64,000 nucleotides of DNA from Bdellovibrionales bacterium (GCA_020628165.1 JAHDFM010000021.1:1-64000), one strand, 5' to 3'; counted from the stretch's first letter, positions 1-64,000 are shown. Numbers and translations are program-made. Notes: generated from the letters alone by a model not told the origin.

Positions 1-31
1 AAAAAAAGGAGATCATTGATCTCCTTTTTTT
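1..31. terminator. Bidirectional intrinsic terminator
   Basis: A perfect stem (GGAGATC / GATCTCC, three-base loop) is flanked by seven A on the left and seven T on the right, so it can terminate transcription from either side. It lies just downstream of the minus-strand gene ending at 58 and probably also serves a plus-strand gene outside the window. Confidence 0.85.
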
Positions 32-57
32 ATATCTACATGTCAGTAACTTGTATC

Positions 58-861
58 TTATTTTTGTTTTGCCAGTTCCGCTTTCTTTTTTAAGATTTCA
101 GTGTCCTTCATGATTATGTCATTGACCCCTTCGGAGTAACAGCTCAAGGCGCGTCGGTGAGATCTTTCACTGCACATTTCGATGAGATCTTCTATATCAA
201 ACTCTCTATCTGTATTGTAGTTGTCAACTTTATCAGCTGGCGATCCGATCACAACACAGGTTTCACCATTTTCCCAGCCCCAGCCACCGGGTGCTGATTT
301 GGTGTTTTTACAGTAGGGCTTACCGCCGTTGAGTGCTGAAAACACTCTTGTCTCTGATAGCATCGCTAATTCTAAAGCTATTTCTATGCAAAGAACTTTT
401 GAACTGTTGGAACGTAAGTTTTTGTGACAATTATAAATGATTCCTCTCATATGATAATTAAACAAATGCTTCTCGCCGAGATCTAAACTGATCACTAGTT
501 TTGCTCCCTTCCTTTTTAAAACTCGCACATGTTTTTTGACCTGATGAAAACCTTTGTCCACTTTAGACTTTTTCACTATGCAGCTTTGTTGGTTTTCCCA
601 GCCCCAGCCATCACCGTCAGGGTCTGTGCCGTTCAGTTGGCAATAAGGTCTTAACCTGTTAAAAGCCAATTGCACTCGGAACTCTGTGTTCAACGCCATT
701 TTAAGATTGATGTCTTCACACGTCTCTATTTCTTTTAAAGTCTCCATAGCGGCACAGTTGTCTGCAATGGCTTCAAGCTGTTCTGCAAACAAAACATCAT
801 TTGGTTTTGCACTTGCTAATAATGGAATCAATAAAATACTTGCGATTAAAATTTTAAACAT
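58..861 (-). CDS. Secreted protein with duplicated CBM10-like GWGWEN motifs
   Basis: A 267-residue protein with an N-terminal signal peptide (hydrophobic stretch ending LLASA near residue 18), so probably periplasmic or exported. It has a clear internal duplication: two units each contain spaced cysteines, an L..E.RV segment, then PYC followed by GWGWEN and a closing Cys (residues about 72-94 and 182-202). A third partial unit (two Cys separated by ten residues) starts near residue 230. The C..GWGWEN..SC pattern resembles family 10 carbohydrate-binding modules, but the surrounding helical sequence does not look like a classic CBM10, so carbohydrate binding is only inferred. No catalytic domain was recognised. 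The ATG is preceded by a strong purine-rich GGGGGGAGGG. It is transcribed alone toward the terminator at the window start. Confidence 0.75.
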   Translation of the reverse strand: MFKILIASILLIPLLASAKPNDVLFAEQLEAIADNCAAMETLKEIETCEDINLKMALNTEFRVQLAFNRLRPYCQLNGTDPDGDGWGWENQQSCIVKKSKVDKGFHQVKKHVRVLKRKGAKLVISLDLGEKHLFNYHMRGIIYNCHKNLRSNSSKVLCIEIALELAMLSETRVFSALNGGKPYCKNTKSAPGGWGWENGETCVVIGSPADKVDNYNTDREFDIEDLIEMCSERSHRRALSCYSEGVNDIIMKDTEILKKKAELAKQK

Positions 862-1004
862 ATGGCCCTCCCCCCGTAATCGTTTAAAACAAATGCAGGC
901 TAAAAGAGCTTTAATTAAAAATCAAATTAAGACTTTGACAGTTTTAAATTTCTGGTGTCAGTCAGGTCTATTTTTACAGGTGTCAAAATAACTCCAGATA
1001 TTTT

Positions 1005-1994
1005 TTACTTACCTAAATGATCCCGCGCTGTCTGTGTGACAACACGACCTCGTGGTGTTTTTTGAATGAACCCCTCTTGAATCAAATAAGGTTCATACAC
1101 TTCTTCTATAGTGCCGGCCTCTTCACTGAGACTTGCTGAAAGTGTGTCGATACCGACTGGCCCACCAGAAAACTTATCACAAATGGTCACCAAGATTTTA
1201 CGATCCATTTGATCTAAACCTAAACGATCCACTTCAAGCTCATTCAGGGCGTATTCTGAAATGTCTAAATCAATGGTGCCATTTCCTTTCACTTCGGCGT
1301 AGTCCCGCACTCGTCGCAACAAACGGTTTGCTATTCTCGGAGTGCCGCGACTGCGTCTTGAGATCTCTTCAGCTCCATCATCGGTGAGTTCTACCCCGAG
1401 AAGTTGCGCAGATCTTTTTAAAATGCGTTTTAAAGAATCGCGTTTATAAAATTGCAAACGCTCAATGATACCAAAGCGATCTCTAAAAGGTGGCTTGAGC
1501 AATCCAGCCCTTGTTGTTGCCCCTACTAAAGTGAACGGCGATAGTTGAAAGCGCATGGAGCGAGCACCAATGCCTTCACCTGTGATCAGATCAATGTAGT
1601 AATCTTCCATGGCACTGTACAAATACTCTTCTACGTCTTTGCTCAAACGATGGATCTCATCGATGAATAAAACTGAGCGAGGCTTTAAACTGGTTAATAA
1701 AGCTGCCAGATCTCCTTTTTTATTTAGGGCTGGGCCCGATGAAGATTTAAAATCAACTTGCAATTCGTTGGCTAGAATGTGTGACAAGGTTGTTTTACCC
1801 AAGCCTGGAGGGCCACAAAACAAACAGTGATCTAAGGGCTCTTCACGCTTTTGCGCTGCTTGCACAAAAACTTTTAACTTATTTTTAATTAAATCCTGTC
1901 CGGGAAAATCCTCAAACACCTTGGGGCGCAAACTTTTTTCAAAGGTCGGCTCCGTTGACTCTACATCTTTGTGGCCTTCAATGATTCGTTCCAT
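1005..1994 (-). CDS. ruvB: Holliday junction branch migration helicase RuvB
   Basis: AAA+ ATPase that drives Holliday-junction branch migration as hexamers together with RuvA. Visible motifs are the Walker [16 protein letters not shown], Walker [18 protein letters not shown], sensor 1 GATTRAG and the arginine-finger region FRDRFG. The C-terminal winged helix has the usual [13 protein letters not shown] segment. The length (329-333 residues) is normal. The ORF track starts at a GTG (2006) that overlaps the end of ruvA. The ATG four codons later (1994) is preferred because GGGTGAG precedes it and RuvB usually begins close to this point. It is the last gene of a ruvC-ruvA-ruvB operon, translationally close-coupled to ruvA. 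Confidence 0.97.
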
Positions 1995-1998
1995 AGTC

Positions 1999-2565
1999 TC
2001 ACCCACTTAACTCTGATAAGGCTTGTCGAACACCGTCTTGAACCGTAATGTCATCGTTGAACTTTTCAACAACAAACTCAACATCAGCCAATTTAAAACC
2101 TAAGTTAACCAGCGCAGAAACAATATCGCGCTTTGAAGAGAACTCCGCTTTGCTTTTTTGATCAATCACTAACTTGCCCTTGAGGCTCAGTATGATTTGT
2201 TCAGCTGTTTTCTTACCCACCTTCGGCAGCTTAACTAGGCCTTTGACGTCCCCTTGATCAATGAGATTGACGATCTTTTCAAGAGGCATAGCCGACAAAA
2301 CACCAATGGCAAGTTTAGGACCAATGCCGTTCACTTTAATCAGTGATAAAAATAGTTCTTTTTCGGCAACTTGTGAAAAACCAAATAAAATAAAAGCATC
2401 TTCTCGCACGTGCGTGTGAACCCAAAGAGAACAACTGGCCTGATCTGAAACTTGGTCAATGGTGAACTGCGAACACTGCAAACTGTAGCCAACCCCTTGC
2501 ACATCGACGATGAGTTCGTTTTGCTTTTCGTTATAGACGGGTTTTCCCCTCAAGTGACCAATCAT
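1999..2565 (-). CDS. ruvA: Holliday junction DNA helicase subunit RuvA
   Basis: Holliday-junction-binding subunit (188 residues) that forms tetramers on the four-way junction and loads RuvB. The start MIGHLRGKP, the OB-fold domain I with VQGVGY, and the helix-hairpin-helix motifs ([14 protein letters not shown] and [20 protein letters not shown]) are typical. A short linker is followed by the small domain III ([12 protein letters not shown]) that contacts RuvB. It overlaps the possible GTG start of ruvB by a few bases and lies 16 bases downstream of ruvC, so the three form one operon. It is slightly shorter than the roughly 200-residue norm, with a short domain II-III linker. Confidence 0.97.
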
Positions 2566-2581
2566 AACTCTCCTTAAGATT

Positions 2582-3067
2582 TTAAATTCTGAAGTTCTCT
2601 AAACCCCTATCCACATTTGTCATCTGTGTGAAACAACAATAAGCCAGCGCTAAAGCATCGGACTCATCTTCTTTTAAAATTTGGGTTTGGTAAACTTTAT
2701 TTAATATGGACTGTACCGTCAGCTTATCACTGCTTCCAGACCCCGTAGCTATTTTTTTAACATACTTAGCTGCATATTCAAAAACGTGAGCACCATGTCT
2801 ACCTGCCGAAAGCAAACAGACTCCCCTAGCATGGCCCAATTTAAAGGCACTATCAGCGTTTTTGCCCAAAAATATTTTTTCGAGAGACAGATAACTAATG
2901 TTGTATTGAGTGTACAATTGATCAAGCTGTTGACTTAAAAAAAATAACTTATTCTTAAATTCTTTTTTTGAACTCAAATTGATCACACCACTGGTGACGT
3001 ACTCATTGCTTAAATCAATAACTGCATAGCCTGTAAAACGAGAGCCGGGGTCAATACCAAGAATCAT
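2582..3067 (-). CDS. ruvC: Crossover junction endodeoxyribonuclease RuvC
   Basis: RNase-H-fold resolvase that cleaves Holliday junctions after RuvAB branch migration. Acidic active-site residues are visible: the Asp of LGIDPGSR, the Glu of LSLEKIFLGKN, and the two Asp of DESDALALAYC. The track ORF begins 13 codons earlier (3106). The internal ATG at 3067 is preferred because RuvC proteins characteristically start a residue or two before LGIDPGS, though neither start has a strong Shine-Dalgarno sequence. This gives 161 residues, at the short end for the family. It is the first gene of ruvCAB and is divergent from the TPR gene at 3207, sharing a roughly 140-base promoter region with it. Confidence 0.95.
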   Translation of the reverse strand: MILGIDPGSRFTGYAVIDLSNEYVTSGVINLSSKKEFKNKLFFLSQQLDQLYTQYNISYLSLEKIFLGKNADSAFKLGHARGVCLLSAGRHGAHVFEYAAKYVKKIATGSGSSDKLTVQSILNKVYQTQILKEDESDALALAYCCFTQMTNVDRGLENFRI

Positions 3068-3206
3068 AATACGATTAAAACCTGTAACACGGCCGCTGTA
3101 AAGCATCTGTTATCGACTTTCTGTTATAGACTTAGAAACTTAAAATTATCAAAAGTATCCACAGGATAAGATTGAAACTCAAATAGGTCCGTGAGATAAT
3201 TTTAAA

Positions 3207-3974
3207 ATGGATATGAATCTCGCTCAAACCATTGAAAAGTATCATCAAGAGTACGACAAAAACCCTAAATCAAAAGTTTTTGCCCCACTAGCTGATGCCT
3301 ATCGCAAACTGGGAGAGCACAATCAGGCTCTCAACATTGCTCAAAATGGCCTTGTTCACCACCCCAGCTTTTCTGGTGGACACATCGTGTTAGGGCGCGT
3401 TTATATGGATCTCGAGCAAAATATCAAGGCCATAGAGTGCCTTGAAAAAGCTTGTAAACTCTCCCCTGAAAATATACTTGGACAACAGTTACTGGCAGAC
3501 CTTTACCTTAAAGAACAGATGGTAAAAAAAGCCCTGGCCAGCTACAAAATGGTGTTATTTTTAAAGCCTAATGACAAAACAGCCCAAGAAAGAGTCAAAA
3601 AGCTCGAAAGCTTATCTGCAGATGATTTTGACCAAGATGCCTTCAAAATTAAAAAAATCAACTTTAGCAAAAAAGACAATAACAACAATAAAGGCAATGA
3701 CGATCTATTGCTCGCAAGAGCACTTTCTTTAGCTGATGCATTTTTAGTGCGCAACGAAGTTGAAAAAAGTTTTCAAGTGCTCGATGAAGCCAAAGTCAAT
3801 TTAGGTGAGCACCCAGAAATCATGAAACGCTTACAACTGATCGATGAAAATATTGAAAGTCGAAACCCGCAAACTAACGCCCATTCACTTGCAAAGCGTG
3901 AGACTATTTACTTAAATGAAAATATTAATTACTTACAAAAACTTTTGAATCAAATACAAGATCGCAAAAAATAA
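3207..3974 (+). CDS. Cytoplasmic TPR-repeat protein
   Basis: A 255-residue protein with no signal peptide. About three tetratricopeptide repeats are recognisable in the first 130 residues (A.AYRKLGEHNQALNIAQNGL; HIVLGRVYMDLEQNIKAIECLEKA; QLLADLYLKEQMVKKALASYKMVL), followed by a charged Asn/Lys-rich linker and a C-terminal helical segment. TPR proteins are protein-protein adaptors and no specific function can be assigned. It lies 12 bases upstream of efp on the same strand, so the two are probably cotranscribed. ATG is used; a second in-frame ATG two codons later is an equally plausible start. Confidence 0.8.
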   Translation: MDMNLAQTIEKYHQEYDKNPKSKVFAPLADAYRKLGEHNQALNIAQNGLVHHPSFSGGHIVLGRVYMDLEQNIKAIECLEKACKLSPENILGQQLLADLYLKEQMVKKALASYKMVLFLKPNDKTAQERVKKLESLSADDFDQDAFKIKKINFSKKDNNNNKGNDDLLLARALSLADAFLVRNEVEKSFQVLDEAKVNLGEHPEIMKRLQLIDENIESRNPQTNAHSLAKRETIYLNENINYLQKLLNQIQDRKK

Positions 3975-3986
3975 CCAGGAGATTCT

Positions 3987-4550
3987 ATGCACTCTACGAG
4001 CGACTTTAGAAAGGGGCTTAAATTGCTCATCGATGGTGAACCCTACACAATCGTTGATTTTCAACATCACAAACCTGGCAAAGGCAATGCCGTCACTCGC
4101 ACAAAAATGAAACACCTCATCACTGGGCAAAATTTAGAGAAAAGTTTTAAATCTGGTGAAAAATTCCCAATTCCTGATGTCGAATACAATGAAATGAAGT
4201 TTCTCTATAGCGATGAGTCTGGTTTTCACTTTATGAACCAAGAAAATTACGAACAACTCGATATGGACTCGGAAATTGTTGGAGACGCTAAGTTTTTCAT
4301 TAAAGAAGACCTCGAAGTGAAGATTTGTTTTTTCAATGAACGCGCCGTAGGTCTTGAAGTTCCTAAAACGGTTAACCTCAAGGTCAGCCAAACAGACCCT
4401 GGACTTAAAGGCAACACCGTATCGAACACGACCAAACCAGCCACTTTAGAGACGGGCCTTGTTGTGCAAGTGCCTTTGCACATCAATGAAGGCGACTTGC
4501 TAAAAATCAATACGGAAGAGTCTTGTTATATTGAACGGGTCAATTCATAA
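3987..4550 (+). CDS. efp: Translation elongation factor P
   Basis: EF-P binds between the P and E sites of the ribosome and relieves stalling at polyproline stretches. The 187-residue length, the N-terminal KOW-like domain (FRKGLKLLIDGEPYTIVDFQ), the acceptor loop HKPGKGNAVTRTK and the C-terminal OB domain ending in YIERVNS match the family. The loop tip carries Lys32, the residue modified by beta-lysylation (EpmA/EpmB) in the lysine-type EF-P group. No modification enzyme gene is present in the window. A strong AGGAG precedes the ATG. Confidence 0.96.
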   Translation: MHSTSDFRKGLKLLIDGEPYTIVDFQHHKPGKGNAVTRTKMKHLITGQNLEKSFKSGEKFPIPDVEYNEMKFLYSDESGFHFMNQENYEQLDMDSEIVGDAKFFIKEDLEVKICFFNERAVGLEVPKTVNLKVSQTDPGLKGNTVSNTTKPATLETGLVVQVPLHINEGDLLKINTEESCYIERVNS

Positions 4551-4590
4551 ACTGCAATTGACTGATCGTTTTTTTTAACAAAAACTCAAC

Positions 4591-4630
4591 AAATTTCCTC
4601 AACCTACAACCAATCTGTTGAGAGGAAATT
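4591..4630. repeat. Long imperfect inverted repeat between efp and the next gene
   Basis: AATTTCCTC-AAC pairs with GTTGAGAGGAAATT across a 13-base loop, 41 bases after the efp stop. It is not followed by a T tract on the plus strand, so it is a weak terminator at best. It could be an attenuator, mRNA-stabilising hairpin or protein-binding site. Confidence 0.4.
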
Positions 4631-4718
4631 ATTTCCTAGCACGAAACCTAATTGTCTAACATTGTTAATGAATTTTTACAGCGAATGCATTAAAATATTC
4701 ATAGACAGGTGAGGCCTC

Positions 4719-5762
4719 TTGGAACGAATCAACGAACTTTTTATTTATAATCATCTTCTTGAAAGTGAAAACACTAACGATATGGCAATGCAACTCTTCG
4801 CCGACTTTCATAATAAAAAAAATAAAATTAATGAAAAAACAGCCATTTTAAATTTCTTGATTCAAAGTGGTCACGGCCAAGAGGCATTTAACTTACTGCG
4901 CGAGTGGCCGAATAAGGAAAAGTATTTTCCTTGGTCTGTTTTTTTTGAATTGCTGTTGCGCAAAGACATTGTCATTTCAGACGAAGAATATACTACACTG
5001 ACAGACTTCATCAAGATTCAAGGCTTTGACTTACAAGTCTCTAAAAACTTCACAAGCCTTAACTCTAAATTTAAATCGATGATACAGGACACGACACAAC
5101 AGCTACAATACACCAGTCAACAACAACTTAAACTTCTTTGGGACAAACTTGAATTCATCAAAGATAGGGACCTCACCGAACAACAAGATAATATTTTTAA
5201 ACAACTCATGCTTTATGACTCTAGCAACCCACAACTTAATCAGCTTCTTGAGGACTTTAATAAGAAAAAAGCCATGAATATGTTAAACCGGCAAAGTAAA
5301 GACACCTATCAAATTGATTACGCGAATTATGCCGATAACAGTCTTAATGAGGAAGAAAACAAGTTTTGTCAGAACTTATACCAGCACATTACTGAAACCA
5401 CCTACGACAACGATAAAAAGTATTATCTTTACACAATTTTGTTCTACCAGATGGAAGCCTATGAATTTGCCTTGAACTGCATAAAAAAAGCGACTCAAAG
5501 TTTACAGACCCAATGGCTTGAAATTGAGCTTCTTCATTTAAATAAGAGATATTTTGAATGCATCGATGCATGCAATAAAATTTTTATGGAGAACTTAGAC
5601 AATGCTGACATACAGATGGCTTGTCTTTATCAAAAGTCACAGTCAATGTGGGAGGTTGGCAGTCAACAAGAAGCCATTGAAGTGATGTCATCTCTTTTAA
5701 AAATACGCCCCTATTTTCGTTCGGCTTATGAAATTCTACAATCGTGGATGGCCGAATATTGA
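4719..5762 (+). CDS. Helical (TPR-like) protein of unknown function upstream of tamB
   Basis: A 347-residue protein with no signal peptide or membrane segment. It is rich in helix-forming residues, and the C-terminal part (CLYQKSQSMWEVGSQQEAIEVMSSLLKIRPYFRSAYEIL) looks like a TPR pair. No family was recognised. It starts at a TTG, which is supported by AGGTGAGG a few bases upstream and by coding-like sequence immediately afterwards. Its TGA stop overlaps a candidate start of the following tamB-like gene, so the two are likely translationally coupled. A role in outer-membrane assembly is suggested only by this position. Confidence 0.7.
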   Translation: MERINELFIYNHLLESENTNDMAMQLFADFHNKKNKINEKTAILNFLIQSGHGQEAFNLLREWPNKEKYFPWSVFFELLLRKDIVISDEEYTTLTDFIKIQGFDLQVSKNFTSLNSKFKSMIQDTTQQLQYTSQQQLKLLWDKLEFIKDRDLTEQQDNIFKQLMLYDSSNPQLNQLLEDFNKKKAMNMLNRQSKDTYQIDYANYADNSLNEEENKFCQNLYQHITETTYDNDKKYYLYTILFYQMEAYEFALNCIKKATQSLQTQWLEIELLHLNKRYFECIDACNKIFMENLDNADIQMACLYQKSQSMWEVGSQQEAIEVMSSLLKIRPYFRSAYEILQSWMAEY

Positions 5763-8700
5763 ATAAAACAACTCTAGCCCTTATAGCCTTCACTTGCAGT
5801 TTGCTTTCTGGCTTTATTGGTTTTAGCACTCAATATTTCACACCCAAAATAAAACCTCTCATTGTTAAAGAGATTCACAATAAAACAAAAGACTTCATTG
5901 ATATAAATTTAAAGGCAGAAGACATAGAGTTTGACTGGTTATCTTTAGCTGCAAACTTTAACAATCTTTACATCCAACCCAAAAAAGACCTTAAGAAATA
6001 CCTTGGCCCCGTTGATATCAAAAATATTGAAGTGAGTCTTAACTTCATTGAGCTCCTCAAAGGCAACGTCAGCATAAAGTCCATTGACATTGTTGAATCC
6101 AATGTCACCGTAATCGTAAAGAAATTCAGTAATAATCAAAAAAAACAAATCGACAGCTTAGATATCTTAAAAAAGATACCTATTGAATTCTTAAATTTAA
6201 ACCAGGTGAATTTATTATTAAAAATAAGCCCTCTTAATATTTCATTGTTTGCAAAAAATATTGATGCTCAATTTGAGAACCTTAAATCAGCACTCATAAG
6301 CAAAGTGAACAGTGAAGAGATCATCTTAAAAAAATCAGATGACATTCACAAATACAAATTTTCACTCGACTCTAACATTTTATTAGAGAACCAGAGAATA
6401 CTTATATCTAACTTCTCATTCATACAAAACAAGAACTTTTATTTAGATCTTTCCGGTGACATCAAAGGAAAGTGGCTCAACAATTCGATCTCTCAGATCA
6501 ATATAAACTCTGATGGTAAGCTAGACATGAAATTAGTGTCAGGTATTAGCCAAGAACTATTTCCAAACTTAAAACTTCCAAACATAGGTGGCATTGTCAA
6601 ATACAGTGTCAAACAATTTGGTGACAAACTCTCATTCAAATCACCAAAGTTTGTGGTTGAAAGTGATGAACTGACTGTAGCCGGTCAAAGCTTAAAAAAA
6701 CTAAGTGTTAAGGGAAAACTGAGTGACGATGAGCTTAAAATTTATGACCTCAATGTAAGTAACAGCGTTGGAAACATCACAGACAGCCGTGTTGGAATTA
6801 ATATTAAAAAAATGAATAATATAAATGCCAACTTGAACGTCAACCAGTTTAACTTAGACAATTTACTGAACGCTCTTTCTACCAAAAAATCAAAAAAACA
6901 ACCTGAGGTCACAGCTCAAGTCCTCGCTAATGGACAAGCGCAATGCACAGGGTCCATAAAACCAAAATTTAAAATCACCTGCAATACCAAGGCTTATGAT
7001 TCAAAATTTCACCTCATCCGCAACTCTGAAAAAAACAATATCATAGAGATCAATAACATTGCTGGAAAATCCTCTGTCATTATCACAGACACCTTTGTTG
7101 CCTACGACGGCATGGTCAGCGTCAACACAAGTGACATTGCTGCCAAAGGGCAAGTCAACTATTCCACTGGCTTTTATATCGACCTTAACGGAAACATAAA
7201 AGATATCAAAAATGATATCAAAAACATCGCTAACTTAGACTTAGAAGGTGATCTTAAAGGCACTGGCCGCATTGAAGGTAATAGTCGAACTGCTACTTTT
7301 ACCTCTCAAGTTGTCTGTGCCTCTTGTGTGATTAAAAAATGGAAGCTAGGAGATTTTTCTGCAGATTTTTCTCTGATCAAAAGCAATCTTCTGTTCGATA
7401 ATATAAAAGGCCGTTTGGGTGAAAGTCAACACTCCTCACGTGTTAATGTAGACCTTCTTAACAGCACCATAGATGTAGACAGTGACTTCCAAAAAGTGGA
7501 GCTAAGTGATGTCAGAAAAGCCATCTATGAAAATGTAAAAATAGACTTTAAAATTGAAGGTGAAGGTACAGCCAAAGTGAAGCTTTGGGGTCCATTAGTT
7601 CTCAATGAGCTGAACTTTGATTTTATATCGAGCTTCGGTTACGGATTTGTCACCAAAGAAAGTTTTGACCGAGCTAAAATTGACCTCACCTGTAGAAATG
7701 GCAATATCAAGGTAAAAAAAGTAAATATAAAAAAGGCAGACTCAACTATTGTGGTGAATGGTGGCATGGACCGTGAGGCCAACATAGACATCACTGCATT
7801 CACCCAATCTTTGTTGATTAAAAACTCAGAATTTTTAAACATGTTAAAAGTAGACCTCGGTGGAAGTTTAAACATTAGCTCTCGCTTAACTGGTACATTT
7901 AAAGATCCAAAAGTGACCGTTGATGGCTACATCTATAATGACGAGCTAGGCTTAGTAAATAACAAAAACTCTTCCATCAACTTAATTATAGACAGAGAAA
8001 AAATATATGGAAAACTCACTCTAAACAAAGATCAATTCATCGGTGAGATCGACTACCCGTTCACAAACAAAGACGCCCTCGTTGCCTTAGATGCAAAAAA
8101 TTGGAATTTTAGTAAAATTTTAGAAGGCCATTTTCCTCACCTAAAAAAACTTAATATTTTTTCTAACGTCAATGGTTCGGCCAAGCTAAGACTTCCAAAT
8201 AAGAACTTTTACCGATCAACTGGTTCTGTTAATTTTAGCAATTTTCATATGTTGAGAGGATCTTATTCTCTCTACCTAGCTAAAAAAATAGCTATTAATA
8301 TCAATAATGGTAATATCAGTGACTTTAGCACTAAGTTCAAAGGACAGAGATCAAATCTCGACATCCAATCTAAAGGGTCCTCTTTTAATGATTTAAACCT
8401 CAATCTGAACGGTAAAATTGACCTCGGGTTAGGGCTTATTTTGTCCTCTATCATAGAAGAGTTCAAAGGCAACACCTCCTTGTCGTTAAATGTGACTGGC
8501 CCAATTCACAAACCAAGTACAAATGGAAGTGTATATGTACAAGATGCTACTCTTAAAATTTTAGAGCTCAAACAGCCCATCACAAACTTAAATGCCGAGC
8601 TCACTATGAACAACCAAGATCTTATCATCAATCAAATGAATGGCATCATTGGAGATGGCAATATCATACTGAATGGTAAAATAGGCCTTAGTAAAGTTGA

Positions 8701-9730
8701 ACCTAACCTGAAAATCAATGGTTACTTTAAAGATGTTCAATTCAAGTCCATTGATGGCGTGAATTTACTATTAAATGGTGATTACAAACTTACAGGTCAA
8801 CAAACTCCGTATTTACTAGCAGCCAATGTCGATGTTCTCTCTGGTAATATCGATAAAGAGGTCACACTGAATAAAACAACAAAGCAAAAAAAACTTAGTA
8901 AATTTGCCCCTGAAGAGTTTCAAGAAAAAAAGACCAACCCTTTTTTACTCAACGTGAATTTGAACTTTGAACGGGACATACCCACTAAAATCGTCACCAC
9001 CCAAGTCACCTTAGAAACGATCGTTTTTGGACAACTCAATATCTCAGATAAAATCTCTGACCCTATCTTTAATGGTAAGATTAATTTTGCTCAAAATGGT
9101 CGATTGATATTAAGAAACAACGAATATGTCATCAGAAACAGTTCGTTGTCCTACAGGGATCAAAAAGCTGGAAACCCATATTTAAATTTAGAGGCTGACG
9201 GACGTGTGGAAGAATACGATATCAGTATTAAAGTTCTCGGCACCGGTGAAAACCCAAATATTTCTTTTCAAAGCTCCCCGATTCTTGCTAACAATGAAAT
9301 CATTAATTTGATTTTACTGGGTTACACCACCACAGAGATTGATAACGAAACAGGCCCTCAAGACCAAAATAACCGCCTTGCTTTTGAAGCCAGCTCTATC
9401 ATACTCAAAGAGAAGCTCGGATTAACTCGAGGCTTAAATGACAAACTCGGTATTGATGTAGACATATCTTCAACCTTCAATGAAGATCAAAGTAAGGCCA
9501 TCCCTGTCGTGACTCTAAAAAAACGATTGGGCAAAAAACTCAACGCTTCGGCCAGTAGAACTTTTGAAAAGTCTGCAACGAATTCAGTCAAACTGGATTA
9601 CAAATTAAATAAAAACTTATCAATTATTGGCTCATACGTTCGAGAAGAGGGCAAAGATACAACTAATGACACTGATGAAGACGGAGATGCACTAGGGCTT
9701 GATTTTGAGTACAAACTTGAGTTCAAATAA
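5744..9730 (+). CDS. tamB: TamB-like translocation and assembly module protein
   Basis: A large (1,328-residue) inner-membrane-anchored periplasmic protein with one N-terminal transmembrane helix (TTLALIAFTCSLLSGFIGF). It has a very long repetitive beta-rich body typical of AsmA/TamB bridge proteins and a C-terminal TamB (DUF490) domain, including the segments NGKINFAQNGRLILRNNEYVIR and NPYLNLEADGRVEEYDISI near residues 1105-1180. TamB-like proteins span the periplasm and act with an Omp85 partner in barrel assembly or lipid transport. The gene overlaps the preceding ORF. The ATG at 5744 is the track start, but a TTG at 5759 that overlaps the upstream TGA is a plausible coupled start directly before the membrane helix. 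The Omp85 gene begins three bases after its stop, so the two form a functional pair. Confidence 0.88.
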   Translation: MDGRILNKTTLALIAFTCSLLSGFIGFSTQYFTPKIKPLIVKEIHNKTKDFIDINLKAEDIEFDWLSLAANFNNLYIQPKKDLKKYLGPVDIKNIEVSLNFIELLKGNVSIKSIDIVESNVTVIVKKFSNNQKKQIDSLDILKKIPIEFLNLNQVNLLLKISPLNISLFAKNIDAQFENLKSALISKVNSEEIILKKSDDIHKYKFSLDSNILLENQRILISNFSFIQNKNFYLDLSGDIKGKWLNNSISQININSDGKLDMKLVSGISQELFPNLKLPNIGGIVKYSVKQFGDKLSFKSPKFVVESDELTVAGQSLKKLSVKGKLSDDELKIYDLNVSNSVGNITDSRVGINIKKMNNINANLNVNQFNLDNLLNALSTKKSKKQPEVTAQVLANGQAQCTGSIKPKFKITCNTKAYDSKFHLIRNSEKNNIIEINNIAGKSSVIITDTFVAYDGMVSVNTSDIAAKGQVNYSTGFYIDLNGNIKDIKNDIKNIANLDLEGDLKGTGRIEGNSRTATFTSQVVCASCVIKKWKLGDFSADFSLIKSNLLFDNIKGRLGESQHSSRVNVDLLNSTIDVDSDFQKVELSDVRKAIYENVKIDFKIEGEGTAKVKLWGPLVLNELNFDFISSFGYGFVTKESFDRAKIDLTCRNGNIKVKKVNIKKADSTIVVNGGMDREANIDITAFTQSLLIKNSEFLNMLKVDLGGSLNISSRLTGTFKDPKVTVDGYIYNDELGLVNNKNSSINLIIDREKIYGKLTLNKDQFIGEIDYPFTNKDALVALDAKNWNFSKILEGHFPHLKKLNIFSNVNGSAKLRLPNKNFYRSTGSVNFSNFHMLRGSYSLYLAKKIAININNGNISDFSTKFKGQRSNLDIQSKGSSFNDLNLNLNGKIDLGLGLILSSIIEEFKGNTSLSLNVTGPIHKPSTNGSVYVQDATLKILELKQPITNLNAELTMNNQDLIINQMNGIIGDGNIILNGKIGLSKVEPNLKINGYFKDVQFKSIDGVNLLLNGDYKLTGQQTPYLLAANVDVLSGNIDKEVTLNKTTKQKKLSKFAPEEFQEKKTNPFLLNVNLNFERDIPTKIVTTQVTLETIVFGQLNISDKISDPIFNGKINFAQNGRLILRNNEYVIRNSSLSYRDQKAGNPYLNLEADGRVEEYDISIKVLGTGENPNISFQSSPILANNEIINLILLGYTTTEIDNETGPQDQNNRLAFEASSIILKEKLGLTRGLNDKLGIDVDISSTFNEDQSKAIPVVTLKKRLGKKLNASASRTFEKSATNSVKLDYKLNKNLSIIGSYVREEGKDTTNDTDEDGDALGLDFEYKLEFK

Positions 9731-9733
9731 GTT

Positions 9734-12502
9734 ATGAAAATTGTATTGATCGCAATGCTTTTTATGATCTCTTCTCGACTGCACGCCATTGAATTTATTG
9801 GTGTTGAAGAGGTCGATAAAGTTAATATTATAAACAAATACAATTTAAAAAATAAAAAATTTCAGCCCTATGAAAAGCTTGATCAAATTATCAAAGATTT
9901 GAATAAGAAAAAGGGCTACGAATATGTGCTCTTTCAAAAAAACAACAATCAAACTGAAATTGTTGCTATTAGGGCTAAATCAATTAACTCAATCAGCTTC
10001 ACCAATAACTCTGAATTCAATGACAAAGAACTACTAAAAATCAGTAAACTCAAACAAGGAGAGGCTTTTTCTAAAACTGAATTAGAAAAAGCCATTCAAC
10101 GGATCAAAAATGCCTATGTCAAAAGATCTTACTTGAATTTATTTATAAAAGTTGAAATAGATCGCAAGCAAGAGAATGATTCAGCTTATAACCTCATACT
10201 AAATATTGCTGAAAATAGACGCTGCCAAGTTGCTAGCATTGAATTTCAATCTGACAACAAAAAATTAAATAAATCACTTCAGTTGCATCAAAAAAAGTAT
10301 GTCGGTCGCCATTTGACAGAACACTTACTTAACAAAATTGAGGACCGAACTGAATCATTCCTCAACAAAAAACAATTCTACTTTTCAGATTTTGAAATTA
10401 AAAAACCTGAGTACAATAAAGATAAAACCTCAGCAACCATAACTGTGAAACTCAACAATCCATACAAATATGAGTTTTTCATCGACGGCAACAACAAAGT
10501 CTCTCGCTATCTCATCAAAGAACAAATCGAACAATTGTATATAGATAATTGGTCTAAAGATCCCGTTAATAAAATATCTGAAAAAATTCAAAACTTCTAT
10601 ATTGACTCTGGCTTTATTAAATCGCGAGTGAAGGTCTTCCCGAAAACACTAAGCAAAGAAATGACTAAGCGAATTTTTATAAAAATAACAGAGGGTGAAA
10701 AAGTAAGGATTAATAGCATTCAATTTGGAGGCAAGTTTTCACTCTCTAACGAGGAGCTGGTTAAATATCTCAAGAAAAATTCTCCTGCCCCCCTAGCCAG
10801 TAACTTCTTCACTCAGAAGAGTTTAGATGAGGGAATCAGTAATTTAATCTATGACCTTAAAAACCGTGGTTATTTACACGCAAAACACATCTCAACCCGT
10901 CTTAAATACATTAAAAATTTCTTACTAGACATTACTATCATTATTAATGAAGGTCCTGTTACAAATATTGACTCCATACAAATCAAAGGCAACGATGCTA
11001 TCGCCACTGAAGAGATTTTAAAGTATGTTGATCTCCGCCCCAATCAGATTCTTAATTTAAAAAAGTTTGAAACCTCTCTTAGTGAAATCACCAACTATTA
11101 TTATAATTTAGGCTATATAGAAATGAAATTTTTGGAAGAAGTTCAATTTATTGAATACTCTAAAAACAACACTCGCGCCGATATAGTCTATCATATAAAA
11201 GAGGGACCACAGGTACGCCTTAAAAATGTCATTCTTGAAGGAAATGACTTCACTCATGATTATGTGATTTTGCGTGAAATACAACTTAAACCTGGAGATA
11301 TTTTATCAAGCCGTCGTATTGTCGAAGCACAAACTAATTTAACCAAACTCGGTTTGTTCACATCAGTGGATATACGAACTTCTGACAACCAAACTGAAGT
11401 GAGTGCTCGTGATTTACTTATTAGTGTAACAGAAAGGAAACCTGGCGTTTTCAAACTTGGTATCGGCGCAAATAACGAACGTGGTCTCAATTTGCGTGGC
11501 TACACTGGGGCCTCTTACAATAACTTGTTTGGCACAGCTAGGGCTGTTTTTGCTCGCTTAGATACAGAGACTCGATTTGAAGATAAGGACTTTCTTGATA
11601 ACGTTTGGAAAATCTCAGGTGGTTATGTCGAACCTTATTTTTTTGACAGTCTCATTCGTGGTCGTGTGCGTACAGAGCTTGAGAGAAGTATTTCTGGTGC
11701 CGGAGAAACACTAAAGTCCAATTTAAATCGACGTATTAATTTTTTACTAGAAAAAGATTTATTCAAAGATCTCACTTTTGTTTGGTCAGTGTGGCAATTG
11801 GATTCACAGTCTCAGACTTTAGAAACTACACGAAAAAAAGAACGTGTGGATGTGGCAGGAACTGGTGCCTCCATTTACTATGACTCACGAGATGACAAAT
11901 TCACTCCAACGAAAGGAGTTTATACCACTCTAGATTATCTATACTCCACTCCCGAACTTGGAGCCTCTGATGAAGCTCACTTCATGAAAACAGAGGCACA
12001 ATTCACAACCTACAATGGTTTTTTCAATGGCCATGTTGTTTGGGCCAACTCCTTGCGCGGTGGGTACTCAAACACCTTAGGCAATGCAGAAGGACTCGGC
12101 ATACCCGAAGATTATTTATTTATTCTTGGTGGTATGACCACTGTGCGAGGTTTTGGTGGTCGAAGCCCTGTTAACCGTATACCAAGTAGTTTAGAAATTG
12201 ACCGTACAAAACAAGTCATCGAAACCAATTACGCCTATTTTGGACTTTTGAAAACAGAATTTCGTTTTTTATTTCCTGACAAAACCCATGGTCCTGTTAT
12301 CTTTTGGGACTCGGGCATAGTTAAAATGGGTGGAGAAGTGGGAGAAAAAATTAAACATCCACATCGTCACAGCTATGGTTTTGGCTATCGCTTTTACACT
12401 CCAGTTGGTCCATTTGTTTTTGAATACGGATTTAAAGCGAGGCGCCCCTTTGGCCAAGCTGAAAAGTCCGGTCGTTTTCATATCTCCCTTGGTTCTTTCT
12501 AA
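9734..12502 (+). CDS. Omp85-family outer-membrane assembly protein (TamA/BamA-like) with expanded POTRA array
   Basis: A 922-residue protein with a signal peptide (ending SRLHA). A long periplasmic region in which about six or seven POTRA-like units can be counted comes next; each opens with a segment like INSISFTNNSEF, RINSIQFGGKF, NIDSIQIKGNDA or RLKNVILEGNDF. A C-terminal 16-strand-type barrel starts around residue 575. The conserved VRGF motif of barrel loop 6 is present (TTVRGFGG), and the protein ends in Phe as outer-membrane barrels do. E. coli TamA has three POTRA domains and about 577 residues and BamA five, so this one is unusually long. It directly follows tamB, which suggests a TamA role. 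No second bamA is seen in the window, so a general BamA role cannot be excluded. Confidence 0.88.
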   Translation: MKIVLIAMLFMISSRLHAIEFIGVEEVDKVNIINKYNLKNKKFQPYEKLDQIIKDLNKKKGYEYVLFQKNNNQTEIVAIRAKSINSISFTNNSEFNDKELLKISKLKQGEAFSKTELEKAIQRIKNAYVKRSYLNLFIKVEIDRKQENDSAYNLILNIAENRRCQVASIEFQSDNKKLNKSLQLHQKKYVGRHLTEHLLNKIEDRTESFLNKKQFYFSDFEIKKPEYNKDKTSATITVKLNNPYKYEFFIDGNNKVSRYLIKEQIEQLYIDNWSKDPVNKISEKIQNFYIDSGFIKSRVKVFPKTLSKEMTKRIFIKITEGEKVRINSIQFGGKFSLSNEELVKYLKKNSPAPLASNFFTQKSLDEGISNLIYDLKNRGYLHAKHISTRLKYIKNFLLDITIIINEGPVTNIDSIQIKGNDAIATEEILKYVDLRPNQILNLKKFETSLSEITNYYYNLGYIEMKFLEEVQFIEYSKNNTRADIVYHIKEGPQVRLKNVILEGNDFTHDYVILREIQLKPGDILSSRRIVEAQTNLTKLGLFTSVDIRTSDNQTEVSARDLLISVTERKPGVFKLGIGANNERGLNLRGYTGASYNNLFGTARAVFARLDTETRFEDKDFLDNVWKISGGYVEPYFFDSLIRGRVRTELERSISGAGETLKSNLNRRINFLLEKDLFKDLTFVWSVWQLDSQSQTLETTRKKERVDVAGTGASIYYDSRDDKFTPTKGVYTTLDYLYSTPELGASDEAHFMKTEAQFTTYNGFFNGHVVWANSLRGGYSNTLGNAEGLGIPEDYLFILGGMTTVRGFGGRSPVNRIPSSLEIDRTKQVIETNYAYFGLLKTEFRFLFPDKTHGPVIFWDSGIVKMGGEVGEKIKHPHRHSYGFGYRFYTPVGPFVFEYGFKARRPFGQAEKSGRFHISLGSF

Positions 12503-12638
12503 AGCCTCGGAATTTTTTGCAGACATACTGATAAGCGCTCTTCATTTTTTTCCGACCTAACCTTGGTCTTTCAAGCTTAGAGCCAGTTTCAGAACTTTTA
12601 TTATCTGAATTTTACAATTTGATTTAACATTATAGTCA

Positions 12639-13967
12639 GTGATTCGGTTTACAATTTTCTTTGTTACTCTCACTCTCTTTATCATTTCATGCCAAGGTGA
12701 TTTCTCTAGCACCAAAATCTCACAATCAGACAACACTCCATCTGAAAAATCAAAATTCGACCCAACAGCTATTTACGGCGATGATAATCGTTTAGATCTT
12801 TACCAAGTTAATGATGAAAATCTCTTAGCTTACGAAAGGGCCGTTGCAGGCATCCTCTACACCGACAACTTAGAGCAAAACCCTAATGGCACTTATTCAA
12901 TCAGCACACTTGATTATGGCCCATCAAAACGACTTTGTTCCAACGAACCATTTTATCACCAAAAAAGAAGCACTCACTGCACTGGGTTCCTTGTCGGTGA
13001 AGACCTTTTAGCCACAGCTGGACATTGTGCCTTTGACCAAGAGGGTTGTGATGAGCTGAGCTTTGTTTTTGGCATCAGCCATTACAATAAGGATGAAAAG
13101 TTTAATTATAATGCCATCTCAAAAGACAATGTCTATTTTTGTAAAAAACTTATTGTTTCTGAATATCACCCATTTGATAAGGGTGGTGATTATGCTCTCG
13201 TTCGCCTTGACCGTAAAGTTATTGATCGTAAGCCTTTAAAGATTAGACGTTATAGTAAGCCCTCTTTCCAAACGAAAACTGTTTTGATTGGCAAACCTTT
13301 GGGCCTTCCTACAAAAATTGCTGCTGGTGGTAAAGTCACTGGGTTTACAAAATTTTATTTTCAATCTGATAATGATGCTTATCATGGTAACTCGGGCTCC
13401 CCTGTCATCAATATCAACACCGGCCAAGTGGAAGGGATTTTAGTTAAGGGCTCTAAAGACTACCTCTACGACAAAAATAAAAAGTGCAATTACTCCAATG
13501 TTTGTGAAAAAATTGACTCTAACAATAAAAACTGCCGTGGTGAGTACTCACAGTTTATTAATCCGTTAGCTAGTTATATTGATCAAGTGAACTCTCTTGT
13601 TTATGAAAACAACACGACTATGAAAATACCTGATAAAAGCTCAGTCGGTGTTCAATCACAAATCAATGTGAACTCAAACTCTGACATTAAATTGGGACAA
13701 CTGCTCGTGCACATGAACATTGAGCACACTTGGACCGGCGATTTAAGCATTCGTTTGACCTCTCCAAATGGTGATGAGCTCACCTTATTTAATAACCCTG
13801 GAGAGTATGGAGAGAATATCGTACTGACTTACGGTGAAACAGAAACTGAGCAACAAAACTTAAAGAAAATTACAAAAGAAGTTCATGGCCAGTGGACGTT
13901 ACACATCGTTGATGAATTCACTCGCGATACCGGAGAGTTGAAAAACTGGGCCATTGAATTTAATTAA
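12639..13967 (+). CDS. Secreted trypsin-like serine protease lipoprotein with P/homoB domain
   Basis: A 442-residue protein with a lipoprotein-like leader (FIISCQGD). The chymotrypsin-fold protease domain spans roughly residues 70-320, with the catalytic triad visible: His129 in TAGHC, Asp184 in GGDYALVRL and Ser252 in GNSGSP. The canonical GDSGGP is altered to GNSGSP, as in many bacterial glutamyl-endopeptidase-like enzymes. A C-terminal proprotein-convertase P domain follows (VHMNIEHTWTGDLSIRLTSPNG ... WTLHIVDE). It is likely an exported endopeptidase attached to the cell envelope; the substrate is unknown. It starts with GTG and no clear Shine-Dalgarno sequence is visible, so the exact start is uncertain. 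It is monocistronic between two other plus-strand genes. Confidence 0.88.
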   Translation: MIRFTIFFVTLTLFIISCQGDFSSTKISQSDNTPSEKSKFDPTAIYGDDNRLDLYQVNDENLLAYERAVAGILYTDNLEQNPNGTYSISTLDYGPSKRLCSNEPFYHQKRSTHCTGFLVGEDLLATAGHCAFDQEGCDELSFVFGISHYNKDEKFNYNAISKDNVYFCKKLIVSEYHPFDKGGDYALVRLDRKVIDRKPLKIRRYSKPSFQTKTVLIGKPLGLPTKIAAGGKVTGFTKFYFQSDNDAYHGNSGSPVININTGQVEGILVKGSKDYLYDKNKKCNYSNVCEKIDSNNKNCRGEYSQFINPLASYIDQVNSLVYENNTTMKIPDKSSVGVQSQINVNSNSDIKLGQLLVHMNIEHTWTGDLSIRLTSPNGDELTLFNNPGEYGENIVLTYGETETEQQNLKKITKEVHGQWTLHIVDEFTRDTGELKNWAIEFN

Positions 13968-14159
13968 TAACGTCTGTAGACATGTCTTTATAAGACCCCA
14001 AAAAAAAATTCATTTATCAGCCAATTTATTAAACACTTTTCTAGCCCCCTTCTATCTTATAACCGTTCACCGAGCTAAGAATTACAAACTGAGTCTATAA
14101 AACTTTTACAATCAGGCATTAGAATTTTAAATCTCTTTTTTTTATCACTAAGTTAAGCT

Positions 14160-15452
14160 ATGGAAAAATTTATAAGTTTCTTTGGATTGCTCGTTTTTAT
14201 TGCTATTGCCGTTGTTTTTTCAAACAATCGCAAAAAAATAGATTTTCGCTTTATAATCTCTGGACTATTGCTGCAATTTATTTTGGCCGTGCTTGTACTT
14301 GGAGTGCCATCTTTAGGTATCGCAGGACCTTTTAGAGCCCTGTTTAAAACAGCCAATGTGCTTTTCACTTCCATCCTTAATTTCACAGCCGAAGGATCTA
14401 AATTTTTGTTCGGCAATTTAATGAACATTGAAGCCACTGGTTTTGTTCTTGCCCTGCAAGTTTTACCTGTGATTATTTTTCTTTCATCATTGATGGCTGT
14501 TCTTTACCATTTAAGAATAATGCAAAAAGTGGTGCACGCCTTTGCCTGGCTGATGCACAAAACACTCCGAGTGAGTGGTGCTGAGTCCTTGTCGGCTGCT
14601 GCCAACGTTTTTGTTGGCCAAACTGAGGCGCCACTTCTTATTAAACCATTTATCAACAAATTGACACGCTCAGAGTTATTCTCTGTAATGGTCGGTGGCA
14701 TGGCCACTGTGGCTGGCAGTGTGTTTGCAGCTTACGTAGGTTTACTTAAAGATAAAATTCCAGACATTGCTGGGCACTTGCTCACTGCGAGTGTGCTTTC
14801 TGCTCCGGCTGCTCTTGTGATGGCCAAGATCATGATTCCTGAAACCAAAGAAACACTCACCAAAACTGGCCTACCTAAAGAACTCAACTCATCCCCTTAT
14901 CAAAATGTTATTGAAGCTGCAGCAGAAGGCGCTACTGATGGCTTAAAACTTATGTTCAATGTAGCAGCCATGCTCCTTGCTTTTATTGCCTTGATTGCTT
15001 TGATCAATGCAGGCCTCGGCTTGTTTGGGCAGATCATCGGTTTTGAAAGCTGGGGGCAGTTTTTAGCACTGAATGACAATGAGCCTGTGAAGCTTTCACT
15101 CAATCTTATTTTTGGTTGGCTTTTTGCCCCTGTCGCTTGGCTGATGGGCATAGCAAGAGAGGATATTTTCCTAGCCGGCAACTTGCTTGGCGAAAAAGTG
15201 GTGATCAATGAGTTTGTGGCTTATCTAAATATGTCGAGCTTAGCGGACCAATTGCAACCGAGAAGTTTGATTATTTTGTCTTACGCACTTTGTGGCTTTG
15301 CCAATTTTTCAAGCATTGCAATTCAAATTGGTGGCATTGGTGGGATTGCTCCTCAAAGAAAAGCCGAGATTGCAAGTCTCGGCATTCGTTCGATTGTGGG
15401 AGGTAGCTTAGCTGCTTTTATCACAGCTTGTATCGCTGCCCTATTGATTTAA
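14160..15452 (+). CDS. Concentrative nucleoside transporter (NupC/CNT family)
   Basis: A polytopic inner-membrane symporter (430 residues) that imports nucleosides using a sodium or proton gradient. Family hallmarks include the re-entrant-loop segment AANVFVGQTEAPLLIKPF, the following GGMATVAGSVFAAYV, and the C-terminal YALCGFANFSSIAIQIGGIGG. The length and order of segments match NupC and bacterial CNT proteins. It is convergent with the small membrane protein gene at 15449, overlapping it by four bases. No nucleoside-catabolism gene is adjacent, and cation specificity cannot be read from the sequence. Confidence 0.93.
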   Translation: MEKFISFFGLLVFIAIAVVFSNNRKKIDFRFIISGLLLQFILAVLVLGVPSLGIAGPFRALFKTANVLFTSILNFTAEGSKFLFGNLMNIEATGFVLALQVLPVIIFLSSLMAVLYHLRIMQKVVHAFAWLMHKTLRVSGAESLSAAANVFVGQTEAPLLIKPFINKLTRSELFSVMVGGMATVAGSVFAAYVGLLKDKIPDIAGHLLTASVLSAPAALVMAKIMIPETKETLTKTGLPKELNSSPYQNVIEAAAEGATDGLKLMFNVAAMLLAFIALIALINAGLGLFGQIIGFESWGQFLALNDNEPVKLSLNLIFGWLFAPVAWLMGIAREDIFLAGNLLGEKVVINEFVAYLNMSSLADQLQPRSLIILSYALCGFANFSSIAIQIGGIGGIAPQRKAEIASLGIRSIVGGSLAAFITACIAALLI

Positions 15453-15979
15453 ACTTGAACTAAATCGTTAGTTTTACTTGTGGCTAGAGCGTACACGTTA
15501 AATAAAACGAAAGAATAAATTAAACTAGAAACCAAAGTGCTCCTAAAAAATGGCAAAGCCATTGTGTAGCAGTCAACTAGGCCAGCCCATGTCATAGGGT
15601 AAAGAGGTGTCAGAAAAAACACGGCTAAGTTGGTTACTAAAAAGAAAAACACAGCTGCTAAAGTCGTTTTAATAAGTAAGCCTGACTGAGCTTTTGTAGA
15701 CTTCATTTTGAACGTCTTTTTTAAGCCCATTCCAAACACAGCAATCAAACCTAAACTAAAATAGATAACTGGCGATAGAGGGTGAAACCCTAAAAACAGA
15801 TCCGATAAAATCAGTGCGGACACTGGAATTAAATAATAAAATTTATTTTGGCTAAAGACAGCTCCACTGAATAAAGCTATGGCAATGAGCGGAGAGAAAT
15901 TTGATACATGTGGCACGAGCCTTGCGACAAAAGCAATTACAATTATGGCACCTGCAAATATTAGATTTTTTTTATTCAT
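15449..15979 (-). CDS. Small membrane protein, DUF6580-like putative transporter component
   Basis: A 176-residue hydrophobic protein with about five membrane helices. The N-terminal pattern IIVIAFVARLVPHVSNFSPLIAIALFSGA, followed by LILSDLFLGFHPLSPVIY, resembles the DUF6580 family, which is related in style to ECF-transporter S components; the substrate is unknown. The track ORF begins at an upstream TTG (15991). The ATG at 15979, immediately after GGGGGAG, is a better start. The 3' end overlaps the convergent nucleoside transporter gene by four bases. Confidence 0.7.
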   Translation of the reverse strand: MNKKNLIFAGAIIVIAFVARLVPHVSNFSPLIAIALFSGAVFSQNKFYYLIPVSALILSDLFLGFHPLSPVIYFSLGLIAVFGMGLKKTFKMKSTKAQSGLLIKTTLAAVFFFLVTNLAVFFLTPLYPMTWAGLVDCYTMALPFFRSTLVSSLIYSFVLFNVYALATSKTNDLVQV

Positions 15980-16085
15980 AGTCTCCCCCAAGTTATGAAA
16001 TCAAAGTTGATTGACTCAAGCTCTTTATAGTGTTTACTAATACTTAGCACTCTTTTATTTAACAAACAAGAGGAGACCTTTCGCT

Positions 16086-16823
16086 ATGATCAAACTCGTT
16101 TTAACTCGCCACGGGCAAAGTATTTGGAACTTAGAAAACAAATTCACCGGCTGGACCGACGTCGACTTAACAGATACAGGTGTCCAAGAGGCTAAAAACG
16201 CAGCAAGACGCTTGAAAGAAGAGGGCTTCACCTTTGATCAGTGCTACACCTCAGTTTTAAAACGTGCGATCAGAACCTTATGGATCATCCTCAGTGAATC
16301 AGACCAGATGTGGGTGCCAGTAAAGCGCAGCTGGAGACTCAACGAAAGGCATTATGGCCGCTTACAAGGTTTGAATAAAAAAGAAACTGCTGAGAAATAT
16401 GGCGATGAGCAGGTTTTTATTTGGAGACGCAGCTATGACACACCTCCGCCACAACTGCCCAGCAACGACCCTAGACATCCTTCCAACGACATTAGGTATG
16501 CAGGAGTAAGCCCATTACCAACAGGTGAGTCCTTAAAAAACACTGGGGACCGAGTGCTTCCCTACTGGAACAATGAAATTGTGCCGGAACTCAAAAAAGG
16601 AAAGAAAATCATCATTGCAGCTCACGGCAACAGCTTGAGAGCTCTCATAAAACATTTGGACTCAGTTTCAGATGATGACATTTGCAAACTCAATATTCCT
16701 ACTGGAATCCCTTTGGTCTATGAACTTGATGAGCAAACTTTAAAGCCCGTTCGCAATTACTATTTAGCCTCAAATGAAGAGGTTGAAAAAGCAACTCACA
16801 AAGTAGGTCAGCAGCATAAGTAA
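16086..16823 (+). CDS. gpmA: 2,3-bisphosphoglycerate-dependent phosphoglycerate mutase
   Basis: Glycolytic enzyme interconverting 3- and 2-phosphoglycerate through a phosphohistidine intermediate. The 245-residue protein has the RHG motif with the catalytic His ([18 protein letters not shown]), the conserved [14 protein letters not shown] segment, the DTPPP loop, and the second catalytic His in [14 protein letters not shown]. All are diagnostic for the cofactor-dependent type. A strong GAGGAG sits upstream of the ATG. It appears to be a single-gene unit divergent from the DUF6580-like gene. Confidence 0.97.
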
Positions 16824-17100
16824 TTTTTGCAAGAATTAAGCACTCTGTTCATAATTGAGTGTGTTAGTTTAAAATAATTAAGACAATTCAAGCACTTTCG
16901 CACTTATTCACTTTTGTTATGCTTGCTGTAATTGTAAGCCTAAGTGGACTTACATCTTTACAGCGTTTCATTTTAAATTAACATTTTCCCTGAAGCCCGA
17001 CTAATCTTCACTTTGCAGACAAATCCTAATTTTCAAAACTCTACGAAGTCAGTGAGCTGTCTATAAGAACACAAATCTGTTTTTTCTTTGAACAGGTCAT

Positions 17101-17110
17101 GGGGGGGGGG
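17101..17110 (+). repeat. Ten-G homopolymer tract at the start region of the next gene
   Basis: A run of exactly ten G in a low-GC context lies between an upstream ATG (17099-17101) and the ATG of the 226-residue ORF (17119). In the given sequence the upstream ATG opens a short frame that stops within about 12 codons. With eleven or eight G it would read directly into the downstream gene. The tract also overlaps the position expected for the Shine-Dalgarno sequence, so length changes could alter translation. Confidence 0.8.
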
Positions 17111-17118
17111 AAGCTTTT

Positions 17119-17799
17119 ATGTTCTTTCGAATTTTAGTTTTTGCTCTTTTTAACCTTTTTATATTTAGTAAAGCACTCGCATCAAATACCGTCCAACCCG
17201 ATGACTTTAAAGTGGATGATGACACAAGAGTTGTTACTTTTGGTGAAGTTCATGACGTCCCCAGCTTACACACTGTCATGTTTGAATACGTCGACCTTAT
17301 AACTGCAGCAGACAGTTCCTTTGATTGCTTTTTTGTAGAATTTGATAGTACAGCTAAAGAAAAAATAGATAGGTACATGGCTGGAGACTTAAGCTATGAG
17401 GAGAGCATATTGCCTTTTTCTGAAGGACGTTTAAACTTACTCCCAAAAAGTTTGGCTGAGAACCTTAAAGAAAGGCGATTTAATGTCTTTCCAGTCGACT
17501 TTGAATACAAATCTGAAAAGGGAAATTGGTATTTTGCAAACTCCGGAAGTGGGAAAATATTTGTAGAAGACAGAAGTTCGCTAATGACTCAGAACATACT
17601 CACTCTTTTAGAAAGTGATCAATGCCAAAAGGGAATATTTTTAGTGGGTCAGGTTCATATTTGGAAACATGCCTTTGACGACGGACGTCTAGTAAGAACT
17701 CAAACTGTGCAAGAATTTTTTGATGATCTTGATGTGCCTACAAAAACTTTTTTGCTTCACAACAACGAGCTTAATAGAGGAGTCACTCTCGTGAGATAA
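17119..17799 (+). CDS. Secreted TraB/ChaN-superfamily-like protein
   Basis: A 226-residue protein with a signal peptide (FFRILVFALFNLFIFSKALA). The motif VVTFGEVHDVPSLHTVMFEYV followed by FDCFFVEF, and a late FLVGQVHIWKHAF, resemble the two-GxxH layout of the EreA/ChaN/TraB/Tiki superfamily. That group contains haem-binding uptake proteins and putative metalloproteases. The exact activity cannot be assigned; similarity is limited to the two His-containing motifs and the spacing. The start lies immediately after a ten-G tract that may make expression variable. It is convergent with a lipoprotein gene and separated from it by a stem-loop. Confidence 0.6.
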   Translation: MFFRILVFALFNLFIFSKALASNTVQPDDFKVDDDTRVVTFGEVHDVPSLHTVMFEYVDLITAADSSFDCFFVEFDSTAKEKIDRYMAGDLSYEESILPFSEGRLNLLPKSLAENLKERRFNVFPVDFEYKSEKGNWYFANSGSGKIFVEDRSSLMTQNILTLLESDQCQKGIFLVGQVHIWKHAFDDGRLVRTQTVQEFFDDLDVPTKTFLLHNNELNRGVTLVR

Positions 17800-17803
17800 C
17801 GTT

Positions 17804-17826
17804 GAATGAGCCAGATTGACTCATTC
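17804..17826. terminator. Stem-loop between convergent genes
   Basis: A seven-base perfect stem GAATGAG / CTCATTC with a nine-base loop sits between the stop codons of two converging genes. The T tract is weak on both sides, so termination strength is uncertain. Confidence 0.5.
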
Positions 17827-17849
17827 TTAGTTAGGTGACTTATTTATTT

Positions 17850-18413
17850 TTACTGACTACTTTTGCTGGCTTGTTCTTTTTTGGCGGTAAGAGCGGCATC
17901 GCAAATGGCTAGTTTTTCTTTATACTCGTCTTCACGCTTGTTAAGTATGAGTTTGTATTTTTTAAAGCGTTTGATGCGATCAATTAAATACTCCTCATTC
18001 AAACCAACAATCTTTTCGTTTTCATCGAGACCCATTTTAAAGTTATCTTCCTTGTCGGTGACACGATCTATAGGCTCAGTCCAGCGAAGTTTTCCGTCGC
18101 CTCCGTAAGCTCGGCTTGCCAACTTAATTTTACAAGACTTAAGGGCGCCATAGAGGCCCGTTGAACCGTACTTTCTGTTTCCATAAACCAAGTCTTCAGA
18201 ACTATAAACTTCATTCTGCAGACGTCTGAGCTCTTCATTCATCATGACTTTTTTCTGAACAACCATATCACCATCTTTAACACCTAATTGTTCAGTGCCT
18301 GATACTTTTTGATTGTTATCTAATTTTGTATCTAACTCTTTAGCTTTATGTGGGTTCGTTGCACAAGAAACTGCAAACAAAAGTGTAATCAATAATCCTA
18401 TGATCTGATGCAT
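17850..18413 (-). CDS. Hypothetical lipoprotein
   Basis: A 187-residue protein with a clear lipoprotein leader (LLITLLFAVSCATN), Cys17 being the likely lipidation site. The mature part is highly charged. It has a middle segment with an RLQNEVYSSEDLVYGNRKYG-like sequence and two cysteines (CKIKLASRAYGG and AICDAALTAKK), and a Lys/Glu-rich helical C-terminus. No family was recognised. It is monocistronic, with a purine-rich GGAG upstream of the ATG. It is presumably anchored in the outer membrane facing the periplasm. Confidence 0.7.
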   Translation of the reverse strand: MHQIIGLLITLLFAVSCATNPHKAKELDTKLDNNQKVSGTEQLGVKDGDMVVQKKVMMNEELRRLQNEVYSSEDLVYGNRKYGSTGLYGALKSCKIKLASRAYGGDGKLRWTEPIDRVTDKEDNFKMGLDENEKIVGLNEEYLIDRIKRFKKYKLILNKREDEYKEKLAICDAALTAKKEQASKSSQ

Positions 18414-18546
18414 TTATAGCTCCTTTTTTAAAAGTATATTGATTGAAATCATAATAGGCTGTCTGTGCCATCATGGCAAAGACAATACATATCCTGACAT
18501 AAGCCTTGATAATTACTGACAGTCCGACTCATCGCATATTTTTGGC

Positions 18547-19281
18547 TTAAGACTCTATGTAAAAAGAGTTTTTGAGCGTCTCACGCAAGGTCAAAGACGG
18601 CTTTAAATGGTCAGGCCACTCGGACTGCAGCTCTGAAAAAAAGAGTTTAATAATAAGTTCTCCAGACGTGTTGCCCATAAGGTCATTCAAATAAGTTTTA
18701 TCGTATTTGTTGATCACTTTGTTTTGGATAATTTTATGCACATTGCTCCAAGATTCCACCTGACCATTATCATTCAAAGCACCGCGAAGGCTGAATTCAA
18801 GTTTATACTCATGACCATGCAACCCTGAACACTTGCCAAAAAGTTCTTTGTTCTCAGCCATGGTGAGGTCAGGATTGTGATGGCGATGAACACAGTTGAT
18901 CTTAGAAAACAACGTTATGGTGGCTTCTTTTGAAGATTGAGCAGTGACATGGCCCATACCTGGAACTCTTAACTCAACAGAAACTAAACCATTACCCAAA
19001 CTAGAACTGCACTCTTTGAATATCTGACAAGCAAGTCGTTCAAAAGTCGGGTTTTGACTTACAAACTCTGAAAGCTCATTCACAAAACTGTGATCGTATT
19101 TGTCTTTGATGCTTTTGAGCGCTGACTCTAACTCTTGGCTTTTTGAGGTGTCGACTTCACAAATGAACTCTACGTTGTACCCCATAGGTTCATCACTTTT
19201 AAAAAAAGAATCTCGCTCCCCCTTAGGGTCTTGATGATCGAGGGCTAGACTCAAATGACTGCTGCGCTTCAGTGTATTCAT
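18547..19281 (-). CDS. Tandem 6-pyruvoyl-tetrahydropterin synthase-like (QueD family) protein
   Basis: A 244-residue protein consisting of two 6-PTPS folds in a row. QueD and 6-PTPS enzymes act on dihydroneopterin triphosphate in queuosine/7-deazaguanine or biopterin synthesis, using a zinc site and a catalytic Cys. The C-terminal half keeps these features: INCVHRHHNPDL, then GKCSGLHGHEYK with the Cys and HGH zinc ligands, and a TSGELI segment. The N-terminal half resembles the later part of the fold (YNVEFICEVD ... NPTFERLACQIF) but lacks HGH, having MGY instead, so it is probably structural. Single-domain QueD is about 120-150 residues. No queuosine genes are adjacent, so the product is uncertain. 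Confidence 0.8.
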   Translation of the reverse strand: MNTLKRSSHLSLALDHQDPKGERDSFFKSDEPMGYNVEFICEVDTSKSQELESALKSIKDKYDHSFVNELSEFVSQNPTFERLACQIFKECSSSLGNGLVSVELRVPGMGHVTAQSSKEATITLFSKINCVHRHHNPDLTMAENKELFGKCSGLHGHEYKLEFSLRGALNDNGQVESWSNVHKIIQNKVINKYDKTYLNDLMGNTSGELIIKLFFSELQSEWPDHLKPSLTLRETLKNSFYIES

Positions 19282-19413
19282 AAATTAATATCTAACATAA
19301 TTTTGCCTAAATATAGTCCAATAACGCCCTGTCTCTCGAGCATAAAAACACAAAAGGCTAGCTATATTGTCGATTTGTTTATAAATTGAGTGCTTTTAAG
19401 GAGAGGTGAAGTT

Positions 19414-21075
19414 ATGGAAAGAGTCTGGCTAAAATCATATGCTGAAGGTGTTGCACACGATATTGTACCCTTTGAACAAAAAAACTTAGCAGCCCTTTTT
19501 GATGAAACTTGCCAAAAATACGCTGACAACACGGCCTTTATTAATATGGGTTCTGAGCTCAGCTTTCGTGAAATCCATAAACTCTCTGAAGAGTTTGCTG
19601 GGTTTCTGCAAAACCACATTGGTTTGAAGCCGGGCGACCGCATTGCTTTGCAAATGCCCAACGTGTTGCAATTTCCCATTGCTCTTTTTGGAGCACTCAA
19701 AGCAGGACTGACCGTTGTAAATACCAATCCTCTTTACACTGAAAGAGAGATGGAGCACCAATTCAACGACTCTGGAGCCAAAGCCATTGTGATCCTATCG
19801 AACTTTGCCTCTAAACTTGAAGAGATCATTGATAAAACACAAATTGAAACTGTGGTTGTCACACAACTTGGTGATATGCTCGGCTTTCCAAAAAGCTTAC
19901 TCGTTAACACTGTTGTTAAACACGTCAAAAAAATGGTGCCGAAGTACAACCTTCCCAACGCCTACTCGTTTCACCAAGCACTCAACATTGGTGCCGACAA
20001 ACCTTTTACTCATGTTAACATCGACTCAGAGGACCTGGCCTTCTTACAATACACTGGTGGAACTACTGGCGTGTCAAAAGGGGCTATGCTTACTCACGAC
20101 AACATCTTAAAAAACTGTAAGCAGATCAAAGAATTCATGATGGTGATGCTCAAAGAGCAAGAAGAAATGATCGTAACAGCTTTGCCGCTTTATCATATCT
20201 TTTCATTGACGGCGAACTTTCTAAACATCTTCACCTTTGGTGGTACCAACCTGCTGATTACCAACCCAAAAGACATCAAAGGTTTTATCAAAACTTTATC
20301 TAAGTACGACTATACAATAATGACTGGAGTGAACACTCTCTACAATGCCCTCATGAATCACCCTGACTTTAACAACCTTGAGTTTTCTAAGCTAAAGGTG
20401 AGCATAGCAGGTGGAATGGCCTTACAGTCTTCCGTTTGTGAGGAGTGGAAAAAAAGAACGAACTCTTTAATTATTGAAGGTTATGGTCTGACTGAGTGCT
20501 CCCCGGTTGTGATCGTGAATCCACTCGATGGAAATGACCGCGTTGGTTCCATTGGCATCCCCGTTCCTTCGACTCACATCAAACTCATCGATGACGATGG
20601 CAATGAAGTTAGCAAGGCTGGAGAGCCAGGAGAGCTTTGCGCTAAAGGCCCGCAAGTCATGAAAGGTTACTGGCAACGACCTGATGAGACAAGTGCTGTC
20701 TTAGACAAAGATGGCTGGCTCAAAACTGGAGACATTGCAAGCTTTAGCGAAGATGGTTTCTTTAAAATTGTTGACCGTAAAAAAGACATGATTTTAGTTT
20801 CAGGATTTAATGTTTATCCGAACGAAGTTGAAGACGTCGTCTGTCAAATGCCAGAGGTGCTTGAGTGTGCCGCGATCGGCGTGCCCAACGATCACTCAGG
20901 TGAAGTGGTTAAAATTTTCGTCGTTAAGAAAAATAAATCACTCACTGAAGAACAAATCAAAGCTTACTGTAAAGAAAACCTCACAGGCTACAAAAGACCT
21001 CAGGAGATTGAGTTCCGTGATGAATTGCCAAAAACTAATGTTGGTAAAATTTTGCGCCGAGCTTTGAAAGAATAG
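19414..21075 (+). CDS. fadD: Long-chain fatty acid-CoA ligase (FadD-type AMP-binding enzyme)
   Basis: ATP-dependent acyl-CoA synthetase (553 residues) that activates fatty acids via an acyl-adenylate. The AMP-binding P-loop YTGGTTGVSKGAMLTH, the A5-type motif EGYGLTECSP, the motif GWLKTGDIASFSEDG and the linker DRKKDMILVSGFNVYPNEVE are those of FadD proteins. The C-terminal lysine motif PKTNVGKILRR is also present. The start MERVW at 19414 is chosen over the track start at 19390 because AAGGAGAGGTG precedes it at the right distance and FadD proteins start with a similar sequence. It is followed by an intrinsic terminator. Confidence 0.93.
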   Translation: MERVWLKSYAEGVAHDIVPFEQKNLAALFDETCQKYADNTAFINMGSELSFREIHKLSEEFAGFLQNHIGLKPGDRIALQMPNVLQFPIALFGALKAGLTVVNTNPLYTEREMEHQFNDSGAKAIVILSNFASKLEEIIDKTQIETVVVTQLGDMLGFPKSLLVNTVVKHVKKMVPKYNLPNAYSFHQALNIGADKPFTHVNIDSEDLAFLQYTGGTTGVSKGAMLTHDNILKNCKQIKEFMMVMLKEQEEMIVTALPLYHIFSLTANFLNIFTFGGTNLLITNPKDIKGFIKTLSKYDYTIMTGVNTLYNALMNHPDFNNLEFSKLKVSIAGGMALQSSVCEEWKKRTNSLIIEGYGLTECSPVVIVNPLDGNDRVGSIGIPVPSTHIKLIDDDGNEVSKAGEPGELCAKGPQVMKGYWQRPDETSAVLDKDGWLKTGDIASFSEDGFFKIVDRKKDMILVSGFNVYPNEVEDVVCQMPEVLECAAIGVPNDHSGEVVKIFVVKKNKSLTEEQIKAYCKENLTGYKRPQEIEFRDELPKTNVGKILRRALKE

Positions 21076-21091
21076 TTCTCTTAAATAACAA

Positions 21092-21114
21092 ATGACGTGC
21101 TATCTGCACGTCAT
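21092..21114 (+). terminator. Intrinsic terminator after fadD
   Basis: A perfect nine-base stem ATGACGTGC / GCACGTCAT with a five-base loop lies 17 bases after the fadD stop. It is followed within a few bases by a run of seven T. Confidence 0.8.
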
Positions 21115-21154
21115 ACCTAATTTTTTTGCAATCCAATGATTAACAATGATGGCC

Positions 21155-21508
21155 TTAAAAGAAATACTGAAGAACTGTTTTCAGCACATCAAGGTATTTC
21201 ACCCCGAAAACAATCAACGGTGCAAAAAACAAGCTGAGAGAAAAGTAGACGGCGAGAGTCCAAATTTCTCCAATAAAGTGAGACCAAAAGCTTTTGCACT
21301 TGGTGAACACATAACTTCTAAGCACAATCATAAAAAATAGTACTCCGAGCTCTGCCCAAAGCAGTGTCTTCCAGTCTACTTTTTGTAAGACTGTGACTAA
21401 GGCCTCTTGTCCGCCAGAGTTTGCGACGGCACCGACAAGCTTTTCTATAGCTTTTTTAATGGCTTCGTTCTTTAGAATTTCTGTCCAGTCTTGAGAAATA
21501 TAAAACAT
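21155..21508 (-). CDS. Small membrane protein of unknown function
   Basis: A 117-residue protein with a soluble N-terminal helix region and two hydrophobic segments (LLWAELGVLFFMIVLRSYVF and IWTLAVYFSLSLFFAPLIVFGV). No family was recognised. Its start lies five bases downstream of the stop of the conserved 461-residue gene, indicating cotranscription and possibly coupled translation. Confidence 0.65.
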   Translation of the reverse strand: MFYISQDWTEILKNEAIKKAIEKLVGAVANSGGQEALVTVLQKVDWKTLLWAELGVLFFMIVLRSYVFTKCKSFWSHFIGEIWTLAVYFSLSLFFAPLIVFGVKYLDVLKTVLQYFF

Positions 21509-21513
21509 CTTTA

Positions 21514-22899
21514 TTACGCAGAAAACATGTTTTCAGATTCAATCAAGTTTGATACTTCAGCAGGGACGAGCTCTTTCCAAGCAGGATCTCCGCTCACAAG
21601 AAGTTTGCGAACATCACTGGAAAGAATCGACGTGTTGAGTTCATCACACCCGGCGATGTCGACAATCAATTCGTTGCTGATTAAATGCTGGTAAAGGTGC
21701 ATGAGCTCGAGTTTTGGATTAAAACTTTTAGTGTTCAAACAAATTTCATTGGTCTTGAATGGAAAGACTAACAGCTCACTGTTCTCATCAAACAGCTGAG
21801 CGAGAGCCGAGAAAACTCCTCCCTTCACATCTTTGTAGTAGTTCTCATCAAAGATGCGTTCAAGTTGCGCACCACCAATGACCATAGCCACTTTTTTACT
21901 GGTGCTCTCGCGCAAATAATTTTTCACTTCATAAAATAAATTAAAATTAGAAATCAAAGTGTAGTAACCAACAGCACCTATGGTTTTTGCTCGAAACAAA
22001 TAATCCTCTAAAGTGAACTTTTGATCTCCGTGGGAGTCATGCCTTAAACTCATCTCCATTAATGGAAAAGGGTCTAAGTCCCCTTGAGCACTTTCGTTTT
22101 TCACTTGCTCAGTGCCTTTGGAGATGATTTCTAAGTTGGAATTCGTGATTGGACGAAAGGTTCCCCTTTGCACAATGATCGGTTTATTAAAGAAACAATC
22201 CGTCACTTGCAGCACATCCCCTTTAGGGTTAATGAGTGCTGCTTGCGAGTAACCTTTCTGCACTAACTTTAAAGCAACTAGTCGGTTGTTCACGTCTTTA
22301 AACTCTGGCCCTTCAAGACGTATAACATCAATTTCAACGCGTCTTGAATTTAAATTTTCAAATAGGCTGTCCATCAACTGGTCCACCGAGTCCATTCTAA
22401 AAAAAGCGGCATGCACTAAGTTCACCCCTAAAATCCCTAAGGCCTCTTGTTGTTGTAAACGTCCACGGTCTTTGATTTTTACATGCACAATAATATCGTT
22501 AGGTGCACTTCCGGGCTCACTGTGAAAACGAATGCCCAACCAACCATGGGGAACTGCACCTTCGCGACTACTGGTTGCCACCGTGTCGGCAAAAGAAAAG
22601 AATTTCGTGTCTACCCCTTTGGTGGCGCTCAAACGCTCATTGAGCAAGTCAAACTCATAGGACACCATTTGGCGAACTCGCTCTTCACTGACGTATCTGG
22701 CTGACTTGCCATAAATGGAGTCACTGAAGGTCATGTCGTAGGCTGAAATGGTTTTGGCCACAGTCTGTGAGGCAAGCCCTGCTTGAAAGAAGTGCCTAGC
22801 CACCTCTTGTCCGGCTCCTATCTCTGCAAAGGTTCCATAAATATGGTCATCCTTATTTATTCCAAGAGCTTTCTTACGTACGGTGGTGAGCGCTGACAT
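21514..22899 (-). CDS. Conserved cytoplasmic protein of unknown function
   Basis: A 461-residue soluble protein beginning with a strongly conserved-looking segment, DHIYGTFAEIGAGQEVARHFFQ, followed by AKTISAYDMTFSDSIYG. From memory, proteins with this start are widespread in Bacteroidota and Proteobacteria and carry inconsistent names in databases (including nucleotide adenylyltransferase and TonB receptor). There is no signal peptide or barrel here, so the latter name cannot apply. The N-terminal two thirds contain a well-ordered alpha/beta region (LGIRFHSEPGSAPNDIIVHVKI; LGILGVNLVHAAF), and the C-terminus ends in a repeated helical pattern. It heads a two-gene unit with the small membrane protein; GGATCC precedes the ATG. 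Confidence 0.75.
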   Translation of the reverse strand: MSALTTVRKKALGINKDDHIYGTFAEIGAGQEVARHFFQAGLASQTVAKTISAYDMTFSDSIYGKSARYVSEERVRQMVSYEFDLLNERLSATKGVDTKFFSFADTVATSSREGAVPHGWLGIRFHSEPGSAPNDIIVHVKIKDRGRLQQQEALGILGVNLVHAAFFRMDSVDQLMDSLFENLNSRRVEIDVIRLEGPEFKDVNNRLVALKLVQKGYSQAALINPKGDVLQVTDCFFNKPIIVQRGTFRPITNSNLEIISKGTEQVKNESAQGDLDPFPLMEMSLRHDSHGDQKFTLEDYLFRAKTIGAVGYYTLISNFNLFYEVKNYLRESTSKKVAMVIGGAQLERIFDENYYKDVKGGVFSALAQLFDENSELLVFPFKTNEICLNTKSFNPKLELMHLYQHLISNELIVDIAGCDELNTSILSSDVRKLLVSGDPAWKELVPAEVSNLIESENMFSA

Positions 22900-23018
22900 T
22901 TTGGATCCTTAAGTTAAGTCACTGAGTTTGTTGTATTTTTAATATAACAAATTTTTTTAAAGGCCAAAAGATCTTAAGAGCATTGCTGCCTTTGTGACTA
23001 GACTTTTTATGGGGCTAG

Positions 23019-23837
23019 TTATTTTTTGACCTTCACAGTAAGAGCACAGTGATCTGAAATGTAGTGATTATAAAAGCCTTTTTCTAAATAAGGAAACTCA
23101 GTATTGACCGGATCACAAGGACCTTTGACCTGCACACTTTCTAAATTCAAATGGCGCAACCACACTCGGTCAAAATAACGACCACCCCACTTAAAATACG
23201 TTGGTGGATGATCAGCAACAACTTTAAACTCAGCACCGAGCGCTATATTGATATAAACGTCATCATCAAACTCAAAAAGAGTCGACTCTTTTTTGTAAGT
23301 GTTAAAGTCACCGATCAATACCGTGCTTAAATCATTACCATTAAAGTCTTTTGTAAGCTCATTGATTTGAGCAATGCGAGTTTGTGTGTTTCTTTTGCCG
23401 GCTTTGAGATGAACGCCAACCACTTGAATCAGTTCATTGCCCTCTTTAAAAACAGCACCCATTGCTGCCCTCAAACCAAACCTTTTTAACTGCACTTCTT
23501 TATTGACAAAACTTTTTACTAACTCGACCCCTTTGTAACAAATGACAACATACTGGTGTTTCCCTCCAGACGCTTCATAACTCAAACATTGATAAGGTTG
23601 CATAATTTTATAAAACAATTCTTTATTAATGATTTCTTGAAAGACAAACACATCTGTTGTTTGAAATTGATTGTGAACAAAGTCGAGCAAGTGATCAGTC
23701 CGGTACTCATCACTTGCGACTCCTTCTAACTTTCCACCTAAGCCAAACCACTTAATATTCAGAGATGTGACCGTCAGCGCTTGTAAAAAATGAATTTGAA
23801 AAAGAAAGACAAAAAGAACTATTGCTTTGATAATCAC
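23019..23837 (-). CDS. Secreted endonuclease/exonuclease/phosphatase-family protein
   Basis: A 272-residue protein with a signal peptide (IVLFVFLFQIHFLQA), so exported. EEP-fold catalytic motifs are present: SLNIKWFG at the N-terminus, VFQEI with the metal-binding Glu, GVHLKAGKRNTQTRIAQI with the active-site His, IGDFNTYKK and the C-terminal SDHCALTV. The family includes DNases, sphingomyelinases and inositol-phosphate phosphatases. The LKAG and multiple Cys pattern suggests an extracellular nuclease, but the substrate is not determined. It is monocistronic, with a GGAGAGGG upstream of the ATG. Confidence 0.85.
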   Translation of the reverse strand: MIIKAIVLFVFLFQIHFLQALTVTSLNIKWFGLGGKLEGVASDEYRTDHLLDFVHNQFQTTDVFVFQEIINKELFYKIMQPYQCLSYEASGGKHQYVVICYKGVELVKSFVNKEVQLKRFGLRAAMGAVFKEGNELIQVVGVHLKAGKRNTQTRIAQINELTKDFNGNDLSTVLIGDFNTYKKESTLFEFDDDVYINIALGAEFKVVADHPPTYFKWGGRYFDRVWLRHLNLESVQVKGPCDPVNTEFPYLEKGFYNHYISDHCALTVKVKK

Positions 23838-24076
23838 ACCCTCTCCTTAGTTATGATGAATCAAAGTATTGATATGGAAATCTAATATGGCCAAACAAAA
23901 ATAGCTTTAAGAAAATTTAAGTTCTCAAGAGGCAATTAAATAGAGCTGGCATGACTCATTCAAATCTAACTTGAAGCACAGGTCTTTTTGGGGTGCTATT
24001 GAAGTCTTGCGAAAAGTGAAAACTGTTTGCCTTTCGAAACAGAAAGGCCAGCTTTAAAACTATAAAGTTCTAAGGT

Positions 24077-25546
24077 TTAAGAGTAATGCTCCGCAAACAG
24101 TTGCACCAACTGACCATTGCCGCCCACTTTTTGCAAAGCTCCTTTTGGAGACGTTATCCAACCATTGATATCAAAGTGCAACCACGGGATATCTTCAGCC
24201 ACAAACTTCTTTAAGAACATAGCTGCTCGAATGGCGCCGCCGTGCCCAGAGGTTGAGTTTTGAGTTTCGGCGAACTCCGAACGCAAACCCGTTGCACACC
24301 CAGGAACCAAAGGCATATGCCAGACTGGATCGCCCACTTTTAATGATAGCTTTTGCATTTTCGCAGCCAGAGCATCTTCATCACTGAACATACCGCCCAC
24401 TTCTAAGCCAAGAGCCACACGACTGGCACCTGTTAAAGTGGCCATATCGACAACGAGGCTCGGTCGGTCTTTCCCTTTGGCCTCTGAAACTAAAGCCAAA
24501 ATGTCAGCCATCACTAAGCGACCTTCGGCATCGGTGTTGTCAATTTCAACACTCATACCATTTCTTGCGATCAAGACATCACTTGGTCGGAAAGCATTTT
24601 CGGCCACTGAATTTTCAACGAGGCCTAAATAAAAATCAAAAGGTTGTTTACAGCCTGATGCAATTAACTGGTGGGCAACACCAAAAACACTGGCACTGCC
24701 ACCCATGTCTTTTTTCATCAAACGCATGTACTGACCCGGCTTTAAATTGATTCCGCCGCTATCGAAAGTGACACCTTTACCAACAAAAGCCACTGGCTTT
24801 TTAGTGTTTGGTCTGTACTTAATGTGCACCATGCGAGGTTTGTTGACACTTGCTTGCCCAACGGCAGAGAGCAAGTTCATATTTTCTTTAATTAACTTTT
24901 TATCGTCCCAAACAGTCACAGTCGTGTTTTTTAATGAAGAAAATAAACCCTTCGCAGCCTTTGCGTAGGTTTCAGGGTACAGCATATTTGGTGGTGAATT
25001 CACAAGGTGTCTTGCCATGTTGACAGATGATGCGAGCAACTGACCTTGGTCAACACTGGCTGCGTGCTGCTTGGTGCCTTTTAAGATACTAACTTGATAA
25101 TCTGTAGAATTATTTTGCTCGACGCAATCTTTGTAAGTGTAATGTGCAATATCGAGTCCAGCGACGGCTCCCTTCACCATTTCAGGGTTGCAATCGACAA
25201 ATATTAAGTGAACCTTCTTTTCACTTTGCCAGTTTTTAAGATGAGCCCCTAAGACATCACGAAAAAGAGCATAGTTGCCGACGCCATCAAAACGGGATCT
25301 TGAATTATTATGTTTCGGAAAAACAAGGTGAACAGAATTTTTTATACCATCAGCTTTTAGATACTCAGGTTTGCTTTTTATTTTTTCTAACACCCAATCT
25401 TGCAAGCTATCTTTTAACAACTTTTTGGCCTGACCAGCTTTGCCAAAAACGAAGACCTGAACTTGATCTGAAGACTGACTTGGCTCGTAAGCCTTGATGT
25501 ATTTAAAGCGACTATTCTTCAAAAAATTAAGTTGTTTCAATATCAT
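24077..25546 (-). CDS. pepA: Leucyl aminopeptidase (M17 family)
   Basis: Cytosolic dinuclear-metal aminopeptidase (489 residues) that removes N-terminal residues from peptides. The C-terminal catalytic domain carries the M17 signature NTDAEGRLVMADIL and the metal/active-site region GKGVTFDSGGINLKPGQYM, followed by MKKDMGGSA. The N-terminal macro-like domain is divergent (about residues 1-170), as is usual for the family. It is divergent from the EEP gene at 25738. The ATG start has AAGGAGC upstream. Confidence 0.93.
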   Translation of the reverse strand: MILKQLNFLKNSRFKYIKAYEPSQSSDQVQVFVFGKAGQAKKLLKDSLQDWVLEKIKSKPEYLKADGIKNSVHLVFPKHNNSRSRFDGVGNYALFRDVLGAHLKNWQSEKKVHLIFVDCNPEMVKGAVAGLDIAHYTYKDCVEQNNSTDYQVSILKGTKQHAASVDQGQLLASSVNMARHLVNSPPNMLYPETYAKAAKGLFSSLKNTTVTVWDDKKLIKENMNLLSAVGQASVNKPRMVHIKYRPNTKKPVAFVGKGVTFDSGGINLKPGQYMRLMKKDMGGSASVFGVAHQLIASGCKQPFDFYLGLVENSVAENAFRPSDVLIARNGMSVEIDNTDAEGRLVMADILALVSEAKGKDRPSLVVDMATLTGASRVALGLEVGGMFSDEDALAAKMQKLSLKVGDPVWHMPLVPGCATGLRSEFAETQNSTSGHGGAIRAAMFLKKFVAEDIPWLHFDINGWITSPKGALQKVGGNGQLVQLFAEHYS

Positions 25547-25737
25547 ACGAAAGCTCCTTCATGTGTCATCTAGCATTAATTTTCTAATTGCTCACCGGCT
25601 TCAATCCTAGAGTATTGCGACTTATAAAATCATTTTGAGTTATATAACTCATTGGTTGGTAACGCAACTTGTCCCTAACCTTTTCTCGAACATCATGCCT
25701 TGGCTGAAGCTTGCGATCTGGCGTAGTATGTCCATAG

Positions 25738-26700
25738 ATGGGCTCATTAAAATTAATGCTTTGGAATGTTGAGAATTTGTTTATTTATATAGATAAACCC
25801 CTTCAATCAGATTTGGCCTCTTTATCAGAAGAACAATGGCAGCGCCTTTCTAAAGCCACAACTCCTAATAAGTACCTGAATAAAATTTTAGACCTCAAAA
25901 GATGCATAAAAAACAATGACCCAGATATACTCATGCTTAACGAAGTGGGCGGCACAGAGTCCATTGAAAATTTTAACACCTACTTTTTAGACTCCGCTTA
26001 TCAAGCTCACCTCATCGAAGGCAACTCTGATAGAGGCATTGATGTGGGTTATCTTGTTAAAAAAAGTTTGCCTTATGATGTGAACTTATCCTCACACAAA
26101 AACACTCAAATTGATTTGCAATACCCCGGTGATGCTGCCGACAAAAAATATTATCTTTCCAGAGACATCGCAGAGCTTAACCTCAGTGCCAACAACCAAA
26201 CCAAGGCAATCCTTTTACTGACCCATTTAAAATCAAAACTAGATCCAGAAGGAATTGATACTGAAGGCATTACCCGCAGAACAGCTGAAGCTCGGTTACT
26301 CACCGATGTTTACATCGAAAAACAAAACAGCAATCCAGACACGCCCGTCTTTGTTGCCGGTGACTTCAATGGTATATTAAAAGACCCCAGGCACAGTGAG
26401 TTTCAGTACCTGCGCGACAAGACGCCGCTTGTAGATGTGCTTAATTATTCAAAAGCGTATAAAAATGAGAAAAGAGTCACCCAAGTACAGTTTCGTATGA
26501 ACCTAAGAACAGATTATCAATTTGATTATATTTTGTTGAACCCAAAATTCGCTAATAGGATTGATGAGAACGAAACTTTTATAGATTTACTAACTGACGC
26601 CAACAATTCTCCACTCACATTACCTAGAACTTTGGAACAAAGGTTCTCACTCCCCTCTGACCACTATCCTGTGATTACAAAAATTAACTTGTTAGATTGA
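25738..26700 (+). CDS. Endonuclease/exonuclease/phosphatase-family protein (cytoplasmic form)
   Basis: A 320-residue EEP-fold protein without a signal peptide. Motifs are MLWNVENLF, LMLNEVGG with the metal-binding Glu, LLTHLKSKLDPEG with the His, VAGDFNG and PSDHYPVITKI. The central insert with GNSDRGIDVGYLVKKSLP is common to the family. It may act on nucleic acid or phosphoesters; the specificity is unknown. It is a distant paralogue of the secreted protein at 23019. It is convergent with the receiver gene at 26861, with a repeat element in between. Confidence 0.82.
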   Translation: MGSLKLMLWNVENLFIYIDKPLQSDLASLSEEQWQRLSKATTPNKYLNKILDLKRCIKNNDPDILMLNEVGGTESIENFNTYFLDSAYQAHLIEGNSDRGIDVGYLVKKSLPYDVNLSSHKNTQIDLQYPGDAADKKYYLSRDIAELNLSANNQTKAILLLTHLKSKLDPEGIDTEGITRRTAEARLLTDVYIEKQNSNPDTPVFVAGDFNGILKDPRHSEFQYLRDKTPLVDVLNYSKAYKNEKRVTQVQFRMNLRTDYQFDYILLNPKFANRIDENETFIDLLTDANNSPLTLPRTLEQRFSLPSDHYPVITKINLLD

Positions 26701-26718
26701 GTTTGTGCAATAAATCTT

Positions 26719-26835
26719 ACGCTGTGCTCAAGATTGTCAGTTGCTTACTCACCAGGTCCTTCGCTACGCTCTGGATGACAGCTCTTGCTTAAAATAACAA
26801 TTCTTAGCTCAAAATGATGGATGCTCAGTCAATAT
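26719..26835. repeat. Degenerate ~20-bp tandem repeat, locus B
   Basis: Lying between two converging genes, this stretch contains one arm of the palindromic sequence GGTCCTTCGCTACGCTCTGG plus several degraded ~20-bp units of the type CGCTCAGGATGACAGCTCTT (for example GCTTAAAATAACAATTCTTA and GCTCAAAATGATGGATGCTC). The same unit occurs at about 44.9 and 61.1 kb. Confidence 0.7.
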
Positions 26836-26860
26836 AGCGGTGTTATCCTCTAAAAGAGGT

Positions 26861-27223
26861 TTATTCGTTAATGAGCTTTTCGACGGTTTGTTGGAACCTT
26901 TTGAAACTAAATGGTTTTTGTAAGAAAACACTTGCGCCTAAATTGTATGATTTGAATGACGTGAACTCAGTGTTCGATGATGACATCACTAAAACCTTTG
27001 GGGTGTATTTTAACTTTCTGCCGATAAAGTCGAGAACATCGTTGCCCGTTAAAAATGGCATTGATTTATCGGAAATCACCAGGTCATACATCGTGGTCGA
27101 CATCTTCTCTACACCTTCAAGGCCGTTGGCTGCCGCATCGACAACATGCTCTTTGCCTAAATAAGACTCTAGTAAACCTCTCATAAATGCGTCGTCTTCG
27201 ATTAGTAATATTCTTTTGACCAT
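26861..27223 (-). CDS. Stand-alone response regulator receiver (CheY-like)
   Basis: A 120-residue single receiver domain with no output domain. The acidic pocket (LLIEDD), the phosphoacceptor Asp in LVISDKSMP, the Ser/Thr position (VMSSSN) and the conserved Lys (LQKPF) are all visible. The start at 27223 is chosen over the track start (27262) because GAGGAGAGAGC precedes MVKRILLIEDD. It is the last gene of the NO-sensing operon and sits 25 bases after the Hpt gene. It probably receives phosphate from that Hpt protein and acts by protein-protein contact, or as a phosphate sink. Confidence 0.9.
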   Translation of the reverse strand: MVKRILLIEDDAFMRGLLESYLGKEHVVDAAANGLEGVEKMSTTMYDLVISDKSMPFLTGNDVLDFIGRKLKYTPKVLVMSSSNTEFTSFKSYNLGASVFLQKPFSFKRFQQTVEKLINE

Positions 27224-27248
27224 ATGCTCTCTCTCCTCAATGAACAGC

Positions 27249-27638
27249 TTATGCCGCCTCAACCTCTATCAATTCATCCAATTTGTCGTAAAAACTTAAG
27301 TACTCAGAAACGAGCGAATCTAACTGTTGAATGTCATTATTAATATGAGCCATCAAAAACTCAACATGCTGAAAGTTTTTTTCTTCATTCATATTCACAA
27401 GAATTTGCGACATCACTTCTTTAACTCGACAGTTGGTAAAGTAAGCATAAGTTGTACAAAGTTTGTGAGCTACGCTTTTGCACGCCTCAATATTCTTATT
27501 ATCTATGGCTTGATATAAACGATCCATATCTATACGTGACGTCGATATAAATAACTTCATCAATCGGTACATGAGCTTCTCATCGCCACCGGTAAACATT
27601 TCTATTTCTGAAAATTCAAATAATTTTGAGTTCATCAT
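27249..27638 (-). CDS. Histidine phosphotransfer (Hpt) domain protein
   Basis: A small (129-residue) four-helix-bundle phosphotransfer protein. The phosphorylated His lies in CKSVAHKLCTTYAYF, which corresponds to the AHxLKG motif. It relays phosphate between the receiver domains of hybrid kinases and a downstream regulator. Both adjacent hybrid kinases end in a receiver domain and lack an Hpt of their own, so this is the natural shared relay. The start is moved from the track's 27680 to 27638, where ACAGGAGAAAAG precedes ATGATG; the second ATG (27635) is equally possible. Confidence 0.85.
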   Translation of the reverse strand: MMNSKLFEFSEIEMFTGGDEKLMYRLMKLFISTSRIDMDRLYQAIDNKNIEACKSVAHKLCTTYAYFTNCRVKEVMSQILVNMNEEKNFQHVEFLMAHINNDIQQLDSLVSEYLSFYDKLDELIEVEAA

Positions 27639-27765
27639 CTTTTCTCCTGTATTAAACCACAAATTAATTGCTGATCTCATATATAATAATAGCTAGTAAA
27701 GGCGATTAAAATTGCAGGGAAATGTTAAATTAAACTCGATTTATTCGTTCAATTTGAGACGGGAA

Positions 27766-29061
27766 TCAACCCACTTGTTTTTTGTCTGTCATCGAAAGGT
27801 ATTGATTGATGGCATTGACTAAGTTCTCTTCTGAAATGGGTTTGACCAAACAGAGGTTCATTCCTGAAATGAGACACTTTTCCTTTTCGCTCTTTGTAGC
27901 ACTGGCTGTGAGGGCAAAAATGGGCACGTCCTGCCCTTGTGTTAAAGATCTGATTTTAGCTGTAGCCTCATAGCCGTTAAGAATGGGCATTTGGCAATCC
28001 ATCAAGATGAGATCAGGATTTTCAGCTTGAAACATCTCAACTGCAATTTTACCATTAACAGCCTCAAGCACTCGAAAGCCATTTTTTAATAAAAAAGTTT
28101 TTGTGATGAGCATATTGATGGGGTTGTCTTCCACCACCATGACAGTGCAAGCTTCTAAAAAAGCAGGAACCTCTAAGCTTTCAGTTTCAGTTACTAAGCT
28201 CGCAGACTCTATTGGTATTGTGATTGTAAAGATCGAGCCTTTTCCAATTTGGCTGGTAACGGTCAACTGTCCTTGCATTAGTGTGACTAGTTTTTTAGTG
28301 ATGGATAATCCCAACCCGGTTCCACCAAACTTTTGGTGAATGTCTGCTCCATCTTGTTTGAATTTGTTAAATATAGTTTCAATATTTTCTTGAGATATCC
28401 CAACGCCACTGTCTTTAACAGTGACTTCTAGGCCAGATTTAAGTTTTTTGACACTCACCTGAACTTGACCCTTCTCAGTGAACTTTACCGCATTGCCAAT
28501 GATGTTATAAAAAACTTGCTTCAAACGACTCTCATCACCCAAGAAACCATAATTATCAAAATTCGAAAACTCCAACTCAAATTGAATGTCTTTTTTATTG
28601 CATTTTGCCAACATATTGTTTTTTATTTCAAGAAATAACATTTTTATATCAAAGGGACTATTGCTCAGTTCAAACAATCCCGATTCTATTTTAGAAATAT
28701 CAAGAATGTTATTGATCAAACCTAATAAGGTTTGTGACGACGACATGATATGTTTTATCAAATTGCCTTGGTGCTCATTGAGGCCTGTGTCTTTGAGCAT
28801 TTCTGTGAGCCCCATAATGCCATTGAGAGGTGTGCGAATGTCATGGCTCATATTGGCTAAAAAATCTGATTTCGCGGCATTGGCTTTTTCGGCTTCTCTT
28901 TTAGCTTGCTCAAGCTCTGCCACTCGTTCTTTAACTTGATTTTCTAAAGATTGGTTCAAGTGATAAAGCTCTCTGCTTTTGGCTTCAAGCAGGCTCTCAG
29001 CTTCTTCTTGAGCCTTCTTGATGCGAGCCAGTTTTTTTCTTAAGAGCTCTACGTTATCCAA
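27766..29061 (-). CDS. Hybrid histidine kinase linked to H-NOX (HnoK-like)
   Basis: A 431-residue soluble hybrid kinase. It has an N-terminal coiled coil (residues 1-62) with no sensor or membrane segment, a HisKA domain with His73 in [15 protein letters not shown], a HATPase domain (N box IIGNAVKF, G boxes DSGVGIS and GGTGLGLSI), and a C-terminal receiver with Asp in [15 protein letters not shown]. Lacking its own sensor, it must be controlled in trans. The H-NOX gene ends one base before it begins, which is the arrangement known for H-NOX-regulated kinases where NO-bound H-NOX inhibits autophosphorylation. A phosphorelay to the Hpt protein downstream is inferred. Confidence 0.92.
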
Positions 29062-29062
29062 A

Positions 29063-29602
29063 CTACGACGCTGCCTTAGTTAAAACGAATTGTCGTTCAC
29101 AGGGATTGGAACGATCTTTCACATTTAATTCATAGCTGTCTTTGTAATGCTCAACGGTGGCTTCTATTAACCCTTCAGCTAAATCGGCAAAGGGTCTCTT
29201 TGATTGGTAAAAGATTTCAATATCACCATTGCTTGCATCGACCACATCAATCTTTGGAAGTTCGGCTTCTGGAGTTAATTTTTTAACTTCCACATGAATG
29301 TATTGATCGACCGACTTTAAAAACTCAATAGAATCTTTTCGGTCAAAGTACTCCGGATGAAAGCCATGAAAAGTTTTTAGTAGATGCTTACCAAAGGCTT
29401 TAACTAGGGCTGACCCTGGATGCCCCGACTTCTCTGCTAGCTTTGTAACTAGGGCTAATATTTCAGAGTGATCATAAGTTCCTACAGACGTATAAGCTCC
29501 ACCTGAAGGCAATTCAACCTCATCTAAAAGCTCCTCTGTGAACTCTTCACCGAATTCTTGTTCCATCATTGATATTAACTCTTTAAAAACTAAACCTTTC
29601 AT
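29063..29602 (-). CDS. H-NOX haem nitric-oxide sensor protein
   Basis: A 179-residue stand-alone H-NOX domain that binds haem and senses NO. The proximal haem ligand His103 ([13 protein letters not shown]) and the propionate-binding Y-x-S-x-R motif (Tyr132, Ser134, Arg136 in FYQSKRPF) are present at the expected spacing. The distal-pocket Tyr that stabilises O2 in some H-NOX proteins is not seen at the equivalent position (Leu), which favours NO selectivity over O2. One Cys (168) lies near the C-terminus. It is flanked by two hybrid kinases and sits one base upstream of the second, its presumed partner. Confidence 0.95.
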
Positions 29603-29614
29603 AATTTGCTCCTG

Positions 29615-31405
29615 TTAAACGGCCTGTTTGTTTAGTTTATAGTTTATTAGCCAATAGTAAATTGACTCAATTAAATCTTTTTCAACTATTGGCTTTGTTA
29701 AATAAGCATTCATTCCAGCAGATAAGCACTTTTCCTTATCTCCCTTAATAGCACTGGCTGTTAAGGCAACAATTGGTAAATCATCGACCTTATGGTTCTG
29801 GATCATAGTCCTGATTTCTTTTGTTGCCTCATAGCCATCCATAACCGGCATTTGGCAGTCCATTAAGATCAAGTCAAAGCTCATCTGTTCTATTAATTTA
29901 ACGGCCTCTAAACCATTTTGAACGGCAGACACTTGAAAGTCATACTTATTTAATATTGCTTTGGCAACGAGCGTGTTGATCGGATTGTCTTCCACCAGCA
30001 AGATTTTCTTTTCTTTAAAAACAGAAACATCTAAAGTGGCAAGACTATGAACTTCTGATTTTTTTGAGCTCTTATTTTTGACAGGCTCTAAGGGCAATTC
30101 AACTTTAAAGACACTGCCCTCACCTAGCTGACTGGTCACTGAAACTTTGCCCCCAAGTAAATTGACAAAGTTTTTTGTGATCGGAAGACCGAGCCCTGTA
30201 CCACCAAATTTACGATTGGCAGAATTGTCACCTTGATCAAATTTATTAAAAATTTTATCTAGATATTTATCATCAATTCCAACACCTTCATCTTTGATAG
30301 TAAAAATATAATTTCCTTGCGATTGATCTAAATCAACAAAAACGCAGCCTTGCCGAGTGAATTTGACAGCATTTCCTATTAAGTTGAATAAAATTTGCTT
30401 AATAATGCCTTCGTCATTTTTAACGAATGTTGTTACTGAGTTCTTGATTGATAATTTAACTTTGCAATCATTTTTCTGACTGATAGGCTCTATGATTTTA
30501 ATCACATCTTCAATGCAATTCTTTAGATCAAACTCAACATTTTCAGTTTCCATGCAGCCTGATTCAATTTTTGAAATATCTAAAATATTGTTGATGATTC
30601 TAAGCAATATGGCAGATGATTTTTCAATGTACCCTAACTGTTCTTTTTGCTCCTCATTCAACTGAGAAGATTTTAAATTTTGAGTCATTCCGATGATGCC
30701 ATTCATCGGCGTTCTAATTTCGTGACTCATATTAGCTAAAAATTCGGATTTTGCACGACTGGCCTCATCAGCAGCCTCTTTGGCTTTTTTGAGTTCAAAC
30801 TCCATTTTTTTGATTTTAGTGATGTCGACAAAGGTTCCAATCATACGAACGGGCCTTCCATCATCAGACGTCTCAACTACCTTTCCTCGGTTGAGCACCC
30901 AAAACACTTCACCGTCTTTATCGACTAGCTTTTGTTCAATTTCAAAATTTGATTTTTGACCCATGAGATACAGTGTCACTTCTTGCAACACTTTTTTTTG
31001 TTCACTTTTGGGAATAGCCCTTAACCAATAATCGCTTTTGGCAGAAAACTCATGACTCGGAAAACCGAGTTTGTCTTTTAAGATATCATTGACATAAACC
31101 GACTTTTTGCTCAAATCCCAATCCCATAAATAGTCACTCGTGGCTTCTAAGGCGAGCGAAGATCTTTTTTCGGCATCTTTAACTTTTTGATCAGCCTCTG
31201 ATTTTATCTGTTCATTGAGTTGCATGAGTTCATTCGACATCAGTTGCATGCTGTGCTCAAACTGACGCCTTGCTTTGTCGTTCTCCATATATGACTTGTT
31301 GACCTTATCGATCAGTTTTAGAAACTCTTGCTTATCAATAGAGCCTTTATTATCACTGATCACTTTGAGTTGTCGTATTAAGGTCTTATGTTTTTTTTCT
31401 GCCAA
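29615..31405 (-). CDS. PAS hybrid histidine kinase linked to the FIST/NosP sensor
   Basis: A 596-residue soluble hybrid kinase. The N-terminal helical region (residues 1-80, with RRQFEHSMQLMSNELMQLN) resembles that of kinases encoded beside FIST/NosP proteins. It is followed by a PAS domain (about 82-200), a HisKA with His228 in FLANMSHEIRTPMNG, a HATPase (N box [17 protein letters not shown]), and a receiver with Asp in [15 protein letters not shown]. It begins directly after the FIST gene stop, so the two are coupled. It shares architecture and strong motif identity with the second kinase at 27766, suggesting duplication. Confidence 0.93.
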   Translation of the reverse strand: MAEKKHKTLIRQLKVISDNKGSIDKQEFLKLIDKVNKSYMENDKARRQFEHSMQLMSNELMQLNEQIKSEADQKVKDAEKRSSLALEATSDYLWDWDLSKKSVYVNDILKDKLGFPSHEFSAKSDYWLRAIPKSEQKKVLQEVTLYLMGQKSNFEIEQKLVDKDGEVFWVLNRGKVVETSDDGRPVRMIGTFVDITKIKKMEFELKKAKEAADEASRAKSEFLANMSHEIRTPMNGIIGMTQNLKSSQLNEEQKEQLGYIEKSSAILLRIINNILDISKIESGCMETENVEFDLKNCIEDVIKIIEPISQKNDCKVKLSIKNSVTTFVKNDEGIIKQILFNLIGNAVKFTRQGCVFVDLDQSQGNYIFTIKDEGVGIDDKYLDKIFNKFDQGDNSANRKFGGTGLGLPITKNFVNLLGGKVSVTSQLGEGSVFKVELPLEPVKNKSSKKSEVHSLATLDVSVFKEKKILLVEDNPINTLVAKAILNKYDFQVSAVQNGLEAVKLIEQMSFDLILMDCQMPVMDGYEATKEIRTMIQNHKVDDLPIVALTASAIKGDKEKCLSAGMNAYLTKPIVEKDLIESIYYWLINYKLNKQAV

Positions 31406-32545
31406 TTACTTTTCTCCAATCACTGTGATTGTCATTGTTTGATTGTGTAAATTACAAAACCCGGTTTTCGGGTGAGGTGAAATCTCTCCGTAAGAATAAT
31501 AGCCAACAGAATTGACCCCTTCATTCATGGTCTCAAAAGCCGCCTCGACCTCATCAGAAGTTTGTTGCCCCATGAGAAGACGCCTGCCAATGCAACTGAC
31601 CATCATAGAAAGCCGGTCGCCGACAATGCACTCTGCTTGATCAGATGTCATTTCTGCAGCAGTCGCAGCTCCGTCGATTAAGCGGTCAAAGCTGCCCATC
31701 ATTAAGCGAGCTGTGTGCCCTTCAGGGATCTCACCGGCAAATATCAAACCTTGTTTCTCTTCATCAACACCAACAATTGTTCTTACCAACTCACTGTTGG
31801 GGTCGTCCTCTGGATGAATACAAAGTGGAAACAAAAGACCACTGCCTGGTAATTGCTCGACTTGTTCTTCCGTTAAATATTTTTTATATAAACTCAGTGC
31901 TGGCTGACCATCTAACTCATAAAGAACATTGTCTTCGGCTTTAGTTATTTTTCGCTTCGGACCGAAATTATCCCAACCTCCACAAGAACCATGGCCAATG
32001 ACAATATTGTCACCATACAAAGCCACAGCGACAATTTTTTTAATTTCAGGAGTTTCATTTAAACCAACATAGGTGTTGGTGAATTTATCGTTATCACCAG
32101 CAAGACCACCGGTTATAATAGTGTCATTGCTAACATTACCTTGAATACCAGCAATCAATTGGGTGCCATTAGTGTGCAATCCATCAGCAAAGAGCATGAG
32201 CCCCTTCAAATCATCAGTGGACAGTTCCTTACCTATCACCTCTCCCACTTGGAAAGAGGACTTTACACCTGCTATATCAAATTGCAATACTTTGTAGTTT
32301 GTTTTTTCAAATTTTACGGCGGATACAACTACAGAACCCGTCAAAGCCTCTTTATTGTATATTTCACCACCCGTGCTCAAGCCGATGTAATCATTTGCTT
32401 GATAAAGTTTTTTAACCTCATCTAACAGCTGTTTTTTATTGTCACACTCTGGTGAAAAATAATACGTTACTATATCAAATTTTTGTGAAGAAGCCTCCTG
32501 CTCCCAACCTGTTTCTTCTGTCCATTTATTTGTTTTACAAATCAC
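31406..32545 (-). CDS. nosP: FIST-domain sensory protein, NosP-like
   Basis: A 379-residue soluble FIST protein (FIST_N then FIST_C). Typical segments are GLSTGGEIY, FADGLHTNGTQLIAGIQG, TGGLAGDNDKFTNTYV, and the FIST_C start GHGSCGGWDNFGPKR. FIST proteins encoded next to hybrid kinases have been characterised as NosP, haem-binding NO sensors that control the partner kinase. Haem binding in this one is inferred from context, not from a seen ligand. It begins the signalling block, 14 bases after the manC-type gene, and abuts the PAS kinase. Confidence 0.85.
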   Translation of the reverse strand: MICKTNKWTEETGWEQEASSQKFDIVTYYFSPECDNKKQLLDEVKKLYQANDYIGLSTGGEIYNKEALTGSVVVSAVKFEKTNYKVLQFDIAGVKSSFQVGEVIGKELSTDDLKGLMLFADGLHTNGTQLIAGIQGNVSNDTIITGGLAGDNDKFTNTYVGLNETPEIKKIVAVALYGDNIVIGHGSCGGWDNFGPKRKITKAEDNVLYELDGQPALSLYKKYLTEEQVEQLPGSGLLFPLCIHPEDDPNSELVRTIVGVDEEKQGLIFAGEIPEGHTARLMMGSFDRLIDGAATAAEMTSDQAECIVGDRLSMMVSCIGRRLLMGQQTSDEVEAAFETMNEGVNSVGYYSYGEISPHPKTGFCNLHNQTMTITVIGEK

Positions 32546-32559
32546 AATAATCTCCTTAG

Positions 32560-33927
32560 TTACCCAACTTTTTTCACTCGGCCATAATCATCTTCATACC
32601 TAACGATATCGCTTTCACAGAAACTTTCGCCAAGTTGCACTTCTAGAAAGACAAGTTCATCGGTGGTTGGATTCTCAATTCTGTGTTTTGCTTCTTTATC
32701 AATAAAAATATGTTGTCCTTGAGAAAGGTTAATCTCTTCATCATTTAAAGTCACTTTAGCTTGCCCTTTAAGAACAATCCAATGTTCAGAACGCTTCTGA
32801 TGCGATTGATAAGATAATCTTTTTTGTGGTTTCACAGTGATTCTTTTAAATTTAAAATTATTCTCATCACTGATCACTTCATACTGACCCCATGGACGAA
32901 CAGACTCTGGATCCTTAGATTCACTTTTTTTAAGCTCCTCAAGAGCTGGCTTTATCTTTTCACTTGAATTCTTATGACAAACTAATAAGCCTTGATCACT
33001 ATCAACAACTATTAAATTTTCAACATCTATAAAAATATAATCTTTCTCAGTCTCTGAACAAATGAAGTTACTGTTGTTGTTATCAATCACTTTTTTTTCT
33101 TGGCTGACTAAGTTTAATTTGCCATCTAATTTAGAAATCTGATCCCAACTGCCGAGGTCCACCCAACCTAAATCTGCTGGTATGCATTTTAGATTCTCAA
33201 CTTTTTCAATCAGGCACTTATCTAAACTTATTTTTTCAAGCTGATTGTAAATTTCTTCAACATTTGAAAGATCCTGATTCAGTCGCATGAGTGTTTTCCA
33301 CATGAATGGCAACTTCTTTTTAAATTCTGTGATCATTGTCGAAACTTTAAAAATATATATTCCAGAGTTCCACAAATTACTTTCATCTTGAATGAGATTT
33401 TCAGCCAACGCTTGATTCGGTTTTTCTATGAAGTTGTTAACTGAATATACATCGGCTGCGTGATTTGATTCGATATTGATATAACCATAACCCGTTGCTG
33501 GTTCTGTTGGTTTTATTCCAATCGTTAATATGCTGTCATTTTCCAAAGCGCTGCTAGAGGCAATACTCACCACCTCATTAAATAAACTGACCTTTTCGAT
33601 ATAGTGATCACTTGGAAAAAGACCAACAACTTCACTTTCTTTGCCCTGCATTTGTAAATAACGACACAAAAGGGCAACAGCTGGCCCTGTGTTATTGGCA
33701 TATGGCTCATAAATACACTCTAAATCTTTTAAGGCATCTCTGGCCGCTATGGATTCTTGATACTTTTTAGTCGTTAATAATATCGGACTTTTAAAGTTTG
33801 CCAGTCGCTCGATCGTTTGCTCAATCAAACTTTTGCCAAAAATTTCTAGAAACTGCTTTGGTGTTTTTTCTTTAGATATTGGCCACAAGCGCTGACCACT
33901 TCCGCCTGACATTATTATTGGTATCAT
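32560..33927 (-). CDS. manC: Mannose-1-phosphate guanylyltransferase / mannose-6-phosphate isomerase (type II)
   Basis: A 455-residue bifunctional enzyme making GDP-mannose for polysaccharide synthesis. The N-terminal nucleotidyltransferase domain has GGSGQRLWPISKEKTPKQFL and the FIEKP motif. The C-terminal cupin-type isomerase domain has RPWGQYEV, KRLSYQSHQKRSEHWIVLKG and GQHIFIDKEAKHRI. The start MIPIIMSGGSG at 33927 is chosen over the track's 34011 because GGAG precedes it and the earlier codons do not look coding. It is the last EPS-type gene and is followed after 14 bases by the NO-sensing block. CpsB/AlgA are equivalent names. Confidence 0.95.
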   Translation of the reverse strand: MIPIIMSGGSGQRLWPISKEKTPKQFLEIFGKSLIEQTIERLANFKSPILLTTKKYQESIAARDALKDLECIYEPYANNTGPAVALLCRYLQMQGKESEVVGLFPSDHYIEKVSLFNEVVSIASSSALENDSILTIGIKPTEPATGYGYINIESNHAADVYSVNNFIEKPNQALAENLIQDESNLWNSGIYIFKVSTMITEFKKKLPFMWKTLMRLNQDLSNVEEIYNQLEKISLDKCLIEKVENLKCIPADLGWVDLGSWDQISKLDGKLNLVSQEKKVIDNNNSNFICSETEKDYIFIDVENLIVVDSDQGLLVCHKNSSEKIKPALEELKKSESKDPESVRPWGQYEVISDENNFKFKRITVKPQKRLSYQSHQKRSEHWIVLKGQAKVTLNDEEINLSQGQHIFIDKEAKHRIENPTTDELVFLEVQLGESFCESDIVRYEDDYGRVKKVG

Positions 33928-33961
33928 ACATTCTCCATTCGTAAAAAGTGAAACTATATTC

Positions 33962-33977
33962 AGCTTAGATACAAGCT
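33962..33977. promoter_or_regulatory. Small palindrome upstream of manC
   Basis: AGCTT-6-AAGCT (extended to CAGCTT / AAGCTG) lies about 35 bases before the manC start, within the ~130-base gap to the upstream gene. It could be an operator or weak hairpin. No clear -35/-10 pair was found nearby. Confidence 0.25.
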
Positions 33978-34055
33978 GTTTGCCAAAAATGATGTCATTG
34001 TGACAATCCATCCATAGTTTTGTCTCAGAATAAAAAATTATTGTTAATTACTTAT

Positions 34056-35471
34056 TCAGTCTCTTTTTAATACATTTATTATAATGTATATGAGCATGGC
34101 GGTAAAAATAAATAGGCCAAAATAATACAAATGCATGTATGACAGACTAAAGTTGATGAATGTTTTTCCTGGACCAATGTTCACTGAATGAAAAATTCCA
34201 TATGAAATCAGAGGTTCTTGTTCATGAGTCCACACTTTATGATAGGGCTGGTTTGATTTAAACAGTCTGTGTTTTGAACTTTGCTCAAATGTCCACTTCT
34301 TTGATCTTCTGGTTTTAATATGTTCAAGCTTGTTTGCTTCAGCTGGTAATAGTTCTAACTGACTCTCTTTATTTTGAGATATCATCATAAAATCAAGAGC
34401 TGGCAACCTGGTGTGATTGTGAATACTAAAATCATAGAAAGTCACTTTACTTTGCGTTTTGTACACTCCTTTAAAGTAAATTAAAAAAACAAATTTTTTA
34501 GCGTCTTTGGGAGGGTCTAATAAAGCACTTTTAGTGATTTTTTGATCTTCTGGTTCAATCTCTAACTGATCAATTTGCTCCACTGACAGCTCTACATTAT
34601 TTTCATCCAAATAAATCACTTTTTGATGAAAGTCTTTAACATTCTTTTTTTGAAAGGTGTAATTGAAGTAGAATTCATCGTCATTTTTTAATGAAATAAC
34701 TGGAGCTTGCAGTATGTGCCAATTGCAGGTGTTTTTATTAACCACTGTCCAGTCAACTTGATCGTTTAAATCCTGTCTTAAAAGCGGATCCAAAGCACTA
34801 CAGTGACAACAGACATGTTCTTCCTCATCATCTTTCTCTTCAACCTCTCTTGGAGTAATGCCAGTGTACAACTTTTTTAATTGCTTTAGGCTGGCTAGCT
34901 GCCGCTTTTGGTAATCTTTTGCATCTACCTGAATGGCTAAAGTGTAATCTCCTTTAGGTAAATCGCCGAGCTCTAGTTGATGATAAGATTGTAACAAGCC
35001 TTCATGTTGATACATCTTATTTTCGACGACACCGTCTTCTTTTTTGACCATGAGGTCAATGACATGATTCACTTTTTCGTCTGGCAAATTGTATTTTGTG
35101 ATCTCACCCGTCAATGTGTTCGTGAAATTAAACCACAATTGAGACGAATTGAGACCAACACCACTCACATTAAGCTTTAAGTTTTCACGTTTCTCAAGAT
35201 CGAATTGATAACTGATCGGAAGTTGTGACAAAGTGATCAGCTTGCCAGCAGACAAGTCTGGATAAGATCTCTCAGTTTGCAATATTACAGGACCAAACAC
35301 ATCTAGCTCTGCTTCAAAACTCATTGATCGAGTGTTGCTATCTACCAACCTCTGAACATCTTCTAAAACATTATTGTATTCAGTTTCTGGGATAATCACT
35401 AACTGACTAATGGCATTGAAACCACGGTAGTTTTCAAGCTCAACCTTTAAACTGTTATGATCAGTTATCAC
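34056..35471 (-). CDS. C-terminal fragment of a large periplasmic/membrane protein (apparent frameshift)
   Basis: A 471-residue ORF with a beta-rich, extracytoplasmic-looking body, a CCHCSALDPLLRQDLND cysteine cluster near residue 230, and a single C-terminal membrane helix (YYFGLFIFTAMLIYIIINVL). The annotated start is a GTG with no Shine-Dalgarno sequence. The same frame stays open 45 codons further upstream with coding-like sequence (KEFLVFKNPKGGSIHLNFNG) right into the end of the 904-residue gene. I therefore read it as the C-terminal part of that protein, separated by a one-base frameshift at an A6 run. It could instead be a separate gene started at a rare codon after AAGGGAGG. No family was recognised. 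Confidence 0.6.
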   Translation of the reverse strand: MITDHNSLKVELENYRGFNAISQLVIIPETEYNNVLEDVQRLVDSNTRSMSFEAELDVFGPVILQTERSYPDLSAGKLITLSQLPISYQFDLEKRENLKLNVSGVGLNSSQLWFNFTNTLTGEITKYNLPDEKVNHVIDLMVKKEDGVVENKMYQHEGLLQSYHQLELGDLPKGDYTLAIQVDAKDYQKRQLASLKQLKKLYTGITPREVEEKDDEEEHVCCHCSALDPLLRQDLNDQVDWTVVNKNTCNWHILQAPVISLKNDDEFYFNYTFQKKNVKDFHQKVIYLDENNVELSVEQIDQLEIEPEDQKITKSALLDPPKDAKKFVFLIYFKGVYKTQSKVTFYDFSIHNHTRLPALDFMMISQNKESQLELLPAEANKLEHIKTRRSKKWTFEQSSKHRLFKSNQPYHKVWTHEQEPLISYGIFHSVNIGPGKTFINFSLSYMHLYYFGLFIFTAMLIYIIINVLKRD

Positions 35472-35587
35472 CGGCTTTAATTCGACCCATTCAAACTGTG
35501 ACTTATAAAAGCTTTGCGTGTTTATTTTTGCATGCTCTTTCCCGTTGAAATTTAAATGAATCGAACCTCCCTTAGGGTTTTTAAAAA

Positions 35588-35608
35588 CTAAAAACTCTTT
35601 TCTTTTTT
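35588..35608 (-). other. Apparent -1 frameshift site (A6 run)
   Basis: On the minus strand the 904-residue frame reads ACT AAA AAA GAA AAG AGT TTT TAG. Re-reading one A in the A6 run (35603-35608) opens a frame without stops through the 45 codons before the GTG of the 471-residue ORF. One extra A in the run would fuse the two ORFs. It may be a real mutation, ribosomal or transcriptional slippage, or a homopolymer sequencing error. Confidence 0.65.
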
Positions 35609-38302
35609 AGTAGTCACTTCAAATTCAATTTTGTTGGCTGTTTTAAATTCACCTAGGTCATAAAGATCGAGCTCATGCAGCCACCAGAATATTTTTTCTT
35701 CTGGCAAAGCATCAACAAGAACTGAAAAGCTAACTTTTTTTGCTAGTCTTGGAGTTACAAAAAGAGTTTTAAACTTCACTTTAGAAAAGTTATTGGATTT
35801 ATCTGGGCGAGATAAGTAGGCCACCCCCACTTCTCTTTCTCTGTCATCGTAAAAATGAACTTTTAAATGCAGGCTCTCAGCATTTTTTCCAGACAGAGAC
35901 AAGTCAATGGCATATGGATGAGCCTCTTCAATGGCAAATTTATTGGTTTTAAAGATCTTCCAAATTTTACTTGGAGGTTCCGCATTAACAACACCAATCA
36001 CTTTGGGTTCATTGAGTTTTTGGTTGGGATGCACTTGCACTAAAATATTGTCACTCAAAATTTCTCGGCGAAATAAGCCTTCATTGATAAAGTCATTGAT
36101 TCCTTTAATATGTCGACCTTTCACAGAAAGTAAACGATAGGCTGGTAAATTCAATTTAGCATCAGAAAAGGTGGCAGCGACACCATCAGAATAATCGACA
36201 GGACGATCTCTAGTTGAAGTATTGCTTGATTTTAAAAACCAATCCCACTCACTTTTATAAATAGACGTCTTTGACCACATCAAGTGAGACATCGATCGAT
36301 CCAAATGATCAAATGGCAGGTGACGATACCTTTTATCGATAAACGAGAGGGCGAGATCATCTATTCCACGATAATCAAAGGTCAAATCAAGCTGTCTTAT
36401 TTTTTCAAGTGTGTTTTCTTGTTGTCCAGAAAAAATAAGGCCACTCACTTTATTTTGATCTAATAAATGAGCATACAAAAGAGCCCGAGAGTACCCATAG
36501 GGTGTCACGACATTGTGTTGATAAAGGTGCCCACCACCAGACTGATAATTCTCAATGTCATAAAAGCTATTTGCTGTTGTTGAGCTCGTTAAATTCATGC
36601 CATATTGCACTGCTAATAACTCTGCGTTAAAGGCCTCTTTGTCGGCAAAAGCATCAAATTGTTTTTGATACACCAATTGGTCGACAAAAAGTGGGTTTAA
36701 CAAGCTCGGCAATTTTCGTGTTTGTCCGTGATCAATGAGACTCTGTAGATATCTGTAGAGGTAATTGACTTCCGTTTTATTGCCTTCGTATTGAAAGGTG
36801 GTGTCTTTTGTGGTGCCGTAGACGTTGAAATCCCCTACGCTCTTGCCTATTTGACTGCTGTATTTATTTTTATTCCAGTTAAGAGTAGCCACATTTCTTG
36901 CAGAATCCACTCTATTTTCAGCTTGTGGCAAGTAAATCACTTTGTGATTGTTATGTGTTAATTGTTTATTTTTTTCTTGTAATGTTTGTGATAACGGCTC
37001 TGGCTTATAAAGGTTAAAAAAGAAATTTTTATAATAAGGGTAATTCCACAGACCAAGCACTAAAACAAAAACTGAAGAAACAACCCAAGTGATTTTTCGG
37101 TTCACACAAATCTTAATAAGCGCTAGAGCAACAAAGACTCCTTGCAAAAACATCATGACACCAACGAGCTTATTGGGGTCCCTAAACAATTTGCCCAAAA
37201 CAGGGATTTTAAAGACAATAAAACTATGAAAAGGTGCTAGTAAACTATAGTAAGACCCTGTCGATAAAACAAATAGAATGAAATATAAAATTGCAAACAA
37301 AGTGATGAGTGGTTTCGTACCAACATACCTAAGAATTGCAAAAAGCACGAGGACAAAAAGTAGAATCCCAGCCACATAAAACCCAAGATTTAAAAAGTCT
37401 TGAGGCATCATTCCCCACCAGTAGCTGTTAGAGAGTAATATATTTAAGGCTGAACTCTCTCTGGAGAACATCACCAAAGTGTCTAATACGTTTATATTTG
37501 CCTGACTGGTCATCTTACCAGTGACAGTTGCTAAAACATAAGGGACCAACCAATAAAAACAAGCCAGAAAAGTCAAAAATGATAAAATGCTTAAATTCTT
37601 AAGATACACTAATAAAAAGTGCTTTTTATTTTTTCTTGTTTTAAACACAAGCTTCAAAACAATAGAAGACAAGTAAAGAAAAAGTAAGGTAAGAAAAATA
37701 AATAGAAAATAATGAATCGCCGCTGACGCTAAAGAGATCGCCACAGCAAACTTCACCATAACAAACCACTCCGTTTTTTGCTCTGGATTGTATTTATCAG
37801 AAAACACACATAAGTAATAATGAATGACCAAAGGAAACAAAGCATAGCCACACAGTAAATAAGTGTGCTGAATTCTAACGATGAACCATGGGTTCATGGC
37901 ATACATAAGGCCAGCGAGAATTGAAACAGTGTAGATTTTTTGTAGGTCTTCAATTTGTAGGTATTTTTTTAAAAAGGTGCTCATGAATTGATAAAAACAC
38001 AGACCAGAAAGAACGATCAGCTGCCAAACAAAGACTTTTGTTAAAATCTCTCCTCCCAAAACGTAAGATATCAAATAGCTGGGTAAGATAAAGAACAAGC
38101 GTGGTAGGTTCATCAGCGTCGTCGTGTTGAACCTCTGGTTCCAGATTGTAAAAATCTCTTCAAGGTAGCGAGTGGTGTCTTCACCAACAGCGATGTCACT
38201 AAAAATGATCATCCCGTCTCGAAATAATGGCATTGAGCATATCGTCAGTAAGAAACTTAAAAAAATAAGTCCTCTATGATAACTTAACAATTTACTTCTC
38301 AA
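35588..38302 (-). CDS. Large polytopic membrane protein, GT-C/YfhO-like (N-terminal part)
   Basis: A 904-residue protein with roughly 10-12 membrane helices in the first ~430 residues and a long periplasmic region after them. The topology and the motifs after the first helix (FSDIAVGEDTTRYLEEIFTIW; MNPWFIVRIQHTYLL) resemble GT-C-type glycosyltransferase or YfhO-like membrane proteins of polysaccharide loci, but no exact family was identified. It starts with TTG overlapping the end of the GT2 gene. It ends at TAG shortly after an A6 run; slipping back one base there joins it to the next ORF, giving about 1,415 residues with a C-terminal membrane helix. Confidence 0.75.
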   Translation of the reverse strand: MRSKLLSYHRGLIFLSFLLTICSMPLFRDGMIIFSDIAVGEDTTRYLEEIFTIWNQRFNTTTLMNLPRLFFILPSYLISYVLGGEILTKVFVWQLIVLSGLCFYQFMSTFLKKYLQIEDLQKIYTVSILAGLMYAMNPWFIVRIQHTYLLCGYALFPLVIHYYLCVFSDKYNPEQKTEWFVMVKFAVAISLASAAIHYFLFIFLTLLFLYLSSIVLKLVFKTRKNKKHFLLVYLKNLSILSFLTFLACFYWLVPYVLATVTGKMTSQANINVLDTLVMFSRESSALNILLSNSYWWGMMPQDFLNLGFYVAGILLFVLVLFAILRYVGTKPLITLFAILYFILFVLSTGSYYSLLAPFHSFIVFKIPVLGKLFRDPNKLVGVMMFLQGVFVALALIKICVNRKITWVVSSVFVLVLGLWNYPYYKNFFFNLYKPEPLSQTLQEKNKQLTHNNHKVIYLPQAENRVDSARNVATLNWNKNKYSSQIGKSVGDFNVYGTTKDTTFQYEGNKTEVNYLYRYLQSLIDHGQTRKLPSLLNPLFVDQLVYQKQFDAFADKEAFNAELLAVQYGMNLTSSTTANSFYDIENYQSGGGHLYQHNVVTPYGYSRALLYAHLLDQNKVSGLIFSGQQENTLEKIRQLDLTFDYRGIDDLALSFIDKRYRHLPFDHLDRSMSHLMWSKTSIYKSEWDWFLKSSNTSTRDRPVDYSDGVAATFSDAKLNLPAYRLLSVKGRHIKGINDFINEGLFRREILSDNILVQVHPNQKLNEPKVIGVVNAEPPSKIWKIFKTNKFAIEEAHPYAIDLSLSGKNAESLHLKVHFYDDREREVGVAYLSRPDKSNNFSKVKFKTLFVTPRLAKKVSFSVLVDALPEEKIFWWLHELDLYDLGEFKTANKIEFEVTTKKEKSF

Positions 38303-39185
38303 TCAGTCCTAATTTAAATTTATTTTTAATCACTTGATTCACGGCAAGTAGACTCAACAATATATACATATTGATCAGACCAGACGTCTTTAATGGATTT
38401 TTTAAATACATTCTTAAAGATTTTAGCGAGTACAAATAAGGTCTAAAAAAATAACTTCTTTTCACGGCCTTTAAAAATCCGCCCTCTTCATTTTCTAAAG
38501 TTTTGTTCATTTGAGAAAAATAATAGTTTTTTTTCTGCAATATATTTTTAAGTGTGACCAAGCCTTCATCGTGCTCTAAGTGCGTTTTTGTGGCACGCAT
38601 AACTCGTCCACCCCTCTCTATTATTCTAATGGTAGGTTGCGTTTCTTCAAACGAAATTTGTCGATGATCTAGACCACCAGACCTCAAATATTCTGACACT
38701 CTCCAAAAACGAGCTGCTTCTACAGAGTTGCTGTCTAAATCTGAACCCACGTCGTTTATGATAGTTCGCTCAAACACCTTAACTTGGGTCATAAAATTAT
38801 TATGTTTCGAAACTGGCTTTTCTGGTATGACTAAGGCACTGACACTTTCGTCTTGCAACTCTTGCATACATGTTTCTATTAAATTATCAGCTAACACCAT
38901 GTCGGAATCGATAAACAAAATATAATCACAGCGAGCTGTGAATGCCATATTGATGCAGTCTTGTCGAGTCAAACCCCTTTCTCTATGCTCAGCTAATTTA
39001 ATTTTAAAAAAATCATACTTTTGTTCAAACTCTCTTAAAATGACTGGTGTTTGATCTTTTGAGCCATCATCAACAATGAAGACTTCAAACCTGTGTTCTG
39101 TTTTTTGATTGACGATCGCCATAAGGACATTCTCAATTATTTTTTCATTGTTAAAAGTTGTTACGCAAATTCCTATTTTTTCCAT
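38292..39185 (-). CDS. Glycosyltransferase family 2
   Basis: A 297-residue GT-A fold enzyme. The N-terminal VTTFNNEKIIENVLMAIVNQ, VFIVDDGSKDQT and the DxD motif in ILFIDSDMVLADN are diagnostic of GT2. The C-terminal part has weakly hydrophobic segments (LINMYILLSLLAVNQVI) that may associate with the membrane. It is likely to transfer a sugar from a nucleotide donor to a lipid-linked acceptor in the EPS pathway. It lies 33 bases after the GT4 gene and overlaps the start of the large membrane protein. Confidence 0.92.
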   Translation of the reverse strand: MEKIGICVTTFNNEKIIENVLMAIVNQKTEHRFEVFIVDDGSKDQTPVILREFEQKYDFFKIKLAEHRERGLTRQDCINMAFTARCDYILFIDSDMVLADNLIETCMQELQDESVSALVIPEKPVSKHNNFMTQVKVFERTIINDVGSDLDSNSVEAARFWRVSEYLRSGGLDHRQISFEETQPTIRIIERGGRVMRATKTHLEHDEGLVTLKNILQKKNYYFSQMNKTLENEEGGFLKAVKRSYFFRPYLYSLKSLRMYLKNPLKTSGLINMYILLSLLAVNQVIKNKFKLGLIEK

Positions 39186-39218
39186 TTTAAAATCCTTTTA
39201 TAAATTTAATGTTAATTG

Positions 39219-40370
39219 TTAAGCAGCTTTCCCTACGAATTCGTCAAATGCCGAGGCTGTGTTTTCCCAGCGGAACTGTAATGAATACTTATAAGCCTCG
39301 TATCTAAATTTTTCATAACTTAAGTGATCAAACATCAGTGATTTTATATTTTCAAACAGCTCATCGCTGTTATTGACCTTACAAAGAACTCCTGCTTGAC
39401 CTAAATTTACGGCGTCCCTCAGGCCTGCACTGTTATAAACAATACTAGGTGTGCCAAGAATGGCGGCTTCCGTCACACCTAAGCCCCAACCTTCACGTCT
39501 TGATGGGTAAACCAAAAGCTTGGCCTTTTCCATGTACATCAGCTTATCTTCTTCACTCACTCGCCCAAGCAAGGTCAGAGTTCTGTGATTCTTTGGGTTA
39601 TATGTGTCCGAGAGTGTAATGTTGTTTTCACGACAAAGTGGCTCTAAAACATTTTTGATGTAGTCTTCGTTCTTTTTACCAATAATAACAAACTGAGCGT
39701 AAGGGTTAATTTTCAAGTACTTAATGAAAGCCTTGGTCGCATCTGGCAAGCCTTTGTACTCTGAGTATCTTCCAACATAAATCATTAATTGGTTGTCTCT
39801 TTTACAAGCTAGCGGCTTAGTAATTGGTTTGTGGTCAACCCCTTCAGGTAAAATGGCAATGTTGTTTGTTTCGAAACCGACGTCTAACAAGTCACTGCGT
39901 GTGCTGTTAGATACTGTTAGAGCTTTTCTGCGATTGTAAATTTTTAGCAAAAGATCTTCACTTTTCTCACCCATAAAAGCAAAAATGCGGCTCATTTTTA
40001 TTTTCCAAATTTCACGGGTGAGTTGATGAATAAAAAAGACACCCTTATCTTTAGGGACCCAAAAAGGAGTGAAAAAGCGATGAGTGTTGCACTGATCCAC
40101 AACAAACTTAATGCGTTTCATATTTAAAAAGTAAAACATCATGGCGTGAAAGATCACAGAAATCCAGTTGCCATTTTTAATATAGATGATACCATCTTTT
40201 TTTGTCACACGCTCGCAACCTTCAACTTTTGTGGAGAAATGAACAATGTTATAATCTTTTTTACTTTCACATCGCTTGAGCATTTCAGTGGTAAAAACCT
40301 CAGCACCACCAGCACTTGGATGATCGATATCTCTCCATGATAAAAATAAGATCATTTGCTTTTTAGTCAT
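39219..40370 (-). CDS. Glycosyltransferase family 4
   Basis: A 383-residue GT-B fold retaining glycosyltransferase. Visible features are the N-terminal SAGGAEVFTTEML, the mid-protein IYVGRYSEYKGLPDATKAF, and the C-terminal donor-binding YPSRREGWGLGVTEAAILGTPSIVY with the E-x7-E-like motif. The donor sugar is not readable, though the nearby GDP-mannose enzyme makes mannose plausible. It overlaps the flippase gene stop by one base, so it is in the same operon. Confidence 0.93.
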   Translation of the reverse strand: MTKKQMILFLSWRDIDHPSAGGAEVFTTEMLKRCESKKDYNIVHFSTKVEGCERVTKKDGIIYIKNGNWISVIFHAMMFYFLNMKRIKFVVDQCNTHRFFTPFWVPKDKGVFFIHQLTREIWKIKMSRIFAFMGEKSEDLLLKIYNRRKALTVSNSTRSDLLDVGFETNNIAILPEGVDHKPITKPLACKRDNQLMIYVGRYSEYKGLPDATKAFIKYLKINPYAQFVIIGKKNEDYIKNVLEPLCRENNITLSDTYNPKNHRTLTLLGRVSEEDKLMYMEKAKLLVYPSRREGWGLGVTEAAILGTPSIVYNSAGLRDAVNLGQAGVLCKVNNSDELFENIKSLMFDHLSYEKFRYEAYKYSLQFRWENTASAFDEFVGKAA

Positions 40371-41497
40371 TAATAACTCCTTTTATTTAAAAATAAGTAA
40401 ATATATGCAAAGACAAAAACCAACATAGTGATGATTAAACTTTGAAGACTGAGTGAAAAAGTCACTCCAGCATCTATGGTTAATGTCGTAATTAGAATAA
40501 AACCAACAAACAAAATGTTATAAAAGTTGAGTTTTCTTAAAGAGTAGTAAAATGAAAGAATAAAAACCAAAACCCCAACAAAGTATTTCACTAAGTAGTA
40601 ATCTATGTGAGCAACAGCTCCGGCAAACTCCTCACCAAAGAACAACGAGACCACTGGCTCACCGAGAACTTTGTAACCTATCAAAAATGTAATGAATAGT
40701 GGACACACCATCAAAAGGTACCTTTTCATTAGTTTAACAATAGACTCCTCGTTTTTAAAAGTATTAGTTTCAAACTGCATATAGGTGTAAGTCAGAAGAA
40801 GTGGAAGTTGGGCAAACCTTACAGCTAAGGTGATCACTGGCGAGTTCTCAACAGCAAACATTTCAAAAGCGAGAATATCAATATTTAAGAAGGTAAAGAA
40901 AAGCATTTGATTGGCAAATAGAGACTTCTCTTTGAAGAAAGAAACTCCTTTAACTTGTGTGATTTTATATGAGTGCCTTTTCCATACAAAGTATGTAATC
41001 ATCAAAACTAAAAACTGGACTGTAAAAAATAGAATTAACATAAGTATATTGTTCATTACAAAGGCCAGAGAAAATATGACCAGAATAAGGAATTTTAACA
41101 ACATTTCAGCATAGAGGCTCTTGTAATAACACAGCTTCTTGCCTTGGCTGATTAACAATCCACGAATGAGACATATCATGGGGTGTTGTACGCATATCAA
41201 AATGATAAAAACAGAATAAAGTGGTGACTTTAAGAAAACCATTCCAATAAACAGTGACAGGGTAACGACAAATACTATTGAAGAAAGAAGGTAATTCGTT
41301 GCAACTTTGCCATTCATAGAAATTGTTTTTATCTGAACCGTCGAGCCAATAACAAAGACGATCGACATGACGGACAGTATTGTGTTTATGTAGCCAAAAT
41401 CATCGATGGATAAAACATTCGCGCTGACAATGAGAAATAAGTAGTTAAGTACAAACAAGGGCAAATCTAATAGAATGATCAGTTTCTTAGACATCAA
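40370..41497 (-). CDS. Polysaccharide flippase-like membrane protein (Wzx/MOP superfamily)
   Basis: A 375-residue polytopic protein with around ten to twelve helices, almost entirely hydrophobic with few charged residues. The N-terminal pattern (LFVLNYLFLIVSANVLSIDDFGYINTILS) and the operon position between glycosyltransferases and an outer-membrane protein fit a lipid-linked oligosaccharide flippase. It is somewhat short compared with the 400-480 residues usual for Wzx, and identification rests on topology and context. It overlaps its upstream neighbour by four bases. Confidence 0.75.
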   Translation of the reverse strand: MMSKKLIILLDLPLFVLNYLFLIVSANVLSIDDFGYINTILSVMSIVFVIGSTVQIKTISMNGKVATNYLLSSIVFVVTLSLFIGMVFLKSPLYSVFIILICVQHPMICLIRGLLISQGKKLCYYKSLYAEMLLKFLILVIFSLAFVMNNILMLILFFTVQFLVLMITYFVWKRHSYKITQVKGVSFFKEKSLFANQMLFFTFLNIDILAFEMFAVENSPVITLAVRFAQLPLLLTYTYMQFETNTFKNEESIVKLMKRYLLMVCPLFITFLIGYKVLGEPVVSLFFGEEFAGAVAHIDYYLVKYFVGVLVFILSFYYSLRKLNFYNILFVGFILITTLTIDAGVTFSLSLQSLIITMLVFVFAYIYLFLNKRSY

Positions 41498-43242
41498 AAA
41501 GGCACTCCTAATTGAAAAGTGAGGAGAGCTTGTGACTTTTTGCTTGCCCCTTCATTGGTTATTATGGATATGTTAATTTTTCCCGAGATATGAGACTTTT
41601 CAGTTTGATATTTTTTATGCAACTCAATAGCATAAGTGCTCTGACTGTACTCATCAATGGTGATGTCATTTTCATGAGAATAAATCAAACTGTAATTAAA
41701 ACTTTGATCGTGCTCATGTGTGAATGTCCCAACCTGTTTTAAACTTTGTACATTGGATCCTAAATTTAAGTTCAAATGTTCGATGTAATACTTTAGTTGC
41801 ATATTTGGTTGTATAAAGTATGTGAGTCCTAGATAGCTTCTTTGTTCAAAAGTATTCACATCTTCATTGAATATTTTTTCAGAAAAGCCGAGATCAAAAT
41901 TTAAATTTTTAATCAGGCTTTTATTTCCGTACCCTAAGCTATAACCCATCACAGTGAAGACTTCTCCACTTCTCAAGATCTCTTCACGGCCTTGATGAAG
42001 TTCGATCGAAACATTTTGAGTTTTTGCTTGCGTCTCAACGATTGTTTTATTTGAAACTGTATAGGCATTTCTTATTTGGCTGAATTCTGAGTTTTCATAA
42101 GTGTCGAGCAATTGAACAGCAGATTTGTTTTCAATTAAGAAGCCATTGAAATTTTTAACGTAGGTCAAGTGCCCAGCCAGGGCAACATCGATCTCTTCAT
42201 TTTTATTGTCTTTAATATTTAAATGAGTGTTAATACCCAGTGTGAAATTGTCCGAAAGAATGTGATTCATTTCTAAGTTTAGGTAGTTACTGGCAAAAAC
42301 ATACTCGTTGCTATCTTGATTTTCGATATCAGAAAATGCTAATTCGTAGGGTTTAAATACAGAGTAAGTGTGACCTAATGAAAACTTGGTGAATGTGTTT
42401 GAAAACTGATGCACTCCAAATTTATCAACATAAAAGCCATGTCTCGACTGAATCTCTTTAGAGTTTGGATTTAAACATTGCTTTCCTTTTTCAAAATAAC
42501 TGAATGAGGAACTATAGTCTTTCATGTCTTTGTACATATCTGAGATAAAAAGCAAAGTGTGAGGTTGTTGTGAAAGGGCTTCCAGCTTGTTCATTTGCTC
42601 TTTGGCTTTATTGAATTCAGTGGTTTTGATCAAAATTCTGATACTTTCTTTCAAACCATCAACATAACCACCTTGACCTGATTGCAACTGAGTAAGAGTT
42701 GAATTTGCTTCGTTCAGCATACCTTTCTCTTCGTAGGCTTTTGCCATAAACCTTAATTCAAAATTTGATTTTTTTGCTTTCTGTGTGATGGCAATGATTC
42801 TATCTAAATATTTAATCTCATTTGTTTTTTTGTAGAGCTGAAATAATGTATCCACTTGAGAAGAGGACGTCTCACTTTTAACAAGACTTTCAAGTGAGAT
42901 GAGGCCATTGTCATACATAGCAAAGTTGATCCAAGACCCGGAAAGTTGCAATTCAGCTAACTTTTGTAAGAATTGAACCCTAGCAGGTTTCGAATCAAGG
43001 TGATACACGATGGCATAAGCTAAACCAACATCTCCCATTTTCATTGAAGACACTTCTATAGATTGAATGACTTTATGAGCCTCGACATAAAAATTGCTAG
43101 TGAATAGCATTCTCGCTACTTGCATGCGTTGATCCATTGTGGTCCCGTGCAGTGCAAGAGATTGTGGAGAACAGTCTTCTTGCCCCCAAACTGTCATGGT
43201 AACAAATATGTTCATTAAAATTATAAGTCTAATATGTTTCAT
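41494..43242 (-). CDS. Secreted TPR protein with C-terminal beta-barrel-like domain
   Basis: A 582-residue protein with a signal peptide (LIILMNIFVTMTVWG). The N-terminal ~270 residues carry TPR-like helical repeats (FMAKAYEEKGMLNEANSTLTQL; LFISDMYKDMKDYSSSFSYFEKGKQ). The remaining half alternates hydrophobic and polar residues in antiparallel-strand fashion, with YSLGYG, YLGLTYFIQPNMQLKYYIEHL and a terminal Phe. This layout resembles TPR-plus-barrel polysaccharide exporters such as PgaA or BcsC, or YaiO-type barrels, so export of the polysaccharide is the best guess. The identification is by architecture only. Confidence 0.72.
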   Translation of the reverse strand: MKHIRLIILMNIFVTMTVWGQEDCSPQSLALHGTTMDQRMQVARMLFTSNFYVEAHKVIQSIEVSSMKMGDVGLAYAIVYHLDSKPARVQFLQKLAELQLSGSWINFAMYDNGLISLESLVKSETSSSQVDTLFQLYKKTNEIKYLDRIIAITQKAKKSNFELRFMAKAYEEKGMLNEANSTLTQLQSGQGGYVDGLKESIRILIKTTEFNKAKEQMNKLEALSQQPHTLLFISDMYKDMKDYSSSFSYFEKGKQCLNPNSKEIQSRHGFYVDKFGVHQFSNTFTKFSLGHTYSVFKPYELAFSDIENQDSNEYVFASNYLNLEMNHILSDNFTLGINTHLNIKDNKNEEIDVALAGHLTYVKNFNGFLIENKSAVQLLDTYENSEFSQIRNAYTVSNKTIVETQAKTQNVSIELHQGREEILRSGEVFTVMGYSLGYGNKSLIKNLNFDLGFSEKIFNEDVNTFEQRSYLGLTYFIQPNMQLKYYIEHLNLNLGSNVQSLKQVGTFTHEHDQSFNYSLIYSHENDITIDEYSQSTYAIELHKKYQTEKSHISGKINISIITNEGASKKSQALLTFQLGVPF

Positions 43243-43622
43243 GCGGCTTTTTCCAATAAGTTTTGCACCATATTGATAAAGTAAGTTTTATCGAGGTTCA
43301 TTGGTTTAAGAAGAACTTTATCTAATCCAATTTCATTAATGGCATGAATAAGAATGTTGATATCAGCTGTGCCTGTGATTAAAACCTTAAAGCAATTTTC
43401 TTGATAGGTATTGATATTATTAAGTATTTGAATACCATCAACATCTGGCATCACTAAGTCAGTGATAACGCCATCAAATTGATTTGTTTCAATCAGCTTT
43501 GCAGCTTCTTTTGAGCATTGACAAATTTTAAAGTCAAAGTCAGTTTGTTGAAAAAAAGTCTCATAGATTTTAAGACTCATTATGTTGTCATCGACGATCA
43601 ATATTCTTTTATTTTTTTTCAT
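43239..43622 (-). CDS. Stand-alone response regulator receiver in the EPS operon
   Basis: A 127-residue CheY-like receiver with the acidic pair (LIVDDN), phosphoacceptor Asp in GVITDLVMPDVDG, Thr in VLITGTAD and Lys in LLKPMNL. It has no output domain. It overlaps the neighbouring glycosyltransferase gene (14 bases) and the TPR/barrel gene (4 bases), so it is an integral part of the EPS operon, not an insertion. It is likely to control enzyme or exporter activity by direct contact, with a kinase elsewhere. Confidence 0.88.
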   Translation of the reverse strand: MKKNKRILIVDDNIMSLKIYETFFQQTDFDFKICQCSKEAAKLIETNQFDGVITDLVMPDVDGIQILNNINTYQENCFKVLITGTADINILIHAINEIGLDKVLLKPMNLDKTYFINMVQNLLEKAA

Positions 43623-44724
43623 TGTTCAATCCTAAGGCAAAAGTGATTTTTAAAATGGAAACGAGATAGTTTATGCTGTCTTTGATAGGGTCAACATGAG
43701 ATCCATCTTGATCCACACATTCAACGGGAAGTTGCAAGACTCTGAAACGAGCTTTTTTACATAAGTTGAGTAAGTGCAAGTCAGCAGCAAATCCAAGCTT
43801 ATGGCTCACCTTTGGAATAACATACTTTGCAGCACTTGTTTTAATGAGTTTAAAACCTGTTTGAGAATCGTACACTCCTTCAGGCAAAAATGACTTGGTC
43901 ATTAATCTTTTTACAAGACTCATTGTTCTTCGAATGAATGATCTGTTCTCGGCCGTTTTGTCTTTAGTGGCTTGAATCATATCGTAGTAATCGTCTTTAA
44001 TGATTGAGATGGCTTTAACTATGTCAGCTTCAAAGAAAGAGTTGTCAGAATCTAGAAAGAATAAATAGTCTGCATCGCTCTCTTCAAGACCAGCACTATA
44101 AATGCCTGCTTTACGAGTGTTTGCTGATAAGTTTTTAAGATCTAAAAAATGATCGACTAAGATGGAGTTCATCTTAAGTTGAGTCATATTGATGATTCGC
44201 TTTAAAATGTCTTCAGAGTTATCACTACTACCATCATTAACAAACCTGACTTTGGCATCTAGTTGGTACTTGCTAATGATGCTAATAATTTTAGTTAAAA
44301 AATCACTGACATTTTTAATGCGTTGTTCTTCATTAAAGATGGGAATGACAAAAAGTAATTTATGACGAGAAGTTGGTAAATTAGGTTCGAGTATCATTCT
44401 GATATTTTTTTCAAGGCCAAAGTAGTTTTGAGATTTTGTATGAATGGTAAGTAGCCCTTCGTACTCTTTATTTATAATGTCAAAGCGGCAAAGCTCCTCT
44501 GAGTTAATAAAGATGCATTTTGGCTTTAAAACTAAATTGCGAGTTTCACGCTTCACCCAACTGAGGCCTTCTACCGTGTCTACTATGACTAAATCGACAT
44601 GAGTTAAGTCTTTCTTATTGTCGTGCAGACTGAAGTCACAGAATATTTTTACAGTTGAGCCTAGAGAGTTTAAAATCTCTTGGTGATTTTCTGAAAATAT
44701 AACCACATTCTTTTTGTTACTCAT
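43609..44724 (-). CDS. DPM1-like family 2 glycosyltransferase with extra N-terminal domain
   Basis: A 371-residue protein. The C-terminal ~240 residues are a GT2 polyprenyl-phosphate glycosyltransferase type: LFVIPIFNEEQRIKNV, VRFVNDGSSDNSE, the metal-binding DSDNS, and DSQTGFKLIKTSAAK. The first ~120 residues form an additional alpha/beta domain (VVIFSENHQEIL; VDLVIVDTVEG; KCIFINSEEL) that may be a degenerate receiver-like or regulatory fold. The start is moved from 44883 to 44724, where a strong TTGGAGGAAATA precedes the ATG. The upstream codons in the track ORF are repeat sequence. It is the first gene of the main EPS operon. Confidence 0.88.
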   Translation of the reverse strand: MSNKKNVVIFSENHQEILNSLGSTVKIFCDFSLHDNKKDLTHVDLVIVDTVEGLSWVKRETRNLVLKPKCIFINSEELCRFDIINKEYEGLLTIHTKSQNYFGLEKNIRMILEPNLPTSRHKLLFVIPIFNEEQRIKNVSDFLTKIISIISKYQLDAKVRFVNDGSSDNSEDILKRIINMTQLKMNSILVDHFLDLKNLSANTRKAGIYSAGLEESDADYLFFLDSDNSFFEADIVKAISIIKDDYYDMIQATKDKTAENRSFIRRTMSLVKRLMTKSFLPEGVYDSQTGFKLIKTSAAKYVIPKVSHKLGFAADLHLLNLCKKARFRVLQLPVECVDQDGSHVDPIKDSINYLVSILKITFALGLNNEKK

Positions 44725-44841
44725 TATTTCCTCCAACGTTCCATCTGTAATTAGAATAGAGCGAAGGAGTTGGGCAAAAATGATTGAATTAAGAGAATCT
44801 CCCAAAAAAGCCAACCCAACTTGAGACAATCCAAACAAAGT

Positions 44842-45078
44842 ACCATCATCTTGAGTGAAGCGAAGGCCCCAGACAAACGCCACATCAACATCAATGAAGC
44901 TATTTGATTAAAAATTTCATGGTTTAAGTTTGAACCCATCGCTTCGCTGAAGATGACAGATACTTGCTCAGGATGACGAATCTGAGCTCAAAATTACAAC
45001 TCTTCGCTCAAAATGATAAACCTGCTATCAGAACGACAAGTTTGCGCCCAGGATGATAACTCTGAACTAAGGATAATA
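44842..45078. repeat. Palindrome plus degenerate ~20-bp tandem repeats, locus A
   Basis: A left arm (CATCTTGAGTGAAGCGAAGG, near 44848-44867) and a right arm (CGCTTCGCTGAAGATGACA, near 44940-44958) are inverted copies of the same palindrome found near 61.1 kb. The right arm runs into about six degraded 20-bp units such as TTGCTCAGGATGACGAATCT, AGCTCAAAATTACAACTCTT and CGCTCAAAATGATAAACCTG. It occupies most of the 383-base gap upstream of the first EPS gene. Confidence 0.75.
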
Positions 45079-45107
45079 TAGCTATATTTTAGAAATTGAT
45101 TTTAATA

Positions 45108-45812
45108 TTAAGAAATCGTTCCATAACTCCTCTGACTAGCCAAGAACAAATCAACTTCTTGTTTTTGTACAGCCGTCATTTTATTGAACTTTACTTTGTA
45201 ATAATAAGTTTTTCCACTTTTGAGACACGATGATATTCGCAGTCCATCAGTACATAGACCAAACTTCTTGAGCAGTGGGGATTCTAATTTAATAAAACTC
45301 CCCATATCGTATTTATAGTCACTTTTAAATGTCAGCCCAGTCACACTCATAGACTGAATTTCGATCTGTCTCGATACAGTACATATAGCTTGACGACCTA
45401 ACTCCCCTTCTAAAAGTGGTATTTCTGAAAAGCGATTTTCATAATTGAGAAGTGTCGACTTAATTTTATTCTTTAAAACATCTAATTTAAGTGGTTTTAT
45501 AATGTAATCATTGACCTTAAGCTTAAGAGATCTCTGTATATCGTGAGCATTGCTCTTTGAACTCAATATAATGATAGGTATTTCTTTATGTTCAACTCGG
45601 GAGCGCAAACGCTGAATCAATTCAAAGCCTCCCATTCTCGGCATCAATAAGTCAACAAAGACAATGTCATAATCTTTTTCAGCGAGCTGTTGTAGCGCCA
45701 TAACGCCATTGTCTGCCGTTTCAACGTCAAGACCACAACTTTCCATATAGTATTTACCTGCCAGCTGATCAATCTTACTGTCATCAATTAAGAGTGCTTT
45801 TGCCTTTTTCAT
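45108..45812 (-). CDS. Response regulator with C-terminal PilZ-like domain
   Basis: A 234-residue protein. The N-terminal receiver has LLIDDS, phosphoacceptor Asp in IVFVDLLMPRMGG, IILSSKS and IIKPLKL. The C-terminal part (about residues 130-230) has the beta-rich pattern of PilZ, with QSMSVTGLTF at the position of the D/NxSxxG motif and an earlier ELGRQAICTVSRQ at the position of RxxxR. Both c-di-GMP-binding motifs look degenerate, so ligand binding is uncertain. The start at 45812 (track 45854) follows GATGGAGAAAAA. It is divergent from the Hpt gene at 46206 and lies upstream of the EPS operon. Confidence 0.8.
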   Translation of the reverse strand: MKKAKALLIDDSKIDQLAGKYYMESCGLDVETADNGVMALQQLAEKDYDIVFVDLLMPRMGGFELIQRLRSRVEHKEIPIIILSSKSNAHDIQRSLKLKVNDYIIKPLKLDVLKNKIKSTLLNYENRFSEIPLLEGELGRQAICTVSRQIEIQSMSVTGLTFKSDYKYDMGSFIKLESPLLKKFGLCTDGLRISSCLKSGKTYYYKVKFNKMTAVQKQEVDLFLASQRSYGTIS

Positions 45813-46205
45813 TTTTTCTCCATCTACGTACCGATTTGTTATTAAAATAGACATTGATATAATAAATTAATAGATAAACAAGAACTGTTCGGAATTGAGT
45901 ATTAATCACGCTTATCTTCCTTAACAGTAACTTTCTTTGTTCTAATTAAATTACCAATCTTTACTTTCTTACTTTTTAAAATCTTTATCTTTCTCATGTA
46001 TACCGTATCGCGTTTTATGTTCTCGAATCTGTCCCGAAGTGTGAAAAAACCATAACATTTGAACTCAACAATTTTTATTTTGAAAAAGCTGAAAGGTTTC
46101 CATAAATTATGAAATTTTCTCACATCGGGACAGAAATATGAGAAAAATGTCTAAAGCTTTACTACATTTTGGCGATAAGACTTTTGTCTGTACGTTGGAG
46201 GAAAT
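45813..46205. promoter_or_regulatory. Divergent intergenic region with inverted copies of a shared motif
   Basis: This AT-rich region separates the REC-PilZ gene and the Hpt gene. Two inverted copies of a TTCTC..CTGTCCCGAWGTGWGAAAA sequence lie at 46020-46047 and 46115-46144, about 70 bases apart. They match at nearly all positions apart from a two-base indel and could be operators of one regulator, one for each direction. A 73-residue ORF on the minus strand here is not considered a gene. Confidence 0.5.
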
Positions 46206-46565
46206 ATGAATAACTACTATATCAATGAAGAAACCATTAGCAACCTAAGAGCCATAGATGAGTCTTGCAATCAAAGCTTGCTCAAAGAACTCGTCAAACT
46301 TTTTAAAGTCGAAACCCCAAAAAGAATAGTAGAGATTCGAAGAGCAGCAGAAGAAAAAAACTACACAGATTTAAACAGAGCTGCTCATACATTAAAGAGT
46401 GGATCCGCTTACTTAGGAGCAGATATGATTGCCAAGATCAGCAAAGACATCGAAATGTCAGCGTCTCAAAATGAGCTTCCTAGAAACATAGAGACTGTCA
46501 TTAATGACCTTGAGCACTTTACAGAATTAGCTAACGAATACTTTAACACGAAACTTGCGGCGTAA
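46206..46565 (+). CDS. Histidine phosphotransfer (Hpt) domain protein
   Basis: A 119-residue four-helix Hpt protein with the phosphorylated His in NRAAHTLKSGSAYLGA, a canonical match. A strong TTGGAGGAAAT precedes the ATG. It is 17 bases upstream of the OmpR-type regulator, so the pair is probably cotranscribed. No kinase gene is adjacent on this strand; the hybrid kinases around 28-31 kb are candidates for phosphate donors, but this is speculation. Confidence 0.92.
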   Translation: MNNYYINEETISNLRAIDESCNQSLLKELVKLFKVETPKRIVEIRRAAEEKNYTDLNRAAHTLKSGSAYLGADMIAKISKDIEMSASQNELPRNIETVINDLEHFTELANEYFNTKLAA

Positions 46566-46582
46566 GTAAAAGGAGAAATGAA

Positions 46583-47281
46583 ATGAATATATTAAATAAA
46601 AGACTATTAGTTGTAGAAGACACTCCAGAATACGAATTACTTATCAAAGCAGCACTCGGTGATTCTCCTTACTTTAAATTTGCCAAAAACTTAAAAGAAG
46701 CCAGAGAGCTTCTGCAAACTGAAAAGTTTGAACTGATCATCCTAGACATCATTCTTCCTGACGGAACAGGTTACGACTTACTCATCAACTTAAAGTCTAA
46801 AACGGGCCAAGTAGAAGTTCCCGTCATCATCACTAGCGGAAAGGGCGAACTCTCAGACAAAGTCATGGGTTTAAGCTCAGGGGCACTTGACTACATCGTT
46901 AAGCCATTCAACCCCTTAGAATTCCGAGCTCGCATCGAATCTAAAATAAAATTCTTCGAGCAGTTCAAAAGCACATCAAGTGTAATGACAATCGGAAACT
47001 TACAAATCGACGCCAACACTTTACACACTTACATCAACGCAGAGTTTGTTGACTTGTCACCACTTGAATTCAAACTTTTAAAATTCTTCTGCGATTCGAA
47101 TGAACAGATTTTTTCGCGCAATCAATTGCTTTCAAGTGTCTGGGGTCAGAACACCTACGTGTTAGACAGAACCGTCGACTCCACCATAGCCAGCATCCGT
47201 AAAAAAACAAAAGACTGGGACTACAAAATTAAATCCGTTTACGGCATGGGCTACAAGCTTAACAAGAAAGCCGCCGCATAA
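46583..47281 (+). CDS. OmpR/PhoB-family response regulator
   Basis: A 232-residue two-domain transcription factor. The receiver has VVEDT, phosphoacceptor Asp in LIILDIILPDG, VIITSGKG and IVKPFNP. The C-terminal winged helix has LSPLEFKLLKFFCDSNEQIFSRNQLLSSVWG and the DRTVDSTIASIRKK recognition helix, followed by the wing VYGMGYKL. It is preceded by GGAG and lies just after the Hpt gene, so the two likely form the end of a phosphorelay. Target genes are unknown. Confidence 0.94.
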   Translation: MNILNKRLLVVEDTPEYELLIKAALGDSPYFKFAKNLKEARELLQTEKFELIILDIILPDGTGYDLLINLKSKTGQVEVPVIITSGKGELSDKVMGLSSGALDYIVKPFNPLEFRARIESKIKFFEQFKSTSSVMTIGNLQIDANTLHTYINAEFVDLSPLEFKLLKFFCDSNEQIFSRNQLLSSVWGQNTYVLDRTVDSTIASIRKKTKDWDYKIKSVYGMGYKLNKKAAA

Positions 47282-47290
47282 AAGGCAACT

Positions 47291-47330
47291 GATTCCCTTT
47301 GGTAGCAATCCTGCATCATCAAAGGGAATC
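47291..47330 (+). terminator. Stem-loop after the OmpR-type regulator
   Basis: An eleven-base perfect stem GATTCCCTTTG / CAAAGGGAATC with an 18-base loop starts ten bases after the regulator stop. It is followed by a mixed TCTCAATTTCATTT sequence, not a clean T tract, so it is probably a terminator of moderate strength. Confidence 0.55.
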
Positions 47331-47461
47331 TCTCAATTTCATTTAAGAAAAATACATTCACCTATAAAAATGATAACCTCCTAATTTTACTTTTAGTAAG
47401 AACTCCCCATGAGCGATTTTTACATTGCTTAACCCTTTTTAAGTAGGTACTTTGAGCAACA

Positions 47462-48859
47462 ATGCAAGACAACAAAAATGCCAAGTTCATAAAAGGCAGT
47501 CTCAACAAACACGTCGTCACAATGACCTTGACCTCAAGTCTCGGCATTTTGGCTATCTTTGTCGTTGACCTTATAGATATCTTTTTTATTTCCATGCTTG
47601 GCAGTGAAAATTTAGCCGCTGCCGCGGGTTATGCGAGCACACTTCTATTTTTTACTAACTCTATGAATATTGGTTTATCTATTGCGGCAGGCACTTTAGT
47701 GGCTAGGTCCTTAGGTGAAAACAGAAAACAAATAGCTCGAGAGTACGCTACAACGGTCACATTGGTTGCCATTCTGATTGGTTTAGTGGTTCCCATAGTC
47801 TTACTTTGGGACATTCATTTTTTCTTAGGTCTCATCGGAGCGCAAGGTCGAGTTGCAGAGCTCGCAGCAGGTTACTTGTATATTCTTCTACCAGGTATGG
47901 TCTTTATGGGGCTTGCTGTAACGGGAATGGCCATTCTTAGATCTTATGGAGATGCTAAAAGAGCCATGTACGGCACTTTGATTGGCGCTGTAGTTAACGC
48001 ATTGTTAGACCCCATCTTTATATTTGTTCTTGATATGGAGCTGAAAGGAGCTGCCACGGCCTCTTTAGTGGCCCGTTTCTCTTTTGCTTTTTATGCCCTC
48101 TACAATTTATTTAAAATTTATCAAGCGTATGCAAAACCATGTTTACAGCGCTTCAAGAGAGACCTAAAAGAAACTCTGAGTATCGGAGTTCCAGCAATTC
48201 TCACCAACACAGCAACTCCTGTGGGCGGAGCTATCATTACTCGTGAACTCGCTCACTTTGGTTCCGAGGCCGTCGCTGGCATGGCCATCATTGGTCGTTT
48301 AATGCCTGTGGCTTTTTCAGTGATCTTTGCCTTGTCTGGTGCCATCGGCCCAATCATCGCACAAAACTTTGGGGCCAAACTTCAAAAACGAATTAAAGAA
48401 ACTTATCTCAAATCTCTACTTTTCGCGTTCTTATATATATTAATAGCTAGTGCCCTCTTATTTTTACTCCGCTCACCCATTACAAGTTTATTTAAGGCAA
48501 GCGGATTGGCCAAAGATCTCATCTTTTTATTTTGTGGTCCACTGGCCTTAACTCAAATGTTCAATGGAACCATTTACGTATCCAATGCCAGCTTCAATAA
48601 TCTTGGCCACCCTCTTTATTCAACTTGGATCAACTGGGGAAGGAACACTCTGGGCACACTCCCGTTTGTTCTAATTGGTGCGAAATACTGGGGCGCTGAA
48701 GGCGTTCTTATTGGACAAGCAGCAGGTGGTTTCTTATTTGCGGTGATTGCATTTTTCTTAGCATCCATGGTGGTGAACAATCCAAATAAAAAACAATTTG
48801 CTAGGGCCATTCGATGGACTGCCTTTTTGAAACATCAACGAGACCACATCATTTATTGA
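47462..48859 (+). CDS. MATE-family efflux transporter
   Basis: A 465-residue polytopic membrane protein of the multidrug and toxin extrusion family (cation-coupled export). The start KFIKGSLNKHVVTMTLTSSLGILAIFVVDLIDIFFIS, the repeated half-structure with LSIGVPAILTNTATPVGG, and AIIGRLMPVAFSVIFALSGAIGPIIAQNFGA are typical. The substrate is not readable. The C-terminal tail extends a short charged segment past the last helix. It is a single gene following the OmpR-type regulator. Confidence 0.93.
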   Translation: MQDNKNAKFIKGSLNKHVVTMTLTSSLGILAIFVVDLIDIFFISMLGSENLAAAAGYASTLLFFTNSMNIGLSIAAGTLVARSLGENRKQIAREYATTVTLVAILIGLVVPIVLLWDIHFFLGLIGAQGRVAELAAGYLYILLPGMVFMGLAVTGMAILRSYGDAKRAMYGTLIGAVVNALLDPIFIFVLDMELKGAATASLVARFSFAFYALYNLFKIYQAYAKPCLQRFKRDLKETLSIGVPAILTNTATPVGGAIITRELAHFGSEAVAGMAIIGRLMPVAFSVIFALSGAIGPIIAQNFGAKLQKRIKETYLKSLLFAFLYILIASALLFLLRSPITSLFKASGLAKDLIFLFCGPLALTQMFNGTIYVSNASFNNLGHPLYSTWINWGRNTLGTLPFVLIGAKYWGAEGVLIGQAAGGFLFAVIAFFLASMVVNNPNKKQFARAIRWTAFLKHQRDHIIY

Positions 48860-49102
48860 GATCGACACCAATAACGAGGCAGTGAATACACACTAACTAA
48901 ATCCTAAATGTATCAATTTCAAGACTGTTGGCTCTGCCAAAGTACATTTAAAATCATATATTATTAGTAGGTGTGGTTACACTCAATAAATCATCTTACA
49001 ATGATTCGTTATTGCTACCACTAGGAATCAGGCACCTTTTGCTTTGGGTCAGATTGGGATGTTTTGGTATTTTTGTATCTAAGTTTTACAGTATTAAGTT
49101 TT

Positions 49103-49133
49103 TTTACAAATAATTTAAAATTTAAAATATAAT
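49103..49133 (+). promoter_or_regulatory. Candidate sigma-70-type promoter of the PA14-like lipoprotein gene
   Basis: TTTACA and a perfect TATAAT are separated by 19 bases, about 80 bases before the ATG at 49211. The predicted leader contains small hairpins (TGAG...CTCA around 49141-49171, with GTAA/TTAC inside). The rest of the 350-base gap from 48860 is AT-rich, with no gene or repeat seen. Confidence 0.35.
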
Positions 49134-49210
49134 AAAGGAATGAGCTATCCAAGGATGTAAGCCCTTACTCATAAAAGGTTAATGGAGTTGAATACCAAGG
49201 AGGGCGTTTA

Positions 49211-50317
49211 ATGAAGGTATTATTAAGTCTTTTCTTACTGATCTTCTTATCAAGTTGTGTCAGTCAAGAAGAACCAAGTGATGATGTTAAAGTCAGTAAA
49301 TACAATGTGAATTTGTTCTCATTGAGCAAACTCGTTTGTGACCCATTTGAAGACAGTGATCCTACCGTACTGGGGGGATTGAAAGCTAAACTTTACACAA
49401 TGGCCAATGGTGAGCGTCCCAACAATCTAGATACATTTTTTAATTCAGGCGTGATGTCCGACAAAGATCTTTATTTTAGTCAGGTTAATGTGCCCACTCG
49501 TGTGTTCTCTTTAGGGTTTCCGACAGAAACTGGCGAGATGATTCAAGCCGACGATGGCAGTGATCTGGTTGAGTGGTTTGCTTTAAGAATGGACTCCGTT
49601 CTTAAACTGGGCCCAGACGATGAGGAAGGTGATTATGAACTTGCCTTACTAGCCGATGATGGGGCGAGGTTAAGTATTAAAGACAGTGAAGGCAATTATG
49701 TCTTGGCCGTCGATAATGATGGGCTTCACCCTACTCGTATGGGCTGCGGTAACGTGATCACTATGACTAGAGATACTAAGCTGACAGTTCAAATTGACTA
49801 CTTTCAGGGGCCAAGGTGGCATATCTCTGTCATTCCTATGTGGAGAAAGGTCGATGCATCAACAGCTGCAGAACCTCGCTGTGGCCAGCAAGGAAACAGT
49901 TTGTTCTTTGACTTCAATAACAATTCTGAACCAAAACCTGCTTACTTAGAGCTCCTCTCAAGAGGCTGGATGCCTATTGCTTCAGACAATTGGGAGATTG
50001 AAGGCAGCAACGAAGGTCAGTACAACCCTTGTACTGAAGGAAATGGCCTACAAATTTCAGACTTTGATGTCTCTGTAAATTCAGAAAACTTTGTCACTAT
50101 CAGCTGGACTACGGACAAACCAGCTACGTCCCAGGTGCTTTATAAAAACACAGTCTCAGGGCAAGAGTACGACACTCAGAGTGATAATATTCTAAGAACG
50201 AGCCACAGTATCATGATTGATTTCTCAGGTGTTACAGTGCCATTTGAGTTCACCGGGATTTCCGTGGGTGAAGACCTCAGTAAAGCGATGAGTAATCCTG
50301 TCATTTATAATTTTTAA
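49211..50317 (+). CDS. Lipoprotein with PA14-like and fibronectin-like domains
   Basis: A 368-residue protein with a lipoprotein leader (LFLLIFLSSCVSQ). Residues about 55-215 look like a PA14-type beta-barrel carbohydrate-binding domain, with the hallmark YELALLADDGARLSIKD. The C-terminal ~90 residues (FDVSVNSENFVTISWTTDKPATSQVLY) resemble a fibronectin-III / purple-acid-phosphatase N-terminal-like sandwich. It is probably a cell-surface glycan-binding protein. A strong AAGGAGGG precedes the ATG. It ends at a shared bidirectional terminator. Confidence 0.8.
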   Translation: MKVLLSLFLLIFLSSCVSQEEPSDDVKVSKYNVNLFSLSKLVCDPFEDSDPTVLGGLKAKLYTMANGERPNNLDTFFNSGVMSDKDLYFSQVNVPTRVFSLGFPTETGEMIQADDGSDLVEWFALRMDSVLKLGPDDEEGDYELALLADDGARLSIKDSEGNYVLAVDNDGLHPTRMGCGNVITMTRDTKLTVQIDYFQGPRWHISVIPMWRKVDASTAAEPRCGQQGNSLFFDFNNNSEPKPAYLELLSRGWMPIASDNWEIEGSNEGQYNPCTEGNGLQISDFDVSVNSENFVTISWTTDKPATSQVLYKNTVSGQEYDTQSDNILRTSHSIMIDFSGVTVPFEFTGISVGEDLSKAMSNPVIYNF

Positions 50318-50340
50318 GAAGTAAAACTATATAAACTAAA

Positions 50341-50366
50341 AAAGCCACCCAAAGGTGGCTTTTTTT
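50341..50366. terminator. Bidirectional intrinsic terminator
   Basis: The stem AAAGCCACC / GGTGGCTTT with a short CAAA loop and A and T flanks lies between the converging PA14-like and FKBP genes. It has a T tract on each strand. Confidence 0.85.
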
Positions 50367-50388
50367 ATTTACGAATGAAGTTTTAAAC

Positions 50389-51069
50389 TTACTTCTTTTT
50401 AGTCGTTATATCTAACAACTCAACTTCAAACGTTAAAAGTGAGTTGGCAGGAATTTTTGGATTTGGACGAGTGCCGTAACCTAATTTTGGGTGAATCCAA
50501 AACTTGTATTTAGATCCAACTTTCATCAACTGAACACCTTCTGTCCAACCTGGGATAACGCCTTTTAAAGGGAACTCAGCGGGAGTGTTTCTTTTGTAAG
50601 AACTGTCAAATTCACTGCCATCCATCAACGTGCCTTTGTAGTGGACCTTAACACTGTCATCAGCCGTTGGTTTTTTACCAGTTCCTTCTTTCATCACTTG
50701 ATATTGCAAGCCAGACTCAGTGGTTTTAACATCTTTAGCAGACTTGTTCTTAGCTAAGAAATCTTCAGCCTTTTTTAAGCTCTCGCCTGATTTTTTCTCG
50801 GCCTCTTTTCTTTTTTCTTCAGAGACTTTTTTCATGATTTCTCTACGAGCGTTGTCGTCTAACAATGGTTTCTTATCTGTCATTACGTGCATAACACCAG
50901 CTTTGAAACTGTCATAGTGTAACTCGACACCTTGTTTTTTCATGTTTCGGCCAATTTCGTGCCCAACAGCATAACTGAATTTGCCCTTATCCGTTTTTAC
51001 GTCTGGTTTTTTTTCATTACAAGATACAGCCAAAACCAATACTGTAAAACTAAGAATGAGTTTGATCAT
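50389..51069 (-). CDS. FKBP-type peptidyl-prolyl cis-trans isomerase, lipoprotein (FkpA/Mip-like)
   Basis: A 226-residue envelope foldase that catalyses proline isomerisation. It has a lipoprotein leader (LVLAVSCNEKK), an FKBP N-terminal dimerisation domain (SYAVGHEIGRNMKKQG...) with a long charged helix, and a C-terminal FKBP domain with VKVHYKGTLMDGSEFDSSYKR, IPGWTEGVQLMKVGSKYKF and the closing LTFEVELLDI. This is the FkpA/Mip architecture. It is monocistronic and converges on the terminator at 50341. Confidence 0.93.
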   Translation of the reverse strand: MIKLILSFTVLVLAVSCNEKKPDVKTDKGKFSYAVGHEIGRNMKKQGVELHYDSFKAGVMHVMTDKKPLLDDNARREIMKKVSEEKRKEAEKKSGESLKKAEDFLAKNKSAKDVKTTESGLQYQVMKEGTGKKPTADDSVKVHYKGTLMDGSEFDSSYKRNTPAEFPLKGVIPGWTEGVQLMKVGSKYKFWIHPKLGYGTRPNPKIPANSLLTFEVELLDITTKKK

Positions 51070-51247
51070 TGTTAACCCCTATGTTGTTAATATTATTCAT
51101 TTCATTATTTTTCCTAGCTTTTGCTCTTAGGTCAACCGCTTTAGGCTCTCTCCCAGCCAATATTATATGCTGCGTTTATTAGCAACTTAACTTGCTGTCA
51201 AAATGGCAACAGGTTAATTTAATTGTAATCAAGCAAAGAGGTGAACC

Positions 51248-51715
51248 ATGAAATTTGTTCTTTTAGCTCTAACCCTGTTTAGTTTTAACTTCAGTGTCGC
51301 GAAAACAGCACCCCAAAAGAAATACGGCAAAGGCATCACCTTGAAAAAGTCAATTGGTGTGACTGAGCTCCTCGCCAAACAAGACAACAAAGTGGATGAA
51401 GTTGTTCAGGTCACTGGCCGAATTAAAAAAGTTTGCCCTATGATGGGTTGTTGGCTAGAGCTCGAAGACCCAAAAACTAATAAACTCATCAAAGTGAAGG
51501 TTGAAGACGGCGTTATCGTTTTCCCTAAGGATGCTGCTGGCAAAATGGCGACGGTGGAAGGAACTCTCACCAAAGAAACCATGTCAAAACGCAAAGCTAT
51601 CAGCTACTATCGCCACCTAGCTAAAGAGCTCGGAGAAAAATTTGATCCCAAAAGCATCACAGGCCCAATGGACCTCTGGCAGATTCAAGGCACAGGTGCT
51701 TTGATCCAACAATAA
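51248..51715 (+). CDS. DUF4920-domain secreted protein
   Basis: A 155-residue protein with a signal peptide (FVLLALTLFSFNFSVA). The body matches the DUF4920 pattern: KYGKGITLKKSIGVTELLA, then VVQVTGRIKKVCPMMGCWLELED with the conserved C..MGCW motif, and the OB-like VKVEDGVIVFPKDAAGK. The function is unknown; the two Cys and OB-like layout suggest metal or redox binding. It is followed after two bases by the HMCES-like gene. Confidence 0.82.
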   Translation: MKFVLLALTLFSFNFSVAKTAPQKKYGKGITLKKSIGVTELLAKQDNKVDEVVQVTGRIKKVCPMMGCWLELEDPKTNKLIKVKVEDGVIVFPKDAAGKMATVEGTLTKETMSKRKAISYYRHLAKELGEKFDPKSITGPMDLWQIQGTGALIQQ

Positions 51716-51717
51716 CC

Positions 51718-52449
51718 ATGTGTTTTTCAGTTCAAGCCGACACTGACCTCAAAAAAGTGGCCAAGCGTTTTGGAGCTGTGGTATCAAAACCGGCTTTTTC
51801 GCATTTTAAAAGTCTACAAAAAAAAGAACTAAAGCTGGGCCCAACAGCTGTGAAAAAAGCTCTCGGCCTGACAAGAGCTCCTAGCAAATCAAAGTTTCCA
51901 TACATGGAAGATGACGGTCGCATTTACCCGGGCACTTTTGCACCCGTCATTGTTTATCACGAACAACAGCGCAAAATTGTGCCCATGCGCTACCGAGTCC
52001 GTCCAAAAGACTCCCTTTTTGAAATACCCAGCAAGTTCAATGTTTTTAATGCTCGCTTAGATAGCCTCACTGAAAGAAAAACATGGAAAAGTGTTTATTT
52101 AAAAAATCACTGCCTTTTCCCTTTTCAACGTTTTTATGAATGGGTAGAGCAAAATGATCAAAAAAAATTGGTCCATTTTGATCCTGATAACAGTAAAACA
52201 ATGTGGGCTGCTGGAATTTATGACCTTTGGAAATCTTCATGTGGCCAGTTTCAGTTTCACTCCTTTGCCCTAATCACTGATAAACCACCTCTCGAAGTGG
52301 AGCGAGCTAGCCATGACCGCTGCCCAACATATATCAAAGAAAGTTACATTGACTCTTGGCTACAGCCTAAAAAGTTAACTCAGCACAGGGCTATGGATAT
52401 CCTCACCTCAAAACAAAAAACGAGATATAACTGTTCACTCGCCTCCTGA
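51718..52449 (+). CDS. HMCES/YedK-like SOS response-associated protein
   Basis: A 243-residue protein of the SRAP family, which forms thiazolidine crosslinks to abasic sites in single-stranded DNA. Met-Cys at the start exposes the catalytic Cys2. Other visible family elements are FQRFYEWVEQ with the Glu, HSFALITDKP, and the HDRCP variant of the HxRMP motif. The length is close to YedK (222 residues). It begins two bases after the DUF4920 gene, so translation is probably coupled; the functional link is unclear. Confidence 0.88.
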   Translation: MCFSVQADTDLKKVAKRFGAVVSKPAFSHFKSLQKKELKLGPTAVKKALGLTRAPSKSKFPYMEDDGRIYPGTFAPVIVYHEQQRKIVPMRYRVRPKDSLFEIPSKFNVFNARLDSLTERKTWKSVYLKNHCLFPFQRFYEWVEQNDQKKLVHFDPDNSKTMWAAGIYDLWKSSCGQFQFHSFALITDKPPLEVERASHDRCPTYIKESYIDSWLQPKKLTQHRAMDILTSKQKTRYNCSLAS

Positions 52450-52677
52450 AATTGAAAAGCTTTGACGAAAGAACAATGTTTTTTTCAGCTTGTGCCCTCT
52501 CATCTTTTAATAAATTCTAACAGGTTTAGGTCTGATTCAATCAAATTGAAGCATTGGCCTTGCTGGTTCATTAGGAAAATATATTCATTACACCAGATAA
52601 ATATTACACTCCCATATCAATACGACTGAGTTTTTATTACATTGCCATATCCCACAATAAAAAAAATGAGGTCCCCT

Positions 52678-54207
52678 ATGAAAACACTACACATATTACT
52701 ATTATTATCGCTCTTTCAATTGAGCACCACAGCTTATTCTCACACTGACAGTCATGATCACAGTAGCGCTCAATCAATGACTTCTGTCGCTGACAATAAT
52801 GATATTGAGAGTTTCAAAAAATCAATCACTCATTTAGGTGCTGCCAGCATGGAGCTCCTTAATAAACCAATGGCTTATATTGAACCGGGCTTTGGCGACA
52901 TTTCATTTGTTGAAAACAATGCACTCGACAGAAAATACTTGAACCAGGGTTTCGCTATGTTGCATGTGTTTCATTACGCGGATGCACTCAGGTCTTTTAA
53001 AATAGCCGAGATGTCCAAAGTTCCAACTATTGAAAGAATCACTGTCTATGCGCAGGTTGGACAGATCATTTCCTATTTAAAATTAGACTCACGCCAAGGT
53101 TGGGTTTTTGCCAAAGACGTGGTTGAAAGACTTGTTACAACCCTTGAAGCTAAAGACAATGTCTCTCAAAAAGAATTGCTCTGGGCCAAGTACGCCATCA
53201 GTTACTATGCTAGCTACAACGCTCCATACTCTGACATAGATAATATTGAGAAATATTTAGAGCCCTCTTTAAGAACTGTGTTTGATGATATGCTTGCAGC
53301 TTTCCCAAATGATGTCGAAGTTCTCACTCTAGCAAGCTTCGTTGGTAACTTTGTTGATGAGTCTTATTACAAAAAAGCTTTAGAAATAAATCCAAATCAC
53401 ACAGGTGCTCACCATTACTTAGTGCACCTTTATGAAGTCACCCAACCACCTCGTTTTGAAGACGCTCTCGTTCACGCTAAAAAGCTTTCAGAACTTGCTC
53501 CTGAAGCCGCTCACGCCGTTCATATGTACGGACATATCTTACCGCAATTTGGTCGTTATGACGAAGCTCAAGCCACCTTTGAAAAATCAGACGCCATCCA
53601 TAAATATTGGGCCAACAAAAACGGCGTTGAAATTATTGAAGATTGGCACTATCCACATAATTTACATCTATGGGGTGCTACTTTATTTTTGAAAGGCGAA
53701 GTTAATGAAGCCATTGAAATTTTCAAGACTGCCTGTCTATCTGACGAGCGCGCTTGTAAAGGTTTGTTTAAACTTTACCTAGCATATGGCATGACTGATG
53801 AAGCGGCATCGCTTGTTCAAGGAAATACGACTCTTCAACAGTCTATAAACCAATTGGATGGCCTTGAATACAAAGCTCTTTTTGAAAAAGCGGCGAATGT
53901 AGATGTCAAAAAAGACCCCAACATTGTCTTTATAAACTTACCAAGGCAGTATGGTTTTTATGCAAATTTGTTTGCTCTCATAAACAACATTGACGATACA
54001 AACGACTCCTTAACAACAGAACTCTCAGACAACATGGCTTACTCTTTTGATCAGATTTTAAATGGTCAAGGTTTTGATGCTTGGGCGACAGGAGCCATTG
54101 AGATAGTTAAAACCTACCAGCTAGCTAAATCTATGGGTCACAACAACTTAGCTGAAAAATTAAAAGTAAAAATCAAAGCACTTTTACCAAAAGTGGTGTT
54201 TGAATAA
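52678..54207 (+). CDS. Secreted TPR-repeat protein
   Basis: A 509-residue protein with a signal peptide (ILLLLSLFQLSTTAYS) followed by a His/Ser/Asp-rich stretch (HTDSHDHSS) that could bind metal. The rest is composed of TPR-like helical repeats, including NQGFAMLHVFHYADALRSFKIAEMS, HAVHMYGHILPQFGRYDEAQATFEKSD and LWGATLFLKGEVNEAIEIFKTAC. Similar periplasmic TPR proteins are widespread, but no specific role is known. The start is moved from 52642 to 52678, where GAGG precedes an ATG that opens directly onto the signal peptide. It ends before an intrinsic terminator. Confidence 0.82.
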   Translation: MKTLHILLLLSLFQLSTTAYSHTDSHDHSSAQSMTSVADNNDIESFKKSITHLGAASMELLNKPMAYIEPGFGDISFVENNALDRKYLNQGFAMLHVFHYADALRSFKIAEMSKVPTIERITVYAQVGQIISYLKLDSRQGWVFAKDVVERLVTTLEAKDNVSQKELLWAKYAISYYASYNAPYSDIDNIEKYLEPSLRTVFDDMLAAFPNDVEVLTLASFVGNFVDESYYKKALEINPNHTGAHHYLVHLYEVTQPPRFEDALVHAKKLSELAPEAAHAVHMYGHILPQFGRYDEAQATFEKSDAIHKYWANKNGVEIIEDWHYPHNLHLWGATLFLKGEVNEAIEIFKTACLSDERACKGLFKLYLAYGMTDEAASLVQGNTTLQQSINQLDGLEYKALFEKAANVDVKKDPNIVFINLPRQYGFYANLFALINNIDDTNDSLTTELSDNMAYSFDQILNGQGFDAWATGAIEIVKTYQLAKSMGHNNLAEKLKVKIKALLPKVVFE

Positions 54208-54253
54208 TTCAATCATTAAGTTTGTAAATATTTATTTTATAATTTATTTTTTG

Positions 54254-54284
54254 ATGGGGCTCACAGTTAAACTGTGCGCCCCAT
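54254..54284 (+). terminator. Intrinsic terminator after the TPR gene
   Basis: ATGGGGC-tc-ACAGTT pairs with AACTGT-gc-GCCCCAT, followed by TTATTTTA. It lies 47 bases after the stop. The remaining gap to 54631 is AT-rich, with a TATAAT at 54403 lacking a matching -35 and a run of ten A near 54590; no gene was seen there. Confidence 0.8.
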
Positions 54285-54631
54285 TTATTTTAAATTTGAA
54301 TCATATGAAATTATTTATGCAGATTAATCTTTAATCTTATTTAAAAATATTTTTAAGCAGTACAAAGGCCAAAACTTAAAAAAAATAACCTAAAAAATTT
54401 AGTATAATTACTTTGAGAATTACAACCTGTCAGTCTCTATCATTATTTATTGTTCATATTTGAGACTAGAGCCCTAAATTACACACTCCCCGCGATCATT
54501 GATTGTTATTAATAAATCTCACTTCAACTAAGTCTGCCCAAAACAGAAAAATATTATCTCAAATTGAGAAGATACCATCATAATTAATAAAAAAAAAATA
54601 CGACCGCCTTACTTTCGCTTATTATGTATGT

Positions 54632-55897
54632 ATGGGGAAAAATGTCTTAGTCATTTTATCAATGTCTGTTCTTGTGCTTTTTTATCAAAACTGCAACGAG
54701 CTTGAAAGTGTGCAAACCCCCTCCTCAGACAATAGGTCTATTTCCTCAAGCGCCCCACCTAATTTGAACGCGCCTGAGGAAGCAACAACTCCGCCGCCTG
54801 ATCAGCCTGTCATTGACGACAATCAAACCATAACAGACCCTCCTGAAGGCACAACACAGTTATCTAACTGTAATAAAGTACTAGAATCAACTGAAACTGA
54901 CTTTTCTTGGACAGACCCTGGCCAGACAGAAGCAACCATCTATGATTTTTGGCTCGGCTCAATCCCTGGCGGTAAAGATATTTATGATCATATTGGCAAT
55001 AACCAATTTAACGACTTAACTTTGTTTGTGAACAACTTACCCAATGATGGTCAGACAATTTACCAAACACTCAGTATTTTTAGAGATGGTCCCAATGATA
55101 CACCTAAAACAGTCTCTTGTGCAGTGACCGCTTTTAAAAATATTAACGAAACCCCGAAAAAAGAATCAAAGGCTTCTTTGAAGATCCCAAGTCATTCCAT
55201 TGCCGAAGGTCAGTTCAAGCCATCGACTTGGGAAAGTATGACCGGTGAAAAGTACATTTCGAGTAATAATTTAAAATACTTTTCGGTGGTCAATTATGCT
55301 GACAAATGGTGGGTCCAAGCCAAACATGTTCCGTACTCAAGAGGCACCGAGCGAGTTATCATGAGTTCAGCTCTTCCAAAGTCAAACAGAGGCTATAGGC
55401 TCACTCAAACTGTTCTTTTTAAACCGGGTTGGAAACCTGGAAATACAAAACTAACTGGAAAGTTTGGATTCTCACTCGCTGGCGGTTCATCACAAAGCGG
55501 AGGCAAAACCGGAACAGATGGCTGGAGCGTTCGCCCTTCTTGGGCCGATGACGAAATTAGATTTTATCTTTATTACGCCAACCGCCCCTTTCTTGTTCAA
55601 GGTCGCAACCCAGCTTATGGTCACACCTTAGTGACCCGCGAAAAATACGTTCCAGGAAAAGAGTACAAAGTTTCGTTTGAAGTCGTATTAAATTCACCTG
55701 GAAAAAAGGATGGTCAGTTTAGAGGGTACATTAATGATAAACTGGTTGCCAATCTCGACAATATGTTATGGATGACTGGAACTCCTGAAGTAGATAATCT
55801 TTGGTTTTCTTCATTTCATGGAGGGGGCACCGTAGAGTACTCTCCTGGAAAAAACGTTTATGTCGTTGTCCGTGATGTCATTTGGGAAGAACTTTAA
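54632..55897 (+). CDS. Lipoprotein with a polysaccharide-lyase-14-like domain
   Basis: A 421-residue protein with a lipoprotein-like leader ending FYQNC. A Pro/Ser/Thr/Asp-rich linker (residues ~30-80) follows, then a small beta domain. A C-terminal jelly-roll domain (about 190-421) has motifs resembling PL14-type lyases: FKPGWKPGNTKLTGKFGFSL, GGKTGTDGWSVRPSWAD, FYLYYANRP and the late NLWFSSFHGGG. These enzymes cleave uronic-acid polysaccharides, but catalytic residues could not be verified, so it may only bind glycans. It is a surface protein in a cluster of similar ones. The ATG start has weak Shine-Dalgarno support. Confidence 0.65.
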   Translation: MGKNVLVILSMSVLVLFYQNCNELESVQTPSSDNRSISSSAPPNLNAPEEATTPPPDQPVIDDNQTITDPPEGTTQLSNCNKVLESTETDFSWTDPGQTEATIYDFWLGSIPGGKDIYDHIGNNQFNDLTLFVNNLPNDGQTIYQTLSIFRDGPNDTPKTVSCAVTAFKNINETPKKESKASLKIPSHSIAEGQFKPSTWESMTGEKYISSNNLKYFSVVNYADKWWVQAKHVPYSRGTERVIMSSALPKSNRGYRLTQTVLFKPGWKPGNTKLTGKFGFSLAGGSSQSGGKTGTDGWSVRPSWADDEIRFYLYYANRPFLVQGRNPAYGHTLVTREKYVPGKEYKVSFEVVLNSPGKKDGQFRGYINDKLVANLDNMLWMTGTPEVDNLWFSSFHGGGTVEYSPGKNVYVVVRDVIWEEL

Positions 55898-55904
55898 ACG
55901 TAAA

Positions 55905-55931
55905 AGACCCACCAGTTTCACTGATGGGTCT
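55905..55931. terminator. Terminator between converging surface-protein genes
   Basis: AGACCCACCAGT pairs with ACTGATGGGTCT across a three-base loop, with one mismatch in the stem. On the minus strand it is followed by TTTTACG, so it best serves the LruC gene, but it can form on both strands. Confidence 0.75.
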
Positions 55932-55955
55932 CGATCTCAACTAATAGATTAAATT

Positions 55956-57911
55956 TTACCAGTATCTTAATATGTATTTTGGAATGCGGTAGTTCGGCTT
56001 ATCTTGATACCAATCGTTGTAAGTCGACCCCTCAGACTTCACCCACTCAGTGAAAACAGTGTAAGCATCATAAACTTTAACGCTGTCATAAGGGTAAGCA
56101 AACTTCTCTGGCAAATGGATGGCCCATGGTAAATCATCAGAGGTTTTATAAGTGTAGGTCGTTCCAATGGCACTGTCATCATCATTGCTTCCGAAGTAAT
56201 CGTAGTGCACTAAACTTGTTGGCTGATATCCTGGCAAATGAACTTCACGACCTCTTTCGCCGTTACTCATAATGAATGGATTGTAAGGGGCTTGTCCTAA
56301 TTGCTTGCGGGTCACACCTTCAGTGAATTTAACAACAACTTCAATCAGCTCAGACTCATCTGGGTTCTTAACATTAAAGTGATCCCAGGCATCTTCTAAA
56401 ACAATAATAACAGCTCTGTCTTGTCGTTGTTCTGTGCCGTTTTCATAAAGCTTTGTATAACCTTTTGTGTGCTTATATCCCGTTACAGATGCGACAAGTT
56501 CAGGCCTCACCCCTAACTGCAAACCAAACCCGTTGTGCATGCTAGCAAGCAACCCAACGACTCTCACTTTCATAGACAGCTCGATGATTTCATTTTGTTT
56601 ATTTAAAGTCTCAGTAATATTGTAATCAATCACAAGGTCATTAAAGTCATAATCACCTTTATGTGGCCATAAGTCTTCAAAGGCAAGTGTTGCGAACTCT
56701 TCTTTTCCAGGAAAGTACTGGTAGCCGTTTTTCTCTTCATTGTTTTCTTTTTTATCGTGTTTTTCTTCCTCTTGTTTATTGCCATAATTTTCATCGAAGT
56801 TAGTCACCATTTTTGATTTATCAATGGCACCAGCAGGATTTGACGTGATGGTAAATACGGCATCATTAAAATCATTGTCACCGCCTGGTCTAACTAAATC
56901 TTCGACACCCAACACAACCTGGTCTTCGTAATGTAGTTGAACAAAATGCTGTTGATAGGGTGCTTTATCAGGGTTCAAAACATCGTGAGAATAAAAGGTA
57001 TTGATTCCGCCAGAAACTCCTCGAAAGCGAGTGCTGTAAGCGTTGGAAACTAGCACCCAACCAATAGACGTTCCTGGAGTGAACTTGCCAATATTAACAG
57101 TGTCTCCAGTTAAAAGTCCACCGCCACTGCCTTTATAACTCACATTGGGAAAAATAATATGAATGTCTTCAGGGTTAATAGTTTCAGGAGGGCCGTCAAC
57201 TGTTGGGTATGTGTAAAAACCAAGTGTGTTCTTATAACCAGCTCCTTCATGTATAAACGTTACAAAAACTTCACCCTCTTCAACAACATGAATGTCTTTA
57301 TCAAGACTGTCATCAAGGTAATGAGGTCTGTACTCAGGTACAGGTTTGTAATTGGGCAAAGCTTTATTTACAAACTCATAGAAATCTTTACTGATGACCA
57401 CTGGAGACGTTAAATAAGATGGCACTCCCCATCGACTCCAGCTTCCTAAGGTTGAGTAGTTTGGAAAGTTTGATAACATTGAAAGTTCTGTATCTAATGA
57501 AAGCACATCGAGTTTTTCTTCAAAAAAATCATTGTTAGCTACTACGTTACCACCACGCAAATCAAGTTCAACCATGTGTTGATCTAAAACAATATGAGCT
57601 TCACTCACCACTCCGATCTGATCTGTCGTTATATATATGGACTGACTTGTCATTGAGACAGGAATATCAATAACAAAACACCCCTCATCATCGGTCGTGA
57701 CTTCGGCCATTAAGCGTTTGCCAGCATCTAAAACTTTAAACACCACTCGAGGGTGATCTGTGAGCACCTTAACTTGTGTTGATTGCACGGTTTTGAAGTT
57801 AAATACTTGATCTTGTGGTGAACCATCAGAACCAATGTCTGACCCTTTACTGCCACATGCCACCAAGATGAATAATGATAAACTATATATGATTGCTCTT
57901 ACTGTTAACAT
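55956..57911 (-). CDS. LruC-domain lipoprotein with DUF4114-like module
   Basis: A 651-residue protein with a lipoprotein leader (LFILVACGSKG). Around residues 300-365 is a DUF4114-like segment (FYSHDVLNPDK ... VVLGVEDLVRPGGDNDFNDAVF). After a charged Glu/Lys/Asn-rich linker comes an LruC domain with the hallmark LAFEDLWPHKGDYDFNDLVIDY. Both domains repeat the acidic DxDFND pattern that looks like a calcium-binding loop. LruC was named for a Leptospira outer-membrane lipoprotein; its function is unknown, and related proteins in marine bacteria are surface-associated. A GAAGGAGAACG precedes the ATG. The gene lies between two converging terminator-bearing surface genes. Confidence 0.88.
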   Translation of the reverse strand: MLTVRAIIYSLSLFILVACGSKGSDIGSDGSPQDQVFNFKTVQSTQVKVLTDHPRVVFKVLDAGKRLMAEVTTDDEGCFVIDIPVSMTSQSIYITTDQIGVVSEAHIVLDQHMVELDLRGGNVVANNDFFEEKLDVLSLDTELSMLSNFPNYSTLGSWSRWGVPSYLTSPVVISKDFYEFVNKALPNYKPVPEYRPHYLDDSLDKDIHVVEEGEVFVTFIHEGAGYKNTLGFYTYPTVDGPPETINPEDIHIIFPNVSYKGSGGGLLTGDTVNIGKFTPGTSIGWVLVSNAYSTRFRGVSGGINTFYSHDVLNPDKAPYQQHFVQLHYEDQVVLGVEDLVRPGGDNDFNDAVFTITSNPAGAIDKSKMVTNFDENYGNKQEEEKHDKKENNEEKNGYQYFPGKEEFATLAFEDLWPHKGDYDFNDLVIDYNITETLNKQNEIIELSMKVRVVGLLASMHNGFGLQLGVRPELVASVTGYKHTKGYTKLYENGTEQRQDRAVIIVLEDAWDHFNVKNPDESELIEVVVKFTEGVTRKQLGQAPYNPFIMSNGERGREVHLPGYQPTSLVHYDYFGSNDDDSAIGTTYTYKTSDDLPWAIHLPEKFAYPYDSVKVYDAYTVFTEWVKSEGSTYNDWYQDKPNYRIPKYILRYW

Positions 57912-58293
57912 ACTACGTTCTCCTTCTGAGTATGTATTTACTATCGCAATCGAGTGTTCCTTAAAATTTTAGCAATTGTGACGTTTCTTTCAAAAAGAAG
58001 TTCTGACCTTATTCCACAACAAGTGATTTAAAAGCTTATATATCTTTTATAAAATACAGCTTAAGCCCTCAGTTTAGTGCATTCACTTATAAAATCCACA
58101 AAAAATTTCATGGCACTTATTAGTATTTGTCTCAAAACGAAACACTTTTTCGCGACAGACATGTCAGTTTTAGTTTTTGGCTTAATTTCTTATTATAAAT
58201 AAAAGAGCAAGTGGTCTTTGATTAAGTCTTATTTGATGTGAATGCTCTCTTAAATTAAAAAAGGGTTTATTTAAAATTTTGAGGAGTTAATAG
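57912..58293. other. AT-rich divergent intergenic region
   Basis: A 382-base gap between the LruC gene and the small lipoprotein gene, which diverge. It should contain two promoters, but no convincing -35/-10 pair, RNA or repeat was identified. A TTATTATAAATAAAAG stretch near 58188 is the best -10 candidate for the rightward gene. Confidence 0.4.
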
Positions 58294-58845
58294 ATGCAGA
58301 CTAAAAAAATATTACATACCAAATTAAGAGTTCAAGTTTTGGCTTTATTTATGCTAACACTTTCCTGTCTTGCCTGTAGCCCTACAAGCTCAACATTTGA
58401 TGATGAGGAATATGACAAGTTTTGCACTCTGATAGCTGGCTATAACAGTCTGTCTGTAAAGATTCAAGGCGACTTCAATAGCGATCACTACTATTCATAC
58501 AAAATAAATTCTGAAAGTGACAATATGGATTACGATGAGTGCAATGACACCGATACTCACAATGCTCGGCAAGCTCATTTGAGCTTAAGACCTTTAAGTC
58601 TTACAAATAAAATATTCATTGAGGACAGCTTTATGACATTTAATCTCCCATGGTCTTTATTAGATCAATATATTGAAGACGAAATTATTATTAATAACAC
58701 TATCGACGTAAAAGTTTACTCAAGAAAAAGCTGTGACGACCAAAATGAACAAATCATTAGCCAAACAGCTACCGTTGAATGGGAAGCTTATGAAATCAAC
58801 GGCCCAGGATGTGGCGTCAACTATACTGGCAGAGTTCAGTTTTAA
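58294..58845 (+). CDS. Small lipoprotein of unknown function
   Basis: A 183-residue protein with a long positively charged N-region and a lipoprotein-like signal (FMLTLSCLACSP). The mature part is acidic, with four cysteines and a beta-rich pattern (FCTLIAGYNSLSVKIQGDF; VKVYSRKSCDDQNEQIISQ). No family was recognised. TTGAGGAG precedes the ATG. It is a single gene between the LruC gene and acs; a surface role is inferred from the neighbourhood only. Confidence 0.65.
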   Translation: MQTKKILHTKLRVQVLALFMLTLSCLACSPTSSTFDDEEYDKFCTLIAGYNSLSVKIQGDFNSDHYYSYKINSESDNMDYDECNDTDTHNARQAHLSLRPLSLTNKIFIEDSFMTFNLPWSLLDQYIEDEIIINNTIDVKVYSRKSCDDQNEQIISQTATVEWEAYEINGPGCGVNYTGRVQF

Positions 58846-59087
58846 AGTTGTATATTTTATTATTTTACATCATAGGTTTTGTCCAAAATTAGTTATTTCT
58901 AATTAAAAAAAACGAAAACTTCATCAAAGTGGTTAAAATAATTAATAATATAGATGAAACTGTGCGTCCGTCATTCAATCACATCATTTTTATCTTTTCT
59001 GCTGTTTATCTTTAAAGTACCTTCAAAAATAACTTTAGTGGCCCTGTTTAATACAACTTAACTTTATACTGGGTCCAACAATTTAGG

Positions 59088-60986
59088 ATGGATATGAATT
59101 TTGCAGAATATAAAGAAAAATACAATTACTCTATCAATCAGCCAGAAAAATTTTGGGCTGAACAAGCTGAAAATTTAGATTGGATGCAAAAATGGCAAAC
59201 AGTCAAAAACACCTCATTTGCTAACAACGATGTGAACATACGTTGGTTTGAGGAAGGTCAGTTAAATGTCAGTTCCAATTGCATTGACCGCCACCTCCCC
59301 CATAAGGCCGATGACATTGCGTTTTTTTGGGAGCCTGATGAGTCCAGCAGCGAAGCTAAAACAATCACCTATCAACAACTGCACGACCGAGTCTGTCAAT
59401 TAGCTAATGGTTTAAAAAATCGAGGAGTAAAAAAAGGTGACCGTGTAACCATTTACATGCCGATGATTCCTGAAGCTATTTTTGCCATGCTTGCCTGTGC
59501 CCGCATTGGTGCTATTCACTCTGTTGTTTTCGCTGGCTTCTCTCCAGACGCTTTGGCTGACCGAATTATAGATGGCGATTGCGAGACTGTTATTACAGCT
59601 GATCACGGTTTGCGTGGTGGTAAAAAGGTGCCTTTAAAAAATAATGTCGACAAGGCCCTTGAAAAATGTCCGAAGGTTCACACTGTGGTTGTTGTGAATC
59701 ATACCAACACAGATGTTGCTAGGAACGTTCCTAGAGATATTGATTATCATGAACTTGTCGCAGAACAACCGAAGCTTTGCTCCCCTGAGGCGATGAACGC
59801 TGAAGACCCTTTGTTTATTCTTTACACCTCTGGTTCTACAGGAAAGCCAAAAGGTGTGTTGCACACCACAGCCGGTTACTTACTTTATGCCTCGATCACT
59901 CATAAACATGTGTTCAACTACAAACCAGGAGATATCTATTGGTGCACAGCAGACATCGGTTGGGTGACTGGTCACTCTTACATTGTTTATGGTCCACTCA
60001 CTAACGGTGCCACCAGCGTTATTTTTGAAGGCATTCCTACTTACCCAAACGCCAGTCGCCATTGGGAGATCGTTGATAAGTACAATGTCAATATCTATTA
60101 CACAGCCCCCACAGCCATTCGTGCTCTCATGGCTTGCGGGAATGAATTTGTCACCAACACAAGTCGAAAAAGTTTAAAAGTTCTCGGCACGGTCGGAGAG
60201 CCAATCAACCCTGAAGCCTGGCAGTGGTACAACGAAATTGTCGGCGAAAAGAAATCTCCCATCGTCGATACTTGGTGGCAAACTGAAACTGGCGGGATTA
60301 TGATCACGCCTTTACCTGGTGCTACTAAAACTAAACCAGGCTCTGCAACATTGCCCTTCTTTGGTATAAAACCTACACTCGTAGACAATGAAGGCAATGA
60401 AGTGCTCGGAGAAGGCAGTGGAAATCTTTGCATTGCCGATTCATGGCCAGGACAAATGCGAACAGTGTACGGCGACCACCAACGCTTTATGAACACTTAC
60501 TTTTCAAGTTTTGAAAATAAATATTTTACAGGCGATGGTTGTAAACGCGACAGTGATGGTTATTACTGGATCACAGGCCGCGTGGATGATGTCATTAATG
60601 TTTCAGGACACCGTTTGGGTACAGCTGAGATTGAAAGCTCTCTTGCAAGTCACAAAGATGTTTCTGAAGCTGCCGTTGTTGGATGCCCGCACGAGATCAA
60701 AGGCCAAGGCATTTATGCCTATGTTGTTTTAAACAATGATGTCACTCCTAATGAGGAAATGAAAGCCGAACTCGTTGAGCTTGTTAAGCAACAAATCAGC
60801 CCCATTGCTAAACCTGATCACATTCAGTGGGCCACCGGACTTCCTAAAACTAGGTCTGGAAAGATCATGAGACGAATCTTGAGAAAAATTTCAGCCAATG
60901 AATTTGATTCGTTAGGTGACATCTCAACACTTGCCGACCCAAGTGTTGTGGAACAGCTCATTGCTGTTAAACAATCAAACGCATAA
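59088..60986 (+). CDS. acs: Acetyl-CoA synthetase
   Basis: AMP-forming acetate-CoA ligase (632 residues) that makes acetyl-CoA from acetate and ATP. Motifs are the P-loop [22 protein letters not shown], the [15 protein letters not shown] segment, [47 protein letters not shown], and [16 protein letters not shown] with the Lys that is acetylated in regulated Acs enzymes. The ATG at 59088 is immediately followed by a second in-frame ATG (59094), which has a better-spaced AGGATGG. A TATACT lies about 20 bases before the start, but the -35 is poor. Confidence 0.97.
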
Positions 60987-61014
60987 GTTATTGCTATTTA
61001 AATAAGTTTGTCAT

Positions 61015-61172
61015 CCAGAACACAGCTCTGTCATCCTGAGCGAAGCAACGTCATCCTGAGGGAAGCGAAGGACCTATCGCAAAATATTGAATTATGAGTT
61101 TAGGTCCTTCGCTGCGCTCAGGATGACGGTGCTTCGCGCAAGATGTCAGTTCTTCGATCAGAGTTACGGTGC
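61015..61172. repeat. Large palindrome with degenerate ~20-bp tandem repeats, locus C
   Basis: Between the stops of acs and the converging surface-protein gene are inverted arms at 61050-61075 and 61102-61127 (GTCATCCTGAG-type left arm, CGCTGCGCTCAGGATGAC-type right arm), identical at 24 of 26 bases across a 26-base loop. A direct 20-bp copy precedes the left arm (61030-61049). After the right arm come degraded 20-bp units CGCTCAGGATGACGGTGCTT, CGCGCAAGATGTCAGTTCTT and CGATCAGAGTTACGGTGCTT. The hairpin probably also works as a bidirectional terminator. Related copies are at 26.7 and 44.9 kb. Confidence 0.8.
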
Positions 61173-61173
61173 T

Positions 61174-64000
61174 TTAGAATTCGTAGTTACAATCCGTTTT
61201 GTTTGTCGCCACAGCGTTGTAGTAAGGGTGAGCGACAGGCAAAAGATCTCTTAAGTTCCATTTACAGGCAAGATACCCTTCAATGTCTTGAATTTCAGTT
61301 GTGGTTAATTTTCTGTCATAAACAATGAGCTCATGAAAATCATGGTCGGTGGTACCTGCACCAACACGAAGACCGCCCGTCGTAATAGCTGTCTCTGCTG
61401 CGGCTGATACTTGCGTGGACACACCACCATTCAGGATCAGTTCATTAAAGCCGTCAGTAGTTGACTTTGTAAGTGTTGCTATTGTTGTGTCGCCAACTGC
61501 AGTCACACCCGCTGCAGAGAAAACACGGTCGTCTGCGCAGTCACCAGGGTCCCAATACCATCTACCATCCGTCCAAGGAGCGTGTAATGAAAAACGATCT
61601 GTGGCATTAGGAGCAGCATTACAAGCACCAGCTGAACCATTGAAGTTCACTATCATGTTTCCGCTTCTCACATTTTCGGTTAAGACTGCAAAAACAGTAT
61701 TCTCACCGGTGGAACCTCCAAATACGTCTGCAGATGTCATTTGGTCATTGGTGAGGCTGAGAGTTTTATTTGAGCTTTTATAAGTCGGTACGTTAACAAG
61801 TGAAACGAGATTATTCTCGTTAGGAGATTTATCTAAGACGCAATTTATGTTATCACCATTGGCTGATGAAATCGTGTTGGTACACCCAGTGTCACTTCTT
61901 AAAGTCCATGAATCTTTAGTATCATACCACATTACATTGTTAGCAATGTCTGTTGGCCTGAAACCACGGCCTACATTCCATTTGTCATTGATGTAGTTCC
62001 ACATAGTTTGGACATCTGTCTCTGTTGGAACTGATCTTGCCACCATCACTTCAAATATTTGCCCACCGAAGGCTTCGTTACCTGCAGGTTCATTATTACA
62101 TGTAGTGTCTGGAACAGTGTCGGTGTTCGTTTCCCAACACGTGTTACCATTATAACCTAACTCAATATCACCACCGTGAGCATAAAGTGCAGAAATGGCT
62201 GGCTGGTTACCAATCAAGACACCATTGACAAAACAGTCCAAAGTTCCAGCAATACCAGAGTTACCAAAAGGGTCCGTTCCAGTATGTGTAGTGGCATTCA
62301 CGTTCGGGAAACCTGGGTAGTTGGTGTAATCAAATCTCCAAGTCACCCAATATTTTGTATTTGGTTGAATACCAACTGACACGAACGTTGGATCTTGACC
62401 ACCATCCTCATTGGACTGATTCATATTCCAAAAACCACAGAATAATTTATTATCATAAATATATATATTCATCCCTCGGACAGTTGCCCCTTCATCCCAA
62501 ATCATCTGACGAGTAGAAATGTCTGAGGAAGTTTGGAAACCTATAGACAAATTACGTTGATTCACATCCCCAGTATTAATTTCAGGATGGTTGTTAGGAC
62601 CAATACGAGTGCCAACACTGTCAAAAGACACCATTTGATCAGTATAGTTATAACTTGGTTCCGATGCAGCATTTTGCGCTAAGAAGTTATGAGTTGTTGT
62701 GCTGCCAGAAACATCTTGCCACGTAGCAATGGTGCCATCAAAGGCTGGATCATCAACATCGTTGCCAGCACCATCGACCATCGATGATCTATCTGCACCG
62801 TCCAACCAAATAATAAGGTCTGGTAAATCATTGGAAGGTTTAAATCTCTGCCAAGGACCATCTGTCACTACAGTACTGATACGTCCAGCCGTGTCGACAA
62901 CACGGAAAGCTGTCCAATAGTCAGTGTCTTCAACGAGAGCTAAGTTATCTTCAAAATATGGTCCATCAAGTTGCCCTATGTCTTTCCAAGCTAGTAACTC
63001 TTGCCCTCCATCAGTCGTACCAATAGCAATCTCAACTCGTGCAACAGCACAGTTGTCTGACGGCGATGTCCACGTATACTCAGGACTTCGTAAGAATGTC
63101 GCTGGTAAGTCCTGACTCAAACCTGCAATTGGATTAGGATCAACACCATCAAAGAAGAACGATGTGAGTGTTGGAATTGGTGAGGACGTATTGCCAGCAT
63201 TGTCGACCACTCGTACAGATGGGAAGTAAGTCTGACAATTCACCAAAGATAATCCAGTAAAGTTAAACGTGTCAGGGTTACCGGCTCCAGTTCCTGGAGA
63301 CAAATCCACCCAACCAGCAACATCGTTGCCACCAGCGGGACTTGTCGACAAGCCCGCTTCGTGTCTCGCCACATCTGTGCTCACCGAGTTATCCCACGTA
63401 AACGCTGGTGAAACCGCTCCATTTGTTGTAAATGCAGCTGATAAATTCATATTGGTCACCGATGCTGGTAAGACGGTGTCTAAAGTATAACTCAAGCTCA
63501 AATCCGTACAATTCGATGTGTTGCCTACCTGATCTTGAATCACACCATAGTAACTGTGTAAGCCATCATCAACACCACCAGCTCCGTAAGAAATTGAATT
63601 AATAGTGAACGCTCCGCCACTGATACTTGTCGAACGAACAAGAGTCGTACACGTTGGATCTTCATAAAGTAAGACCGAGCCACCATCTTCACCAACAATG
63701 CCCGTACCAGCTATAACTGGAGTTCTATCGTTCGACGTTGTGCCATTGGCAGGAGAGGTTAATGTCCAGCCCGTAGGGTCTGCTGGGTCCGTCACATCTA
63801 AGTCGTAAGCCACTGTGTTGGTTGTACAGAAAGTGTTGCCTTCATCATCTGTGATCTCGGCATAGAAGTTGTGAACAGCAGTTCCAAGAGCTGTGCTCAG
63901 TAAATCAATGTTTGATCCTGCAGATGTTCCTGATACAAGTGAGGCTGCACAAGTAGGAGAGGTGTGTAAATCAACAGTCAAACCTGCCACTAAGTTACTG
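61174..64000 (-). CDS. C-terminal part of a large Ig-like / LamG-like surface protein (5' end outside the window)
   Basis: At least 941 residues are visible. The frame stays open to the window edge, and the GTG used by the track at 63990 is only an internal codon. The N-terminal part consists of bacterial Ig-like modules (repeated DPADPTGWTLTSPANGTTSNDRTPVIAG, AGNTSNCTDLSLSYTLDT, and GNTSSPIPTLTSF patterns). Two concanavalin-A/LamG-like domains follow, starting at DLPDLIIWLDGADRSSM and IANNVMWYDTKDSWTLRS. Each has the W-x-D start, an EIN/RVGAG-type strand and a final E-I/V-M/I-V-Y/A strand. The C-terminus ends in LACKWNLRDLLPVAHPYYN. It is an adhesin or surface-layer-type protein; its anchoring is not visible here. 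Confidence 0.85.
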   Translation of the reverse strand, partial: SNLVAGLTVDLHTSPTCAASLVSGTSAGSNIDLLSTALGTAVHNFYAEITDDEGNTFCTTNTVAYDLDVTDPADPTGWTLTSPANGTTSNDRTPVIAGTGIVGEDGGSVLLYEDPTCTTLVRSTSISGGAFTINSISYGAGGVDDGLHSYYGVIQDQVGNTSNCTDLSLSYTLDTVLPASVTNMNLSAAFTTNGAVSPAFTWDNSVSTDVARHEAGLSTSPAGGNDVAGWVDLSPGTGAGNPDTFNFTGLSLVNCQTYFPSVRVVDNAGNTSSPIPTLTSFFFDGVDPNPIAGLSQDLPATFLRSPEYTWTSPSDNCAVARVEIAIGTTDGGQELLAWKDIGQLDGPYFEDNLALVEDTDYWTAFRVVDTAGRISTVVTDGPWQRFKPSNDLPDLIIWLDGADRSSMVDGAGNDVDDPAFDGTIATWQDVSGSTTTHNFLAQNAASEPSYNYTDQMVSFDSVGTRIGPNNHPEINTGDVNQRNLSIGFQTSSDISTRQMIWDEGATVRGMNIYIYDNKLFCGFWNMNQSNEDGGQDPTFVSVGIQPNTKYWVTWRFDYTNYPGFPNVNATTHTGTDPFGNSGIAGTLDCFVNGVLIGNQPAISALYAHGGDIELGYNGNTCWETNTDTVPDTTCNNEPAGNEAFGGQIFEVMVARSVPTETDVQTMWNYINDKWNVGRGFRPTDIANNVMWYDTKDSWTLRSDTGCTNTISSANGDNINCVLDKSPNENNLVSLVNVPTYKSSNKTLSLTNDQMTSADVFGGSTGENTVFAVLTENVRSGNMIVNFNGSAGACNAAPNATDRFSLHAPWTDGRWYWDPGDCADDRVFSAAGVTAVGDTTIATLTKSTTDGFNELILNGGVSTQVSAAAETAITTGGLRVGAGTTDHDFHELIVYDRKLTTTEIQDIEGYLACKWNLRDLLPVAHPYYNAVATNKTDCNYEF

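Follow-up and report, generated by a model that had tools for sequence, protein, structure and literature searches.

A probable 13-nt frameshifting deletion in a large GT-C-type glycosyltransferase gene of a Bdellovibrionales EPS-type locus

The window analysed here is a stretch of 64,000 nucleotides from a Bdellovibrionales bacterium. On one strand it carries two consecutive reading frames, the first ending a few codons after a run of six A and the second lying in the -1 frame. This arrangement raises the question of whether the two frames are separate genes, one gene expressed through recoding or phase variation, or one gene that has been broken, and in the last case whether the break belongs to the organism or to the assembly. 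The elements concerned are:

35588..38302 (-): ORF A, 5' part of the putatively broken gene; 904 codons, TTG start, premature TAG at 35590-35588; GT-C-like multi-helix N-terminal part (~1-435), then an extracytoplasmic region, with a first jelly-roll CBM-like domain at ~750-890
34056..35606 (-): frame of ORF B (-1), carrying the 3' part of this gene; no stop between 35606 and 34059, then a stop codon at 34058-34056; encodes beta-sandwich/CBM-like domains plus one transmembrane helix at the C-terminus
35603..35608 (-): A6 run (AAAAAAG), read in the zero frame as T AAA AAA G; the lesion most probably lies elsewhere
35583..35596 (-): junction AGTTTTTAGTTTTT, where the window falls a net 13 nt short of both congeners

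One reading frame in the relatives

The initial annotation described the reading frames correctly. ORF A has 904 codons and its zero frame ends ACT AAA AAA GAA AAG AGT TTT TAG, with the stop (35590-35588) shortly past the A6 run (35608-35603), and the -1 frame stays open over the 45 codons that precede the GTG of ORF B at 35471. That GTG lacks a Shine-Dalgarno sequence, as had been noted, and is not credible as a start. The open stretch upstream of it had been called protein-like. Its FKNPKGGSI aligns with FKSPKGGSI and FKSKKGGNI of the congeners, and at the junction the codon-usage signal passes from frame 0 to frame -1; the upstream extension of ORF B is genuine coding sequence. Among the 51 ORFs of the window, A and B are the sole same-strand pair arranged in this way.

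Scanning one genome per species with an alignment query recovered 35 loci, including two congeners, while a single-protein query against the genome contigs gave zero relatives. The gene is present in two of three congeners and in both of them A and B form a single ORF, of 1,427 aa in G002 (L004:8235-12518) and of 1,310 aa or more in G001, whose copy loses its 5' end at a contig edge. The 33 further loci are from Firmicutes (28), Gracilibacteria (2) and archaea (3). All 28 Firmicutes loci (Paenibacillus, Exiguobacterium, Clostridium and Brevibacillus) have both parts in one ORF of ~1,480-1,550 codons, the archaeal loci each hold a single ORF of 1,070-1,120 codons, and in one Gracilibacteria locus (L037) the ORF passes through the junction point and on to the contig end. 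Gracilibacteria read TGA as glycine, so the other locus of this group (L042), fragmented under table 11, was left out of the split count. With this locus set aside, the two-gene arrangement was found in no relative among the two congeners and the 33 further loci, and the split is unique to this genome among those examined. Within the order no closer relative was found outside the genus, and the genome holds no intact second copy of the gene. A profile search of PDB sequences matched nothing, and a plasmid collection gave one weak match, unrelated in appearance.

These comparisons show that ORF A and ORF B are two pieces of one ancestral ORF. The initial annotation had proposed one large membrane protein, with an N-terminal helix bundle, a long extracytoplasmic part and a C-terminal helix, broken in two, and had named homologues consistently encoded as two genes as the observation that would speak against it. 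The proposal stands, since the relatives (both congeners and the 28 Firmicutes loci) encode the full-length fusion and none encodes two genes. Two genuine separate genes were rejected, the arrangement being absent from every relative counted. Intact single-ORF homologues together with an unconserved frame transition are the pattern of a pseudogene or single-lineage frameshift.

Size and position of the lesion

Protein-to-DNA alignment with frameshifts allowed placed the break at 35590-35593, ~10-18 nt past the A6 run and beside TTTTTAGTTTTT. Compared to both congeners, the window has 2 nt where five codons are expected (net -13 nt), and the alignment is flush on both sides, with ungapped KKEKSF on the left and VFKNPKGGSI on the right. 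The distance from the conserved W-x-H to the Gly-Gly pair provides an independent measure and is 113 nt in the window versus 41-42 codons (123-126 nt) in the relatives. The net length change is 13 nt lost at the junction, not at A6. The earlier suggestion that one extra A in the run would restore the protein fails on this point, the shortfall lying past the A run, in TTTTTAGTTTTT: with one base added at A6 the protein is still four residues short in a conserved strand. The absent bases correspond to most of a VYARVF-type beta-strand conserved in all relatives and slippage at A6 would thus not restore the ancestral protein. We also considered a missing A in the A6 run and rejected it; because this model needs a further 12-nt deletion, a single event beside TTTTTAGTTTTT is more economical.

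The A6 run itself is unremarkable. The window has a G+C content of 38 %, A6/T6 runs are common in it, and its 237 A/T runs of at least six bases mean that a 40-nt stretch placed anywhere has a ~17 % chance of meeting one.

The junction (35577-35595) contains a tandem 7-bp direct repeat (AGTTTTT x2) overlapping a 7-bp inverted repeat (GTTTTTA...TAAAAAC), and this combination is a possible mutational hotspot.

Origin of the break

The explanation we favour, with a probability of roughly 0.63, is a recent frameshifting deletion of net 13 nt, confined to this single lineage, in one ~1,430-residue GT-C-type glycosyltransferase gene that would thereby have been inactivated. Slippage or template switching at the short direct/inverted T-rich repeat would be a plausible origin of such a deletion. 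The truncated 904-aa product would end inside the second beta-sandwich domain, and part B, having neither a start signal nor an export signal, would not be made in useful form. Given this truncation and the loss of a useful part B, the enzyme is probably non-functional in this lineage and the polysaccharide would be altered or lost. Changes unique to the window lineage were compared to the sum of the two congener lineages and number 153 versus 166 in the N part and 92 versus 96 in the C part (Fisher p = 0.85). By this measure part B has not diverged in excess, which suggests that any decay of it would be recent.

The main rival is an artefact of assembly or consensus: the gene would be intact in the living organism, and the break would have arisen when a short T-rich repeat was mis-joined or collapsed, or when variants from different strains were combined. 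In favour of this, the assembly is a draft of 56 contigs, a low-complexity direct/inverted repeat lies at the junction and part B has no sign of decay; its fully open frame of ~510 codons fits an error or residual read-through as well as a recent mutation. Singleton frame transitions validated by homology (BLASTp) are moreover expected to be sequencing errors more often than genuine indels (PMC3711429). Against this, a net change of 13 nt is unlike the usual single-base homopolymer error, the flanks are clean, and split-like pairs are rare in the 408 kb of the same assembly over which their rate was sampled. We regard an artefact as possible, though clearly less probable than a real deletion. 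A break that is both real and tolerated appears unlikely. It would require either that low-level -1 slippage (at A6, or at TTT before TAG) yields some full-length enzyme four residues shorter, or that the 904-aa GT-C part with its first CBM works alone with an altered acceptor range; the split would then represent a functional EPS modification and not a loss. A programmed or tolerated -1 recoding event, transcriptional or ribosomal, at A6 or TTT TAG, that yields some full-length protein is very improbable, even though -1 re-pairing is possible at both A6 and T5 and part B is still open and evolving no faster than part A. Recoding is recognised by conserved, clustered sites, and singleton frame transitions are attributed to indel mutations or to sequencing errors (PMC3711429); here the frame transition occurs in no relative and no site is therefore conserved. 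The A run had been suspected of being slippery, but the nearest in-frame heptamer is T AAA AAA and not A AAA AAG, so that A6 offers no zero-frame heptamer of the X XXY YYZ type shared by the homologues, and no more conserved in-frame slippery heptamer was found. Downstream, RNA stability does not exceed that of shuffled sequences (z = -0.39), with no stimulatory structure. Transcriptional slippage would call for a run of ~9 nt and a slip restoring the ancestral protein, whereas the run is of six, the 13-nt lesion lies outside it, and the recoded product would still miss four residues of the conserved strand; selection against slippage-prone A/T runs becomes visible at about nine bases in many genomes (PMC1088944).

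Gene fission, with A and B now separately translated functional subunits, is highly implausible. Both frames are intact and a GGAGGT occurs within the B frame at 35570-35565, but this hexamer encodes the conserved glycine pair, and no start codon (ATG, GTG or TTG) follows it at a suitable spacing. Of the start sites considered for B, this leaves the GTG at 35471 as sole candidate, which lies ~40 codons into conserved sequence; in addition, the extracytoplasmic domains of B would have no export signal and the break falls within a domain. EPS-type loci are often phase-variable, and both the EPS-like character of this locus and the two-copy 7-bp tandem repeat at the junction could be read as a hypermutable repeat that toggles the enzyme on and off. 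This is the least probable of the explanations considered, because a net 13 nt is not a multiple of the repeat unit, there are only two copies of which the gain or loss of one still leaves a stop, the repeat is absent in the relatives, and the junction holds no repeat tract whose unit changes would restore the frame. Of the causes listed by the initial annotation, recent inactivation and sequence error thus remain, while programmed slippage and phase variation are disfavoured by the lack of a conserved site and of a repeat-unit fit. The frameshift itself is ordinary, and annotating it as recoding is unwarranted.

The locus, the protein family and related systems

The split gene lies among the following genes of an EPS-type locus:

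32560..34011 (-): ManC-type mannose-1-phosphate guanylyltransferase / mannose-6-phosphate isomerase
38292..39185 (-): GT2 glycosyltransferase, upstream in the same operon, overlapping the start of ORF A
39219..40370 (-): GT4 glycosyltransferase
40370..41497 (-): probable Wzx/MATE-like flippase; the congener ortholog matches Polysacc_synt below the cut-off
43609..44883 (-): GT2, polyprenyl-phosphate glycosyltransferase-like, with an N-terminal extension

The neighbourhood in the congener G002 matches that of the window, with GT2, response regulator, TPR protein, flippase, GT4 and GT2 upstream and a FIST protein and histidine kinase downstream. The EPS-type set (window 32560-44883: polyprenyl-phosphate-glycosyltransferase-like GT2, GT4, GT2, the giant GT-C/CBM protein, ManC and sometimes the flippase) recurs partly near the homologue elsewhere (L012-L036, L043). 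Partial sets are seen in Paenibacillus, Exiguobacterium, Clostridium, Brevibacillus and a Bathyarchaeota bin, and most of the linked glycosylation genes are also near the homologue in Firmicutes. Within the order to which the window belongs, the set is found in only 3 of 141 genomes, all of one genus, and this distribution suggests horizontal transfer.

The N-terminal extension of the polyprenyl-phosphate-glycosyltransferase-like GT2 (~120-170 aa) is kept in the congener (L004:1550-2674). It has no Pfam match and, by eye, resembles a degenerate receiver domain. Directly downstream of the EPS genes (window 27766-32545) are a FIST-domain sensor, NosP-like by a sub-threshold match, and histidine kinase/receiver proteins. 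The FIST and kinase genes hold the same place in the congener, which suggests signal control of the locus.

The predicted model of part A (pLDDT 71, pTM 0.66) has ~11-12 membrane helices and, after them, domains of mixed and of beta structure. The long helices lie within residues 2-431, and D36 in the first loop is at least 90 % conserved, which agrees with the GT-C pattern of 7-13 transmembrane helices and an acidic residue in the first extracytoplasmic loop. The best Foldseek matches of this model are DPY19, EmbC, PglB and AglB (E 2e-4 to 6e-4), with TM-scores of only 0.15-0.32 at a model pLDDT of 71; CBM jelly rolls are also matched. Part B is rich in beta structure and gives CBM-like matches; it has a single helix at its C-terminus. 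In Pfam and NCBIfam, neither the ~1,450-aa protein nor its relatives reach any family; sub-threshold there are weak CBM and Golvesin matches in the C-terminal part. The best-scoring named family is MmpA (NF053599; helix bundle, residues 77-467, E = 1e-8), whose 210-bit cut-off is far from reached at 34.2 bits. PF11847 (AftD) stays short of its gathering score, with E = 0.042 in 1 of 20 relatives. The likeliest description is that of a GT-C glycosyltransferase resembling AftD and MmpA, outside any named family, in which jelly rolls that bind carbohydrate and a C-terminal helix complete the protein. Its likeliest function would be to take a sugar from a lipid carrier and attach it to a polysaccharide lying outside the inner membrane, which fits the linked polyprenyl-phosphate-glycosyltransferase-like GT2, flippase, GT4, GT2 and ManC.

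A by-product of this analysis is a family of ~1,450-residue GT-C/CBM membrane proteins that is conserved between phyla, has no Pfam or NCBIfam entry and merits a family model. Its members belong to an EPS-type locus, conserved in part, of Bdellovibrionales, Paenibacillus, Exiguobacterium, Clostridium and Brevibacillus; Gracilibacteria and archaea have weaker relatives. The family probably adds sugar to a surface polysaccharide at the outer side of the inner membrane.

Among known systems, the mycobacterial arabinofuranosyltransferase AftD (PF11847; PDB 6W98) is similar in length, the literature giving it as a 150-kDa protein, and likewise combines an N-terminal GT-C helix bundle, a long extracytoplasmic part with carbohydrate-binding modules and a C-terminal helix or helices. 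It differs in having several C-terminal helices where the protein here has one, the sequence match to PF11847 is below any cut-off, and 6W98 is not among the Foldseek matches listed. MmpA, which acts in Corynebacterineae trehalose-lipid transport (PMC8698533), gives the best score of the named families; it has 474 residues in C. glutamicum and no large CBM region, and the score is far under the cut-off. A partial resemblance of MmpA to the first 668 residues of AftD is reported (PMC8698533), and in AftD and Emb proteins a GT-C core is joined to CBMs (PMC11127046). The three-component systems of extracytoplasmic glycosylation, which consist of a GT-C enzyme, a polyprenyl-phosphate-sugar synthase and a flippase (GT136, PMC11127046), provide a further comparison. 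Pentofuranose-synthesis genes were not identified in the locus here, where ManC suggests a GDP-mannose-derived sugar. Like those systems, the locus has a polyprenyl-phosphate-glycosyltransferase-like GT2, a probable flippase and a GT-C protein with CBMs.
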